Source: Bacteroidia bacterium (GTDB lineage: Bacteria; Bacteroidota; Bacteroidia; SpSt-205). From it: 53,865 nt of DNA. The notes beneath the pieces are model-generated. The model saw nothing but the letters and a program-made list of their open reading frames with translations, searched no databases and had not been told where the DNA came from. The stretch spans positions 1 through 53,865 of the forward strand of contig JANXAJ010000011.1 of NCBI GenBank assembly GCA_025062295.1, given 5' to 3'. Below, one piece after another: positions 1-53,865 of the stretch; position 1 is the stretch's first letter, and the number at the start of each line of letters is the position of its first letter. The position numbers were made by a program, and so were the translations under genes.

Positions 1-37
1 CCCCAGCACTCACCAAAAGCCCAGCCGAATAACTCAC
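1..37 (-). CDS. Possible 5' end of a gene cut by the window edge
   Basis: On the minus strand a GTG at 37 opens a frame of 12 codons that runs off the window and begins M-S-Y-S-A-G-L-L. Eleven bases upstream starts AAGGAGGTGA (49 down to 40), a full-length Shine-Dalgarno match 3 nt from the GTG as a block, with its AGGAGG core 5 nt further from the start than the block end. Other in-frame or out-of-frame starts exist (ATG at 68). Too little is visible to name a product. The strong ribosome-binding site is unusual for this window and is the main reason to call it. Confidence 0.3.
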   Translation of the reverse strand, partial: MSYSAGLLVSAG

Positions 38-87
38 TCTCACCTCCTTCTTTCTCGCCACTAAGCATGAGGCTCACTGAGGCACCC

Positions 88-1548
88 TTAGCTGAGGATG
101 CTATACAGACGACGAGTAGCCGTGATTTGACCGATCGCTTGGGCAAGCCGCGTAAGAAGAGACTCAATCTGAGCAACTATTTCGTCTTCGGTCTTATCCA
201 AAGCCTGCTCTATCTCAGACCCAAGAGAAGAGTCTACAGCAGAAACATCCCACAACTCAAGAATAGAAGGAAGGAGATTGTACCGCTTGAGAACCTCCCA
301 ACCATCTAAGAGATGGCGATGACGGGTACCTTCCCATATATCCGTAACCAGCAGCTCGCGCACAGAACGCTCAGGCGGAAACTCAGCTAAAGTTCCAATC
401 CCACCCCACACCTCAAGATTCCATTGGGCTGCTTTGAGAGCGACCTTCGCTGTCCAGAACTTAGCCAGATGAGTAAGGAGACGAAAAAGAAGATATCTAT
501 TTGAATACGGTGGCTTTTCCAACCAGACCGCCTCTAACCACTGCTCGCAGAGCCAAGCAAGGGCAGCCGCCCAAGTGAGTTGTGTATAGTGCTGCTTCAG
601 CTCATGACGAAAAAGCGGCTGTTCCGCCAGAAACTGTCCAAAGACACGACGTCGCAATGCAAAGTGATAGGCTTGAGCCAAGGCATGCAAGCCATGAGCC
701 ACTACACCTACGCTATTAGCGACACGGGAACAATTCAGAACCTCCAAGAGACAATAGAGACCCTGCTGAGGACTGCCAATCAGATAGCCTTCACTTTCTC
801 GGAGTTCAACTTCCCCTGTGGGAACGCTTCGGGTTCCAATTTTGTCTTTGAGGCGGCGTACCAAGTAGTTGCGCCCATTCCCATAGAGCCGCTCTCGCGG
901 CACCACGAAGAGTGCAATCCCTCTGATCCCTTCGGGTGCTCCCTGAGGTCGGGCTGCCACCAGCGCTAAATCAGCTCCTACATTGCTACAGAAGTATTTA
1001 TCGCCCGTGAGAGACCAACGATTCCCTCCCACCAGATAGGCTTGAGTCTGAACAGAGGCACCTAAGTCTGATCCTCCACCAATCTCTGTCATCCAGGTAG
1101 CCCCCTGCCCAAAAGGTGGATCATGGCGCCCAAGCACCGCTAAAAATTCCTCCCGCCTTTCTCCTTCATAATACTTATAGATTGGCACCCAACTGGAAAA
1201 AGTAACCGTATAAGGACAATAGAGCCCTGGATCATAATAAGCCGTAATGAAACCTAGTAAGAAGCTTGAGCGCCAGTCATGCCGCTCACTCACTTCATAC
1301 ACAATGCCAGCGGAGTAACCCGCTTCCAGCAGGTAAGTATAGAAGGGTGGATAGAGAATTTCATCTATCCTTTCACCCTCTGGGCTAAATTGACGCAAGT
1401 GAGGGGTACCAGCCCGGTCTATTGCCAAGGAGAGAGGCAGCCCTTCTGTCTGCCACCAAGCTTGATAAGCATAATGCCTGTCTGACAAAGGGAAGCCCAT
1501 CTCCCCTGCAAGAAAAGCAGTAGGTCCCCCAGAGAGAATCTCTTCCAT
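88..1548 (-). CDS. Acyl-CoA dehydrogenase family protein, AidB-like
   Basis: A 486-residue flavoprotein of the acyl-CoA dehydrogenase superfamily. The order is an N-terminal helical part, the flavin/substrate segment TWMTEIGGGSDL, the beta-domain signature KYFCSNVGADLALV, RLKDKIGTRSVPTGEVEL, and the C-terminal helical domain with DIWEGTRHRHLLDGWEVL, whose Glu sits where these enzymes carry the catalytic base. Length and motifs fit the AidB/isovaleryl-CoA-dehydrogenase-like branch better than short-chain dehydrogenases of about 380 residues. The substrate cannot be told, and a role in alkylation response or in acyl-CoA oxidation is only family inference. The gene starts 6 nt after the thrS stop, and an AGGAGG overlapping that stop lies 2 nt before the ATG, so it is probably the second gene of a thrS transcript. 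Confidence 0.85.
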   Translation of the reverse strand: MEEILSGGPTAFLAGEMGFPLSDRHYAYQAWWQTEGLPLSLAIDRAGTPHLRQFSPEGERIDEILYPPFYTYLLEAGYSAGIVYEVSERHDWRSSFLLGFITAYYDPGLYCPYTVTFSSWVPIYKYYEGERREEFLAVLGRHDPPFGQGATWMTEIGGGSDLGASVQTQAYLVGGNRWSLTGDKYFCSNVGADLALVAARPQGAPEGIRGIALFVVPRERLYGNGRNYLVRRLKDKIGTRSVPTGEVELRESEGYLIGSPQQGLYCLLEVLNCSRVANSVGVVAHGLHALAQAYHFALRRRVFGQFLAEQPLFRHELKQHYTQLTWAAALAWLCEQWLEAVWLEKPPYSNRYLLFRLLTHLAKFWTAKVALKAAQWNLEVWGGIGTLAEFPPERSVRELLVTDIWEGTRHRHLLDGWEVLKRYNLLPSILELWDVSAVDSSLGSEIEQALDKTEDEIVAQIESLLTRLAQAIGQITATRRLYSILS

Positions 1549-1554
1549 ATCCTC

Positions 1555-3471
1555 CTATGAAGGTGGCTGGGCAAAGGTTCGGACAGTATGGATAGCCTCT
1601 TCTAAGGGTATGCCTTCCTGCTGTGTCCGCTCTCGACGATTACGGATAGAAACCGTTTGCGTCTCGGCTTCACGAGCCCCTACCACCCAGATAAGTGGCA
1701 CTTTCTCCTGCTCTGCTTCCCGAATCTTTTTCCCGAGTTTCTCACTGCTCCAGTCTACCTCACATCGCAAGTTAGCAGCCTGAAGGGCAGTACTGACCTG
1801 CCTCGCATAGTCAAAAGATTTCTCACTCACTGGCAGCACCTTTATCTGAACAGGAGCTAGCCAAAGTGGCAATTCGCCCCCCGTATGCTCCAAAAGAATC
1901 CCAATAAACCGCTCAAAGGAACCCAAGAGCGCCCGATGAATCATTACAGGAGTGTGAGGAGCTCCATCAGGACCAACATAACTAAGTCCAAAGCGCTGAG
2001 GCATGGAAAAGTCCAACTGAATGGTACCCAGCTGCCATCGTCGCTGGAGGCTATCCTTGATAACGAAGTCTATTTTCGGTCCATAGAAGGCCCCTTCCCC
2101 TGGATTGACTTGGTATTGAAAGCTAGCCATTCTTAAGGCCGCTTCTAAAGCCCCTTCAGCCTGAGACCAAAGCTCCAGCGAACCAATATATTTCTTTGGA
2201 CGAGTGGAAAGGTAGATTTCCCGCTCCTGAAATCCAAAGGTCTCATATACTTCCCGAACTAGCTCAAGCAAAGCGAGAATTTCGGACTCTATCTGGTCAG
2301 GAGTACAGTAAATATGAGCATCATCCTGGGTAAAAGCTCGCACACGAAAGAGCCCCGTCAAAACGCCCGAAAGCTCGTGGCGATGCACGAGCCCAAACTC
2401 AAAGAGCCGAAGAGGAAGCTCCCTATATGAACGCAAACGGGTCCGATAAATAATCGTACTACCCGGACAATTCATGGGTTTGACAGCATAAGGCTGTTCA
2501 TCTATATGAGTAAAGTACATATTCTCGCGATAGTTATCATAATGACCTGACTGCTCCCACAGCCGCTGAGTGAGGATGATGGGAGTTTTGATTTCTTCAT
2601 AGCCGCGTCTCAGAAGCTTCCCTCGCAGCCATTCTTGGAGAACATTCAAAAGGCGCATGCCCTTCGGATGCCAGAAAGGAAAACCAGGCCCTTCCTCATG
2701 GAAAGAAAAAAGGTCTAATTGTCGTCCTAAAAGCCGATGATCTCGTCGGGCTGCTTCTTCTAAAGTATGAAGGTATTCCTCCAGTAAAGCTGGATTAGGA
2801 AAGCTAATTCCATACACGCGTGTAAGTTGTGGATTCCGACTATCTCCTCTCCAGTAAGCACCCGCTAACGAGAGGACCTTGACAGCCCGAATCGGTCCTG
2901 AATGCCACAAATGAGGCCCCTTGCATAAATCTACAAATCCCCCTGATTCATAAAAGGTGATCTCATCAGGCGGCAATTCTTGAATTAGCTCAATCTTATA
3001 CCGATTGCCCTGCTGCTCATAGTAGGCTATCGCTTCAGAAGCAGAGACCTTTTTGCGAACAAAGTATTCTGGTTTAGAAGCAAGCTCTAAAAACTTAGCT
3101 TCAATACGAGGGAAATCCTCGGGAGAAGGGGGATTGCCCTCAAAGTCTATGTCATAGTAAAAACCATTCTCAATCGGAGGGCCGATGGTAAGCTTTGCAT
3201 TAGGCCAGAAAGAAAGGATAGCTTCGGCGAGGAGATGAGCACTGGAGTGCCAGAAGACTTGACGAGCTTCCGGCGAATCCCATTCTAAGAGATAAAACTC
3301 TTGTTTCTCTCCAATGGGTGCTTGAAGCTCATGAATAGAGCAACTGGATTTAGCAGCAAGGATATCGCTCCCTCCCGGCAAACCAACCCGCAGAAGAATG
3401 GCATAAAGCGGCTCATCAGGCTCACTCTCAGCTTCAAGCGTCTGACCTCTCCAATGAAGGCGCACTCGCAT
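1555..3471 (-). CDS. thrS: Threonine--tRNA ligase
   Basis: Full-length class II threonyl-tRNA synthetase (638 residues) that charges tRNA-Thr in the cytoplasm. Domains in order: an N-terminal TGS domain (about 1-62), the editing/SAD domain with the zinc-type HSSAH motif at 75-79 and DLCKGPHLW near 181-189, the catalytic core with MNCPGS (333-338, the zinc Cys at 335) and the motif 2 region RHELSG (364-369), and the C-terminal anticodon-binding domain (about 540-638). The ATG at 3471 lies 5 nt downstream of a TAGCTTTG -7 element, so although the gene follows the 3503-7414 gene by 31 nt it should have its own promoter and an almost leaderless mRNA. No residue that I can check is missing. Confidence 0.97.
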   Translation of the reverse strand: MRVRLHWRGQTLEAESEPDEPLYAILLRVGLPGGSDILAAKSSCSIHELQAPIGEKQEFYLLEWDSPEARQVFWHSSAHLLAEAILSFWPNAKLTIGPPIENGFYYDIDFEGNPPSPEDFPRIEAKFLELASKPEYFVRKKVSASEAIAYYEQQGNRYKIELIQELPPDEITFYESGGFVDLCKGPHLWHSGPIRAVKVLSLAGAYWRGDSRNPQLTRVYGISFPNPALLEEYLHTLEEAARRDHRLLGRQLDLFSFHEEGPGFPFWHPKGMRLLNVLQEWLRGKLLRRGYEEIKTPIILTQRLWEQSGHYDNYRENMYFTHIDEQPYAVKPMNCPGSTIIYRTRLRSYRELPLRLFEFGLVHRHELSGVLTGLFRVRAFTQDDAHIYCTPDQIESEILALLELVREVYETFGFQEREIYLSTRPKKYIGSLELWSQAEGALEAALRMASFQYQVNPGEGAFYGPKIDFVIKDSLQRRWQLGTIQLDFSMPQRFGLSYVGPDGAPHTPVMIHRALLGSFERFIGILLEHTGGELPLWLAPVQIKVLPVSEKSFDYARQVSTALQAANLRCEVDWSSEKLGKKIREAEQEKVPLIWVVGAREAETQTVSIRNRRERTQQEGIPLEEAIHTVRTFAQPPS

Positions 3472-3476
3472 TCAGA

Positions 3477-3484
3477 CAAAGCTA
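3477..3484 (-). promoter_or_regulatory. -7 promoter element (TAGCTTTG) of thrS
   Basis: An exact match to the Bacteroidota TAnnTTTG -7 consensus on the minus strand, with 5 nt between it and the thrS ATG. The transcript would start at or within a few bases of the start codon. Confidence 0.7.
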
Positions 3485-3502
3485 CAAATACGCTCTTTTT
3501 CT

Positions 3503-6500
3503 TCAGCGCAGAAGCGTAACTGTACCTGCGCGAGCATAGCCTCGCAAACGAATCACATACACATAGGCTCCTTCAGGAGCTATCTCCCCCTCTCCTAATC
3601 GTCCATCCCATACAAAGGGAGCTGTGAGCGTGGTGTATATTAGTCGCCCCCACCTATCATAAATCGCAAGCTCCTGAATACATTCAGGCGAGCCTACTAT
3701 CCGAAATACATCATTAATCCCATCTCCATTAGGGGTGAATACATTCGGCACGAACAGAAGCTGCTGAATAAAACGCTCTGAATCTAAGCTGTAGAATAAA
3801 GTATCTCTACAGCCGAATTCACCAATATAAATGACTCGCCACTGATATGTATGGGGATACCTGAAGGGTAAAGTAAGAACCTGGGTAGGGGGATAAACGC
3901 TCCCGTCTACCTCTATGTATAGAATCTTTTCAATCGCAAGTGGGATCTGAAAGCGAATCTGACCTTCGCAAAGGTCGCCTTCCCATAGGAGAGAGTCCAA
4001 CTTCACCCTTAGAGGGAGAGTAAAAGTACCTTCAAGAGTATCCCGACAGAAGGGAGCACGGTCAGGATTTGTAATAAGGAGCCAAGAGTAGGTTCCCTCA
4101 GCAGGAGCCACCCACTCCACCGTATCGGCATCAAATGGCTGACCTGCGATCCACCATCTGACCGTGTTAGCAAAGCGGCTTCGCGAGCGAAAGCGAACCC
4201 GCTGACGACATGTATCTATTACAACCTCCGCCAAAGCTTGGGATTCAAAGTCTATCTCTATTTCCTTCTCAAGGGTATCCCGACATACGCTATCGGCTGA
4301 GACAGCAATGAGCCTCACCGTGTAACGCCCGGGAGCAGCATACGTGTGAGTCGGATTGCGGAGAGTGCTACTTCTCCCATCCCCGAAATCCCATCGCACA
4401 GCAGCGGCACCTACAGAGCTATCCTTCAACTGAATCGTGAGCGCACAGTAATCAATATCTATGGAAAATTGAGCTTGAACAGCTTGAACAACTTGCAGGG
4501 TTTGCCGTAGCGTATCAGAGCAGCCACTTGCATCATAAGCAATCAAAATAACCTCATATGAGCCCGGCTGCCCAAAATTATAAACTGGATTTTCTTCTAA
4601 AATGGTGTCTCCTGAAGAGAAGATCCACACATACCGCTGAGCACCCTGAGAGAGATTTTCAAAGGAGAAAGACGTGCCGCAGCTATCTCCACGCCAGCGA
4701 AAGTCAGCTTGAAGGCCCGTCGCTGAAACGGTTATTGCCTGTTCAACACTATCAGAACAGCCTTGAGGGGTAGTTACTACCAACCGAACTGAGTAGGTAC
4801 CTGGCTGAGCATAGGTGTGGGAAACAGTCGGCGTGGTATAGGTACGCCCATCACCCATATGCCATCGGTAAGCATAGCCAGTAGAGAGCTGAACGGGCGA
4901 AAGATTTACCTCTCCATCACAGCCAATCGTATACGTAAAAGTCGCGTCAGGCGAGGGATAGACCACAAGATTTCGTCGCAGGGTATCTCGTTGATTACAG
5001 GTAAAGAGATTCTCTGCTACTAAAGTGATGATATAGGTGCCAGGTTGGGTGTAGACAATACCTGTGGGCTGAGCAGCGGTTGAAGTCTGACCATTCCCGA
5101 AGTCCCAATAGAAAGTAGTACCATTCTGACTCAGATTCTGAAAGGTGGGACTGAAAGGAGCACACCCTCGACTCGGGGTAATAGCCAGAGCAGAGACCAC
5201 AGGATCCCCTAACTGAAAGTCAATCTTGAAGAGCGCATTATTACAGTTTGGACTTCTATTTTGCTGGGACACGCTACCAGGGGTAGTCGGAAAGTCGGAG
5301 AAGCCGCCGCAGCCAGCACATACCGATTGATAAATGATCCCCCGATTATCAAAGCGGCTCGTCCCTCCATCCACATGTTCCTGAGAGAAAGGTCCACCCC
5401 AAAATGAAGCATAAGCTAAACCGCTCAAAGCTGGCTCAAAAGCGACTACATAAAAATCAGCCCCATCGGTTACGCTCTGATTGGCGTTTGGGGTAGTAGG
5501 AAGGCCAGTGGTGGAGCCATACACCTGCCCACTGCCAAGGTCCAATCCACCCCATCCTGCTACATATACATATCCACATCGGTCAGCAGCAAAGGCACTG
5601 ATAGTGATATTGGGTGTGGAACGCCCAGGCGAGCCCCATACGGAGAGCCGTGTAACTTGCGAGAGGGTCTCATTCATAGAGAATACAAACTGCTTAGAAC
5701 CAGCGATGCCGTAGGCACCTCCTATTGGACTTAGGAACCCTTCGGTATGACCTACACCCCATAAAAGCCCCTGTCTATCTAAATCTATCATGAACACCTG
5801 ATCATAGGAAGAGGTTCCCCAATAAGTTCCTATGAGAAGTTGGGTCAAATCAGGTGATAGGACGGCAAGCCACCCATCAGCCCGTCCTCCCTGATAGGTG
5901 GGCTGATACGCTCCAGCAGTAGTGGGAAAATTCAGGCTATTTGTGCCACCAGCCGCATATACCATTCCATCTGCGCTCAATCGGATAGAGTAGCCAGCAT
6001 CTGCGCCACTTCCCCCGAGAAAAGTACTGGCATAGAGCCGACTCAAATCTAAAGAGAGCTGGCAAATGACTGCATCCATTCCCCCACTCAGAGTCGTCCG
6101 ATAAGCCCCAGCTGTAATAGGAAAGTCAGCCGAACGGGTAGAGGATATGATATAGCAGGCTGTATCCCCGACTACTATTTCTCCTCGCCCATCATCTGCG
6201 TAGAAGTAGTATAAGGGAAAGTCTCGGCTATTTAGCCCATCCTCTCCGCTTCCACCGAGATAAGTGCTCCCTAAAAGCTGGTTGCCTGTACTGCTAATGC
6301 ATGAGACGATAACATCTATCCCTCCACCTGAGGTAGGCTGGTAAGCAGCAGAAGATACAGGAAAGTCTGTGGAGCGAGTCGCGCCCAAAATATAGAGATT
6401 GCCCTGCGGGTCTGTTACGAGGCTGTGGGGCTGTTCGTTGTCGCTCCCTCCCAAATAGGTCGCCCAGAGACGAGTGGAACCCGTTGGATTCGTTTTCCAG

Positions 6501-7414
6501 AGAGCGATATCGGTGCTCCAAAAAAGCGGTAAAGCAGCACTGTAGTTCTGTCCTCCCCCAAAAAAAACCTGTATAGCGCCCGGCGTAACGGGAAACCTAA
6601 TTTGTTGAGGGTTAGCTATTGGATCATCATTCCATACAAAATCATTCACATTTCCACCTGCAAACCCATTGCCCTGTAGGTCATAAGTCGCTGTAAAGCC
6701 CCAGTTGTCTGAGTAAGAGCCAGAAAAGGTGGAAAAGACCACTACAGGGTCTATGATAAGAGAAGCAGAGGGCGAACTCTCTACTTCATAGCCTACCAAG
6801 GGACCTTCAAAGCGATACCGAGCGGGGAGAGGCATCCCCGTCTCACTCAAATATACAAGGGGTAGTTTCTCCACAAAGGTCCCAATGGAGGTTTCCATAT
6901 ACAAACGATCTCCTTGAATCCGAACGGAAACGCCCTCGTAGCGCAAGCGAATGTGGCGAAGCGCAGCTGCACGGCGCACGTGCCAGTCCCATTTGAGACC
7001 TTCAGGCGTGAAACGAAAAGCTAAATCAATATCTGAGTAGAGGTTCTTATACCATACTTCTTTGAAGCCACGGGCATTCGTTCCTTGCCACCTACCTTGA
7101 AAGAAGTTGTAGAGGGTAGGTTCAGGCTCACGTCCCTCAGGTTCCACTGGATGGGCACCGACCCAGCTAATGCGCATAAAGTGGGCCTTGATAGGTAGGG
7201 GAGGGCCCCACCGATTGAAGTGGGCTTGATGCAGGGGACCACCCTCTACAAGAAGGAGCACTACTCCCGTAGGCGTAAGGTATATCCGATGAGGACCCCA
7301 TGCTACCTCGTAGCGAGCCTCCGCATATACCTGTCCTTTATTCTCCACGAAAGTTCCCCCATGCCGAGCCCAACCTAACAGCCCCAGCAGGCAGATAAGC
7401 CAGCTTCTTCGCAC
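3503..7414 (-). CDS. Large secreted SBBP/PKD-domain protein with type-B T9SS sorting domain
   Basis: About 1303 residues. A signal peptide (RRSWLICLLGLLGWA) is followed by an ENKGQ-type N-terminal domain typical of Bacteroidetes SBBP proteins, then several SBBP beta-propeller repeats (recurring TYLGGS, with DFP and TAGAY nearby), then at least four PKD domains (recurring WDFG or WHMGDG, with HTYAxPGxY), and a C-terminal gliding-motility type-B sorting domain (FVPNVFTPNGDGINDVF to the end). The protein should cross the outer membrane by T9SS and be surface-bound or released. Its ligand is unknown; PKD and SBBP modules suggest adhesion or scaffolding. I chose the GTG at 7414 over the TTG at 7450 because the signal peptide then begins at residue 1 and a TTATTTTG box lies 4 nt upstream, matching other genes here. 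The TTG would add 12 basic and hydrophobic residues. Confidence 0.9.
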   Translation of the reverse strand: MRRSWLICLLGLLGWARHGGTFVENKGQVYAEARYEVAWGPHRIYLTPTGVVLLLVEGGPLHQAHFNRWGPPLPIKAHFMRISWVGAHPVEPEGREPEPTLYNFFQGRWQGTNARGFKEVWYKNLYSDIDLAFRFTPEGLKWDWHVRRAAALRHIRLRYEGVSVRIQGDRLYMETSIGTFVEKLPLVYLSETGMPLPARYRFEGPLVGYEVESSPSASLIIDPVVVFSTFSGSYSDNWGFTATYDLQGNGFAGGNVNDFVWNDDPIANPQQIRFPVTPGAIQVFFGGGQNYSAALPLFWSTDIALWKTNPTGSTRLWATYLGGSDNEQPHSLVTDPQGNLYILGATRSTDFPVSSAAYQPTSGGGIDVIVSCISSTGNQLLGSTYLGGSGEDGLNSRDFPLYYFYADDGRGEIVVGDTACYIISSTRSADFPITAGAYRTTLSGGMDAVICQLSLDLSRLYASTFLGGSGADAGYSIRLSADGMVYAAGGTNSLNFPTTAGAYQPTYQGGRADGWLAVLSPDLTQLLIGTYWGTSSYDQVFMIDLDRQGLLWGVGHTEGFLSPIGGAYGIAGSKQFVFSMNETLSQVTRLSVWGSPGRSTPNITISAFAADRCGYVYVAGWGGLDLGSGQVYGSTTGLPTTPNANQSVTDGADFYVVAFEPALSGLAYASFWGGPFSQEHVDGGTSRFDNRGIIYQSVCAGCGGFSDFPTTPGSVSQQNRSPNCNNALFKIDFQLGDPVVSALAITPSRGCAPFSPTFQNLSQNGTTFYWDFGNGQTSTAAQPTGIVYTQPGTYIITLVAENLFTCNQRDTLRRNLVVYPSPDATFTYTIGCDGEVNLSPVQLSTGYAYRWHMGDGRTYTTPTVSHTYAQPGTYSVRLVVTTPQGCSDSVEQAITVSATGLQADFRWRGDSCGTSFSFENLSQGAQRYVWIFSSGDTILEENPVYNFGQPGSYEVILIAYDASGCSDTLRQTLQVVQAVQAQFSIDIDYCALTIQLKDSSVGAAAVRWDFGDGRSSTLRNPTHTYAAPGRYTVRLIAVSADSVCRDTLEKEIEIDFESQALAEVVIDTCRQRVRFRSRSRFANTVRWWIAGQPFDADTVEWVAPAEGTYSWLLITNPDRAPFCRDTLEGTFTLPLRVKLDSLLWEGDLCEGQIRFQIPLAIEKILYIEVDGSVYPPTQVLTLPFRYPHTYQWRVIYIGEFGCRDTLFYSLDSERFIQQLLFVPNVFTPNGDGINDVFRIVGSPECIQELAIYDRWGRLIYTTLTAPFVWDGRLGEGEIAPEGAYVYVIRLRGYARAGTVTLLR

Positions 7415-7418
7415 AAGA

Positions 7419-7426
7419 CAAAATAA
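7419..7426 (-). promoter_or_regulatory. Putative -7 element (TTATTTTG) of the SBBP/PKD gene
   Basis: One mismatch to TAnnTTTG. It ends 4 nt before the GTG at 7414, the same spacing as at cysS, dusB and the DUF58 gene. Confidence 0.5.
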
Positions 7427-7464
7427 AAAACTTTTTCTCTTCTCCCTCAATGCGTTTCCCTCTC

Positions 7465-7472
7465 TATCTTCG
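7465..7472 (+). promoter_or_regulatory. Putative -7 element (TATCTTCG) of the SiaC-like gene
   Basis: One mismatch to TAnnTTTG, 6 nt before the ATG at 7479. It is divergent from the box at 7419-7426. Confidence 0.45.
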
Positions 7473-7478
7473 CGAGAG

Positions 7479-7856
7479 ATGAGACTCTTTATAGAAGGCT
7501 CTTCTTATCGCCCTATGATTCTCTTTGACTTAGAAAAGCGCTTCTTGCGGATTGACGGCATGAGCAGTATGCCCGATAGCTCTCAATTCTATATGCACTT
7601 GCTGAACTGGCTCCTAACCCACCGAGAACACATCATCCCTGATACTCGTCTCACCTTTCGGCTCCTTTATCTGAATAGCGGCTCACAAAAAGCCCTCTTT
7701 GAGTTTTTCAAACAGATTACGACCTCTAAGCTTCCCCTTGTACCTCTCTTCATCTTCACAGACCGCCCTGATAACTCCGAAGAAGTGGAGCTGCTTACTC
7801 GTATTTGTAAGCAGCTCGGACTGAAATATGAGGTCAGCTGCGAAGAAAAAGAGTAG
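7479..7856 (+). CDS. SiaC-like (DUF1987) regulatory phosphoprotein
   Basis: A 125-residue cytoplasmic protein. The N-terminal strand RPMILFDLEKRFLRIDGMSSMPDSSQFYMHLLNWL and the following LTFRLLYLNSGSQKALFEFF match the DUF1987/SiaC pattern (TPxI, then GxSxPENxxxFYxPIxxWL, then YxNTSSxKxL). From memory, SiaC in Pseudomonas is phosphorylated on the Thr of the NTSS motif by the SiaB kinase, is dephosphorylated by SiaA, and activates a diguanylate cyclase. Here that motif reads NSGS, so the Thr position is Ser. No SiaA, SiaB or cyclase gene is in the window. The gene stands alone, divergent from the SBBP/PKD gene and convergent with the DUF486 gene 14 nt away. The family call is fairly sure, the role is not. 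Confidence 0.7.
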   Translation: MRLFIEGSSYRPMILFDLEKRFLRIDGMSSMPDSSQFYMHLLNWLLTHREHIIPDTRLTFRLLYLNSGSQKALFEFFKQITTSKLPLVPLFIFTDRPDNSEEVELLTRICKQLGLKYEVSCEEKE

Positions 7857-7870
7857 CTCGGCTTATAGGC

Positions 7871-8254
7871 CTACCCTTTCTGTCCAGACCAGCCTAGCCA
7901 TACAGCAATAAGAATGAAGAGAAAAGCAAGCCAATGCCGAAGCTCTATACGTTCTCCAGTAAAGAGGAGCCGGACTACAAGCACAAACATGAGAATAGAA
8001 ATGGCTTCTTGAAGGATTTTAAGCGTGACAAGAGAGAAGGGCCCTCCTGTACCGCGAAATCCCAAGCGATTCGCAGGCACTTGAAGAACATACTCAAAAA
8101 AGGCAATCCCCCAACTTCCCACAATCACTAAGACCCAATCCAGAAAAGAAAGTCGGGCAGCAGGCTGAGCCCGCAAATGGCCGTACCACGCCAACGTCAT
8201 AAACAAGTTGGAAAGAAGAAGAAGCGCGATCGCTGCCCATCCACGCCATGTCAT
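7871..8254 (-). CDS. DMT-like membrane protein, DUF486 family
   Basis: A 127-residue integral membrane protein with four predicted hydrophobic segments (about residues 4-20, 36-52, 72-94 and 105-122). The family signature is clear: LLLLSNLFMTLAWYGHL, then SWGIAFFEYVLQVPANRLGF, then LKILQEAISILMFV. DUF486 proteins resemble half-size drug/metabolite transporters, but no substrate is known. The start at 8254 (MTWRGW) is preferred to the TTG at 8290, because TACATTTG, an exact -7 consensus, lies 8 nt upstream of it and inside the longer version. The protein would then begin directly before its first membrane segment. Confidence 0.8.
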   Translation of the reverse strand: MTWRGWAAIALLLLSNLFMTLAWYGHLRAQPAARLSFLDWVLVIVGSWGIAFFEYVLQVPANRLGFRGTGGPFSLVTLKILQEAISILMFVLVVRLLFTGERIELRHWLAFLFILIAVWLGWSGQKG

Positions 8255-8582
8255 ACGAAGCGCAAATGTATGCCAGAGGTTCGCTTCCAATACAGAGACA
8301 CACTAAAGTCATGAGAAATCTCCGCCTCTTTCCCTCCACAACGAGTGCCGCCCTTCTGCCTTAGGCGTCCTGATTATAAGCTAACATTACCCCATTTACG
8401 CTTTGCTGCATGTTACGGACACTCGAAACTCTAGTAGCAAAGGTTAGAGAATCCTGATGAACAAAGCTTATACTCTTGCTGGAGCTTATGCTTTCCCCTT
8501 CTTCAGGAAAAGAGAGTCCGAATACATCTGCTATTCTCTTGCGTTTACTTTTGCTTTACACACTAGACGCTGCTTTGTAGAA
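8255..8582. promoter_or_regulatory. Divergent control region between DUF486 and pstS
   Basis: 328 bp without a gene. On the minus strand TACATTTG (8270 to 8263) serves the DUF486 gene. On the plus strand an exact TACTTTTG lies at 8546-8553, and a weaker CTGCTTTG at 8570-8577 ends 5 nt before the pstS ATG. Upstream are two direct copies of AGCTTATrCT (8465-8474 and 8483-8492, 18 bp apart) and one inverted AGCTTAT (8376-8382). These could bind a phosphate regulator such as PhoB, but this is inference from position only. A longer reading of pstS from 8457 would lie across this DNA and is not favoured. Confidence 0.45.
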
Positions 8583-9389
8583 ATGAGGTATCTACTGGGT
8601 GCTTTCTTTCTTCTTCTGAGTTGTACCCGCAGAGACCTCATCACTATCAAAGGCAGCGACACAGTCCTTCCACTTAGTCAGGCTTTTGCTGAGGCCTTTT
8701 TGAGTTCAGGTTCAAATTTGCTTATTAGCGTAACGGGCGGCGGAAGCGGTGTGGGGGTAGCCGCCCTCCTTAATGAAGATACAGATGTTGCAATGACTTC
8801 TCGCCCACTCAAGCTTGCCGAGAGGCTTAAGTTTCAGCAGCGCGGCAAAGCCCTCATAGAGGACACGATCGCCTGGGATGTCTTAGCAATTTGCGTGCAT
8901 AAGAGCAATCCAATCCGACGACTGACCCGAGCCCAGCTTGCTGAAATCTACACAGGAAGGGTACGCAACTGGAAAGAGCTGGGTGGACCCGACCTTCCTA
9001 TCCTTCCCTATTCTCGAGAGTCGAGTTCTGGAACCTTTGAGTTTTTCCGAGAACATGTCCTTCGGGGACAGGATTTTGCCGCTCATGTGCGCTTCATCCC
9101 TGCCACTGGCATGATGGTTCAGTCAATTGCTCAGACCCCTGGCGCCATCGGCTACCTTGGCGTGGCATATGCCAATCCTTCGGTCAAGGTTTTAGCTATA
9201 GCGCAAGACGGAGATACTACTTTTTATCTTCCTGCTCGCTCTCGCTCTGAACTGGCTCACTATCCTCTTGCACGCCCTCTTTACTACTACTATGACTCAA
9301 GGGAAAGCCAGCGTTTAGAGCCCCTGCTTAGATTTATTCACTCCCCGAGGGGCAGGGAAATCGTGCAGCAAATCGGATACGTTCCATGA
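8583..9389 (+). CDS. pstS: Phosphate ABC transporter substrate-binding lipoprotein PstS
   Basis: A 268-residue periplasmic phosphate-binding protein. The ATG at 8583 gives a lipoprotein signal (GAFFLLLSC, lipobox Cys14), while the upstream ATG at 8457 would bury that signal behind 42 residues. Binding-loop motifs are present: KGSDTVLPL (23-31), TGGGSGVGV (51-59), and SRESSSGTFEFF near 144-155, plus GAIGYLG in the C-terminal part. It delivers phosphate to PstC and PstA, encoded just downstream. Its stop overlaps the pstC start as ATGA, so the five pst-phoU genes form one operon. Expression is probably phosphate-responsive, as in other bacteria, but no regulator gene is in the window. Confidence 0.95.
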   Translation: MRYLLGAFFLLLSCTRRDLITIKGSDTVLPLSQAFAEAFLSSGSNLLISVTGGGSGVGVAALLNEDTDVAMTSRPLKLAERLKFQQRGKALIEDTIAWDVLAICVHKSNPIRRLTRAQLAEIYTGRVRNWKELGGPDLPILPYSRESSSGTFEFFREHVLRGQDFAAHVRFIPATGMMVQSIAQTPGAIGYLGVAYANPSVKVLAIAQDGDTTFYLPARSRSELAHYPLARPLYYYYDSRESQRLEPLLRFIHSPRGREIVQQIGYVP

Positions 9390-10549
9390 GGGGGCGATGG
9401 GGTCAGCGTTTTCTCCAAGCTGCTGCCCTCACGACTTTCCTCGTACTGGGCGGATTGACTATATTCCTCTTTCGAGAGGGGCTCCCAGCCCTCTCCAAAA
9501 CGCCCTTTGAAGGGATAGTATTCGCTGTCCATCCGGACAATCCAGTCTCAACTTTGACGGCTGCACAGGTTCGAGCCCTAGTGCGTCAAGAAAAAAGATG
9601 GCAAGACTTCAATGGACCAGATACCGTTCTGATTCCCATTTACTTAGCTAACATAGAACGGTATGTGCCTCCCACTGCTTCTATTCAAGAGATTCGGCTT
9701 ATTCTGGACTCCCTGGCAGAATTTCCAGGGATTCTCTTCGCTCTTCCCCCTGCTCTCCTACCTTCATCAGTAAAGCAACTCCGAGTAGAGTGGGAAGGAT
9801 GGAAAGAAATCTTTTTTTCTACCCAATGGTCGCCGACTTACGAGCCTGTACCTGCCGTAGGATTTCTTCCTCTCTTGGTAGGCAGTTTGTGGGTCAGCAT
9901 CATTGGACTTGCTGTCGTGGTGCCTTTAGGTTTAGCAATGGCGATCTATGTAGTGGAGTTTCTCCCAAAATCTTTCTATTATCCGATAAAAATCCTATGG
10001 GAGCTTTTAGCTGGGCTACCTTCGGTCGTAGTAGGTTTCTGGGGGTTAGTGGTGGTAGTCCCATGGATTCAGAAGGTCTTCCGACTTACAGCAGGAGAAA
10101 CGGCTCTAACTGCGGGGATTCTGCTGGGATGGATGACGCTTCCCCTCATGGCAAGCTTAGTAGAGGAGGCCCTCCGAGCTATACCGCGGCTCTTGGAAGA
10201 ATCTAGCTATGGGCTCGGTGCAACCCAATGGCAAACTATTTGGCGGCTCAAGCTGCCTTATGTTTTTCCCTCCATTGCAACGGCGACACTCTTGTCAGCA
10301 GGACGCATCCTCGGAGAAACAATGGTAGTCCTCATGGTAAGTGGCAACTCACCCCTGCTCCACTTCTCTCCCCTTCAACCAGTCCGAACTTTGCCTGCAA
10401 CCTTGGCAGCCGAGTTGGGCGAAGCCCCCGTCGGAAGCTATCATTATCATGTACTCTTTTTGCTGGGAGTAATCTTGTTTATCTTGACTTTAGGTCTCAA
10501 TCTCTCCGCTTATCTTATTCATCCCAAGGATGCGCAAGCGGCGAGGTGA
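9386..10549 (+). CDS. pstC: Phosphate ABC transporter permease PstC with PstS-like periplasmic insert
   Basis: A 387-residue inner-membrane permease subunit. The first membrane helix is at about 12-30, and the BPD_transp_1 permease domain runs from about 158 to 380 with the EAA-loop segment EESSYGLGATQWQTIWRLKLP. PstC proteins commonly have about 300 residues, so this one is about 90 longer. The extra part (about 41-141) lies between helices 1 and 2, in the periplasm. It resembles the second half of the PstS encoded next door: VHPDNPVSTLTAAQV against VHKSNPIRRLTRAQL, then W-Q-D-F-N-G-P-D against W-K-E-L-G-G-P-D. The serine-rich phosphate loop of PstS is missing, so the insert may dock PstS or sense its state and probably does not bind phosphate. 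Confidence 0.93.
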   Translation: MRGRWGQRFLQAAALTTFLVLGGLTIFLFREGLPALSKTPFEGIVFAVHPDNPVSTLTAAQVRALVRQEKRWQDFNGPDTVLIPIYLANIERYVPPTASIQEIRLILDSLAEFPGILFALPPALLPSSVKQLRVEWEGWKEIFFSTQWSPTYEPVPAVGFLPLLVGSLWVSIIGLAVVVPLGLAMAIYVVEFLPKSFYYPIKILWELLAGLPSVVVGFWGLVVVVPWIQKVFRLTAGETALTAGILLGWMTLPLMASLVEEALRAIPRLLEESSYGLGATQWQTIWRLKLPYVFPSIATATLLSAGRILGETMVVLMVSGNSPLLHFSPLQPVRTLPATLAAELGEAPVGSYHYHVLFLLGVILFILTLGLNLSAYLIHPKDAQAAR

Positions 10550-11381
10550 AGCGCTGGCAACCCTCATAGTTACACTGATCAGTTGGGCAGCTCTTGTCAT
10601 CTTGGCTGGGGTCGTCGGGTTTATCACCTACAAAGGCTTAGGAGTGATTAGCTGGGAATTTCTAACAACTCCCATGCGGGAGGGGATGAAAAAAGGAGGA
10701 ATTGCCCCTGCAATCGTAGGAAGCATTTGGGTCACCCTCGTAGCTCTGGGGGTAGGAGGTCTAATCGGTACTAGTGCAGGCGCTTACCTTAGTGAGTTTG
10801 CCCGTCATCGCCGTCTGAAACAGCTAATAGAATTTCTCGTTACCACTCTCTCTGGCATCCCTTCTGTAGTATATGGGCTTTTTGGTCTTGCTCTTTTCGT
10901 GGTGACGCTAAATTTCGGTACTTCTATTTTGGCAGGAGGATTGACCTTAGCTCTCCTTTCTCTCCCTCTCCTCATTCGGAATGCCCAAGAAGCTTTCTCT
11001 AGTGTCCCCACTTCTCTCAAGGAAGCAAGCATAGGATTGGGCGCTTCAGAGATGCAGACTTTCCTACGAGTTACCCTCCCCATCGCTTTACCTCGGGTAC
11101 TGACAGGACTCGTTTTAGCCACAGGACGAATTCTGGGTGAGACGGCGCCCATTCTCTTTACAGTGGCTGCCTATTACCTACCGACTTACCCCCGCAGCTT
11201 ATTAGAACCTACTATGCTTCTCCCTTATCACCTCTATGTTCTGATTACCAGCGGCGTGAATGTCAAAGAAACCTACCCTATGGCATTCGGGACAGCTTTG
11301 ACCCTTTTGATCCTCACCCTATTTTTTACGCTCACAGCTGCTTATCTTCGCTTTAGACTCAAACAGAAATATCGTGTATAA
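10530..11381 (+). CDS. pstA: Phosphate ABC transporter permease PstA
   Basis: The second permease subunit of the phosphate importer (283 residues, about six membrane helices). It carries [17 protein letters not shown] in the conserved helix region and the EAA loop [21 protein letters not shown] that contacts PstB. The length is normal for PstA. Its start overlaps the end of pstC by 20 nt and its end overlaps pstB by 8 nt, so the three are translationally linked. No insert like that of PstC is seen. Confidence 0.95.
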
Positions 11382-12126
11382 GGTAGAAGCCCGAAAAGTC
11401 TCTGTCTGGTACGGCAGCTACAAGGCTTTAGACGAAGTGAGCCTCTGTCTAGAGCGCAATCAGGTATTAGCATTGATTGGACCCTCAGGATGCGGGAAAT
11501 CTACTTTCCTTCGCCTACTCAACCGAATGAATGACTACATCGAAGGCTTCCGCATGGAAGGTCAGCTCCTCATAGATGGAGAGGATATTTACTCTCCTGA
11601 GGTTGATCCCGTTTACTTGCGTCGTCGAGTAGGTATGGTTTTTCAGAAGCCTACACCTTTTCCCTTCTCTATTTACGAAAATGTAGCCTATGGTCTGCGC
11701 CTTCAGAATCGCTTGAAAGAGTCTCAGATTCGGGAACGGGTTGAACAGGCTCTGCGGCAGGCTGCCCTCTGGGATGAAATCAAGGACAATCTCAAAAAAT
11801 CGGCTTTAGCCCTCTCAGGAGGGCAGCAGCAGCGGCTCTGCATCGCTCGGACCCTCGCCGTTCGCCCTTCCCTTCTCCTTATGGATGAGCCCACCTCAGC
11901 TCTTGATCCCATCTCCACCGCTAAAATAGAGGAGCTTATTCATGAGCTGCGGCAGACTTATACCATCGTGATCGTTACTCATAATATGCAACAAGCCGCC
12001 CGTATCAGCGACATGACCGCTTTCTTCTACATGGGACGCCTCATAGAATACGGACGCACTAAAGACTTTTTCACAAATCCTCAACACCCCGAAACATTGA
12101 GATATATAACTGGTAGATTTGGATAA
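11374..12126 (+). CDS. pstB: Phosphate ABC transporter ATP-binding protein PstB
   Basis: The 250-residue ATPase of the importer, full length, with a GTG start inside the end of pstA. Walker [10 protein letters not shown] (about 36-44), the Q-loop [11 protein letters not shown], the ABC signature LSGGQQQR, Walker [14 protein letters not shown], and the switch His in [13 protein letters not shown] are all intact. The [14 protein letters not shown] stretch is typical of PstB and separates it from other ABC ATPases. It drives PstCA, and with PhoU it normally signals phosphate status to a PhoR kinase, which is not in this window. Confidence 0.97.
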
Positions 12127-12128
12127 GT

Positions 12129-12818
12129 ATGAGCCTTATAGAAACGGAGATCGCAAAGCTGCGTTCGCGAGCTCACCAGGTAGTACAGTATGTCCGCCGC
12201 CAGCTTTACCTCTTGGAAGAGGGCATTCAACAAATGGATGCTCAACGATTGACCCAGATAGAGAGACTCCGAGAGGAAGCCTTAGAGGAAGATATGCGGC
12301 TGGACCGCCGATGTGCCCGCATTTTAGCCCTTCATCAGCCCGTAGCAAATGACCTTCGGTTCATATTAGCAGTGCTGCGCATGCATTTCTATTTAGATGA
12401 GATTGGAGAAAGGCTTGGTACCATCGGACGCCGATTAGCTCAGGCTCTTCCCCTTCTACAGACTGCCGAGCTACCCTTAGCTGATTTAGTGGCAAGCGTG
12501 CGCCGACTCTTAGAGGTGTGCATAGAAGCCTTCTTCCGAAGCGATACCGATAAAGCTAAAAAAATAAATGAGGAAGATGAATATGTAGATCAAGCCTATA
12601 AACGATGTGCCGCTTATATTACAAAGACCCTCGCCTGCCCTCTTACAGAGAGAGAAGCGGAAGCTTGGCTAAATGTAGCTTTTTCTATCAAAGACTTGGA
12701 GAAAATCGCTGATTATGCCACGGATATTGCTGATGCTTCCATCTATCATGCCGAAGGAGTCTATTACTGGCATCGTTTTGCTCGCCGCTCAAAGACCAGC
12801 CCGCAAGAGCTGATCTAA
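12129..12818 (+). CDS. phoU: Phosphate transport regulator PhoU
   Basis: A 229-residue all-helical protein made of two PhoU repeats. The metal-site style segments are EEDMRLDRRCARILALHQPVANDLRFIL in the first repeat and DEYVDQAYKRC, then IKDLEKIADYATDIAD, in the second. It links the PstSCAB transporter to phosphate signalling and restrains uptake. It follows pstB by 2 nt and closes the operon. Its last 30 bp overlap the 3' end of the convergent WbqC-like gene. I see no terminator between the two. Confidence 0.93.
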   Translation: MSLIETEIAKLRSRAHQVVQYVRRQLYLLEEGIQQMDAQRLTQIERLREEALEEDMRLDRRCARILALHQPVANDLRFILAVLRMHFYLDEIGERLGTIGRRLAQALPLLQTAELPLADLVASVRRLLEVCIEAFFRSDTDKAKKINEEDEYVDQAYKRCAAYITKTLACPLTEREAEAWLNVAFSIKDLEKIADYATDIADASIYHAEGVYYWHRFARRSKTSPQELI

Positions 12819-13277
12819 AATGGAAAGCTCTGATGGCGAGCATCGCTGGACAGGCCCAAGATATCTTTCACTCCAGCTCAGCCTCCATCCATAGAGCCGA
12901 GCAATCTCTAAAAGGACACACTCTGTGAACTGTGAAAGCCGCGTGAAAGGTGCTTGGAGATAGAGGTATTCTAAGAAGGGTTTCCATTCATAAAAGAAAG
13001 GGGCTTTGCCATATAAGGTAAGGAGAGTTCGCCAGTGATACAGACGCCAATGTTTATCAGTGGGCCATGTAGCCTCATAAGGAGAAGATTTGAGGGTGTG
13101 AAGGATGGGAATAGTAAGCCATCGCCCACCTTGAATGCGATAGCGATTAAAGCATGAGCCTTTTGGAAGGCAAGGAGGATAGGCGATTTGGAAGACCCGA
13201 AGGCGATTCGCCTCCGCCACCCATGAAGATGGAGGCCAGAGATAGGCGGGAAGAACCGACTCCGCGGATTCTACCAC
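12789..13277 (-). CDS. WbqC-like family protein
   Basis: A 162-residue protein with the WbqC layout: an N-terminal YLWPP motif in place of the usual YxP, then the conserved KGSCFNRYRIQGGRWLTIPI (family pattern K-x-x-x-x-N-R-x-x-I-x-x-x-G-x-x-x-L-T-I-P), then HWRLYHWRTLLTLYGKAPFFYEW. WbqC proteins occur in O-antigen clusters and elsewhere, and their reaction is not settled. The GTG start abuts the stop of the DUF4442 gene with no gap, so it is the last gene of the long parA operon. Its 3' end overlaps phoU convergently by 30 bp. Confidence 0.75.
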   Translation of the reverse strand: MVESAESVLPAYLWPPSSWVAEANRLRVFQIAYPPCLPKGSCFNRYRIQGGRWLTIPILHTLKSSPYEATWPTDKHWRLYHWRTLLTLYGKAPFFYEWKPFLEYLYLQAPFTRLSQFTECVLLEIARLYGWRLSWSERYLGPVQRCSPSELSILDQLLRAGL

Positions 13278-13817
13278 TTATGAAGGGACCTGAACAGAAT
13301 TGGAGCGACGAGGTCGGAGCGCTAAATTGCGCAAGTAAAGAATCTGACTTCCCTTTGCACATAGTTGCCCTTCAGTGTCATACAATTCAAACTCAAACTC
13401 ATATCTTGCTTTTCCTTCAGTCGTGAGAATTTGCCGGATCTCAGCCCACTGCTCTGGGGGAATGGAGCAGGTCAGGTAAAGAGCTCCCCGACTTGCCCGG
13501 ATAAACTGCATCTCCAGACGCTCAACCCATACTTCCAGGGGAATGCCTTCTCTCAGACACTTCTGCCAAAGCATCGTGCCATACCACATATCTACTGCGG
13601 AAAGCAAAGTTCCCCCAAAGAAAGTACCATTCAGATTGCGAGTGAAGAGGGAAGGACGAACCTTGACATGAATAGTGAGGAAATCATCTGAGATAGAGAG
13701 AGGGATGATTCGCTGAAAGAGTAAAGGGGGGTAAAGTCTTAATAAACGAAGAAGCTTTCGGGGTGAATAAGTCTTAGAGCGAATCCGCTTCTGAAGCCAG
13801 TGATATAACTTGTTCAT
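13278..13817 (-). CDS. DUF4442 hotdog-fold protein, possible thioesterase
   Basis: A 179-residue protein. After a helical start come VRPSLFTRNLNGTFFGGTLLSAVDMWYGTMLWQ and then LEMQFIRASRGALYLTCSIP, the pattern of DUF4442 and PaaI-like hotdog proteins, which often hydrolyse acyl-CoA or hold acyl groups. No catalytic residue can be assigned safely. The ATG at 13817 overlaps the stop of the upstream reductase as TGATG; a TTG one codon earlier is less likely. Its place between accA-linked genes and a WbqC gene is compatible with lipid or acyl work, but this is only context. Confidence 0.75.
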   Translation of the reverse strand: MNKLYHWLQKRIRSKTYSPRKLLRLLRLYPPLLFQRIIPLSISDDFLTIHVKVRPSLFTRNLNGTFFGGTLLSAVDMWYGTMLWQKCLREGIPLEVWVERLEMQFIRASRGALYLTCSIPPEQWAEIRQILTTEGKARYEFEFELYDTEGQLCAKGSQILYLRNLALRPRRSNSVQVPS

Positions 13818-14863
13818 CAACCGTATTCTATTTCTACCTCAGCAGTGAGAGGGATAGCCTGACAAGTCAGAATGTAGCCTTTCTCTATCTCCCAGTCTGA
13901 AAGCGCTTCTCGGACTGCCATATGAACCTGCCCTCTGTAGAGCTTGGCTCGGCAAGTGCAACAGATTCCTTCCTCGCACGCATAAGGAGGATCAAGCCCT
14001 GCTTCTTGTGCTGCCTGAAGGAGCGTCTGACCCCTTTTGACTTGCACTTGATAGGTTCTTCCGTCTAAGTGTATCACGGCTCGTGCTTCTTGAGGCGAGG
14101 GAGGTTCCACGAGTACTGCCTCCGGAAGAGGAGCCGTAAAATACTCCCGATGAATTCGCTGCGGAGGGAAGCGCAAGCGCTCCAATACATGAGTTGCCAT
14201 TTCCATCATCTCGGAAGGACCACAAATGTAAGCCTCCATAGGAAGGAGACGGCGACGAATGCGCTCTACCTCACTCTCAATCAGTTCAGGTGAAATCCGA
14301 CCCACCCGCCCTTCCCAGCCAGGGAGGGGCCGACTGAGAGTGTGAATCACTTCCAACCTCTCCAGATACTGACTGGCAAGCACAGATAATTTTTCCCGAA
14401 AAATGATATTTTCCTGATTCCGACTGCCATATAGGAGAAGAGCCCGACTTTTTGGTTCCGCAAAAAGCAAAGAGCGAATCATGCTATAGATAGGAGTGAT
14501 GCCACTCCCCGCCGCAATGAAGAGATATTGAATCGCTCGTCCTGGTTGCGGCTGGAGCGTAAAGCTGCCCAGCGGCGGAAATACCTCAAGCATATCCCCC
14601 ACCTCCAGATTCTGCCAAATAAAGTTGGAAACAATCCCCCCTTCTAACCGCTTGATGGTCAGCTGAAGATCTGCATCCATATATGGACTACTGGAGAGCG
14701 AATATGCGCGAGGATACTTTTTTCCATCTATTTCTACTCTTATGGTAAGGTACTGACCCGGAAGATATTCAAAGCCAGAAGCTGGCCTCTCCAATACTAA
14801 CGAGAAAGTATCAGGCGTTTCAATCCGTTTTTCCTTGATGCGAAGAGAGATATAACGGCTCAT
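13817..14863 (-). CDS. PaaE-like ferredoxin/flavin reductase
   Basis: A 348-residue, three-domain electron-transfer protein. The FAD-binding barrel is at about 1-105 with RAYSLSSSP for flavin; the NAD(P)H domain is at about 105-235 with [15 protein letters not shown] and the C-terminal CGPSEMM; a plant-type 2Fe-2S domain is at about 262-348 with Cys 296, 301, 304 and 334. It takes electrons from NAD(P)H through FAD to the iron-sulfur centre and passes them to a partner oxygenase or desaturase. PaaE of the phenylacetyl-CoA epoxidase has this order, but no paaABCD genes are here, so the partner is unknown; a fatty-acid desaturase or hydroxylase is possible. It overlaps accA as ATGA. Confidence 0.88.
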
Positions 14864-15828
14864 GAAGATTGTACATTCTCTACCCAGCGACCCATCCGAC
14901 TGTATTTTTCTAATCGTCTTTCGACCAGCTCCTCAGGACTAAGGGCTAAGAGAGGGGGAAGGTCTGAAAGAATCTTCTCGCGAACTCTTCGAAAAACCTC
15001 GGTAGGATTCTTGTGAGCTCCCCCGAGAGGCTCAGGGATAATTTCATCTATGGTGCCGAGCTTGAGATTATCTTGCGCAGAGAGATGAAGGGCATCAGCG
15101 GCTTTTTCCTTGAACTCCCAAGAGCGCCATAGGATGCTGGCGCAGCTTTCAGGGGAGATGACCGAATACCAACTATTCTCAAGCATATAGATTTTGTCTC
15201 CTACCCCGATACCGAGAGCACCTCCCGAAGCCCCTTCTCCAATGATGAATACAAGGATAGGCACACGCAACTGAGCCATTTCGTATAGATTCCGGGCAAT
15301 CGCCTCAGCTTGACCAAATTCTTCAGCATGCATGCCAGGATGAGCCCCTGGCGTATCAATGAAAGTAATGACTGGCTTTCGCATCTTCTCCGCCAGCTTC
15401 ATAAGACGCCGAGCTTTCCGATAGCCCTCGGGGTTAGGCATCCCAAAGTTTCGGTATTGACGGCTCTTGGTATCCCGCCCTTTCTGCTGTCCAATCACAA
15501 TAACCCCATTCTCAGCTATCCGAGCTACACCCCCTACGATCGCTTTATCATCTCCGCCACAGCGATCCCCATGAAGCTCTATAAAATCCTCAAAAACCGC
15601 ATGGATGTAGTCCAGAGTGTAAGGACGAGCTGGATGCCGAGCAAGCTGGACCCGCTGCCATGGTGTGAGATTTTGATAAATATCACGACGAAGCTGCTCC
15701 AAACGGGCTTCTAATGCAGATAAGCTCTCAGAAATATCTAAGCCCGACTCCTCTGCTAACCGCTTTGTCTCTGCAATACGATTCTCTAACTCAACGATTG
15801 GCTTTTCAAAATCTAATACAACCTCCAT
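14860..15828 (-). CDS. accA: Acetyl-CoA carboxylase carboxyltransferase subunit alpha
   Basis: A 322-residue alpha subunit, which with AccD moves the carboxyl group from biotin to acetyl-CoA to make malonyl-CoA, the first step of fatty-acid synthesis. Visible are the N-terminal helical part (about 1-55), the conserved [11 protein letters not shown], the crotonase-like core with [14 protein letters not shown] and [34 protein letters not shown], and the C-terminal helices. The ATG at 15828 ([10 protein letters not shown]) begins the protein as in other AccA. A reading from 15888 would add 20 residues inside trxA. It follows trxA by 1 nt. accB, accC and accD are not in the window. Confidence 0.95.
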
Positions 15829-15829
15829 C

Positions 15830-16183
15830 TTAGGAAATGTGCGCCAATATCCGTCGCTCCAAAGCTGGACCAGAAAGGGCTCCCACAATCTTATCCACTG
15901 GCTGTCCAGCTCGGTATAGGATTAGGGTTGGTATGGCTTGAATATAATACTGCATTGGAATAAACGAATTTTCATCTACGTTCATTTTAGCAATCTTAAT
16001 TTTACCCGCATACTTCTGGGCGATTTGCTCTAAGATAGGGGCTATCATGCGACAAGGGCCACACCAAGGCGCCCAAAAATCAACCAACACAGGGATTGGA
16101 CTTTGGAGAACCTCAGCTGCAAAAGTAGAATCTGTAATCTCAATCGGGCGATCTAAAGGCTTTTTGGTCTCAGGAGACTGCAT
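15830..16183 (-). CDS. trxA: Thioredoxin
   Basis: A 117-residue cytoplasmic thioredoxin with the active site W-C-G-P-C (Cys41 and Cys44) in [18 protein letters not shown] and the cis-proline segment [12 protein letters not shown]. The first 15 residues are a short extra lead-in compared with E. coli thioredoxin. It reduces protein disulfides and feeds enzymes such as ribonucleotide reductase. Its start lies inside the 3' end of dnaE (14-nt overlap), so it is co-translated in the long operon. Confidence 0.95.
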
Positions 16184-19100
16184 ACGAAGCTACAACAAAA
16201 ATGCGGCTCTTCTTGTTCTCGAAGGTCAAAGGATGGACCTGGATCCCTAAGCGCTCTAACGCTTGATGGAATGGTGGGGTATAACGGATTCGCCATTCCG
16301 TCTGCATGAGAATCCGATTTTCTCCCTGATGATGAAGGAAAATAGACACGGGTACCTCTCCTCTCCACTCCTGAACGAGAGAGCCCAACTCTCTGAGGGC
16401 TTCCTCGGTAAGATGGGCAATATCCCACTCTAAGTAGAGAGTAGGGAAGCCGTTTTCCAAGGCTTGGGGTAGACGCTCAATTCGGCAAGTGCGCCATTCT
16501 CCTATACCTTCTGGGCGCTGAATGAATTCAGCCTCAATTAAAAATGGCTCTCCTACCTGCCCGCGCAGGTGGTCTGCCCAACTTTCCCACTGCGGAGAGA
16601 AAACGGTGAGTAAAAAACTACCGACCCGATCCTCAAAGCTGAGCCGAGCATAAGGTCTGCCGTGCTTTGAGCGCCGCTCGTCAATATCCATCAGAAGCGC
16701 CGCAGCTCGCACAAAACGCTCTGATGGCTGAGGATCATTGAGAAGCTCGCTTGCCGCTGCAGAAACCCCTGCCAAACGCATAAGAGGAGCAAATTCATCT
16801 AAGGGATGAGAAGAGAGAAAATAGCCGATATACTCCCGCTCCTGCCGAAGCTTCTCCGGAAGAGAGAGGATCCGCTGAGGGTCTTGAAGGCGAGGAGGGG
16901 AAGGAGGTGCTAAGGACACCATATCAAAAAGAGAGACCTGTACAGCCTGCCCCGTTTTCTGATAAGCAGAAGCATAATCTAAAATAAGCTGACGATTCGC
17001 CTCATGTAAGAGATACTCGCGCCGCCCCTCCACAAGAATATCCAGCGCCCCTGCATAGCACAAGCTTTCAAAGCTCTTTTTATTGAGTCCTTGCGGTAAG
17101 AGCCGTACAGCAAAGTCAAATACATCCTTGAAGGCCCCATTTCGCTTCCTCTCTTCTACAATTAGGTTAGCGAGCTTCTCCCCTAAATGCTTGATCCCCC
17201 CCAGTCCGAAGCGAATCTCCTGCTCATTAGGCACAGAGAAGCTCACCTCACTTGCATTCACACAGGGAGGAAGGACTCGTATGCCCAAGTCCCGCACTTC
17301 TTGAAGGAAAAACCCAACTTTCTCATAATCATCCGCATGATGAGTCAAAACTGCTGCCATGTAGGCTGCAGGGTAGTTTGCCTTCAAATAAGCGGTCCGA
17401 TAAGCTAAAATACTATAAGCCGCTGCATGAGACTTATTGAAGCCATATTCAGCAAACCGAGCCATTGTATCAAATACCTCTTCAGCAACGTGGCGCTCTG
17501 TACCATGAGCGACTGCACGCTCAATAAAAATCGCTCGCTGCTCTTCCATAATCTCTTTTTTCTTCTTGCCCATGGCTCGGCGCAAGAGATCCGCCTCTGC
17601 CAAAGAATAGCCCGCCATCACCTGAGCCACTTGCATGATTTGCTCTTGATAGACCATAATCCCATAAGTATTCTCTAAAATGGGTTTGAGACGAGGATCG
17701 GGGTAGGTAATATTCTCTTCGCCATGCTTGCGCCGAATGAAAGTGGGAATATTCTCCATCGGACCTGGACGATAGAGGGCATTCATAGCAATAAGATCCT
17801 CTATACAAGTGGGACGCAGCATTCGCAGATATTTCTGCATACCCTCCGACTCAAATTGGAATACCGCTACCGTAGCCCCATTTTGGAAGAGCTCCCAAGT
17901 TTTCGGATCATCAAGGGGGATTTTTTCTAAGTCAATTGGCTCCTTATCACCCCTTAGCTGCTGTATCAGCTCTACCGCTGTCCTGAGGATAGAGAGCGTC
18001 TTAAGGCCAAGAAAGTCCATCTTCAAAAGGCCGATGCGTTCGCAGTCGGGTCCATCCCACTGAGTAATCACTTGTCGGGTAGTTTCATCCCGAGAAACGA
18101 TAGCAAGGGGAACGTATTTCTGGAGGGTATCAGGGGCAATGATCACTCCAGCAGCATGGACTCCTGTATGTCGGGTTATTCCTTCTAATCGTGCTGCTGT
18201 CTCTAAGAGCCGCTTCCGAAGGGTCCCTTCTTCTTGGAGGAGCTCATGAAGCACATATGCTTTGGGGTTCTCAGCTGGATTGAGGGCGTCTTCCCATGTG
18301 ATGTTAGGCTTCTGAGGAATAAGGGCTGCAATCGCATTTACCTCTGAGAGCGGCATTTTGAGCACCCGTCCCACATCCCGTATAGCTGTTTTGATGCCCA
18401 TCGTCCCATAAGTGATAATCTGAGCCACATTCTGAGCACCGTATTTCTCCTGAACATACTGGATAACCTCGTCTCGCCTCACATCATCAAAGTCTATGTC
18501 AATATCAGGGGGACTGATCCGTTCTGGGTTCAAGAACCGTTCAAAGAGCAGTTGATAGGCAAGAGGATCTACATTGGTAATGCCCAAGCAGTACGCCACG
18601 AGACTGCCAGCAGCTGATCCTCGCCCAGGACCTACCCAAATCCCACGCCGCCGAGCTTCCGAAACGAAGTCTTGAACCACTAAGAAGTATCCTGAAAAGC
18701 CCATTTGGGCTATCACCCTGAGCTCATAGTCTAACCGAACCTCCACCTGGGATGGAAGCGGCACCCCGTATCGGACTTGTGCCCCTTCGTACGCTAAGTG
18801 CCGTAAATACTCATCCATATTACTGAACTGGGGAGGGATGGGATACTGCGGTAAAATCAGCGGCTTGTCAAAGCTCAGCTTCAAGTTGCATTTCTCAGCT
18901 ACCTCCTGCGTCGTGGTGAGAGCCTCCGTATGCTCTCGGAAAAGAGTCATTTGCTGCATCTCCGCCCGACTTTTCAAGTAGAAGTGAGAATTGAGCTGCC
19001 CCTGATCAGTAGCAAAGCGAAGTCGCCGAGGATCGTCTATCTCACTGCTTGTCTGAATAGCTAAAAGGAGGTCGTGAAGAGAAGCATCAGCTTCACAAGT

Positions 19101-19712
19101 ATAATGCACATCGTTTGTACCTAAAATCTTCACTCTGTATCTCCGAGCCCAGTCTAAAAGCACCTTTGCCACGAGGTGCTGGTCCTTCAGCCCGTGATCT
19201 TGCAGTTCAACATAGAAATCCTCCCCAAAGAGCTCCAAGTACCACCGAAATCGCTCTTCCGCTTCAGCAAGGTGTCCTGTAAGGATTTTCTGATTGATTT
19301 CGCTGGCTAAGCAGCCTGTAGTGGCGATGAGCCCTTCCCGATGAGCCACAAGGAGCCCACGATGAATTCTCGGCTTGTAATAGAAGCCTTCCAAATAGCT
19401 AAGAGAGGAAAGTTGAAGGAGATTTTCCCATCCTTTTTCATCTTTTGCCAGCAGAAGGAGATGGTAAGTTGCTCGGTCTTTAGTAAAAGTGTCTGCGTCT
19501 ATAATGTAAAACTCACAGCCAAGGATGGGTTTGATGCCTACTTTCTCAGCCTCCGTGTAGAATTTAGGAACGGCAAAGAGATTCCCATGATCGGAGAGTG
19601 CCAGAGCCTTCATGCCGAGCTTTTCCGCACGGCTCATCAGTTCTTTAATCCGAGAGGCTCCATCCAGTAGGCTATACTCTGTATGAACATGAAGATGAAC
19701 GAAGTCGCTCAT
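16170..19712 (-). CDS. dnaE: DNA polymerase III subunit alpha
   Basis: The 1180-residue replicative polymerase, full length. The PHP domain begins at HLHVHTEYSLLDG (6-18). The C-family polymerase core includes GPGRGSAAGSLVAY (361-374) and PDIDIDFDD (402-410), which supplies catalytic aspartates. FNKSHAAAYSILAYRTAYLK marks the later palm/finger region, and an OB-fold domain lies near 950-1050. The ATG at 19712 (MSDFVHLHVHT) fits the family start; a TTG at 19727 would overlap the upstream gene. It sits 11 nt after the M16 peptidase gene. Finding dnaE between a peptidase and a thioredoxin gene in one operon is notable. Confidence 0.97.
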   Translation of the reverse strand: MSDFVHLHVHTEYSLLDGASRIKELMSRAEKLGMKALALSDHGNLFAVPKFYTEAEKVGIKPILGCEFYIIDADTFTKDRATYHLLLLAKDEKGWENLLQLSSLSYLEGFYYKPRIHRGLLVAHREGLIATTGCLASEINQKILTGHLAEAEERFRWYLELFGEDFYVELQDHGLKDQHLVAKVLLDWARRYRVKILGTNDVHYTCEADASLHDLLLAIQTSSEIDDPRRLRFATDQGQLNSHFYLKSRAEMQQMTLFREHTEALTTTQEVAEKCNLKLSFDKPLILPQYPIPPQFSNMDEYLRHLAYEGAQVRYGVPLPSQVEVRLDYELRVIAQMGFSGYFLVVQDFVSEARRRGIWVGPGRGSAAGSLVAYCLGITNVDPLAYQLLFERFLNPERISPPDIDIDFDDVRRDEVIQYVQEKYGAQNVAQIITYGTMGIKTAIRDVGRVLKMPLSEVNAIAALIPQKPNITWEDALNPAENPKAYVLHELLQEEGTLRKRLLETAARLEGITRHTGVHAAGVIIAPDTLQKYVPLAIVSRDETTRQVITQWDGPDCERIGLLKMDFLGLKTLSILRTAVELIQQLRGDKEPIDLEKIPLDDPKTWELFQNGATVAVFQFESEGMQKYLRMLRPTCIEDLIAMNALYRPGPMENIPTFIRRKHGEENITYPDPRLKPILENTYGIMVYQEQIMQVAQVMAGYSLAEADLLRRAMGKKKKEIMEEQRAIFIERAVAHGTERHVAEEVFDTMARFAEYGFNKSHAAAYSILAYRTAYLKANYPAAYMAAVLTHHADDYEKVGFFLQEVRDLGIRVLPPCVNASEVSFSVPNEQEIRFGLGGIKHLGEKLANLIVEERKRNGAFKDVFDFAVRLLPQGLNKKSFESLCYAGALDILVEGRREYLLHEANRQLILDYASAYQKTGQAVQVSLFDMVSLAPPSPPRLQDPQRILSLPEKLRQEREYIGYFLSSHPLDEFAPLMRLAGVSAAASELLNDPQPSERFVRAAALLMDIDERRSKHGRPYARLSFEDRVGSFLLTVFSPQWESWADHLRGQVGEPFLIEAEFIQRPEGIGEWRTCRIERLPQALENGFPTLYLEWDIAHLTEEALRELGSLVQEWRGEVPVSIFLHHQGENRILMQTEWRIRYTPPFHQALERLGIQVHPLTFENKKSRIFVVASYAVS

Positions 19713-19723
19713 GCCCTGGCGTC

Positions 19724-20953
19724 TCAAGTGCTGGAATCCGTTGGCACGTAGTGCAATCGGACCTGTCGCTCTTCATCAAGGTAGGTATGAACGATGAAAC
19801 GGAGAATCTCTTCGTTTAGCTCTTCATAGGGCTGAAGCGGAGCTTCATACCATTCAGGATGACCAGCAAGGACAGCGTGAGCCAGTGCCAAGGCTTGCCC
19901 TAAGACCTTAGAGCGCTGCCGATAAAGGGCTAAGTATCGTAGAGGACGATAGATCTCCAGCACCTGCTTTAGTGAGGTCTCACGCAGCTCCTTAAGAGCC
20001 CGCCTCAGCTTATCCTCATATTCCTCTATAGAAACGCCATCCAAAAGGTAAGCTTCAATCAACCATATGCCTCCATGGTGCATTTGCCATACGATAGTAT
20101 GCAAGCGAGAAGCCACAGCCTCTTCATGTACCAGCCTTTGCACAAGGAAGCCTGAGCGGACCTCTCCTAAGAAATCATCCAGCAGGTCAATCCCGTGAGT
20201 AATCGGAGCTTGAAGCGAAGGTAAGCGATACGCCCAGAAAACAGCTTTTTGTGGGATGAAGGGACGATGGCAGATTCGGAGCCGTTCTCTAAACGCAAGT
20301 CCCTCTGTCGGAGCAATAAAAGGAAGTGGAACTCCCTCTTTAGGATGCTCATAGAGCAAGCGTATTTGCCGAGTCATATCCTCATCTATACCCCCTCCCG
20401 CTATGCATAAAACTGCATGGGCTGGAGTATAAAAGTGATCATAGAATCGTCGCACCGCCTCTTCTGGTAGAGTAGATACCTGTTCAGGACTCCGTCCAAT
20501 CACCATCTTCCCATAAGGGTGATCAGGAAAGAGCATCTCCAGAATATGAAAGAAGCGATCTGCATAGGGTGGATTCAAATAGCGCTGTCTAAACTCTTCC
20601 GCTACTACTTGGCGTTGAATAGCAACTTTATCTGAGGAAAGAGAAAGAGCAAAAAGCCGAGCTGCTTCTAACTCCAATGCCAGTAAGGCTTTGTCTCGGG
20701 GCAACCGAGCATGATAAATAGTGTAGTCCTGACCTGTGTAAGCATTGGATAGACCACCAACCGATTGAATCTTTTGGTCATAGGCAATCTCTTCATCCTC
20801 AAAGAGGAGATGCTCTAAGAGGTGAGCTACGCCTGCTGCTTCGGGCGGCTCGTGAGCTGCTCCGCTCCGGTACGCTAAGACCACAGCCGTAAAAGGGGAC
20901 TCTGACGGGAGTAGATACACTTCCAATCCATTAGAAAGCTGCCACCTCGTCAT
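19724..20953 (-). CDS. M16 family zinc metallopeptidase
   Basis: A 409-residue insulinase-like peptidase with two lobes. The inverted zinc motif H-L-L-E-H is at 44-48, and the distal Glu lies in QVVAEEFRQRY near residue 119, so the N-terminal lobe looks active. SNAYTGQDYTIYHARLP matches the conserved strand after the zinc site. The second lobe (about 220-409) is the usual inactive half. No signal peptide is visible, so it should be cytoplasmic. It overlaps parB as ATGA. Bacterial M16 enzymes of this size degrade or process peptides; the substrate is unknown. Confidence 0.88.
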   Translation of the reverse strand: MTRWQLSNGLEVYLLPSESPFTAVVLAYRSGAAHEPPEAAGVAHLLEHLLFEDEEIAYDQKIQSVGGLSNAYTGQDYTIYHARLPRDKALLALELEAARLFALSLSSDKVAIQRQVVAEEFRQRYLNPPYADRFFHILEMLFPDHPYGKMVIGRSPEQVSTLPEEAVRRFYDHFYTPAHAVLCIAGGGIDEDMTRQIRLLYEHPKEGVPLPFIAPTEGLAFRERLRICHRPFIPQKAVFWAYRLPSLQAPITHGIDLLDDFLGEVRSGFLVQRLVHEEAVASRLHTIVWQMHHGGIWLIEAYLLDGVSIEEYEDKLRRALKELRETSLKQVLEIYRPLRYLALYRQRSKVLGQALALAHAVLAGHPEWYEAPLQPYEELNEEILRFIVHTYLDEERQVRLHYVPTDSST

Positions 20954-21810
20954 ATTCTCACCCCGAAAATCTCTAAAAGTCGCTCCAAGTCTTTCTCGGA
21001 AGCATACCGAATCCGTACCTCTCCACTCCCATCTGCTTTTCGACGAACTTCTACGGGAGTATGGAAATGGTGAGTGAGAGCCTGAGCCAGTTCCTTAGTA
21101 TGAATATCTATATCGGGAAGGGAACGCAGCGTCTTTTTAGCTGGAGAAGCAGTTAGACGAGCCACAAGGGCTTCTACCTGACGAACGCTTAGGCCTTTCT
21201 CTTGAATCTGACGAAAAACTTCAAGCTGAAGGTCAGGAGATTCCAGAGAGAGGAGGGGGCGAGCGTGTCCTTCTGAAAGGGTGCCCGCCTTGAGCGCCTT
21301 TTGAATCTCTGGCGGCAAACGCAGAAGCCGAAGCGTGTTAGCAATCGTCGGACGACTCTTACCTACATATTGAGCCACTTCTTCTTGGGTCAAGCCGCAT
21401 TCTTCCATCAGGCGTCGATAAGCCAGTGCCAGTTCTATGGGGTTGAGGTTTTGTCGATGAACATTCTCCACAAGGGCAAATGCCAAGAGTTGCGTATTAT
21501 CGGCGGTCCGAACATAAGCAGGGATATGAGTTAGCCCAGCCTTTCGAGCTGCCCGCCAGCGCCGCTCCCCTGCAATCAGCTGGTATTTGTTGCCAACCGC
21601 TCGCACCGTGATGGGCTGGATCAAGCCATGCTTCTGAATAGAATCCGCTAACTCCTGAAGCTCTTCCTCAGCAAAATCTAAACGAGGCTGATAGGGGTTT
21701 GGTTCTATGGCATCTATTGGGATTTCCTCAACTGCATGAGAGCGCTCTATGACTGAGTCCTCTATGGGGAGGATAGCACCGAGTCCTCGCCCTAAACCAC
21801 GCGCCTTCAT
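20950..21810 (-). CDS. parB: Chromosome-partitioning protein ParB
   Basis: A 286-residue ParB/Spo0J protein. The N-terminal start [15 protein letters not shown] is typical of chromosomal ParB. The ParB/Srx CTPase-type domain follows with [18 protein letters not shown] and [12 protein letters not shown], and then the helix-turn-helix ([38 protein letters not shown]). The C-terminal dimer domain ends at 286. It binds parS sites and spreads to form the partition complex moved by ParA. No parS-like site was found in this window. Its start overlaps the parA stop as ATGA. Confidence 0.96.
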
Positions 21811-22592
21811 GCTGGAACTGGAATATTATTCCGTCTGAGAATCTCTTCTGCTAATGCTAAGTAATCTTGGGCTCCGCGTGAATTCGCATCGTACTGAATC
21901 ACAGGCTTGCCATGACTCGGCGCCTCACTCAAGCGAGTATTGCGCTGAATCACAGTCTTGAAGACAATCTCTTCAAAATGATGAGAGACTTCTTCCACAA
22001 CTTGACGGGAAAGGCGCAGCCGAACATCATGCATAGTGAGCAAAATCCCCTCTATTGTCAAGCTGGGATTGAGCCGCTGCTGAACAATCTTGATAGTATT
22101 GAGAAGCTTGCCTAACCCCTCTAACGCAAAGTACTCACATTGAACTGGAATAAGGACACTGTCAGCCGCCACTAAAGCATTGACTGTAATCAGCCCCAGG
22201 GAGGGCGCACAGTCCAAAAATATGAAATCATACTCTCCACGAATAGGTTCTATCGCATGACGAAGGCGATATTCCCGCTGCGGCAGGTTGATCATATCTA
22301 CTTCAGCTCCCACAAGGTCTATATGAGCAGGAATAAGATGCAGGCGTTCCAGTCCACTTATGCGATGTATGAGGGGACGGGGATCCGGAAGGTTGCCTAA
22401 AATAACATCATAAATTGTCTGTGTAACATTGCGAGGGTCTAGACCGAGACCTGAGGTAGCATTTGCTTGGGGGTCCACATCTATCAGAAGGACCTTAAAC
22501 TCATAAGCTGCAAGGGAAGCCGAAAGATTGATAGCAGTGGTAGTTTTACCGACCCCGCCTTTTTGGTTTGCGATGGCGATGACTTTACCCAT
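21807..22592 (-). CDS. parA: Chromosome-partitioning ATPase ParA/Soj
   Basis: A 261-residue ParA with the deviant Walker A KGGVGKTT (11-18), DVDPQANAT for the A' motif, and [11 protein letters not shown] for Walker B. There is no N-terminal DNA-binding extension, so this is the short chromosomal Soj type. It segregates origins together with ParB. It heads a nine-gene minus-strand operon reaching 12789. TAGCTTTG lies 7 nt before its ATG, and only 44 bp separate it from the divergent solute-binding gene. Confidence 0.96.
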
Positions 22593-22599
22593 TGCTCTA

Positions 22600-22628
22600 C
22601 AAAGCTACGGAAAGGCTGCGTACTTTTC
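22600..22628. promoter_or_regulatory. Divergent -7 elements for parA and the solute-binding gene
   Basis: Minus strand: TAGCTTTG at 22607-22600, an exact consensus, 7 nt before the parA ATG. Plus strand: TACTTTTC at 22621-22628, one mismatch, 8 nt before the ATG at 22637. Both promoters fit within a 44-bp gap. Confidence 0.6.
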
Positions 22629-22636
22629 CTGACCGT

Positions 22637-24187
22637 ATGGTGCAGAGATGGTGGAAATGGGTTGGAATCTTGTGTCTAATAGGATGTAGGTCTGTCCCCC
22701 CTACTTTACCTGACGATGCCTTACGGATTGGGGTCTTCAGCCCTTATACGAGCTTAGATCCGATTTATGCTCGAGACCAGATAAGCGTTTGGATAGTACA
22801 GCAGCTCTTCATGGGATTGGTATCATACGACTCCAGCCTGAGACCTGTGCCAGCCGCCGCTTCACGATGGGAGGTAAGTCCAGATGGACGGCTATACCGC
22901 TTTTACCTTCAATCAAATCTCCATTATGCAGGCCGTCCCAATCGCCGCCTCCAAGCGCAAGATGTCTTGTATAGCTGGCACCGATTGGCTCATCCCTCTT
23001 GGGCTTCGCCTGGGACTTATCTTTTCCGGGGGATTATCAAGGGATGGACTGCCTATCAGGAAGGTCAAGCCCCAAAGATTAGCGGACTGCGTGCTCTCAG
23101 CGATAGCATAGTGGAAGTGGAGTTAGAAGCTCCTTATGCCCTCTTCCTCCACCTCTTGACTCTTCCGTATGCAGCAATCGTTCTGCCCGAAGTTGCCGAA
23201 AGTCTTGGACGCAGTTTTACTCGCATCCCAGTGGGACTCGGTCCCTTCTTTCTCGCCTATCAAGAAGAAGGGCGCCTCCTTGTTCTCAAAAGGGATACAG
23301 GAAAGGTACGGAAGCTCGTTTTTCGGTGGTATCCCAATCGTCTCTGGGCATGGATTGCCCTTCAACGAGGAGAAATAGATGCTTTTGAAGGAACCGACCG
23401 CGCATTAGAGTATCTGCTTCGGCGAGATTCCCTCTGGTGCAGGTCTATTCAGCGTCTGTCCATACCCCACTTCGGAACAGAATACCTGGGGATGGACACT
23501 CGTCCGAGTAGCCTTTTTGGAGACGCAGAGATACGAAGAGCCCTCCGAGCCCTGATATGGCGTCTGCCTTTGTTAGAAGTGCTTCAAATAAACGGAACAC
23601 CCGCCCGAACCTTCATTCCTCCCCCTCTCTTAGCCCAAGTTCCTAAAGATACTCTCTCCTTTTCTCCCACCGCTCTTGAAAAGCTTAGGCAGCAGCCGCT
23701 TATCCTTTATGCGTCGCCTGCATTTCGGGAGCTGTGCGAATACCTTCAGGTTAGCTTAGCTCGTCAAGGTATCACCCTTCAAGTAGAATACATCTTAGGA
23801 GCATCCCTAAGGGAAAGAATATCCAAAGGAGATATTCAGCTCTGGAAAGCCAGTTGGCTAGCAGATGTACCCGATGGAGAAAATTTTCTAATTCTCTTTG
23901 AGTCAGCTCAGTGCGCCCCTGCAGGACCTAACACGACTCGCTTCACTCATCCGCTGATGGACTCTTTAGTGATGAAGAGCCGACGCACAAGCAGTGAAGC
24001 TATCCGACGGACTCTCTACACTCAGGCAGAAAGCCTTCTCTTAGCTACAGCTCCTGTCATCCCTCTCTACCACGGGCATGGGGTTTGGCTGGTGAGTCGA
24101 CGGGTTCGTCATTTCCCTCAGAGCCCCCTTCCGACTTGGTTGCCTCTGACTCGGGTCCAAGTAGAGACTTCGCTTCCTATGAACTGA
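22637..24187 (+). CDS. Family-5 extracellular solute-binding lipoprotein (OppA/DppA-like)
   Basis: A 516-residue binding protein. The ATG at 22637 gives a lipoprotein signal (VGILCLIGC, lipobox Cys) just after a WWKW stretch; a TTG at 22592 would add 15 residues that do not fit a signal. SBP_bac_5 features include LRIGVFSPYTSLDPIYARDQISVWIVQQLFMGL, RLYRFYLQSNLHYA, and the late segment LWKASWLADVPDGENFLILF. Such proteins bind peptides, nickel or other solutes for an ABC importer. No permease or ATPase gene is next to it, so the partner must be elsewhere or absent. It is divergent from parA. Confidence 0.85.
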   Translation: MVQRWWKWVGILCLIGCRSVPPTLPDDALRIGVFSPYTSLDPIYARDQISVWIVQQLFMGLVSYDSSLRPVPAAASRWEVSPDGRLYRFYLQSNLHYAGRPNRRLQAQDVLYSWHRLAHPSWASPGTYLFRGIIKGWTAYQEGQAPKISGLRALSDSIVEVELEAPYALFLHLLTLPYAAIVLPEVAESLGRSFTRIPVGLGPFFLAYQEEGRLLVLKRDTGKVRKLVFRWYPNRLWAWIALQRGEIDAFEGTDRALEYLLRRDSLWCRSIQRLSIPHFGTEYLGMDTRPSSLFGDAEIRRALRALIWRLPLLEVLQINGTPARTFIPPPLLAQVPKDTLSFSPTALEKLRQQPLILYASPAFRELCEYLQVSLARQGITLQVEYILGASLRERISKGDIQLWKASWLADVPDGENFLILFESAQCAPAGPNTTRFTHPLMDSLVMKSRRTSSEAIRRTLYTQAESLLLATAPVIPLYHGHGVWLVSRRVRHFPQSPLPTWLPLTRVQVETSLPMN

Positions 24188-24324
24188 GATAAACTTCTCC
24201 TGACCGAGAGCTAATGAAGGAAGTATGAGCTGCGGAAGCAATCCTCAATCCCCTTGCGCAGAAGTTTTCTGAATGAGGTGCAAGCTACTTTCCAAGACGC
24301 TATGGCTTATTTCGTAGTCTGCGC
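24188..24324. other. Gap between two convergent genes
   Basis: 137 bp between the stops of the solute-binding gene and dusB. I see no strong hairpin with a T-run and no open frame worth naming. Confidence 0.4.
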
Positions 24325-25362
24325 CTAAAACCTCTTGAGAGGAGTAGAATCAGCGGCAAACCCCTCAGCCTCCTTAGTGAGATAGATTCTTGGTAGTCTT
24401 TCTAGCAAGCGATGAAGCTCATCAGGCGTGTTTGCCTCCATAAGAAGAAGGCGCAGCTTCTTCGCACTGGGCAAGCCGCGGAAATAGCCAGCATAGTGCC
24501 GCCGCAGAGTCAGCACTATGCCTCGGGGAGATTCGGGAAGAAGGCGAAGCGCATATCTCAAGTGCTTCTCAATCGCATAAATCCGCTCCTCTAAAGAAGG
24601 AGGAGGAAGGAACTGGCCTGTCTGAAAGTAATGCTTTATCTCCCGAAAAATCCATGGATATCCAATTGCGGCTCTGCCTATCATGAGAGCATCAGGCTTA
24701 TAGAGGTGGTAGAGTGTCCATGCCTTCTGAGGAGAGTCAATATCTCCATTCCCGATGATGGGGATATGAATAGAGGATTGGGCTTTTAGGAGCCCGATCC
24801 ATTCCCAACGGGCTTCACCTGAGTAGCCGTCGGCTCGGGTGCGGGCATGCACTGTTAGAGCAGCGATACCTACTCGCTGAAGCCGCTCAGCCACTTCCAG
24901 AATCCGAATTTGTGAAGCATCCCACCCCAGCCTGGTCTTGACTGTAACAGGAAGAGAGGTGGATTTGACCACTTCCGACGTCAGATACTCCATACGGTCA
25001 ATGTCCCGAAGAATCCCGGCACCGGCCCCCTGACATACCACTTTCGTTACAGGACAACCGTAATTGATATCTACCCAATCTGGATTGACTTTCTCAATCA
25101 GCCGGGCTGCCTCCCGCATTGACTCTGCTTCTCCTCCGAAAATCTGAATCCCTACTGGGCGCTCCTCATCCCAAACTTGGGCTTTCCACCAGCTTTTTTC
25201 TACGCCTCGGATAAGAGCCTCACTGGAGATAAACTCCGTCACTACGGCGTCAGCTCCCATTTCTCGGCACAGACGACGAAAAGCCGCATCGCTCACATCC
25301 TCCATCGGAGCTAAAAAGAGAGGCGGTACCCTGCCTTTCCACTCCACTCGTCCTATCCGCAC
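24325..25362 (-). CDS. dusB: tRNA-dihydrouridine synthase
   Basis: A 345-residue flavoenzyme that reduces uridines in tRNA D-loops. The FMN barrel starts with PPLFLAPMEDVSDAAFRRLC. The catalytic Cys is in DINYGCPVTKVVCQGAGAGIL, and VTVKTRLGWD, LTVHARTRADGY and IIGNGDIDSPQ follow. The C-terminal helical tRNA-binding part begins near 245. The family could be DusA, B or C; the motifs and length fit DusB best. The start is GTG, with TATATTTG 4 nt upstream, so the mRNA is predicted to be leaderless. It is monocistronic and divergent from cysS across 20 bp. Confidence 0.93.
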   Translation of the reverse strand: MRIGRVEWKGRVPPLFLAPMEDVSDAAFRRLCREMGADAVVTEFISSEALIRGVEKSWWKAQVWDEERPVGIQIFGGEAESMREAARLIEKVNPDWVDINYGCPVTKVVCQGAGAGILRDIDRMEYLTSEVVKSTSLPVTVKTRLGWDASQIRILEVAERLQRVGIAALTVHARTRADGYSGEARWEWIGLLKAQSSIHIPIIGNGDIDSPQKAWTLYHLYKPDALMIGRAAIGYPWIFREIKHYFQTGQFLPPPSLEERIYAIEKHLRYALRLLPESPRGIVLTLRRHYAGYFRGLPSAKKLRLLLMEANTPDELHRLLERLPRIYLTKEAEGFAADSTPLKRF

Positions 25363-25364
25363 TT

Positions 25365-25380
25365 AGCAAATATATTTGCT
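25365..25380. promoter_or_regulatory. Perfect palindrome forming mirror-image -7 elements for dusB and cysS
   Basis: The 16-bp sequence AGCAAATATATTTGCT is its own reverse complement. Each strand reads TATATTTG, an exact TAnnTTTG: 25371-25378 on plus, 25374-25367 on minus. Each ends exactly 4 nt before a GTG start codon (25383 and 25362). The two elements share the central TATA, so only one polymerase can bind at a time. Confidence 0.75.
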
Positions 25381-25382
25381 GC

Positions 25383-26858
25383 GTGCCGCTCACTCTGTAC
25401 AACACTCTAACCCGCCAAAAAGAACCCTTTGCCCCTCTCAACCCTCCATATGTCGGCATGTATGTCTGCGGCCCTACCGTTTATGGAGACCCTCACCTTG
25501 GTCACGCCAGAGCCGCTATCACTTTCGATGTTCTGTATCGGTACCTCCGCTACTTAGGGTATAGGGTACGATATGTACGCAATATCACGGATGTAGGACA
25601 CTTAGAGGGAGATACAGACGAGGGAGAAGATAAAATCCTCAAAAGAGCTCGGCTGGAGCGAATAGAGCCAATAGAAGTAGCTCAGAAATATACAGCCTTG
25701 TACCACAAGGCCATGGATGCTCTCAATGTACTGCGTCCATCCATTGAACCCACAGCCACTGGGCATATCCCCCAACAGATAGCGATGATTCAGCGAATCT
25801 TGGAACAAGGATATGCGTATGTAGTGAATGGGTCTGTGTATTTGGATGTGGAAAAGTATCGGCAGGACTATCCCTACGGCATTTTATCGGGCAGAAACAT
25901 AGAAGAACTGTTGGCAGGCAGCCGGGAATTAGAGGGACAAGGAGAGAAAAAACATCCGTGGGATTTTGCTCTCTGGAAGCGAGCAGAGCCAACTCATCTA
26001 ATGCAATGGGACTCTCCATGGGGACGAGGATACCCCGGCTGGCACATAGAATGTTCCGCCATGAGCATCCACTATTTAGGTGTTCCTTTTGATATCCATG
26101 GGGGCGGTTTAGATCTCATTTTTCCTCACCATGAAGCCGAAATTGCCCAGGCTCATGCCTGCTTTGGGAAGGAGGCTCACTATCAAGCCCGATTTTGGAT
26201 ACATAACAATCTGGTAACAATAGAGGGACAAAAAATGAGCAAATCTCTCGGAAACTACATTACAGTTGAAGAAGTCTTCACTGGATCTCATCCGCGTTTA
26301 GTTCAAGGGTATCCCCCTATGGCGCTGCGCTTCCTTGTGCTCCAAGCCCACTATCGTAGTACTCTTGACTTCTCTAATGAGGCTCTGCGCGGCGCCTATC
26401 GGGCTTATCTCCGCCTTATGAATGCCTATCATCGCCTCCTGCAGGTGCGTCCCCATGCTTACTCTACTTATATGGTGAGCAGCTGGCGCGAGCGAGTCTT
26501 TGCGGCTCTGGATGATGACCTCAATACAGCTGCGGCTTTAGCTTTATTCTTTCAACAAGCGGATGACATCATCAAGCTCTACCGAGGGGAACTCCTTCTT
26601 TCCCAAGTGGATTTAGAGCTTCTCCTCAAGACATGGCAGGAAGTTTTATTTGAGATTTTAGGACTTCTTCCGCTTCAATCGGTTGAGTGGGAACGCTGGC
26701 AGCGGTTAGTCCAGCTCACCGTTCGGCTGCGGCAGCAGGCTCGCGCAGAGAAAAACTTCGCCTTAGCTGACTGTCTCCGAGATGAGCTTCAGCGAGTAGG
26801 CGTAAAGCTTTTGGATTTTCCAGACGAGACCCTGTGGGAAGTAGGCGAAAGGGCCTAA
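25383..26858 (+). CDS. cysS: Cysteine--tRNA ligase
   Basis: A 491-residue class I synthetase for tRNA-Cys. The HIGH motif is H-L-G-H (38-41) in GPTVYGDPHLGHARA, with a zinc Cys at 29. Further zinc ligands lie in GWHIECSAM and PHHEAEIAQ, and KMSKSLGN is the KMSKS loop. The C-terminal helical anticodon domain is complete. The GTG start is placed by the promoter box 4 nt upstream and by the expected N-terminus (LTLYNTLTRQKEPF). It heads a seven-gene plus-strand operon that ends at 34797. Confidence 0.97.
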   Translation: MPLTLYNTLTRQKEPFAPLNPPYVGMYVCGPTVYGDPHLGHARAAITFDVLYRYLRYLGYRVRYVRNITDVGHLEGDTDEGEDKILKRARLERIEPIEVAQKYTALYHKAMDALNVLRPSIEPTATGHIPQQIAMIQRILEQGYAYVVNGSVYLDVEKYRQDYPYGILSGRNIEELLAGSRELEGQGEKKHPWDFALWKRAEPTHLMQWDSPWGRGYPGWHIECSAMSIHYLGVPFDIHGGGLDLIFPHHEAEIAQAHACFGKEAHYQARFWIHNNLVTIEGQKMSKSLGNYITVEEVFTGSHPRLVQGYPPMALRFLVLQAHYRSTLDFSNEALRGAYRAYLRLMNAYHRLLQVRPHAYSTYMVSSWRERVFAALDDDLNTAAALALFFQQADDIIKLYRGELLLSQVDLELLLKTWQEVLFEILGLLPLQSVEWERWQRLVQLTVRLRQQARAEKNFALADCLRDELQRVGVKLLDFPDETLWEVGERA

Positions 26859-26863
26859 GCTCT

Positions 26864-27679
26864 ATGAAAAGAGTGCTTACACTTCTGATGGGGCTTATGC
26901 TGGGACAGGGTCTCTCTATCACGACAGGTGTAATAGGACGCGATCCTCGTTTCCTCCTCTCTAAACCCTCTCAAGTCCAGATAGACTCCCTTCGTAGAGA
27001 AGCTCATAACGGCAATACGCAAGCTCAAATGGCGATGGTAGAATACTTTCAGCTTATTCAGCTTCAGCCTGATAGTGCTCGGTTTTACCTCAAGCTCGCT
27101 GTTCAGGCCGGACAGCCTGAGGCTCAGTATCTTCTGGGTCTGATGTTTCTGAGGGGAGTGGAAGGACCGAAGCGTCCAGCCGAGGGGCTTCGTCTCTTGG
27201 AAGAAGCTGCGCGGAAGGGATATATTCTGGCAATGAGAGTTCTATATGAAGTGCTGGAGCCGCCTGACAGCGTGTCCCCTCTCTCTGTACAGGTGCTACC
27301 CTATGATGCCCGTCGGGCTTTCCGATGGGCTCTGCAGGCCGCAGAGCTGGGTGATCTTCCCTCCATGCTCAAGGTAGCCCAGTATTATATGAAAGGCAAG
27401 GGGACGAGCCGAAACGACTCTCTCGCCCACACATGGCTCCTTCAAGCAGCAGAAAAGGGATATCTACCTGCTCAGACGCACTTGGCAGAATGGTACGCCT
27501 ATAAAGAACTCAAGCCCGACAGGGCCCGGCATTGGGCAGAAAAGATTCTTGCACATCCGCATGCTCCAGCGGAGGATCAAGTACGTGCTCGCGTAGCTCT
27601 TTACTATGCGGATCTCCTCCCCACATGGCTACCTTGGTTTCGCCACTGGATTCTCGGTACTTTAGCTTTTCAAAAATAA
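26864..27679 (+). CDS. Exported Sel1/TPR-like repeat protein
   Basis: A 271-residue protein with a signal peptide (KRVLTLLMGLMLGQGLS) and helical Sel1-type repeats: GNTQAQMAMVEYF, GQPEAQYLLGLMFLRG, KGYILAMRVLYE, GDLPSMLKVAQYYMKGKG and KGYLPAQTHLAEWYAY. Sel1 repeats bind partner proteins, and a periplasmic scaffold or adaptor role is likely, but no partner can be named. I chose the ATG at 26864, 5 nt after cysS; a start at 26834 would overlap cysS and spoil the signal. It lies between two tRNA-related genes, so the operon does not hint at its job. Confidence 0.75.
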   Translation: MKRVLTLLMGLMLGQGLSITTGVIGRDPRFLLSKPSQVQIDSLRREAHNGNTQAQMAMVEYFQLIQLQPDSARFYLKLAVQAGQPEAQYLLGLMFLRGVEGPKRPAEGLRLLEEAARKGYILAMRVLYEVLEPPDSVSPLSVQVLPYDARRAFRWALQAAELGDLPSMLKVAQYYMKGKGTSRNDSLAHTWLLQAAEKGYLPAQTHLAEWYAYKELKPDRARHWAEKILAHPHAPAEDQVRARVALYYADLLPTWLPWFRHWILGTLAFQK

Positions 27680-28996
27680 GTGAAAACGCCCACCTTCCTC
27701 TCTTCAATTGCCCACCGATTAGAGCGATACCTCGAGCCTCATGAAACGGTGCTGGCTGCATTCAGTGGAGGACCAGATTCAGTAGCATTAGTTTCTATCT
27801 TGAGAGACTTAGGGTATAATGTCTTACTTGCCTATGTGAATCATAACCTTAGAGGTCTCGAATCTACCCAAGAAGCAGAGTGGGTCATTCGGTTTGCTAA
27901 GAGAGAAAACTTTCCTCTTTGCATGCGCACTCTTGAGAGAGAGGAGCTAGAAGGCAAAAGCGGGCTTCAAGCGATAGCTCGCCAGCGCCGATACGAGTGG
28001 ATGGAAAAGCTCCTGCACGAGAATGGGCTTCGGTGGGGCACCACAGCTCACACTTGGGACGACCAAATGGAGACCTTTCTTTATCATCTCGTAAGGGGCA
28101 GCAGTTGGTGGGGGTGGAAAGGGATTCCCTTCCGACGGGGAGTCTGGTTGCGTCCTCTTCTTCTTACTACTCGAGCTGACCTGCTGAGCTATCTCCACCA
28201 GCGGCACCTTTCATATGTTTTAGATTCTACAAACTACACTCCAAAATATCTAAGAAACCAGCTCCGCTGGTGGGTACTTCCTTCTCTTTATCGGATCAAT
28301 CCTAGCTTACATTCTTTGTGGAAGCAGCGAGCCTCCTTAGCTCGGCACCAGCGTCATCACCTGAATAAACTATACCAGCGATGGGAAGCTCGTAGCTTCC
28401 GCCCGATGCCCTATGGAGAAGCAATTGTTCATTCTCTCCCCAAAGACGCCTTCTATATCATCCTGAAGCGGCGCTGGCGGCTTTCCTTCGCTGACCTCAA
28501 TCGCCTTTGGCTTCTCTGGAAAGAGAAGAGAAGTGGAGCCCTCTATCAAAAGCAAGACTACCTCTATGTGCGGACGCCAAATATGCTTCAGCGGGGTTCA
28601 GTCCAGTATTGGAATCCTTCATGGCCTCTTCTTGAACTTCCTCAGACGACCTCTACTTTTTGCTGGGGCTTTTGGTATATCTCCGTGGGAGAAGGCCGAA
28701 CTCATTCTCCTGCTCTGATCTGGGATCATGACAAACTCCTCTTCCCTCTCAGACTTCGCTTATGGAAGGAAGGAGATAGGCTTGCCCCAGCTGGCCTCGG
28801 CGGCCATACAAAAAAGGTTAGCGATATATGGCAGGAAATTGGCTTCTATGGATTTGAACGGCGACATGCCTTTGTCATAGAAGATGCCAGAGGACATCTG
28901 ATTGGGGCTGTCGGGTATCGCCCTTCTTGGGACACAGCCCCAACTGAGCGCACTCTCAGAACTTTTTATCTTCGGGCTAAATATGGCTGCCCTTAG
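27680..28996 (+). CDS. tilS: tRNA(Ile)-lysidine synthase
   Basis: A 438-residue enzyme that adds lysine to C34 of tRNA-Ile(CAU), so that it reads AUA. The PP-loop SGGPDS is at 29-34, followed by YVNHNLRG, then the GTTAHTWDDQMETFLYHLVRG segment (family: TAHHxDDQxET, here with Trp in place of one His), and RPLLLTTRADLLSYL. The C-terminal tRNA-binding domain includes LWKEGDRLAPAGLGGHTKKVSDIW. The GTG start directly follows the upstream stop (TAAGTG). Its last 14 nt overlap the ppk1 start. Confidence 0.93.
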   Translation: MKTPTFLSSIAHRLERYLEPHETVLAAFSGGPDSVALVSILRDLGYNVLLAYVNHNLRGLESTQEAEWVIRFAKRENFPLCMRTLEREELEGKSGLQAIARQRRYEWMEKLLHENGLRWGTTAHTWDDQMETFLYHLVRGSSWWGWKGIPFRRGVWLRPLLLTTRADLLSYLHQRHLSYVLDSTNYTPKYLRNQLRWWVLPSLYRINPSLHSLWKQRASLARHQRHHLNKLYQRWEARSFRPMPYGEAIVHSLPKDAFYIILKRRWRLSFADLNRLWLLWKEKRSGALYQKQDYLYVRTPNMLQRGSVQYWNPSWPLLELPQTTSTFCWGFWYISVGEGRTHSPALIWDHDKLLFPLRLRLWKEGDRLAPAGLGGHTKKVSDIWQEIGFYGFERRHAFVIEDARGHLIGAVGYRPSWDTAPTERTLRTFYLRAKYGCP

Positions 28997-31058
28997 CAAG
29001 TTAGGTTCTCTCCTCCGCACGGCTGACTTGTCTCGCCCTGAATACTTTTTCAATCGGGAACTGAGCTGGCTTGAATTCAACGCCAGAGTATTAGAGGAAT
29101 CTCTCCATACTGTACACCCTCTCCTCAGTCGAATGCGCTTTCTCTCTATTTTTTACAGCAACTTAGATGAGTTCTTTATGATTCGTGTGGCAGGGATCAA
29201 ACAACAAATCCGAGCCGGGGTGCGAGAGCGAGGACCAGATGGACTGACCCCCCGTCAAACTTTAGTCCGCATACGGGAACGGGTACGGCAGCTCTTGGCT
29301 CGGGCAGAAGAGATTTTTCACGAAAAGCTTTTGCCTGCTTTAGAGGCAGAAGGAATCCATATTTACCAGGGACGACGCCTCTCTCGTCTCCCCCGCGAAG
29401 CTTTAGAGAAGTATTTTCAAGACCAAGTATTTCCTCTTCTAACGCCCTTAGCGCTGGACTCAGCTCACCCTGTGCCTCCCCTTCGCGGACTAGAGCTTAT
29501 TCTCTGGGTGGAGCTACGAGACGGTTCAGCACTCGTTCCAATTCCTCAAGTCCTGCCTCGTTTCGTGCCCTTTCATACTTCTCACCGATATGGTTTCGTC
29601 CCCATAGAACGGCTAATCGGTCTTTTTTTAGAAGAGCTTTTTCCTGGAAGAAAGGTGAAAGAATATTATACTTTTCGACTCACCCGTAATGCCGACTTGG
29701 AAATCTCAGAAGCTGAGGCGGACGACCTCTTGGAACTTGTGGAGAAAGAGCTTCGGCGTCGGCGCCTCGGCGCTGTAGTCCGATTAGAAGTAAGTGAAGG
29801 AATGCCTACAGAGTATCTCCACTTCCTCATGGAGGAGTTAGAATTTGAGCCCGAAGATGTGTATGAAGTAAGCGGACTCTTAGGATTGGAGCGGCTATGG
29901 GACCTTTTGAATGAAGTGGATGAGCCTAGTCTTTTAGATCGTCCTTTCGTGCCAGCCCTTCCCTCACCCCTTCAAGGAAAAAGCAACATCTTTGAGGCAA
30001 TCGCTCAAGGGGATATCCTTCTTCATCACCCGTATGATAGCTTTCTGCCTGTGGTAGAGTTTATCCAGCAGGCAGCTCGTGATCCACAAGTATTAGCCAT
30101 CAAGCAGACGCTTTATCGCACCACGGGCGAAAAATCTTTGATTGTCCAAGCCCTGCGTGAAGCTACCAATCGCGGCAAGCAAGTAACTGTCCTCATAGAA
30201 CTTAAAGCTCGTTTCGACGAAGAGTCCAATATCTACTGGGCAAAGGAGCTGGAAAAAGCAGGAGCAAATGTGGTCTATGGAATGCTTGGACTCAAAATAC
30301 ACTGTAAGGCTGCCTTGGTGATTCGTCGAGAGGGGAATACCTTGCGACGATATGCTCATCTCAGCACGGGAAACTACAATGAAAAGACAGCCCTCATGTA
30401 CACAGACATTGGTCTCTTGACAGCTGATCCAGAGATTACGCGTGATTTAGCAGAACTCTTCAATTATCTTACAGGGAACTCAGGACAACGAGAGTGGCGC
30501 CGTTTGGCTGTGGCACCAGAGAACCTGCGTCAAACCTTCCTTAGTGAGATAGAACAATGTATCAGCGAACATTCATCAGAGCAACCCGCTCGGATTCTTC
30601 TCGTGATGAATTCCCTTGTAGATTCTGAAATGATCCGAGCGCTATATGCTGCTTCTTTGGCAGGAGTTCAGATAGACCTGATAGTTCGGGGGATTTGCTG
30701 CTTAGTCCCCCAAACCCCTGTCAGTCCCACGATTCGGGTGCATAGCATTGTGGGACGATTTTTAGAACACAGCCGTCTCTACATCTTCCGAAGTGGGGGG
30801 ACTCTACGGGTCTATTCAGGCAGTGCTGATTGGATGCCACGCAATCTGGACCGGCGGGTAGAGATAGTCTATCCTCTCTCGGGTCAGCTGGCAAAACAAG
30901 CAGAGGAAATCGCCGAGACTCTTCTATCCGATACCCTCCACACATGGCTTCTCCAATCGGATGGAAAGTATATACGGCGACGGGAGATAGAGACTGAACT
31001 CCCCCTCTTCTCCGCTCAGTTAGAATTCCTACGTCGCCGAAGCCTCCTCAAAGTTTAG
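28983..31058 (+). CDS. ppk1: Polyphosphate kinase 1
   Basis: A 691-residue PPK1 that makes polyphosphate from ATP. The N-terminal domain starts at YFFNRELSWLEFNARVLEES, a head domain follows, and two phospholipase-D-like lobes carry KQTLYRTTGEKSLIVQAL and the autophosphorylated His (about 459) in AHLSTGNYNEKTALMYTDIGLLT. The late motif VRGICCL and the sequence HSRLYIFRSGG with SADWMPRNLDRRVE are intact. The ATG at 28983 inside tilS is chosen, because upstream codons lie in tilS and do not match the family. With the pst-phoU operon, the window covers uptake and storage of phosphate, but no ppx is present. Confidence 0.96.
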   Translation: MAALSKLGSLLRTADLSRPEYFFNRELSWLEFNARVLEESLHTVHPLLSRMRFLSIFYSNLDEFFMIRVAGIKQQIRAGVRERGPDGLTPRQTLVRIRERVRQLLARAEEIFHEKLLPALEAEGIHIYQGRRLSRLPREALEKYFQDQVFPLLTPLALDSAHPVPPLRGLELILWVELRDGSALVPIPQVLPRFVPFHTSHRYGFVPIERLIGLFLEELFPGRKVKEYYTFRLTRNADLEISEAEADDLLELVEKELRRRRLGAVVRLEVSEGMPTEYLHFLMEELEFEPEDVYEVSGLLGLERLWDLLNEVDEPSLLDRPFVPALPSPLQGKSNIFEAIAQGDILLHHPYDSFLPVVEFIQQAARDPQVLAIKQTLYRTTGEKSLIVQALREATNRGKQVTVLIELKARFDEESNIYWAKELEKAGANVVYGMLGLKIHCKAALVIRREGNTLRRYAHLSTGNYNEKTALMYTDIGLLTADPEITRDLAELFNYLTGNSGQREWRRLAVAPENLRQTFLSEIEQCISEHSSEQPARILLVMNSLVDSEMIRALYAASLAGVQIDLIVRGICCLVPQTPVSPTIRVHSIVGRFLEHSRLYIFRSGGTLRVYSGSADWMPRNLDRRVEIVYPLSGQLAKQAEEIAETLLSDTLHTWLLQSDGKYIRRREIETELPLFSAQLEFLRRRSLLKV

Positions 31059-31062
31059 AGGA

Positions 31063-31665
31063 ATGAATTCCTTCTACCCGATTGTAGAGCATTTCTACAC
31101 CATTCAGGGGGAAGGGTATTGGGCAGGTACTCCTGCTTATTTCATTCGTTTAGGAGGATGTGATGTAGGCTGTAGCTGGTGTGATACTCGGTATAGTTGG
31201 AGAAAAGAAGGATGGCCCACCGCTTCTGCAGAACAGATGAAGGAATGGATTTGCCGTACTCCTGCTCGGCATGTAGTTCTTACGGGTGGAGAGCCCACGA
31301 TGCATGATCTCGAGCCGCTCATTCAAACGCTTCAGGGAGCGGGCTATTTCATCCAAATAGAAACTTCGGGGGCGTATGCGCCTCCTTCCTCACGCCCAAA
31401 CTGGATTACTTTCTCACCTAAACGCTTCAAATCCCCCCATCCTGCTTGGTACGCAATAGCGGACGAACTTAAGGTAGTGATTCATGCACCAAGCGACTTT
31501 CAATGGGCGGAAACCCAGCGCCTTCAGTGCCAAAGGGCGCTCCCTAGCTTTCTCCAACCTGACTTCTATCAGCAATCCGCAGTGAAATGGATTCTAGAGT
31601 ATGTGCGAGAACATCCCTCATGGCGCCTAAGCCTTCAATGGCATCGCTATTTGGGGATTCCATGA
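31063..31665 (+). CDS. queE: 7-carboxy-7-deazaguanine synthase
   Basis: A 200-residue radical SAM enzyme of queuosine precursor synthesis that turns carboxytetrahydropterin into 7-carboxy-7-deazaguanine. The iron-sulfur motif CxxxCxxC is Cys33, Cys37 and Cys40 in GGCDVGCSWCDTRYSW. The N-terminal FYTIQGEGYWAGTPAYFIRLGGC and HVVLTGGEPTMHDL are typical. The length fits the short QueE type. queC, queD and queF are not in the window. It lies 4 nt after ppk1 and overlaps the next gene as ATGA. Confidence 0.95.
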   Translation: MNSFYPIVEHFYTIQGEGYWAGTPAYFIRLGGCDVGCSWCDTRYSWRKEGWPTASAEQMKEWICRTPARHVVLTGGEPTMHDLEPLIQTLQGAGYFIQIETSGAYAPPSSRPNWITFSPKRFKSPHPAWYAIADELKVVIHAPSDFQWAETQRLQCQRALPSFLQPDFYQQSAVKWILEYVREHPSWRLSLQWHRYLGIP

Positions 31666-33596
31666 GATATGTGCTTTGTCTGCTGATAGGGATTGGATGG
31701 GCTCAGCAGTCCCCCCCTAAAGGTATCTCCCGCAAAGCTTACGACCTCTACCTTCAAGCGATTCGTCTGGTTCAAATGCGACAGGAGGAGCGAGCCCTCC
31801 TCCTTCTCCAAGAAGTCCTTAGTTTAGAACCACGCTATGAAGAAGCCCTGATTCTTATGGGCAAGATTCAGATTGCTCAAAAAGACTACTCAAATGCAAA
31901 AACCACAGGACGGTCTCTCATGAATCTCCCGTCAGCTACCCCCACTGCAGTGGCATGGGGTCTTTATTTCCTGGGGAAAGGATACATGGCAGAAATGGCT
32001 TACGATTCTGCTGCAAGCCTATGGCAGCGGTTTATTTTCGCTGCTAAAGGTCAGCTTCCCCGCTCACTTCAAGAGGAAGGGGCTCGCCTTCTGAGCCAAA
32101 GCAAAAGTGCCGCTGAGCTTATGCGGCATCCTGTTCCATTTGCGCCCCGCAACTTAGGCCCCTCCGTAAATAGTGCTTCTGAAGAGTACCTTCCGAGCCT
32201 TACCGCCGATGGGAGACGCCTGTTTTTCACTTCAAGGCGTCCCAAACTTGGCCACCGACCCAATCCCCTCTCTGGTCCTGATGAAGACCTCTACTGGAGC
32301 GAAAAGTCCCCTGATACAGAAGAATGGCTTCCTGCTCAGCTTATGCCCCCTCCTATTACCTCCTCTCAAAATGAAGGGGCCGCTTTCTTTTCCGCTGACG
32401 GACAGTGGGTTTTTATTACGATGTGTGATCGCCCAGATGGATATGGCTCCTGCGACCTTTATTTCTCAGAACTGAAAGGACTCTCATGGTCCGACCCTAA
32501 AAACCTCGGGAGTGAGGTCAATAGTCCCTTCTGGGAATCGCATCCCTCTCTCACTCACGATAGAAAGCGACTCTACTTTGCCTCTGGACGCCCAGGCGGA
32601 ATGGGAGGAAGCGACATCTGGTACACTGAGTGGAAAGAAGGAAAATGGCAAAAAGCCGTCAATCTCGGTCCCCCTATCAATACGCCTGGGGATGAATATA
32701 GTCCAACGATCGCTGCAGATGGAAGGACTCTATATTTTGCCTCCGACTACCACCCCGGGATGGGAGGGCAAGACCTTTTCATTACCTATCTAACAGACAC
32801 AGGCTGGACTCAGCCTCGCAACTTAGGATATCCCCTCAATACCCCTCAGGATGAACAAACCCTGTGCGTAGATGCTCGGGGGCTCATCGCCTACATCGCT
32901 CTCAATCGGTCAGAAGGATTTGGAAAAGAAGACATTTATGAATTCAGGATGTGGCCAGAGATTCGCCCCCAACAAAGAGCTACCTATGTTCGTGGGAAAG
33001 TAGTGGATAGTCAGAGCCAAGCACCTCTTGTCGCATTCGTGGCTGTAGTAGATGTGGAAACTCAAGACACTATCCGTAGCTTGCACTCTAACGAAGCCAC
33101 TGGAGAATTCCTCATCTCCCTACCGCTTGGACGAAGGTATGGTCTCTTTGCCAGACGCAGTGGGTATCTTTTTTACAGCGGACATTTTGACCTTGCCCAA
33201 GGAGATACTGCTTATGAGCTTCTTATTCCGCTTCAGAAGCTGCAGAAGGGCTCCCGGCTTGTGCTACGAAATATTTTCTTTGACTTTGATAAAGCAGAAC
33301 TCAAGCCGGAGTCTGAGGTAGAGTTGCAAGAAGTTTTATACCTCCTTCGGGAAAATCCCCATTGGAAGATAGAGATTGAAGGACACACGGATAGCATTGG
33401 GCTCCCCACCTACAATCAAAACCTTTCACAACGAAGAGCAGAAGCGGTGCGGCGCTACCTTATAGATCATGGGATTCCTCCTACTCGGATCTCAGCTCGA
33501 GGATACGGCGCTACGCGGCCTATTGCCGATAACCGAACAGAGGAAGGACGCGCACTCAACCGTCGGACTGAACTGCTCTTCTTAGCTAATGAGTAA
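31662..33596 (+). CDS. PorE-like protein: TPR, PD40 propeller, CRD and OmpA domains
   Basis: A 644-residue exported protein with signal peptide YVLCLLIGIGWAQQ. In order: TPR helices (about 25-130), a PD40/WD40-like propeller (about 150-430, repeating LYFASGRPGGMGGSDIW-type blades), a carboxypeptidase-regulatory-like domain (about 445-530, from VRGKVVDSQSQAPLVAFV), and a C-terminal OmpA peptidoglycan-binding domain (about 545-644, FDFDKAELKPES, EGHTDSIG, NRRTELLF). This four-part order is that of PorE (PG1058) of the Porphyromonas T9SS, which as I recall is a lipoprotein. Here no Cys follows the signal, so it would be soluble and held by peptidoglycan. It may instead be a general OmpA-family protein. 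Confidence 0.82.
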   Translation: MRYVLCLLIGIGWAQQSPPKGISRKAYDLYLQAIRLVQMRQEERALLLLQEVLSLEPRYEEALILMGKIQIAQKDYSNAKTTGRSLMNLPSATPTAVAWGLYFLGKGYMAEMAYDSAASLWQRFIFAAKGQLPRSLQEEGARLLSQSKSAAELMRHPVPFAPRNLGPSVNSASEEYLPSLTADGRRLFFTSRRPKLGHRPNPLSGPDEDLYWSEKSPDTEEWLPAQLMPPPITSSQNEGAAFFSADGQWVFITMCDRPDGYGSCDLYFSELKGLSWSDPKNLGSEVNSPFWESHPSLTHDRKRLYFASGRPGGMGGSDIWYTEWKEGKWQKAVNLGPPINTPGDEYSPTIAADGRTLYFASDYHPGMGGQDLFITYLTDTGWTQPRNLGYPLNTPQDEQTLCVDARGLIAYIALNRSEGFGKEDIYEFRMWPEIRPQQRATYVRGKVVDSQSQAPLVAFVAVVDVETQDTIRSLHSNEATGEFLISLPLGRRYGLFARRSGYLFYSGHFDLAQGDTAYELLIPLQKLQKGSRLVLRNIFFDFDKAELKPESEVELQEVLYLLRENPHWKIEIEGHTDSIGLPTYNQNLSQRRAEAVRRYLIDHGIPPTRISARGYGATRPIADNRTEEGRALNRRTELLFLANE

Positions 33597-34797
33597 TATC
33601 CCTCAATGCATACTCCTCATGGGCTCAGGGGGTCATACCCATCTCCTTTATCAAGCTCTTCTTCAAGCTCGTTGCCTGCAAGCTGCAATAGAATACTATC
33701 CTGAGTGGCGGCTAGTTACCCCTCAAGGAGTACTTAGGCACATTCCCTTATATCGTCATGTAGTACACTGGATGTGGGCTCTCTGGCGGCGCCTCCCCTA
33801 CCGGGGACAGTTTGAGCACCCCCGCACTTGGCATTTTGCCCTTTACGACTGGCTGGCTAGCCGCCACTTCCCTGAAGATGCCCAGCTTCTCTGGGCATGG
33901 AGCGGTACTAGTCTCTATACCATGCGAAAAGCTCAGCACCGAGGTATCCCTATCTTTTTGGAGTTTCCTGCCCCTCATCCTCGTTTCTGGAATCGGATCG
34001 CCTTTAGTATCTATCAGCAAGACATCTTCTCCTCAGGAAAATTTGGCATCTTACCAGAGAGCCTTATTCGGCGACAGGTCGCGGAGATAGAATTAGCAGA
34101 TCGCATCGTGGTGCTCTCCTCCTTTGCCCGCACAACTATGATAGATGAAGGCGTGCCACCCCAGAAACTCACCGTACTCCCTTTGGGCACCGACCCTGCT
34201 CTCTTTACGCCCTCCAATCGACTCTCACGGAAGCCTTTTAGAGTTTTATATGTGGGACGGATAGATCCTCTGAAAGGCATCCATCTGCTCTTGAAAGCCT
34301 GGAAAGCTCTAAACTTCCCTTATGCAGAACTCTGGCTAGTCGGTAATATCCTCCCAGAAATGAAGGGTATTCTGGCTCAATATGAAGGGACCTTTCGGTA
34401 TCTCGGTGCTATCCCACACCACGAGCTACCCCCTATCTATCAGCAAGCTACGCTCTTAGTTTTCCCGACCCTAATGGACTCTTTCGGATTAGTCCTAGTG
34501 GAAGCCATGGCTTCGGGGCTTCCTATCATTGCCACTACCACCAGTGCAGCACCCGACCTCCTACAAGAGGGTTTGATACCCCCGAATGAAATAGAAAGCC
34601 TCATGAAAGCATTAGAGCTTTTCTATAAGCATCCAGAACTGGAAGAGATAGGCAGAGCCAATCGCGCAACTGTGCTGAGAAACTATACTCTTCAGCATTA
34701 TTATAATAGAGTAGCAGAGCTGCTTTCACAGGCTATATCCCTGGTCCCGAAGGAGGGCAAGGGTCGCGGAAGGCTCCTCCCACACCGGCAGGTCTAA
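33589..34797 (+). CDS. Glycosyltransferase family 4 protein
   Basis: A 402-residue GT-B fold enzyme. The C-terminal Glycos_transf_1 domain shows VLYVGRIDPLKGIHLLLKAW and the donor-site segment PTLMDSFGLVLVEAMASGLPIIATTTSAAPDLL with the E-x7-E style Glu. The N-terminal acceptor domain begins with an LLMGSGGHTHLLYQAL loop. The sugar and acceptor are unknown; a cell-surface polysaccharide or lipopolysaccharide is likely. It overlaps the PorE-like gene by 8 nt and ends the cysS operon. Its last 72 bp overlap the 3' end of the convergent glycosyltransferase gene. Confidence 0.88.
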   Translation: MSNIPQCILLMGSGGHTHLLYQALLQARCLQAAIEYYPEWRLVTPQGVLRHIPLYRHVVHWMWALWRRLPYRGQFEHPRTWHFALYDWLASRHFPEDAQLLWAWSGTSLYTMRKAQHRGIPIFLEFPAPHPRFWNRIAFSIYQQDIFSSGKFGILPESLIRRQVAEIELADRIVVLSSFARTTMIDEGVPPQKLTVLPLGTDPALFTPSNRLSRKPFRVLYVGRIDPLKGIHLLLKAWKALNFPYAELWLVGNILPEMKGILAQYEGTFRYLGAIPHHELPPIYQQATLLVFPTLMDSFGLVLVEAMASGLPIIATTTSAAPDLLQEGLIPPNEIESLMKALELFYKHPELEEIGRANRATVLRNYTLQHYYNRVAELLSQAISLVPKEGKGRGRLLPHRQV

Positions 34798-35919
34798 ATG
34801 CCGCAAGGGGGTTTGGTCTAAAAAAACCCGTAGCCTCTCCCTCAAAATGCTTCGGGCTTTTACTTCATTATACTCTGTTAGGATTATGTGCCTCAACCAG
34901 CTCCCCATTTCCCTCCTTCTTGAAGGGGGGAGTGAGAAATAGAAGAGTATCCTCCTCGCAATATCCGTAGGATTCAAAGAAGCAACAAGCTCAGGTTCAA
35001 TACTTTGAATAATATGAGCACCACCCGTCCACTCAGACACTAAGACAGGGAGACCAGCTAGTCCCATCTCAAGCAGAGCATTAGGAAAAGCATCGCCTCG
35101 TCCACACTGTACCCCCAATCCGCATGACTCCAACAGAGAGGTAAAATCCTCTACCCATCCCACCCATTGGGACCGCTCATATGCCAAAGGATAACGAAAA
35201 GCTAAATTTTTCTGAATAGCTGGAGTCCATTTTCCTATCACTACGCACTCAAGTTGTGGCTCTTCTTTCAGGGCTTTCTCTACAGCTGCAAATAAAAGGT
35301 CTAGACCCTTATAATGTACCCTAAACTCTTCCGAGCCACTCCCGAGAAAGACAATCCTCCTACTCTCCAAGCAGGGTTGAATTTTAGTCAAACCTATTCG
35401 TTCTATCCTGAAAAAATTCCTTATCTCAATGATATCCTTGTGCCGCCGAGGGGGCAAGATAGTTTTCAACAAGCGAGTCATGAGCGGTGATATGCTCAAG
35501 TATCCGTGCCAGAGGCGAAAAAACCGTCGATGAAACCGAGTCCGCCACCGACCATAGTACCCTGTAGCAACGAAGTACGCGTATTCACCCGCCATGTATG
35601 GAACAATAAGCTGCTCATCAGATAGACGCCCTAATAAACGAAGAAGAGGTAGCAAGGGCTGAGGTCCATCTCCAATAAGCAGATGCCAACTCTTTAGGTC
35701 TGGAAACTTCATCGCACAACCGAGGAGACTCAGCCCTTTCCTCCAAATGGAGGGATGCGCCGCCTCAAGCCAAGGAAGCCAAAAGTCAGCAGGAAGGTAT
35801 CTCGGGGCTATCGCCGAAAGGATGCGATAGCGATTGGGATGGGCAGCGGGTCGCCCATGTACATATATGCTGCGAAGAATAGTCCGATTAGGCTTGCTCA
35901 CAGGCTGCTTTCCCCTCAA
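34726..35919 (-). CDS. Glycosyltransferase, GT4-like
   Basis: A 397-residue GT-B protein. The C-terminal half has IVFLGSGSEEFRVHYKGLDLLFAAVEKAL, then QWVGWVEDFTSLLESCGLGVQCGRGDAFPNALLEMGLAGLPVLVSEWTGG, the usual donor-binding layout with Glu in ALLEMGLAGLP. The N-terminal half is divergent. The start is uncertain: TTG at 35919 is 3 nt after the asnB stop, and GTG at 35901 is the alternative. It is the second gene after asnB, so it is probably part of a surface-sugar pair. Its 3' end overlaps the neighbouring GT4 gene by 72 bp, and the tail there may be a recent extension. Confidence 0.78.
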   Translation of the reverse strand: MRGKQPVSKPNRTILRSIYVHGRPAAHPNRYRILSAIAPRYLPADFWLPWLEAAHPSIWRKGLSLLGCAMKFPDLKSWHLLIGDGPQPLLPLLRLLGRLSDEQLIVPYMAGEYAYFVATGYYGRWRTRFHRRFFRLWHGYLSISPLMTRLLKTILPPRRHKDIIEIRNFFRIERIGLTKIQPCLESRRIVFLGSGSEEFRVHYKGLDLLFAAVEKALKEEPQLECVVIGKWTPAIQKNLAFRYPLAYERSQWVGWVEDFTSLLESCGLGVQCGRGDAFPNALLEMGLAGLPVLVSEWTGGAHIIQSIEPELVASLNPTDIARRILFYFSLPPSRRREMGSWLRHIILTEYNEVKARSILRERLRVFLDQTPLRHLDLPVWEEPSATLALLRDQGYSL

Positions 35920-35922
35920 TGA

Positions 35923-37818
35923 CTATCCTTCTGAATACAAACATAAGGACCTAGACTGATATACCCTTGAGAACCACAGGGAAAGAATAAATAACCTCCA
36001 GATCAGCGGCGCTAATTTCTCATTCCCAGAGAAATAAGCCCCAAGATCAGCCGTTACCTTGTCATAGGAAAGGTAAGAATAAACTGGATTGCTCGCCTCT
36101 AATAAGGTCTCTCTAAGAACGCCCCTCAAATCGTTCATCATCCATTGATGGATAGGAGGGGTGAAGCCTCTTTTTGGTGCATGGACAACTTCAGCAGGGA
36201 GCCAGCGTTCAGCTAATCGCCGAAGTATATATTTTCCCTTCCATTTGCGCTGAAGCAGAGTCGGAGGCGGCGCTTTGAAGGAAATCTCTAAACGAGCACA
36301 GAATTCCATCACTTCTTTGTCTAAAAAAGGGGAACGCGGTTCTAAGGAGGCTGTCATCGCCGCAATGTCCAGCTTTGGCAAAAGGTCATAGGCTAAGTAA
36401 CTTTGAATCTCTGCATATAATTGCGCATCCAGAAGGTTAGATGTATGGGAGAGGGCCTCCTCCCAGAGGTTCTGAAAGTAGGACTCAAGAAAGCTCTGGA
36501 CATCACCTGTGTAGTAGAGAAACCGCTGGGTCGCAGGAAGACATCGGTAACGGAAAAATAGCTTAGAGGGGTCCTCATCATATACTAACAGCCTCTTCAA
36601 GCGGGAAAAGGGGAAATAGTGAGCAATCAAATGCAAAATTTCAAGAAAAATGGAAGGAAGCCGCCGAAGTTCCATAGCGAAAAACAGCGCTGCATACCTA
36701 CTATATCCCGCCAAGGCTTCATCCCCTCCATCTCCAGTGAGGACGACTTTCACCCACTGCCGAGCTAGCTTTGATATAAGGTATGTGGGTATGAGCGAGG
36801 AATCATCAAAAGGTTCTCCGACCCGAGCTAAAAGGAAGGAGAGAAGTGGCTCCAGCTCAGGGATCACATGTAGCTCCCGATGAAAGGTATTCCATCGCTG
36901 TGCTGTAGCTCGCGCTAAAGGAAGCTCATCCGTAGGCTCTCCAAATCCCACAGAAAAAGTGAGCAGCCCTCCGCCCTGTAGGGAGCTCGCCATTCCCACT
37001 ACCACTCCTGAATCTAATCCTCCACTCAGAAGAGCCCCGACAGGGACATCTGCTACAAGCCTCAGGCGAACCGCTTCCATGAGCTTCTCCTCCAGAGCAT
37101 TCACAGCCTCGGTTTCCGAGAGCCTCCACTTGGGTTCATAAGTTAGCTGCCAGTAAGTCTTCTCTTTGACTGCGATCTTCCCCCCTCCCCACTTAACCTC
37201 AAGATAGGTAGCAGGCTTGACTTTTCTAATAGAGGCGTAGATCGTACGCGAACCAACGATGTAACCCATCCCCATGTACCCGTCCAGCGCCGATACATCT
37301 ATTCCCTTGGACACTGCTTGATGGGAAAGTATCGGCTCTATCTCCGAGGCAGCAATAAAAGTATCATCAGAGACGAAGTAGAATAAGCTCTTTTTACCAA
37401 GATAGTCCTTGGAGACGATAAGCTTTCCCTCTATCTCGTCATATATGATAAAAGCAAACATCCCCCTCAAATACCTCAAGCACTCCATGCCCCAAGCTTT
37501 ATAGGCATTGATAAGAACTTCTGTGTCGCTTTTTGTACGAAAAGCGAATCCCATTTCTAAAAGCTGCTGTCTCAAGTTAGTGAAATTGTATATCTCTCCA
37601 TTGAATACAATATGGACAGTTCCTTCTGGACAGCTCATTGGCTGACCTCCTCCCTCTAGGTCAATGATGGCGAGACGACGATGAGCAAGAGCCACTGGAG
37701 GGCGCAGCAGAAAACCCTCCCCATCAGGCCCTCTATGCCTAAGAAGACTGGCTGCCTGTTCCATCCAATCTCTCCGAATCTCCCCCTTGAGACTGACGAG
37801 ACCTATGATACCACACAT
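35923..37818 (-). CDS. asnB: Asparagine synthase (glutamine-hydrolysing)
   Basis: A 631-residue two-domain enzyme. Residue 2 is the glutaminase nucleophile Cys (MCGIIGLVS), followed by LLRHRGPDGEG, FNGEIYNFTNLR and the KSDTEVLINAYKAWG segment. The synthetase half has the P-loop ALLSGGLDSGVV and VVLTGDGGDEALAGYSRY. The ATG at 37818 must be the start because Cys2 has to be exposed; TTCCTTTG lies 5 nt upstream. An upstream frame to 37869 is spurious. Such AsnB enzymes make asparagine or, in polysaccharide clusters, amidate sugars. The adjacent glycosyltransferase makes the second reading possible. Confidence 0.92.
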   Translation of the reverse strand: MCGIIGLVSLKGEIRRDWMEQAASLLRHRGPDGEGFLLRPPVALAHRRLAIIDLEGGGQPMSCPEGTVHIVFNGEIYNFTNLRQQLLEMGFAFRTKSDTEVLINAYKAWGMECLRYLRGMFAFIIYDEIEGKLIVSKDYLGKKSLFYFVSDDTFIAASEIEPILSHQAVSKGIDVSALDGYMGMGYIVGSRTIYASIRKVKPATYLEVKWGGGKIAVKEKTYWQLTYEPKWRLSETEAVNALEEKLMEAVRLRLVADVPVGALLSGGLDSGVVVGMASSLQGGGLLTFSVGFGEPTDELPLARATAQRWNTFHRELHVIPELEPLLSFLLARVGEPFDDSSLIPTYLISKLARQWVKVVLTGDGGDEALAGYSRYAALFFAMELRRLPSIFLEILHLIAHYFPFSRLKRLLVYDEDPSKLFFRYRCLPATQRFLYYTGDVQSFLESYFQNLWEEALSHTSNLLDAQLYAEIQSYLAYDLLPKLDIAAMTASLEPRSPFLDKEVMEFCARLEISFKAPPPTLLQRKWKGKYILRRLAERWLPAEVVHAPKRGFTPPIHQWMMNDLRGVLRETLLEASNPVYSYLSYDKVTADLGAYFSGNEKLAPLIWRLFILSLWFSRVYQSRSLCLYSEG

Positions 37819-38132
37819 TGATGCAAAGGAAGGCAATGCACAATAATTTTCCCTTGGGATAAATTGCAAATCTCAGTTGTCAATAAAGCTGACTCTAAGA
37901 CCCCCCACGATTATCAGAGGCATGAAGCTACTGAGGAAAGGACTCTAAAGGACAGGCTCTCTATATAGTAAAGGGGACTCACCCTATGGGGTTCTTCTCT
38001 TTCTGATTCAGGGCAGGGAGAATTTTCAGGGAAGTTATGCCTGCCAGATAAAAAGGGAGAAGGAAAGCTAACAGCCTGCATATATCTTCCTCGTTAGCTT
38101 GGAGGAAAATTTTGCCATATATTTGCAATGTT
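37819..38132. promoter_or_regulatory. Divergent control region between asnB and an exported-protein operon
   Basis: 314 bp without a gene. Minus strand: TTCCTTTG (37831-37824, one mismatch) 5 nt before asnB. Plus strand: an exact TATATTTG (38118-38125) 7 nt before the ATG at 38133. An inverted repeat with 8-bp arms, AAGCTAAC (38065-38072) and GTTAGCTT (38093-38100), ends 17 bp before the plus box, where a regulator could act. I saw nothing else in the middle part. Confidence 0.5.
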
Positions 38133-38768
38133 ATGCCTACCCTACTCTTAGTTCTCGCAGGCTTAGCGATTTTGAGCTATGCTCAGCAGCCTGATCGTCA
38201 AATCAGAAAAGAGATTCAGCGCAAGGCTATTAAGGAAGCCCAAAAAGAGGCCAAGCGTTACAAGAAGATGGGTTTTGACATCATGCCAGGGTCCATCCCG
38301 ATGGAGAAGCAGTTAGAATACACATGGACAAAGCTCTACCAGCGGGACGAGAATGGGCAGAGTGTGTATCTGAGCGCCGACGGAAATGGGGTCGGAGCCA
38401 CCCGAACTGCCGCTGAGATGCAGGCTATTGAAGCAGCAAAGCTTAATTTAGCAGGACAGTTGGAGACTTTCATCCGAGGGATCATAGAAGCCAATATCGC
38501 AAACGCTCAGCTCAATAATGAAGAAGCTAGCTCCGTAACAGAATTCCTCACGGGGGCAAAGAATGTGATAGCCACTTCCATCGGACAAGTAGAGCCTGCT
38601 TTCAAAATTTATCGGGTGCTCCCGAATAAGAATGTGGAAGTGAATGTGAAGCTCCTCATGGCTCGGGATCAGGTGGTTCAGCAGGCGAAGAAACAAATGC
38701 GAGAGGAACTGAAAGAGCGCCTCAAAGGACTCCAAGACAAGGTGGATAAGCTATTGCCTCTTCAGTGA
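38133..38768 (+). CDS. Exported protein of unknown function, possibly LPP20-like
   Basis: A 211-residue protein with signal peptide TLLLVLAGLAILSYAQQ. The mature part opens with a long charged helix (about 20-50, rich in Lys, Glu and Arg) and closes with another (about 180-207), probably coiled coil. Between them is GVGATRTAAEMQAIEAAKLNLAGQLETFIRGI, which resembles the Ala-rich helix of LPP20/FlgT-N-like domains. I do not recognise a precise family. The ATG at 38133, not the TTG at 38112, gives a clean signal peptide and sits 7 nt after an exact -7 box. It overlaps the next gene as GTGA, so the two secreted products probably act together. Confidence 0.7.
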   Translation: MPTLLLVLAGLAILSYAQQPDRQIRKEIQRKAIKEAQKEAKRYKKMGFDIMPGSIPMEKQLEYTWTKLYQRDENGQSVYLSADGNGVGATRTAAEMQAIEAAKLNLAGQLETFIRGIIEANIANAQLNNEEASSVTEFLTGAKNVIATSIGQVEPAFKIYRVLPNKNVEVNVKLLMARDQVVQQAKKQMREELKERLKGLQDKVDKLLPLQ

Positions 38769-39628
38769 GCGCGTTTGTAGGGAGCTTCTTGGGGCTTCTC
38801 CTACTTCTATATGCTCAGGACAAGGTCGTTTCAGGAACAGCGGAGGTAGAGCTTTTGCCAGGCTGGTCGCTGGAACGAGCCCAGCGCTACGCTCTCCAGC
38901 TTGCCATTTCTAACGCACTAAGTACTGCTTTCCCCACTCAGGTAGCCCAAACAAGCAATATTGTCATTGATAACCGATCAGAAGGACAAAATGCTCAGAC
39001 CAGAACCTATTTCTATCTCATAGCACAGCACTATACCAGCGCTGAATGGCTCAAAACTATAGAAGAACACTACACTACGGAGGCTCGAAAGGATGGCGTG
39101 TGGGTGATTTGTAAAGTCAAGGGTAAAGCACGTCCGCGGTCTCACCCTTCTATTCCTGTAGAGATAAGGCCCCTCCGATGTAGAGACACAGCAATATGTA
39201 CGACCCTGGACTTTCTGGCAGGAGATCCTTTCTATCTCTACTTCCGAGCACCTACGGCTGGCTACCTTCAGGTATTTTTAGAAGACAGCGCTTTTGTCTA
39301 TAGGATACTCCCTTATCAGAGTCAGCGCCAATCCGCATGGAATATCAAGCCAGACACCGCTTACCTCTTTTTTGCACCGCAGCGACGCTCTGACGCTTTT
39401 TGGATAGACGAGCTTATCCTCACCGCCGAGAGACCAGAAGTCCTTCACCGAATTTACGTCGTTTTCTCCCCTCATCCCCTTACCTCCCCCCCCACCACCT
39501 ATGACAGAGAGACAGGACTACACCAAATAGGAATAAACCACTTTCACGATTGGCTCTTAGAGGAGAGGCTCCGATCTCCTGAGCTGGTAGTGAGGCTTTT
39601 AGATATCTCAGTTCGTCAGCAGCGCTGA
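38765..39628 (+). CDS. Exported protein with DUF4384-like domain
   Basis: A 287-residue protein with an N-terminal signal (VGSFLGLLLLLYAQ). Residues about 20-120 resemble an LPP20/FlgT-N-like fold (SLERAQRYALQLAISNALSTAF, later DGVWVICKVKGKA), as in its neighbour. Residues about 150-260 look like DUF4384: LAGDPFYLYFRAPTAGYLQVFLEDSAFVYRILPY. DUF4384 occurs on secreted or surface proteins and has no settled activity. The GTG start overlaps the stop of the upstream gene, so the pair is coupled. The envelope location is fairly clear, the job is not. Confidence 0.7.
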   Translation: MSAFVGSFLGLLLLLYAQDKVVSGTAEVELLPGWSLERAQRYALQLAISNALSTAFPTQVAQTSNIVIDNRSEGQNAQTRTYFYLIAQHYTSAEWLKTIEEHYTTEARKDGVWVICKVKGKARPRSHPSIPVEIRPLRCRDTAICTTLDFLAGDPFYLYFRAPTAGYLQVFLEDSAFVYRILPYQSQRQSAWNIKPDTAYLFFAPQRRSDAFWIDELILTAERPEVLHRIYVVFSPHPLTSPPTTYDRETGLHQIGINHFHDWLLEERLRSPELVVRLLDISVRQQR

Positions 39629-39637
39629 ATCACTACG

Positions 39638-39677
39638 CTACGAGCACCTCTCGCCTCTGAGGAGAGGGGAGCCGTAG
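39638..39677. terminator. Extended hairpin after the DUF4384 gene
   Basis: Ten bases past the stop at 39628 the arms CTACG...CCTCTC (39638-39652) and GAGAGG...CGTAG (39662-39677) form an imperfect two-part stem with a 9-nt loop. No T-run follows, so termination is only likely from position between two convergent genes. The rest of the 235-bp gap (39629-39863) holds no gene that I can support. Confidence 0.35.
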
Positions 39678-39863
39678 GGGTAGGAGAGGTCAGCACTATT
39701 GCTTGTACTTGTATTTCCCAATCCAAGCCTGCTCGGTAGAATGCCCACCCTTCCCTACCCATTATAACCCGTACAGCAATTGCCGAGCTTCTATGTCAAA
39801 TGAGATGAGCTTCTTTTATACCAAAGAAGGCGATTTGACCGCCTACGGTGAGGCTGCTGGCAG

Positions 39864-42521
39864 CTAAGCAGAGGGGGAGATTAGATTTTTCCCCTTCCTT
39901 CTCCTGAGCGACCAGCCTACTGAGAGCACAACAAGTCCCCAAGCCATTGAAGAGCCAATCAGAGAGAGTCGGCGTCCGCGCTCATATATATGACTGCGGC
40001 AGAACATTTGAACCGTACTCTCGCCAGCTGGAATCGCTACAGCTCGCAGGATAAAGTTCGCAGGAATAATAGGTACACGCTCCCCATTTACGAGAGCCTC
40101 CCAATCGGGTGGATAATACACCTCACTCAGTACAAGCAAGCGAGGAGTACGAGCACGGACACGATATTCAAGCTCATGGACAGTGCGTTTGAGAAGGGTA
40201 ACTCCTTCCATTGGATCTAGCTTTTGATTCTCGGGACGAAGTCTCAATTTCTCCCAGTCCCGCTGAGCCACCAAGGCGACCCGATGTACAGGGTATTTTC
40301 CTATGCTATCTAAGGTTTGGTCAGTACGGGGAAAAACCCTAACTTCTTCTACAAGCCAAGCCATAGGAAGGCTGTCCCTTGCTTTGAAGATCACAACGTC
40401 ATCAGAAGTACGAGCCACACTATCATATCCAGAGGGAGGCGAGGTACCTGGTTGAGCTGTGATATAGCGGATAGCCAGCATCTTCAGGGCCTCCGGCTCT
40501 AAGCGACTCAAGTGTGCCTCTATAAACTGCTGATACCGTTTCAGCTTAGCTGGATGATACCCACCTGCATTCTCAAAAAAAACCGACGGCCGCGCATCCG
40601 TAAAAGGATTTGCATGAAGTGGAAGAACGCGATAAAAACTTGAGTCTTTGAGGATATACTCTTCGTGAGGCGCTGGGGGAGGAGGGATGATTACTTCACG
40701 CGTGCGAATATAAGTCTCTCGTTTTGGAAAATACGCACTATTGAGAAGCCATCCATCTAAAAGGACTACCAAGGCACTAAGAAAGCCAGCCGTGGTGCCT
40801 GAAAGTCTTCTTGAAATAAAGAGAAATAACACTCCCCCAGCTAATACCACCCAGAAAAGGCTCCGCAAGGCAGACTGGCGAGCCAGAGTGATTCGGTCCT
40901 CCCTGAGAGCTTCAAGGAACCACTCAGGAAGCTGACTCTGACGCCGAAGGGTCTCATCAATCGCTCCTTCAAAGCTGAAGCCCAAAGCTTCTGCACCAAA
41001 GCCGACCCCAAGGAAGATAGCCCCTGTCACACTCAATGCTGTAAGTAGATTTTCCCGATGAGGAAGCTCCAAAAAGCGCCTGACCCCTCGAAGAGCCAGC
41101 CACGGAAAAATAAAACCCGCTACAACTAACCATGTGGAAGGAGCCCTAAACTTATTGTAAAAGGGAAGGTATTCTAAAGCCCAATCCGTCAGTTTATATG
41201 CTGACTCTGGCGCATTATCTATAGCACTTATTAGGGCCCACCCACCGAAAAATATAGAAGCCGCTAAAAGGGTTCGTTTCCATAACACTTTTTGTCGACG
41301 AGCTAACAGGTAGGCACCTACGGGCAGAAGAAGAAGAAAAGGAGTGGCCCAGAGACTATATCCATAAGCTCCCAAAGCAAATTGAAGAACTATCCATCCT
41401 ACATATAGAAGGATCCAATCCAGCGTTTGAAGCCCATAGGTCCAACCCAACAGCATAAAGAAAAAGGCAACTGCACTTGCGTAGAAGGACCCACTTGAAA
41501 AAGGAGACCCTCCCCAATAGGTGGGTACCGCTCGCAAAAAAGCCATATCCTGAATTCCCCGCTCTTGAAAAGCAGTAGCAAGAGCAGAAGTTCGCCCCAG
41601 TCGCTTTAGAATATCCTCTTGAGAGGTGCCACCTACGAAGTCAGGAATGATAAGAGTCCAGAGTTCTGCTCGCGTAGCTGAGTAGCTCTGCGCATATCCT
41701 TTATCTAAGCCAGACTGGAGGGCGATATCCTTTTCCCTATCGCGTTCAAGCTCACTTCCTCCTCGGATAGAGTACCGACCATATTCATAGTAGGGAAGGA
41801 GGGCATTTGCTTGAGAGAGAGCTCCGATCGCAGCACACAGAGCAACGAGAGCTGCACTTGTCAGGTAAGCTCGCCACTGGCGACCTTTCCACGCCTCCCA
41901 AAGCCAGAAAAGCTCATACGCAGCGATAACCGTGAGCGCATAGTAAGCCATTTGAGGATGTCCTCCACCAGCCATCCCCGCCCATCCAATCAAAGAAAAG
42001 AATACCCCCCACCCTACCCGATCTCGGTGAAGAAGCCCCATTCCAGCCAGTACATACGGCACCGAAAAGAGAACATTGCTCTTTCCCCAGTGTGCTGCCA
42101 CTATCATATTCGTGTAGTAGCTGGTAAGGACAAATCCAAAAGCCCCCATCAGGGCCCAACTCCAGGCTATACCTTCTACTCGGAGGAAAATAAAAAAACC
42201 CATGGCCCCTATAAAAAATATCATTGGGGGATAATAGGCGAAAATTTTAATAAGCCATCCAAAAAGCGTTGGAAAATAGATTCCATCTGGCACGTAATGG
42301 ACAAGATAGGCAGGCATGCCCGAAAAGAGATGAGGCGTCCAAAACACAGGTTCTTTCGTCTTTTCATGGAGCTTCTTGAGGGGATAGGTCATGTACTCCA
42401 CCTGGATATAGTCAGAGGCTCTGAAGCGATAGCCTTGGTAATGAGGGAGAAAATATAGGACACCGAGGCAAGCACAGAGGAAAAAGGGAAGCATCCATTC
42501 TATAAGCCATTTCTTTTGCAT
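39864..42521 (-). CDS. YfhO-family membrane protein
   Basis: An 885-residue integral membrane protein with about a dozen hydrophobic helices in the first 650 residues and a globular, mostly extracytoplasmic part near 620-840 before a last helix. The start LIEWMLPFFLCACLGVLYFLPHYQGYRF, with the following WTPHLFSGMPAYL and the late LVLSEVYYPPDWEALVNGERVPI, fits Bacteroidetes YfhO proteins, which resemble GT-C glycosyltransferases. A sugar-transfer role is therefore likely, but the lipid and acceptor are unknown. The ATG at 42521 is chosen over a TTG at 42530, because TAACTTTG ends 6 nt before it. Divergent from the DUF58 gene. Confidence 0.85.
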   Translation of the reverse strand: MQKKWLIEWMLPFFLCACLGVLYFLPHYQGYRFRASDYIQVEYMTYPLKKLHEKTKEPVFWTPHLFSGMPAYLVHYVPDGIYFPTLFGWLIKIFAYYPPMIFFIGAMGFFIFLRVEGIAWSWALMGAFGFVLTSYYTNMIVAAHWGKSNVLFSVPYVLAGMGLLHRDRVGWGVFFSLIGWAGMAGGGHPQMAYYALTVIAAYELFWLWEAWKGRQWRAYLTSAALVALCAAIGALSQANALLPYYEYGRYSIRGGSELERDREKDIALQSGLDKGYAQSYSATRAELWTLIIPDFVGGTSQEDILKRLGRTSALATAFQERGIQDMAFLRAVPTYWGGSPFSSGSFYASAVAFFFMLLGWTYGLQTLDWILLYVGWIVLQFALGAYGYSLWATPFLLLLPVGAYLLARRQKVLWKRTLLAASIFFGGWALISAIDNAPESAYKLTDWALEYLPFYNKFRAPSTWLVVAGFIFPWLALRGVRRFLELPHRENLLTALSVTGAIFLGVGFGAEALGFSFEGAIDETLRRQSQLPEWFLEALREDRITLARQSALRSLFWVVLAGGVLFLFISRRLSGTTAGFLSALVVLLDGWLLNSAYFPKRETYIRTREVIIPPPPAPHEEYILKDSSFYRVLPLHANPFTDARPSVFFENAGGYHPAKLKRYQQFIEAHLSRLEPEALKMLAIRYITAQPGTSPPSGYDSVARTSDDVVIFKARDSLPMAWLVEEVRVFPRTDQTLDSIGKYPVHRVALVAQRDWEKLRLRPENQKLDPMEGVTLLKRTVHELEYRVRARTPRLLVLSEVYYPPDWEALVNGERVPIIPANFILRAVAIPAGESTVQMFCRSHIYERGRRLSLIGSSMAWGLVVLSVGWSLRRRKGKNLISPSA

Positions 42522-42527
42522 CAGCCT

Positions 42528-42545
42528 CAAAGTTATCCATATTTG
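42528..42545. promoter_or_regulatory. Back-to-back -7 elements for the YfhO-like and DUF58 genes
   Basis: Minus strand TAACTTTG (42535-42528, exact) ends 6 nt before the ATG at 42521. Plus strand CATATTTG (42538-42545, one mismatch) ends 4 nt before the GTG at 42550. Only 2 bp separate the two elements, so they should exclude each other. Confidence 0.6.
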
Positions 42546-42549
42546 CAGG

Positions 42550-43365
42550 GTGAAATTTGCTTCAGTGCTGGCTGAGGTTCATCGCCTTCGGTGGCAGCTC
42601 CTTCAGCCCGTCATGAACATGATGGTTGGACCCTATCGCTCGGCTTTTCGGGGTGAAGGAATTGAGTTTGTTGATGCACGTCCGTATGAGGTAGGGGATG
42701 ACTGGCGTCGCATCCACTGGAGCCTCTCAGCTCGGAAGAATCAGCCCTACATCCGCTTAGGACAGGAAGAACGAGAGCTCACTTGCCTCATCGCAATAGA
42801 CCGAAGCCCTTCCATGAACCTCTCGGCGCAAAAGCAAGAACTCACTCTTGCTGTAGCAGTGGCTTTTGCTCTCTCAGCCATCTTGAATGGCGACCGTGTC
42901 CGATGGGCTGCTTTCGGCGAGAGGATCACCTACTTTTCTCCCGCTCGGAAGGGAGAGAAGCTAATTTGGGGCTTTCTGGCTCACTTATGGTATCAACCTC
43001 CCCTCAAGGGAGTTACTTATCTACGGCCTCTCCTCCAGTGGATCACCTCCGTGGTTAAGCGGCGCTCTTTTGTGATCCTTATTTCAGACCTTTTTTTCCA
43101 TGATGAAATGAGCTGGTCACTCTTGCCCTCCATTGCACAGAAGCACTTTGTCCTTTTAGTCAGGATTCAATCTGAAAGAGACATGATTTCTCTTCCTTGG
43201 GGCTTCCTTCCAGCGCGCGAAGTTGAGACCCAGAGGACCTTCACGCTTGGATACGAATCCCCTCCTCCCTTGCCGATTACCCCTTCTCTCCGAACAGCTC
43301 ATATCCACTCAAAAGCAGGGCTTATCCCTGCTTTGCAAAAAGCCCTTTTGCCCCCCCTGCGTTAG
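42550..43365 (+). CDS. DUF58 domain protein
   Basis: A 271-residue protein of the DUF58 family, which has a von Willebrand-A-like fold. The signature is [35 protein letters not shown], and a metal-site like D-R-S-P-S-M-N follows in [15 protein letters not shown]58 proteins usually sit beside a MoxR AAA+ ATPase and act as its adaptor; no moxR gene is in this window. The GTG start is 4 nt after a CATATTTG box, and an upstream frame is not available. It is followed after 38 nt by acpP, which has its own -7 element. Confidence 0.88.
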
Positions 43366-43376
43366 GACAAACTCTG

Positions 43377-43384
43377 TACCTTTG
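43377..43384 (+). promoter_or_regulatory. -7 element (TACCTTTG) of acpP
   Basis: An exact TAnnTTTG match, 19 nt before the acpP ATG. Unlike most genes here this leaves a short A/T-rich leader, and the same TACCTTTG core precedes the H1-like and tRNA genes. Confidence 0.65.
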
Positions 43385-43403
43385 CACCCAAATTTCTACT
43401 CAT

Positions 43404-43643
43404 ATGGCAAGTGTTGAAGAACGCGTCAAAAACATCATCATCAACAAGTTAGGTGTAGAACCTGAAAAGGTAACACGTGAAGCTACCTTCACTAATGACT
43501 TAGGAGCCGATTCTCTGGACACAGTGGAGCTGATTATGGAATTTGAAAAAGAATTTGGTATATCTATCCCCGATGAGGTGGCTGAAAAGATAGAGACAGT
43601 CGGCGACGCCATCAAGTATATAGAAGAACATGCCAGCGCTTGA
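43404..43643 (+). CDS. acpP: Acyl carrier protein
   Basis: A 79-residue acidic carrier protein. The phosphopantetheine site is Ser37 in [20 protein letters not shown], with an acidic helix 2, and [19 protein letters not shown] closes the fold. It carries growing acyl chains in fatty-acid synthesis. It overlaps fabF as TGATG and is followed by rnc, an order conserved in Bacteroidota. Confidence 0.97.
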
Positions 43644-44875
43644 TGCGGCGTGTAGTTGTTACAGGGCTGGGCGCGCTTACCCCGATTGGATTGGATGTGC
43701 CTTCCTACTGGAAGAGCCTGCTTGAAGGCGTCAGTGGTGCAGATTATATCACCCGATTTGATGCCTCCCAGTTTCGCACGCATTTTGCCTGCGAGCTGAA
43801 AGGATTTGACCCCTACCAGTATATAGACCGTCGGGAAGCTAGGAAAATGGATTCTTTTACTCACTATGCTATCGTAGCCGCAGATGAAGCCATCAGAGAT
43901 GCTAGACTCACTGAAAGTGCGATAGAGAAAGATAATGTAGGGGTCATATTCGCTTCAGGGATTGGGGGACTTTACACTTTCATAGAAGAGATGCGGGGAT
44001 ATGAGTCAGGCACTCCCCCTCGCTTCAGTCCTTTCTTTATCCCTAAGATGATAATAGATATTGCAGCAGGACATATTTCTATAAAGTACGGCTATCGAGG
44101 ACCAAACTACGCCACGGTCTCTGCCTGTGCTTCTTCGGCTCATGCGATAGCAGATGGCTTTCTCCTGATACGGGCAGGGATGGCGGATGTGATGATAGTA
44201 GGAGGAAGTGAGGCAGCTATTAATGAAGCGGGGGTCGGCGGCTTTAATGCTATGCGAGCCCTCTCCGAACGAAATGACGATCCAAAGACCGCTAGTCGCC
44301 CTTTCGACAAGGATAGAGATGGATTTGTGCTTGGAGAAGGCGCTGGAGCTCTGGTACTTGAAGAACTCGGACACGCCCTACGACGCGGCGCTCGGATATA
44401 TGCGGAGATGGTAGGAGCGGGATTAGCAGGCGATGCCTATCATATTACCGCCCCATGTGCAAAGGGGGCAGCTCTCGTCATGCAACGTGCTCTCCAGTCA
44501 GCGGGCATCCCCCCCGAAGCTGTGGATTATATCAATGTTCATGGCACCTCTACACCTCTCGGTGACATTTCGGAAACCGAAGCCATCAAAGCTGTCTTCC
44601 ATGAGCATGCCCTCAAACTCAATATCAGTTCTACAAAATCCATGATAGGTCATCTACTCGGCGCTGCAGGCGCAGTAGAAGCCGTGGCCACAGTCCTCTC
44701 CATCTATCATCAGATCATCCATCCAACTATCAATCATTTCACCGATGACCCTGCCTGTGACCTCAACTATACTTTTCACCGTCCTTTTCAGCGCGAGGTG
44801 CGATATGCCCTCAGCAATAGCTTTGGGTTTGGAGGACATAATGCTTGTCTCGTCTTTAAGAGATATGAAGAATGA
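43643..44875 (+). CDS. fabF: 3-oxoacyl-[acyl-carrier-protein] synthase II
   Basis: A 410-residue condensing enzyme that extends acyl-ACP with malonyl-ACP. The catalytic triad is present: Cys162 in SACASSAHAI, His in NVHGTSTPLGD (about 302), and His in KSMIGHLLGAAGAVE (about 339). SNSFGFGGHNACLVFKRY is the usual C-terminus. The ATG at 43643 overlaps the acpP stop; a TTG one codon earlier is less likely. It overlaps rnc as ATGA, so acpP-fabF-rnc are coupled. Confidence 0.97.
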   Translation: MRRVVVTGLGALTPIGLDVPSYWKSLLEGVSGADYITRFDASQFRTHFACELKGFDPYQYIDRREARKMDSFTHYAIVAADEAIRDARLTESAIEKDNVGVIFASGIGGLYTFIEEMRGYESGTPPRFSPFFIPKMIIDIAAGHISIKYGYRGPNYATVSACASSAHAIADGFLLIRAGMADVMIVGGSEAAINEAGVGGFNAMRALSERNDDPKTASRPFDKDRDGFVLGEGAGALVLEELGHALRRGARIYAEMVGAGLAGDAYHITAPCAKGAALVMQRALQSAGIPPEAVDYINVHGTSTPLGDISETEAIKAVFHEHALKLNISSTKSMIGHLLGAAGAVEAVATVLSIYHQIIHPTINHFTDDPACDLNYTFHRPFQREVRYALSNSFGFGGHNACLVFKRYEE

Positions 44876-45585
44876 AACGATGGTGGCAGCGGCTTTTCGG
44901 TCCTCAGCGGCAGGAGTACCGACGCTATCGTGCACTCATCGGACAGTGGCCAAATAACCTAAGCTGGTATCACGCAGCTTTTACGCTACCAGCGCCCTTT
45001 CAGTCTCGCCAATCGTACCTCATTCATTCATATGAACGTCTGGAGTTTTTAGGCGATGCAGTCCTTCAATTGGTAATTACTGATTATATCTTTCGAAATT
45101 ATCCCCACTATGATGAAGGCGATATGACAGAGCTTCGGGCGAAAGTTGTCAATACAGACTTTCTTGCAGAGATAGCTCGGCAGCTTATGATACCTGCGCT
45201 TATACGAACCGAGAGTAGTGCTCTGCCCCGCCGACAGGATTACCTTGCCGACGTAGTAGAAGCCCTTATTGGAGCGATTTACATGGATTTAGGGTATCAA
45301 GCCGCCCGAAATTTTATCTGCAATAAGATTTTCTCCTTCATTGATTGGAGCCGAATAGAAGCGACAGAATTCAATTATAAGGGCAGGCTGTTAGAGCTAG
45401 TTCAGCAAAAACAGCTTGGACAGGTAGAATTTGTGGTCCAAGGACGGCGACGCACAGCCCGAGGCGAGGTATTTCTGGTGCTTCTTCGACTAAATGGAAA
45501 GGAGATCAGCACAGGAACCGGTTTGCGTAAAAAAGAAGCAGAACAAGCGGCAGCTCGAGCTGCTCTCAAGCTCCTGAGTGAATAG
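44872..45585 (+). CDS. rnc: Ribonuclease III
   Basis: A 237-residue double-strand RNA endonuclease for rRNA and mRNA processing. The nuclease signature E-R-L-E-F-L-G-D-A-V-L is at 55-65, and the second metal segment is ADVVEALIGAIYMDLG. The double-strand RNA-binding domain covers about 165-235 (NYKGRLLELVQQKQLG, then LRKKEAEQAAARAALKLL). It lies in the conserved acpP-fabF-rnc order and overlaps fabF by 4 nt. Confidence 0.95.
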   Translation: MKRWWQRLFGPQRQEYRRYRALIGQWPNNLSWYHAAFTLPAPFQSRQSYLIHSYERLEFLGDAVLQLVITDYIFRNYPHYDEGDMTELRAKVVNTDFLAEIARQLMIPALIRTESSALPRRQDYLADVVEALIGAIYMDLGYQAARNFICNKIFSFIDWSRIEATEFNYKGRLLELVQQKQLGQVEFVVQGRRRTARGEVFLVLLRLNGKEISTGTGLRKKEAEQAAARAALKLLSE

Positions 45586-45673
45586 TTCAGAGCCGAATTA
45601 CGCTCGTTTCCACGATCTACCTCCTATGCCTCGTAGCCGAAGCTAAAAGGAATTTTGTATTCTTTCAGGGAGA

Positions 45674-47026
45674 ATGAAGCCGAGCTGTGTAGAGTTCTCC
45701 TTAGAAGTGCGGGAGAAATATAGTCACGATTGGACGGAAGATCTGCGATTTATACCGGATGCAGTTGCTTTGCCTACTTCTTCAGCGGAGCTTCAAGCGG
45801 TTCTTGCTTATGCCTATGAACGAGGTATTCCTATTATTCCCGCAGGAGGACGGACTGGATTGAGTGGAGGAATGCTGCCCGTATTTGGAGGCTGGGTGAT
45901 TTCCATGGAAAAGCTCAATCGGATTCTTCACATAGATACAGCTAATCTTTTCGCTGTAGTAGAAGCTGGGGTCATTACTCAGGAGCTTCAGGAAGCGGTA
46001 GAGAGATACGGGCTCCTTTACCCACCTGACCCTTCCAGTCGGGGAAGCTGTACTATTGGGGGAAACATCGCTCATAATGCAGGAGGCGTGCGAGCAGTGA
46101 AATATGGCACAACTCGAGAGTATGTATTGGGGTTGGAGGCTTTTCTTCCAGATGGGCGCCCCCTCAAGACCGGCAGTACCACACTCAAAAACTCTACAGG
46201 CTATAACCTCACTCAGCTTCTTGTCGGAAGCGAGGGCACCTTAGCGGTTATTTATTCAGCTACTCTCAAGCTTCTCCCTCATCCTCGGCATGTGAGGACT
46301 CTTCTTTTCGGTTTTCCTGATGCGGTGAGCGCAGTAGAAGCAGTTGTTGAAGTGCTTCAAAGCGGGATTCTGCCCAGTGCCATAGAGTTTATGGAGCGAG
46401 AGGCTGTTCTTTTTGGGGAGGCATACTTAGGGGAGAAGTTGTACCCTCAAGCTGAGGCCTTGGGAGGCTTTTTGCTGGTAGAGGTAGATGGGAATCATGT
46501 AGAAGCCTTAGAGGCTGACTGTGTTCAGATAGAGGAGCGAGCGCTGGCGGCTGGGGCCAAGCAGAGCTGGTACGCACAGACGACCGAAGAGCGGGATAGG
46601 CTCTGGCGCCTGCGCCGCTGCCTCGGTATTGCGGTCAAGTCAAGTGGACCTTACAAGGAAGAGGATACAGCAGTGCCTCGCACCGTTCTCCCCTCGCTCC
46701 TACAAAAAGTCAAGACTCTTGGACGCTCCTATGGCTTTCGCTCTGTATGCTATGGGCACGTCGGCGATGGCAACCTCCATATCAATATCCTTCGGGAAGG
46801 CTTACCCGATACCGTATGGAACAAAGAGATTCCTAAAGCCATAGAAGAACTATTCCACTTCGTGGTAGCCCACGGTGGGGCTCTTTCAGGAGAGCATGGG
46901 ATTGGATGGGTTCAACGGCGATACATGCCTATTCAGTTTGCTGAGCATGAGCTCCTTCTCATGCGTCAGCTGAAGCAGGTATTTGACCCGAAAGGACTTC
47001 TCAATCCAGGGAAGATTTTTCCCTGA
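45674..47026 (+). CDS. FAD-linked oxidase, GlcD/D-lactate dehydrogenase-like
   Basis: A 450-residue flavoprotein. The PCMH FAD domain (about 30-210) has GIPIIPAGGRTGLSGGMLPVFGG, PPDPSSRGSCTIGGNIAHNAGG and KNSTGYNLTQLLVGSEGTL. The C-terminal substrate domain contains the metal-type histidines in YGHVGDGNLHINIL and GGALSGEHGIGW, ending LNPGKIFP. Relatives oxidise glycolate, D-lactate or D-2-hydroxyglutarate to keto acids. No iron-sulfur partner (GlcF) is fused or adjacent, so it is a stand-alone type and its substrate is open. It follows rnc by 88 bp; that gap has a weak GGGAG near the ATG and no clear -7 box. Confidence 0.88.
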   Translation: MKPSCVEFSLEVREKYSHDWTEDLRFIPDAVALPTSSAELQAVLAYAYERGIPIIPAGGRTGLSGGMLPVFGGWVISMEKLNRILHIDTANLFAVVEAGVITQELQEAVERYGLLYPPDPSSRGSCTIGGNIAHNAGGVRAVKYGTTREYVLGLEAFLPDGRPLKTGSTTLKNSTGYNLTQLLVGSEGTLAVIYSATLKLLPHPRHVRTLLFGFPDAVSAVEAVVEVLQSGILPSAIEFMEREAVLFGEAYLGEKLYPQAEALGGFLLVEVDGNHVEALEADCVQIEERALAAGAKQSWYAQTTEERDRLWRLRRCLGIAVKSSGPYKEEDTAVPRTVLPSLLQKVKTLGRSYGFRSVCYGHVGDGNLHINILREGLPDTVWNKEIPKAIEELFHFVVAHGGALSGEHGIGWVQRRYMPIQFAEHELLLMRQLKQVFDPKGLLNPGKIFP

Positions 47027-47102
47027 AGAAGAAGTCAAAGGGGATGTACTGGATGTTCACAGCGTGCTCCCCAGGGCAGAAATGGCACTACACATTATTC
47101 TT

Positions 47103-47129
47103 CTCTTCCTCGCTCTATATCAGGAAGAG
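47103..47129. terminator. Hairpin between two convergent genes
   Basis: Perfect 8-bp arms CTCTTCCT (47103-47110) and AGGAAGAG (47122-47129) with an 11-nt loop, between the GlcD-like gene and the GT2 gene and overlapping the latter's stop. There is no clear T-run on either side, so it is only a candidate terminator. Confidence 0.35.
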
Positions 47130-48157
47130 GGCAGTTGGGTGGCCGTTTTCTGCCCAGAAGAGAGAGAGGGAAGCTCATAGGGAGAAGAAGCCCACAGATG
47201 AGGAGAAGAGAGTACCCCTGTGAGAGAGTTAAAAGGAAGGTAAGGAAGATCAGAAAAGGAAAGAGAATGACGCTGCCGCCAGAAGTCTCTATAGGCTCTG
47301 AAAACGGCTTGAAAATGAGAAAGGCCTTGAGTGAAACCGAGATAAAAAGCGACTGCACTATCTAAGAAAAGACGACGAAGAAGGTATATTGCCCGCTCGC
47401 CCGGCGAAAGATTTTCCCATAAAAGGTACAGATTATTGCGAAAATTGAGGTAAGTTTTACGAGGGTCCCCTTGACCAAGGGAAGCTCCTCCCACATGATA
47501 CACAATGCTCGCAGGCTCATAAGCAATAACCCAGCCTGCTCGCTGAAGGCGCCAGCAGAGATCTATCTCTTCCATGTGCATGAAATAATAAGGTTTGAAT
47601 AAAACGCCCCCCAAGCTCCGATAAATAGCTTGCGTTCGTACAACAAAAGCAGCTCCACTGGCCCAGAAAATCTGAGCGGGTTGGTCGTACTGACCTTTAT
47701 CTCTTTCATTTCGTCCGCGACAGGTGGGATACCCCCAGGCATCCATCATTCCACCCGCAGCTCCTGCATAGTCAAAAACCTGCCGATCACTCCATGACAG
47801 AATTTTAGGTTGGATAGCCCCAATTTCTGGATACTCTTCCATTCGTTGAATAAGTGGTTTGAGCCAACCAGGTGTTACCTCTACATCGCTATTGAGAAGA
47901 CAGAGATAAGGAACTTCCCTGCCGTGTTCTACGAAAAAGCGCTGATAGCCACCTGCATAGCCTTCATTAGTCTCATATCTTAGAAGCTGAATGGAGGAGA
48001 ATTTCTCACGGAGCCAGGGCACAAGGGAAGGCTGGCTCCCATTATCTACTACCCATACAGTTAGAGCGGGGTAGTCTGTTTGAATGAGGGCTGGCAGGAA
48101 GCGCTCAAGCCACTCCCGTCCTCCATAAGCGAGGATCACAACATAGACAGGCGACAC
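47120..48157 (-). CDS. Glycosyltransferase family 2 protein
   Basis: A 345-residue GT-A enzyme close to rhamnosyltransferase-like GT2 proteins. The nucleotide fold begins with YVVILAYGGREWLERFLPALIQTDYPALTVWVVDNGS, the metal motif is in CLLNSDVEVTPGWL, and the acceptor part has FYAxxxEExD-type residues as FKPYYFMHMEEIDLCWRLQRAGW, then VYHVGGASLG. It adds sugars to a surface polymer, identity unknown. The GTG start is 12 nt after the stop of the exported thioredoxin gene, so it is probably the second gene of that transcript. Confidence 0.88.
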   Translation of the reverse strand: MSPVYVVILAYGGREWLERFLPALIQTDYPALTVWVVDNGSQPSLVPWLREKFSSIQLLRYETNEGYAGGYQRFFVEHGREVPYLCLLNSDVEVTPGWLKPLIQRMEEYPEIGAIQPKILSWSDRQVFDYAGAAGGMMDAWGYPTCRGRNERDKGQYDQPAQIFWASGAAFVVRTQAIYRSLGGVLFKPYYFMHMEEIDLCWRLQRAGWVIAYEPASIVYHVGGASLGQGDPRKTYLNFRNNLYLLWENLSPGERAIYLLRRLFLDSAVAFYLGFTQGLSHFQAVFRAYRDFWRQRHSLSFSDLPYLPFNSLTGVLSSPHLWASSPYELPSLSSGQKTATQLPSS

Positions 48158-48169
48158 GAGGCTTTTTTC

Positions 48170-49090
48170 CTATTTCTCTTCCACAAGGGTGTGAAGTGTA
48201 GCGAGAGCAGGGGTATCAGTTGGGAGGTCACGTTGAGCCTGCTTCAGAGCTTGATGAGCTTCTGACAGCCGCCCCAACCTATAATAGAGTGCTGCCTGAG
48301 TCAAATAGGCCATCCCAGAGGGATCTCTCTTGGTCGTGTAAGTGATCCACTGCACCGCTTCTAAGGGAATCGTATCCCAATTCAGCACAGCATAGGCAGC
48401 GAGCCACAGAGTCTGTAAAGGAGAGAGCTTTTCCTGCTGAAACAGGCGATGGTGAAGGTTATGAAGAGCAGCCTCCCGCTGACCCCGACGCCACAAACTT
48501 AGAGCATAAAGAACCTCATCAGAAAGAGTCCCCGACGAGGGAGAATATACCCGCTCCTCTTTCTCCACCACCGACAGCCGATCTAGAAACCCTTCCTCCC
48601 AACTCTGACGAGTTAGTAATGAAAAAAATGTCTGATACTTTTCCTTGAAGCTATCCCAGCTTGGCTTTGATTCTCCCTTATTCTGAGCATATTTTTCTTG
48701 GTACCGACCGAGGATAGTGAGAAAGGTGGGCGCATCTACATAACCCACATGACGCCCTATTTCATTCCCTTCAGGGTCTAAAAAGACAATCGTCGGGTAA
48801 GCCCGAATCCGATACCGATTGGCCAAGCGCAGACCTTCCCCCTTCTCTGCATCTATCCGATAGGGAATATAATGCTTTCCTGCGTAGGCACCCACTTCCG
48901 GGTTAGAGAAGGTATATCGTTCTAACATCTTACAGGGGCCGCACCAAGTGGTGTAAAAATCTACAAATATGAGTCTCTTTTGCTTCTGAGCTTCTCGCAG
49001 CAGTTCCTCCCATGTGCCTTCAAAAAACCGAATACCTCCTCTTTCCTGCCCAAATAGAAGGGACAGGAAGGCAAAGCCAACGATTCGCAT
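48170..49090 (-). CDS. Exported thioredoxin-fold protein with C-terminal helical repeats
   Basis: A 306-residue protein with signal peptide RIVGFAFLSLLFG, then a thioredoxin domain (about 20-130) with W-C-G-P-C (Cys50, Cys53) in VDFYTTWCGPCKMLE and the cis-proline segment RAYPTIVFLDPEGNEIG, then a helical, possibly TPR-like tail (about 160-306). It is likely a periplasmic disulfide reductase or chaperone. The start at 49090 rather than 49177 gives the signal peptide, and TATTTTTG lies exactly 4 nt upstream; the extra 29 residues of the longer frame would cover that promoter. Confidence 0.85.
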   Translation of the reverse strand: MRIVGFAFLSLLFGQERGGIRFFEGTWEELLREAQKQKRLIFVDFYTTWCGPCKMLERYTFSNPEVGAYAGKHYIPYRIDAEKGEGLRLANRYRIRAYPTIVFLDPEGNEIGRHVGYVDAPTFLTILGRYQEKYAQNKGESKPSWDSFKEKYQTFFSLLTRQSWEEGFLDRLSVVEKEERVYSPSSGTLSDEVLYALSLWRRGQREAALHNLHHRLFQQEKLSPLQTLWLAAYAVLNWDTIPLEAVQWITYTTKRDPSGMAYLTQAALYYRLGRLSEAHQALKQAQRDLPTDTPALATLHTLVEEK

Positions 49091-49094
49091 AGGA

Positions 49095-49102
49095 CAAAAA
49101 TA
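49095..49102 (-). promoter_or_regulatory. -7 element (TATTTTTG) of the exported thioredoxin gene
   Basis: An exact TAnnTTTG match on the minus strand, 4 nt before the ATG at 49090. It decides the start codon. Confidence 0.65.
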
Positions 49103-49279
49103 AGCACTCTCCCTCTCCCGAAGGAGATTCTTTCTCATGGAGCCTTTATGGTTTCTGGATTGGGAGGGTTTGACCAAAAGAAAGTTCAGATTTCGGTACC
49201 GACACGAGAGAGTGATGATATGTGGATAAATCCTCTGTTAGGCACAAGAACAAGGGGATCGATTGTTTGAATAATTCCT

Positions 49280-49287
49280 TACCTTTG
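49280..49287 (+). promoter_or_regulatory. -7 element (TACCTTTG) of the H1-like gene
   Basis: An exact consensus match, 24 nt before the ATG at 49312. It is flanked by an inverted repeat, GTTTGA (49265-49270) and TCAAAC (49290-49295), which might be an operator or chance. Confidence 0.6.
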
Positions 49288-49311
49288 AGTCAAACAAAAA
49301 CCTTCAAGCCT

Positions 49312-49548
49312 ATGAGTAAGCGGTATGAGCAACTGGAAAAGCTCGTAAGCGAGCTGACGACGGACCTGCGCAAATTTTATGATGATGGAAACAAAGCCGC
49401 AGGGACTCGTGCGCGAAAGGCACTTTTAGAACTCAAGAACTGGGCTCATGAAGTTCGCAAGGAAATTTCAGCCCAGCGAGCAGCAGCCCAGAAAAAGACC
49501 CCTTCAACAAAAGCTGCACCAAAGAAGGCTCCTCCCCGAAAGAAGTAG
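49312..49548 (+). CDS. Histone H1-like DNA-binding protein
   Basis: A 78-residue basic protein. The N-terminal two-thirds is helical (RYEQLEKLVSELTTDLRKFY, then AGTRARKALLELKNWAHEVRKEI), which matches small Bacteroidetes H1/Hc1-like proteins. The tail is a Lys-Ala-Pro-rich stretch like eukaryotic H1 tails. It probably coats the nucleoid. The ATG at 49312 is the family start; a frame opening at 49222 lies across the promoter. It stands alone before the tRNA genes. Confidence 0.85.
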   Translation: MSKRYEQLEKLVSELTTDLRKFYDDGNKAAGTRARKALLELKNWAHEVRKEISAQRAAAQKKTPSTKAAPKKAPPRKK

Positions 49549-49577
49549 GGCGTGTCGCTTGAGTGATCCAAAACCCC

Positions 49578-49585
49578 TACCTTTG
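49578..49585 (+). promoter_or_regulatory. -7 element (TACCTTTG) of the tRNA-Glu genes
   Basis: An exact match, 9 nt before the first tRNA. TTG at 49559-49561 lies 16 nt upstream and could be the -33 element. Confidence 0.6.
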
Positions 49586-49594
49586 CTTCGCTTC

Positions 49595-49669
49595 GCCCCG
49601 TTCGTCTAGCCTGGTCTAGGACACCTCTCTTTCAAGGAGGAAACAGGGGTTCAAATCCCCTACGGGGTA
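49595..49669 (+). tRNA. tRNA-Glu (TTC), first copy
   Basis: 75 nt fold into a full cloverleaf: acceptor GCCCCGT with ACGGGGT, a D-arm with GTCTAG...GGAC, an anticodon stem CCTCT with GGAGG around loop CTTTCAA (anticodon TTC), and a T-arm AGGGG with CCCCT around TTCAAAT. CCA is not encoded. The first acceptor pair is G1-U72 instead of G-C. Confidence 0.95.
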
Positions 49670-49706
49670 CGAAGTGAGGTGGGGGTTTTTTGTTTTAAAA
49701 CGAGAT

Positions 49707-49781
49707 GCCCCGTTCGTCTAGCCCGGTCTAGGACACCTCTCTTTCAAGGAGGAAACAGGGGTTCAAATCCCCTACGGGGTA
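49707..49781 (+). tRNA. tRNA-Glu (TTC), second copy
   Basis: Identical to the copy 112 bp upstream except for one D-loop base (C for T at 49724). The 37-bp spacer contains a T-rich run and no -7 box, so both are probably one transcript. Its last 10 bp overlap the 3' end of pyrD on the other strand. Confidence 0.95.
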
Positions 49782-50737
49782 CGGAAGGAGTAAAGGAGAG
49801 ACTGTAGGAGGGACGGTCCCCGATAAACGAGGGCGGTATAAACCTCTACAAGGGTAGCCCCTGTCTGAAGGGCTTCTCTGACATCCTCTGAAGAGAAGAT
49901 ACCTCCCACGCCAATGATGGGCAGGCCAAACGGATTGAGAGCCCGAATCAGCCGCTGACGCAGAGGCTGAAGCGGCCTTCCACTCACTCCTCCTTCCCCT
50001 AAATCAGGATATCGGATAGAGGTGGTCGTGTTGCCTGCCACAAATCCAACTACGCCGGCCATTTGAGCAGCTTCCCCGACTCTCTGAATCTCTTCTTCAG
50101 AAAGGTCTGGCGAGAGCTTGAGAAGGATGGGACGATTAGCCCTATTCCAAGGAGAGACCGCCTCTAAAATACGGTATATATGCTCCCGAGTCTGAAGGGT
50201 CTGCAAGCCAGGCGTGTTTGGAGAGCTTATGTTCAAGACGAAAAAATCCCCTAAATCCCGTAAAACTCGGAAGGCTTCGGCATAATCTTTAGCCGCCTCA
50301 TGAAGGGGAGTATCTTTGTTTTTCCCTATATTGATTCCCACAATCAAATCAGGGGGGCGCTTCTCTAAGCGAGCTGCAAGGTGATATGCTCCCTTGTTAT
50401 TGAATCCCATTCGGTTGAGGAGAGCTTCTTCTGCTGGAATCCGAAAGAGTCTAGGAGGAGGATTACCAGGCTGCGGGCGAGGGGTTACAGTACCAACCTC
50501 TACAAAAGCAAATCCTAAGTGACGCCATAGATTAAGCAGTTCCCCATTTTTATCTAAGCCGGCGGCCAGCCCCACAGGATGAGCAAAGCGAATATTCCAT
50601 ACGGTTAAGGGAGCTACAGATGGGGGGGCATCCCGCCATAGCCCTATTTTGTCCAGGCCTTTTGCAAGCCAGAAAACCAAGTGATGAGCTCGCTCTGCTT
50701 CTAATCCGAAAAGAAGTTTGCGCAAGAGGGGCCACAT
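49772..50737 (-). CDS. pyrD: Dihydroorotate dehydrogenase (quinone)
   Basis: A 321-residue class 2 enzyme, membrane-linked, that oxidises dihydroorotate to orotate with quinone in pyrimidine synthesis. The N-terminal amphipathic helix (WPLLRKLLFGLEAERAHHLVFWL) is the class 2 membrane tunnel. FMN-site motifs follow: PVGLAAGLDKNGE, EVGTVTPRPQPGNPPPRLFR and NRMGFNN, with the catalytic Ser in LNISSPNTPGL. The ATG at 50737 fits TACTTTTG ending 3 nt upstream; a TTG at 50743 would lie within that box. The stop codon TAG and the last codons lie inside the second tRNA-Glu gene. Confidence 0.95.
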   Translation of the reverse strand: MWPLLRKLLFGLEAERAHHLVFWLAKGLDKIGLWRDAPPSVAPLTVWNIRFAHPVGLAAGLDKNGELLNLWRHLGFAFVEVGTVTPRPQPGNPPPRLFRIPAEEALLNRMGFNNKGAYHLAARLEKRPPDLIVGINIGKNKDTPLHEAAKDYAEAFRVLRDLGDFFVLNISSPNTPGLQTLQTREHIYRILEAVSPWNRANRPILLKLSPDLSEEEIQRVGEAAQMAGVVGFVAGNTTTSIRYPDLGEGGVSGRPLQPLRQRLIRALNPFGLPIIGVGGIFSSEDVREALQTGATLVEVYTALVYRGPSLLQSLLYSFRTP

Positions 50738-50740
50738 CCC

Positions 50741-50748
50741 CAAAAGTA
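50741..50748 (-). promoter_or_regulatory. -7 element (TACTTTTG) of pyrD
   Basis: An exact match on the minus strand, 3 nt before the pyrD ATG, the shortest spacing in the window. Confidence 0.6.
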
Positions 50749-50769
50749 GGTCGGAAACGCAAATAGAAA

Positions 50770-50777
50770 GATTTTTG
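50770..50777 (+). promoter_or_regulatory. Putative -7 element (GATTTTTG) of the DUF4397 gene
   Basis: One mismatch to TAnnTTTG, 12 nt before the ATG at 50790, divergent from the pyrD box. Confidence 0.4.
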
Positions 50778-50789
50778 TTCGCGTGGCAT

Positions 50790-52529
50790 ATGCGAAACCG
50801 GAAGGCACTGCTAATCGCAATCTCACTTTTGACGAAAGCATGGGCTCAACAGACAGCTTTCGTTCAAGTCATTCATGCTGTGGCAGATGTAGTAGGAGTA
50901 AGTTCTCCTGTCGTACTTGACTCCATTGACATCTATGTCTCCCTTGATGGAAATACATGGGACCCTGATGCGATCATTCCAAACTTCAAGTTCAGGCAAG
51001 CTACTCCTTTTATACAGGTTCCAGCGAATAATCCAAATGTGGTAATAGGAGTTGCTCCTGGAAATTCAACCGGACCTGGGGACATCATCCTCACGGAAAC
51101 GCTACCCTCATTTCAGCCCGGTTCATACAATGTGCTTGTCGCAGCCGGAACGCTGAACCCTAACCCTAATCTGAGCATCTATCCCTTCCTCAATGCTCGC
51201 GCCTCCGCTCAAAATGCAAATCAATTTGAAGCGATCGTCTTTCATGGCGCAAACGATATTGCCACAGTAGATATCTACCTCTTACAAACACCGAGCCCCT
51301 ATGAGCCTGCAGGGACTTTGCCCCAATATGACTTCATCTCTAACTACGTCCCTTTTGATGAGCTAAATCTTATAGTGCTGGATTCTAGTCGGAATGATAG
51401 AAACGACTTTCTTCCTATTGGATTTATCATACCTGATCCAACCGACGCCAATTTAGCTGGCCAAACAGGGGTTGTTTTCGCTTCTGGATATGTGAGCACT
51501 TCTGATCCGAGGAAAGCCTTTGGATTACACTTAGCCTTACCCAATGGCATCGTCTTTCCCCTCCCGACAACGGAGGTAAGAAGAATGCAGCTTGTGCATA
51601 ATGCAGCCGACCCCACCTTAGCCCAAGTAAACTTCACGGTGGAGGACATAGCAGAGGACCCCATCCCTATTGACTTTAGAGGTGCCTTGCCAACCATATT
51701 CCTCCCTGGAATCACGGGAGATACCCTGTCTCTCAGATTTACCACTCGTAGTGGTCAAAATCTTCTAGCCGAGATAGATTTTCCTTTACCCCCTGCAGGC
51801 ACAAACTACGTAGCCTTTGCTCAAGGAGTAGCTGATACGACTCGCTTCGCTGCCAATCCTAATGGAGTATCTCGGAATTTCAAGATCCAAATAGTTCCTG
51901 ATGTAGATGGATGGGCTCCCTCTAACCAATTCAGTGTAAGTCTTTTCCACGGTGTTACTGATGCACCTGGTGTAGATGTGGTGTCTGGAAATACCACTCT
52001 GGCTCAGAACCTCAAGTACCTTGATTATACAGCACCTATCTCTCTTCCAGCAGGCTCAGAACCAGTGGTAGAGATTCGGGCAGCAGGTCAATCTACCGCT
52101 TTAGTTCGGTACAAACTAAGCGCAGCTCAGACACAAGGAGGAAGAGGCGGTGTGATTTTTGCCAGCGGATTCTTAAACCCCTCCGCCAATCAGAATGGAC
52201 CAGCTTTTGGACTATTTATTGTATACCCAGATGGTGCAGTCCAGCCACTCACACTTGTTACTACTCTTTCTTCTGCCTCTACCCCCCAGCATATACAAGT
52301 AGCTGGAAACCCTACTCTTACGGGAGACTGGATTGTTTATGTCGGAACAGCATCAGCAGATCAGATTCCATATATTCTCACGAATTTGACAGGCGAAGTC
52401 ATCTATGCAGGCACCTTTACGAGCCCGAGCGAAGGAACATGGGCCTATCCTCTAAGCTTTCCTCACCTTCCCACAGGAACTTATCTCCTGCGCATAGGGG
52501 AGCAAGTAATACGGCTTCTTAGGCTCTAA
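50790..52529 (+). CDS. Secreted DUF4397-repeat protein with type-A T9SS sorting domain
   Basis: A 579-residue protein with signal peptide RKALLIAISLLTKAWAQQ. Four DUF4397-like beta units follow, each opened by a motif such as VIHAVADV, VFHGANDIATVDIYL, LVHNAADP and LFHGVTDAPGVDVV. A spacer leads to a C-terminal sorting domain of type A (GDWIVYVGTASADQI, then LTGEVIYAG, then PTGTYLLRIGEQVIRLLRL). The T9SS should export it and anchor or release it at the surface. The binding target is unknown. The ATG at 50790 is chosen for the signal peptide; the frame opening at 50718 overlaps pyrD. Confidence 0.88.
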   Translation: MRNRKALLIAISLLTKAWAQQTAFVQVIHAVADVVGVSSPVVLDSIDIYVSLDGNTWDPDAIIPNFKFRQATPFIQVPANNPNVVIGVAPGNSTGPGDIILTETLPSFQPGSYNVLVAAGTLNPNPNLSIYPFLNARASAQNANQFEAIVFHGANDIATVDIYLLQTPSPYEPAGTLPQYDFISNYVPFDELNLIVLDSSRNDRNDFLPIGFIIPDPTDANLAGQTGVVFASGYVSTSDPRKAFGLHLALPNGIVFPLPTTEVRRMQLVHNAADPTLAQVNFTVEDIAEDPIPIDFRGALPTIFLPGITGDTLSLRFTTRSGQNLLAEIDFPLPPAGTNYVAFAQGVADTTRFAANPNGVSRNFKIQIVPDVDGWAPSNQFSVSLFHGVTDAPGVDVVSGNTTLAQNLKYLDYTAPISLPAGSEPVVEIRAAGQSTALVRYKLSAAQTQGGRGGVIFASGFLNPSANQNGPAFGLFIVYPDGAVQPLTLVTTLSSASTPQHIQVAGNPTLTGDWIVYVGTASADQIPYILTNLTGEVIYAGTFTSPSEGTWAYPLSFPHLPTGTYLLRIGEQVIRLLRL

Positions 52530-52550
52530 TCCGTACAACTTTTACGCTTA

Positions 52551-52587
52551 GGGGGGGTGAATCCCAAAGGGTTCAACCCCCCCTTTT
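52551..52587. terminator. Rho-independent terminator after the DUF4397 gene
   Basis: G7-TGAA and TTCA-A-C7 form a long GC stem with one bulge around an inner CCC-AAA-GGG, and TTTT follows on the plus strand. It lies 21 bp after the stop at 52529. The far arm covers the last codons of the convergent gene. Confidence 0.75.
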
Positions 52588-53706
52588 GATTCTGAGGCAG
52601 ACAATGGAGGCATCCACCGTCTCAGTTGAACCTCTTGTTACCACAATTGCCTTTCCATCTGAGCCTACATCCCAGAAGCGTCCGCGCAGAAATACATTGA
52701 GTCCTATAGCAGTGGAATCATGTTGAGGTAATCGCCCCCCCACTCCATATGTGAGCCAGGCTTGCCCCTCGGTTAGATCAGTGGAGTGAATATTCTCTGG
52801 AGCTTCCCATCCACTGTATCCCTTCCATGGACGATTCCAACACGAGTCCCCCATAAGGTAGGAAGGCACTGCTAAAATATCTACCTTTCCTAAAGCGCTG
52901 TAGCTCTGAGGAAACCAGCTATCAGCACAAATCAGGATTCCTAAGCGTCCAAAAGGCGTCTCATAGACGGGAAGTTTTTCTTCTCGGGCTGGTTGAGTAA
53001 AGCCAAGCTCTTCTACTGTCGGAAAAGCCTTCCTTACTACTTGAGCGTCGGGTCTTCCATTTGGAAGGTAAAAGAAACTCACATTCTCTAATGGAGCGGA
53101 GGAATCTACAAGTACGCTATCTCCTCGGACTTCCGCTCCAGGTAAGACTATGGAACCAGCCACAATAAAGACACGGTACTGATAAGCCAAAGTGGAGAAT
53201 ATCCGATGAAAAGCTTGAGCCATCTGAGGGGCTTTGAGGCGAAAAGCAGCGACGGCAGCAGGATTTTTCCACCCTTCTTGACGGGCAATGACCCATTCAC
53301 GACCAAAATGCAGAAGGTGGTTTAGAGCTGCCCATGTCAGAGCCCCTTGAAGGGTCTGAGCCCGATAAGTGGGAATAGGCTCTCCTAAAAGTACAAGCCA
53401 AGATCCAATATATTCCGGAAAGACAACAATTGAGCTCTCTGGCAAGCAGCCACTGCGACGAGCTGAGTCTAAGTATGCTGACAATTTAGTCATGAGCCGT
53501 TCTGCACAGCTATAATCTGCTGGTTCTAATTCAGGCTGAAGACCAACAAGTGCGACCTCTGCCCCTTCTGGGTCCCCAAGTTGTACAATAGAAGGTGGAG
53601 GAGGAAAGGTCGGAGAAGCACACCTCAAGGGTCTGAACAGCCATGCGTACAACCCTATCATCCCTAGCCCAACCAGTAGCCCTATCAAAAGGACATGCCT
53701 TTTCAT
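52573..53706 (-). CDS. Membrane-anchored carbon-nitrogen hydrolase (nitrilase superfamily)
   Basis: A 377-residue protein with one N-terminal membrane segment (VLLIGLLVGLGMIGLYAWLF, about 5-24) and a nitrilase fold. The catalytic Glu is in VVFPEYIGSW, the likely Lys in VVRKAFPTVEE, and the Cys in GRLGILICADSWFPQSY. It could cleave an amide or nitrile or transfer an acyl group; the substrate is unknown. The ATG follows TACCTTAG by 6 nt. Its final codons (K-R-G-G) form part of the terminator stem of the convergent gene. Confidence 0.85.
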   Translation of the reverse strand: MKRHVLLIGLLVGLGMIGLYAWLFRPLRCASPTFPPPPSIVQLGDPEGAEVALVGLQPELEPADYSCAERLMTKLSAYLDSARRSGCLPESSIVVFPEYIGSWLVLLGEPIPTYRAQTLQGALTWAALNHLLHFGREWVIARQEGWKNPAAVAAFRLKAPQMAQAFHRIFSTLAYQYRVFIVAGSIVLPGAEVRGDSVLVDSSAPLENVSFFYLPNGRPDAQVVRKAFPTVEELGFTQPAREEKLPVYETPFGRLGILICADSWFPQSYSALGKVDILAVPSYLMGDSCWNRPWKGYSGWEAPENIHSTDLTEGQAWLTYGVGGRLPQHDSTAIGLNVFLRGRFWDVGSDGKAIVVTRGSTETVDASIVCLRIKRGG

Positions 53707-53712
53707 ATGTCT

Positions 53713-53720
53713 CTAAGGTA
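53713..53720 (-). promoter_or_regulatory. Putative -7 element (TACCTTAG) of the nitrilase-family gene
   Basis: One mismatch to TAnnTTTG on the minus strand, 6 nt before the ATG at 53706. Confidence 0.4.
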
Positions 53721-53865
53721 AATCTACCTTTCAACCCTAACTGCGCAATGCTACTGCTCGTGGGCGACTTTTGCCTACCCTGCTTGCGCTCTTACTGGGC
53801 AAATGGTGGGCGTATTGGCGCAGGCGAGGTGAGTGGATTTTGGGCGGCGGCAGCCACCTACGGTG
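53721..53865 (+). other. Window end: possible start of a plus-strand gene
   Basis: Two plus-strand frames stay open to the edge. One begins at ATG 53743 (M-L-L-L-V-G-D-F). The other, open after a stop at 53740, encodes a hydrophobic then basic stretch (LLPTLLALLLGKWWAYWRRR) that looks more like a real protein N-terminus but lacks a clear ATG. I cannot choose between them or name a product. Confidence 0.25.

Follow-up and report, generated by a model that had tools for sequence, protein, structure and literature searches.

The dusB-cysS intergenic region

The window (the whole stretch of DNA analyzed, 53,865 nt, from a Bacteroidia bacterium) carries two divergent genes, dusB and cysS, whose start codons are only 20 bp apart. 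The first-pass annotation had named both genes, and both names were borne out by NCBIfam models above their cut-offs. It had also described a perfect 16-bp palindrome in the gap, composed of two box copies with a TATA in common, each copy lying 4 nt from a GTG. Direct reading of the sequence agreed on all these points. The features are as follows.

24325-25362, minus strand: dusB, tRNA dihydrouridine synthase; GTG start at 25362-25360; TIGR00737 above the NCBIfam cut-off
25383-26858, plus strand: cysS, cysteine--tRNA ligase; GTG start at 25383-25385; TIGR00435 above the NCBIfam cut-off
25363-25382, no strand: dusB-cysS intergenic gap from start codon to start codon, 20 bp, read directly; equal to the whole putative bidirectional promoter
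25365-25380, no strand: 16-bp perfect palindrome AGCAAATATATTTGCT; conserved only in its inner 12 bp (25367-25378)
25367-25374, minus strand: predicted -7 box TATATTTG of dusB, ending 4 nt before the dusB GTG
25371-25378, plus strand: predicted -7 box TATATTTG of cysS, ending 4 nt before the cysS GTG
25371-25374, no strand: TATA common to both boxes; by enumeration of overlaps, the consensus permits none larger
25362, minus strand: predicted transcription start of dusB, the first base of its GTG, placed by the 4-5 nt spacing of F. johnsoniae (PMC6847099)
25383, plus strand: predicted transcription start of cysS, the first base of its GTG, placed likewise (PMC6847099), 21 bp from the dusB start

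The primary sigma factor of Bacteroidota recognizes TAnnTTTG as its -7 box. The box occupies -12 to -5 in Flavobacterium johnsoniae, where RNA starts 4-5 nt downstream of it (PMC6847099). The consensus was matched exactly on both strands of the gap, and the 12-bp core of the palindrome, CAAATATATTTG, is two such boxes superimposed. A single match to RpoD region 3 was found in the genome of the window, in a 300-aa open frame with a short N-terminus, and we take this RpoD-like protein to be of the Bacteroidota type. A -33 TTTG element was not found upstream of 91 leaderless promoters taken together, nor at dusB/cysS; this element is also weak in F. johnsoniae (PMC6847099).

Symmetry of the palindrome

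Perfect 16-bp palindromes are ordinary as such. The window has one, against about 0.8 expected, and 454 kb of this genome have eight, against 6.9 expected. Unlike its mere existence, the sequence content and location of this palindrome are not ordinary. By exact-match search, both the 16-mer AGCAAATATATTTGCT and its core CAAATATATTTG were found at a single site in the 2.05-Mb genome, and the core appeared in none of 100 dinucleotide shuffles of the window.

Enumeration showed that a minus-strand CAAAnnTA followed by a plus-strand TAnnTTTG can overlap by only 2 bp (CAAAnnTAnnTTTG) or 4 bp. For the 4-bp overlap of back-to-back boxes, CAAATATATTTG is the sole possible sequence. The 12-bp dyad is there because the densest packing of two consensus boxes forces symmetry, and it is therefore no sign of a dimeric regulator. 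The nn of both boxes is TA, which is not the commonest choice in this genome but is expected if the overlap forced it.

The exact form of the arrangement, with 4 nt on both sides, was present in one of the 395 genomes of a class scan, namely this one, and the form with 4 and 5 nt was found only in G002 and G003 among 198 genomes (a draw without G005). Elsewhere in the genus there were two more copies of CAAATATATTTG, one within a long ORF of G009 (L114) and one between two minus-strand ORFs of G010 (L116). We rejected both as the same arrangement, as neither sits between divergent starts.

Leaderless genes in the genome and the family

We surveyed 454 kb of this genome in stretches, containing 365 ORFs of at least 100 aa that were called by length only. 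The figures on leaderless genes are motif positions combined with simple ORF calling in the window and in sampled stretches (including L118-L157 and L178-L187), not RNA. TAnnTTTG ended 4 nt upstream of a candidate start in 38 cases and 5 nt upstream in 20; for control words, these 58 cases were matched by 0-1. The peak at 4 and 5 nt recurred in a genus member, G006 (39 and 26 cases), and in a further genome from the family, G011 (9 and 9). Overall, 16-20% of ORFs in this genus and family had the box 4-5 nt before the start; the corresponding range for five other Bacteroidia and the same-order genome G012 was 0-7.5% (small samples). Among the heads of divergent gene pairs in G000 (this genome), G006 and G011, 44-46% had a box at 3-8 nt. 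A box at a fixed distance from start codons genome-wide, the mark of leaderless genes, was thus observed. The starts in the 88 cases of the first count were ATG in 66, GTG in 18 and TTG in four; with 18 of 88 being GTG, this codon is no obstacle to a leaderless-type arrangement.

TAnnTTTG also showed a second, smaller peak 7 nt upstream of starts, with 13 cases in G000 and fewer (6) in G006; it is possibly a short-leader class or a product of wrongly called starts. A small peak at 25 nt in G006 was discarded as a separate class, because most of it came from measuring these leaderless boxes against a second, in-frame start further downstream.

Because of the peak at 4-5 nt and the 44% of divergent heads with a box, leaderless transcription is probably a habit of this family, unusual for Bacteroidota. 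Leaderless transcripts account for 5.5% in F. psychrophilum (PMC9723704), about 3.7% of 5′ UTRs are under 10 nt in B. thetaiotaomicron (PMC7366714), and leaders of 10 nt or less occur in 13% of predicted transcripts of F. johnsoniae (PMC6847099). A thermophilic Bacteroidota family would thus have leaderless genes on a large scale, compared with about 4-6% in mapped species of the phylum. Our literature search, which covered few subscription papers, found no paper describing a Bacteroidota family with large-scale use of leaderless genes.

Conservation in the genus

The comparison covered ten genus members that have cysS. Among named genomes, the nearest relatives are the Bacteroidia MAGs KatS3mg025, KatS3mg026, SKYB95, SKW77 and SKYB87, which presumably came from hot springs, as read from their isolate names. 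Three members (G002, G003 and G005) keep CAAATATATTTG in a gap of 21 bp, with a spacing of 4 nt to cysS and 5 nt to dusB. The equal spacing that had been claimed is therefore exact in this genome (4 and 4 nt) but not in its sister species. The core is identical in all four genomes, and the outer AG/CT is not kept; the complete flank, which makes the dyad 16 bp, was found in this genome alone among the genus members compared.

In G006, G008 and G010 (gaps of 35, 45 and 54 bp) the genes are still divergent but have two separate boxes; dusB starts with ATG and has its own box at 4-7 nt. In G009 (gap of 42 bp) only TA is common to both boxes, CAAACCTATCTTTG, and dusB lies 24 nt away. In G007, dusB is located elsewhere in the genome, with TACCTTTA 6 nt before its ATG, and in G004, which is listed as 98% complete, no dusB was detected. 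The cysS box was kept in these last two genomes, which lack the dusB-cysS neighborhood (4 nt in G004 and 5 nt in G007), so that all 10 members have it at 4-5 nt, with or without an adjoining dusB. The dusB box is less constant, with distances of 4, 5, 7 and 24 nt and the variant of G007. The ATG/GTG exchange at a conserved position supports the dusB start. Conservation of the palindrome among relatives had been set in advance as a test. The palindrome was gone in four relatives whose genes remain divergent, but the predicted promoters persisted.

Among the four genomes with the overlap, pairwise identity at 4-fold sites was 29-39%, and only 23 of 262 such sites were the same in all four, which means that synonymous sites are saturated. 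Twelve consecutive identical bases at this divergence point to selection. Selection on the core needs no switch, as each gene requires one half; the CAAA half, of use to dusB alone, does not differ among the four species. Each of the three CysS+DusB trees placed the four genomes in one group (support 60/98, 92/99 and 85/98, below the starred level). This suggests that the overlap arose once, with gain and loss indistinguishable in these unrooted trees.

Other gene pairs with common boxes

In the sample of this genome, 14 divergent pairs had boxes on both sides within 150 bp, and only those of dusB/cysS overlapped. The next-smallest gaps among these pairs were 32, 37 and 38 bp. The form with a 2-bp overlap occurred 38 times in the genus, compared with 12 for the reversed control; many of the 38 matches lie inside ORFs and are probably due to chance. 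Some of the cases join two genes. A second minimal case occurs in G008 (L251, C3:249331-251344, about 997-1018), where 22 bp containing CAAAGGTAGCTTTG, with a central TA in common, separate the gene of a methyltransferase from that of a polysaccharide flippase-like protein; both GTG starts are 4 nt from the box. In G004 (L245, C1:133844-135857, about 995-1021), a tRNA-methyltransferase-like gene (Methyltransf_4) and an M16 peptidase gene are 27 bp apart and share the TA of CAAATCTACTTTTG. In G002 and G005, the TA-sharing form joins a purK-like ATP-grasp gene to a small ORF.

A probable bidirectional promoter and its alternatives

We consider it very probable that the two back-to-back -7 boxes form a bidirectional promoter from which both mRNAs are leaderless, with no regulatory coupling needed. 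Two boxes of the primary sigma factor would lie back to back with the maximum overlap that the consensus permits, 4 bp, and RNA polymerase would load on the common element in one orientation at a time. Transcription would begin at each GTG or no more than one base from it, with the two starts 21 bp apart, so that both messages would be translated without leaders. The arrangement would then be the extreme end of the compact leaderless divergent gene pairs of this family. Dependence of each gene on a box of its own would keep the overlap in place, and no coupling between DusB and CysS is assumed. The two superimposed, probably leaderless promoters of the first-pass annotation are supported by the known -7 box, by the genome-wide spacing and by the 12-bp core kept in three sister species.

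The same annotation had proposed a reciprocal switch, in which competition between orientations, regulated or strong, sets the DusB:CysS ratio and couples charging with modification. If this were true, the choice made by the polymerase would itself couple cysteine-tRNA charging to tRNA modification. With starts 21 bp apart, the geometry bars simultaneous occupancy if both promoters work, and mutual steric exclusion of polymerases is likely. However, given the usual size of a promoter-bound polymerase, exclusion would also apply at gaps of 30-50 bp and hence to many pairs in the genome, so that it would not be special to dusB/cysS. The overlap has also been kept in four species at saturated divergence, but the need of each gene for its box explains this retention. 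Furthermore, the overlap is confined to one clade, the boxes are separate in relatives, two relatives lack the neighborhood (one of them without any detected dusB), and common boxes also join unrelated genes. DusB and CysS are housekeeping enzymes with no known reciprocal need, and no activator site was recognized in the 20-bp gap. Competition has been seen at E. coli bidirectional promoters under strong activation of one direction. At five such promoters, however, basal activity was too low for competition, and repression occurred only if the other direction was strongly activated (PMC12825309). We therefore rejected the switch as the leading account and regard it as improbable; it is equally improbable that the overlap was retained since a single initiation element fixes the ratio of the two enzymes by the orientation choice of the polymerase.

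Another explanation is that the gap drives transcription of cysS alone, with a coincidental match on the dusB side and dusB expressed from elsewhere. The exact cysS box in all 10 members, as against the variable dusB box, would fit this. However, dusB has a separate box at 4-7 nt in G006, G008 and G010, and the half of the core that serves dusB alone does not vary among the four species with the overlap, although their synonymous sites are saturated. Since the gap ends at the cysS start codon, a dusB promoter anywhere else would have to fall inside cysS. We consider this explanation highly improbable. An operator of a dimeric regulator controlling both genes, which had also been put forward, is hardly credible: its one attraction is the perfect dyad centered in a divergent gap, but a dyad inevitably results when two consensus boxes overlap in this way, the 16-mer and the 12-mer have no second copy in the genome by exact-match search (further sites are usual, not obligatory), the outer pairs are not conserved, no palindrome is left where the boxes of relatives separate, and neither gene encodes a regulator, so that it was rejected on conservation and uniqueness.

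Comparison with known promoters

The putative bidirectional promoter resembles the mapped primary-sigma promoters of Bacteroidota (PMC6847099, PMC9723704, PMC7366714) in its box, in the 4-5 nt spacing to the (here predicted) start and in the RpoD type. The mapped promoters mostly produce leaders, with a median of 24-32 nt, whereas in the dusB/cysS gap the start codons lie at the predicted RNA starts and two boxes are superimposed. The leaderless genes of Actinobacteria and Deinococcus-Thermus are similar in that, across much of the genome, a promoter box lies a short, constant distance from the start codon, although their signal is a Pribnow-like TA box rather than TAnnTTTG (PMC3160421). That survey reported leaderless genes in one of 37 Bacteroidetes/Chlorobi genomes, and it did not look for TAnnTTTG.

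Bacterial bidirectional promoters have a near-symmetric core, flanked within a few bases on each side by starts on opposite strands, and two polymerase orientations, and the dusB/cysS gap would be alike in these respects. The core elements of both strands overlap here, with the TATA in common, which is what defines such promoters. Elsewhere their divergent starts, mapped on both strands, are 7-25 bp apart; 21 bp is predicted here. The bidirectional promoters of E. coli and Salmonella have a TATAAT-like -10 element in common, and their starts are mostly 18 bp apart (Warman et al. 2021, as cited in PMC10268837 and PMC12825309). According to the same accounts, -11 and -7 reciprocally coincide in this register, which is not obligatory, 10 and 23 bp also being common in E. 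coli (PMC10268837, PMC12825309). The dusB/cysS gap departs from the 18-bp register with its 21 bp, as predicted from the sequence and the F. johnsoniae spacing, and it differs in having two TAnnTTTG boxes that overlap by 4 bp and predicted leaderless mRNAs. We found no paper on common -7 boxes in Bacteroidota in a literature search that covered few subscription papers. The gap would show how short a divergent promoter may get, with 20 bp between the start codons, and it follows a clear packing rule: back-to-back TAnnTTTG boxes overlap by 2 or 4 bp only, the latter case being CAAATATATTTG. The dusB/cysS gap is of a known kind, the bidirectional promoter, with another sigma box, another spacing and predicted leaderless products.
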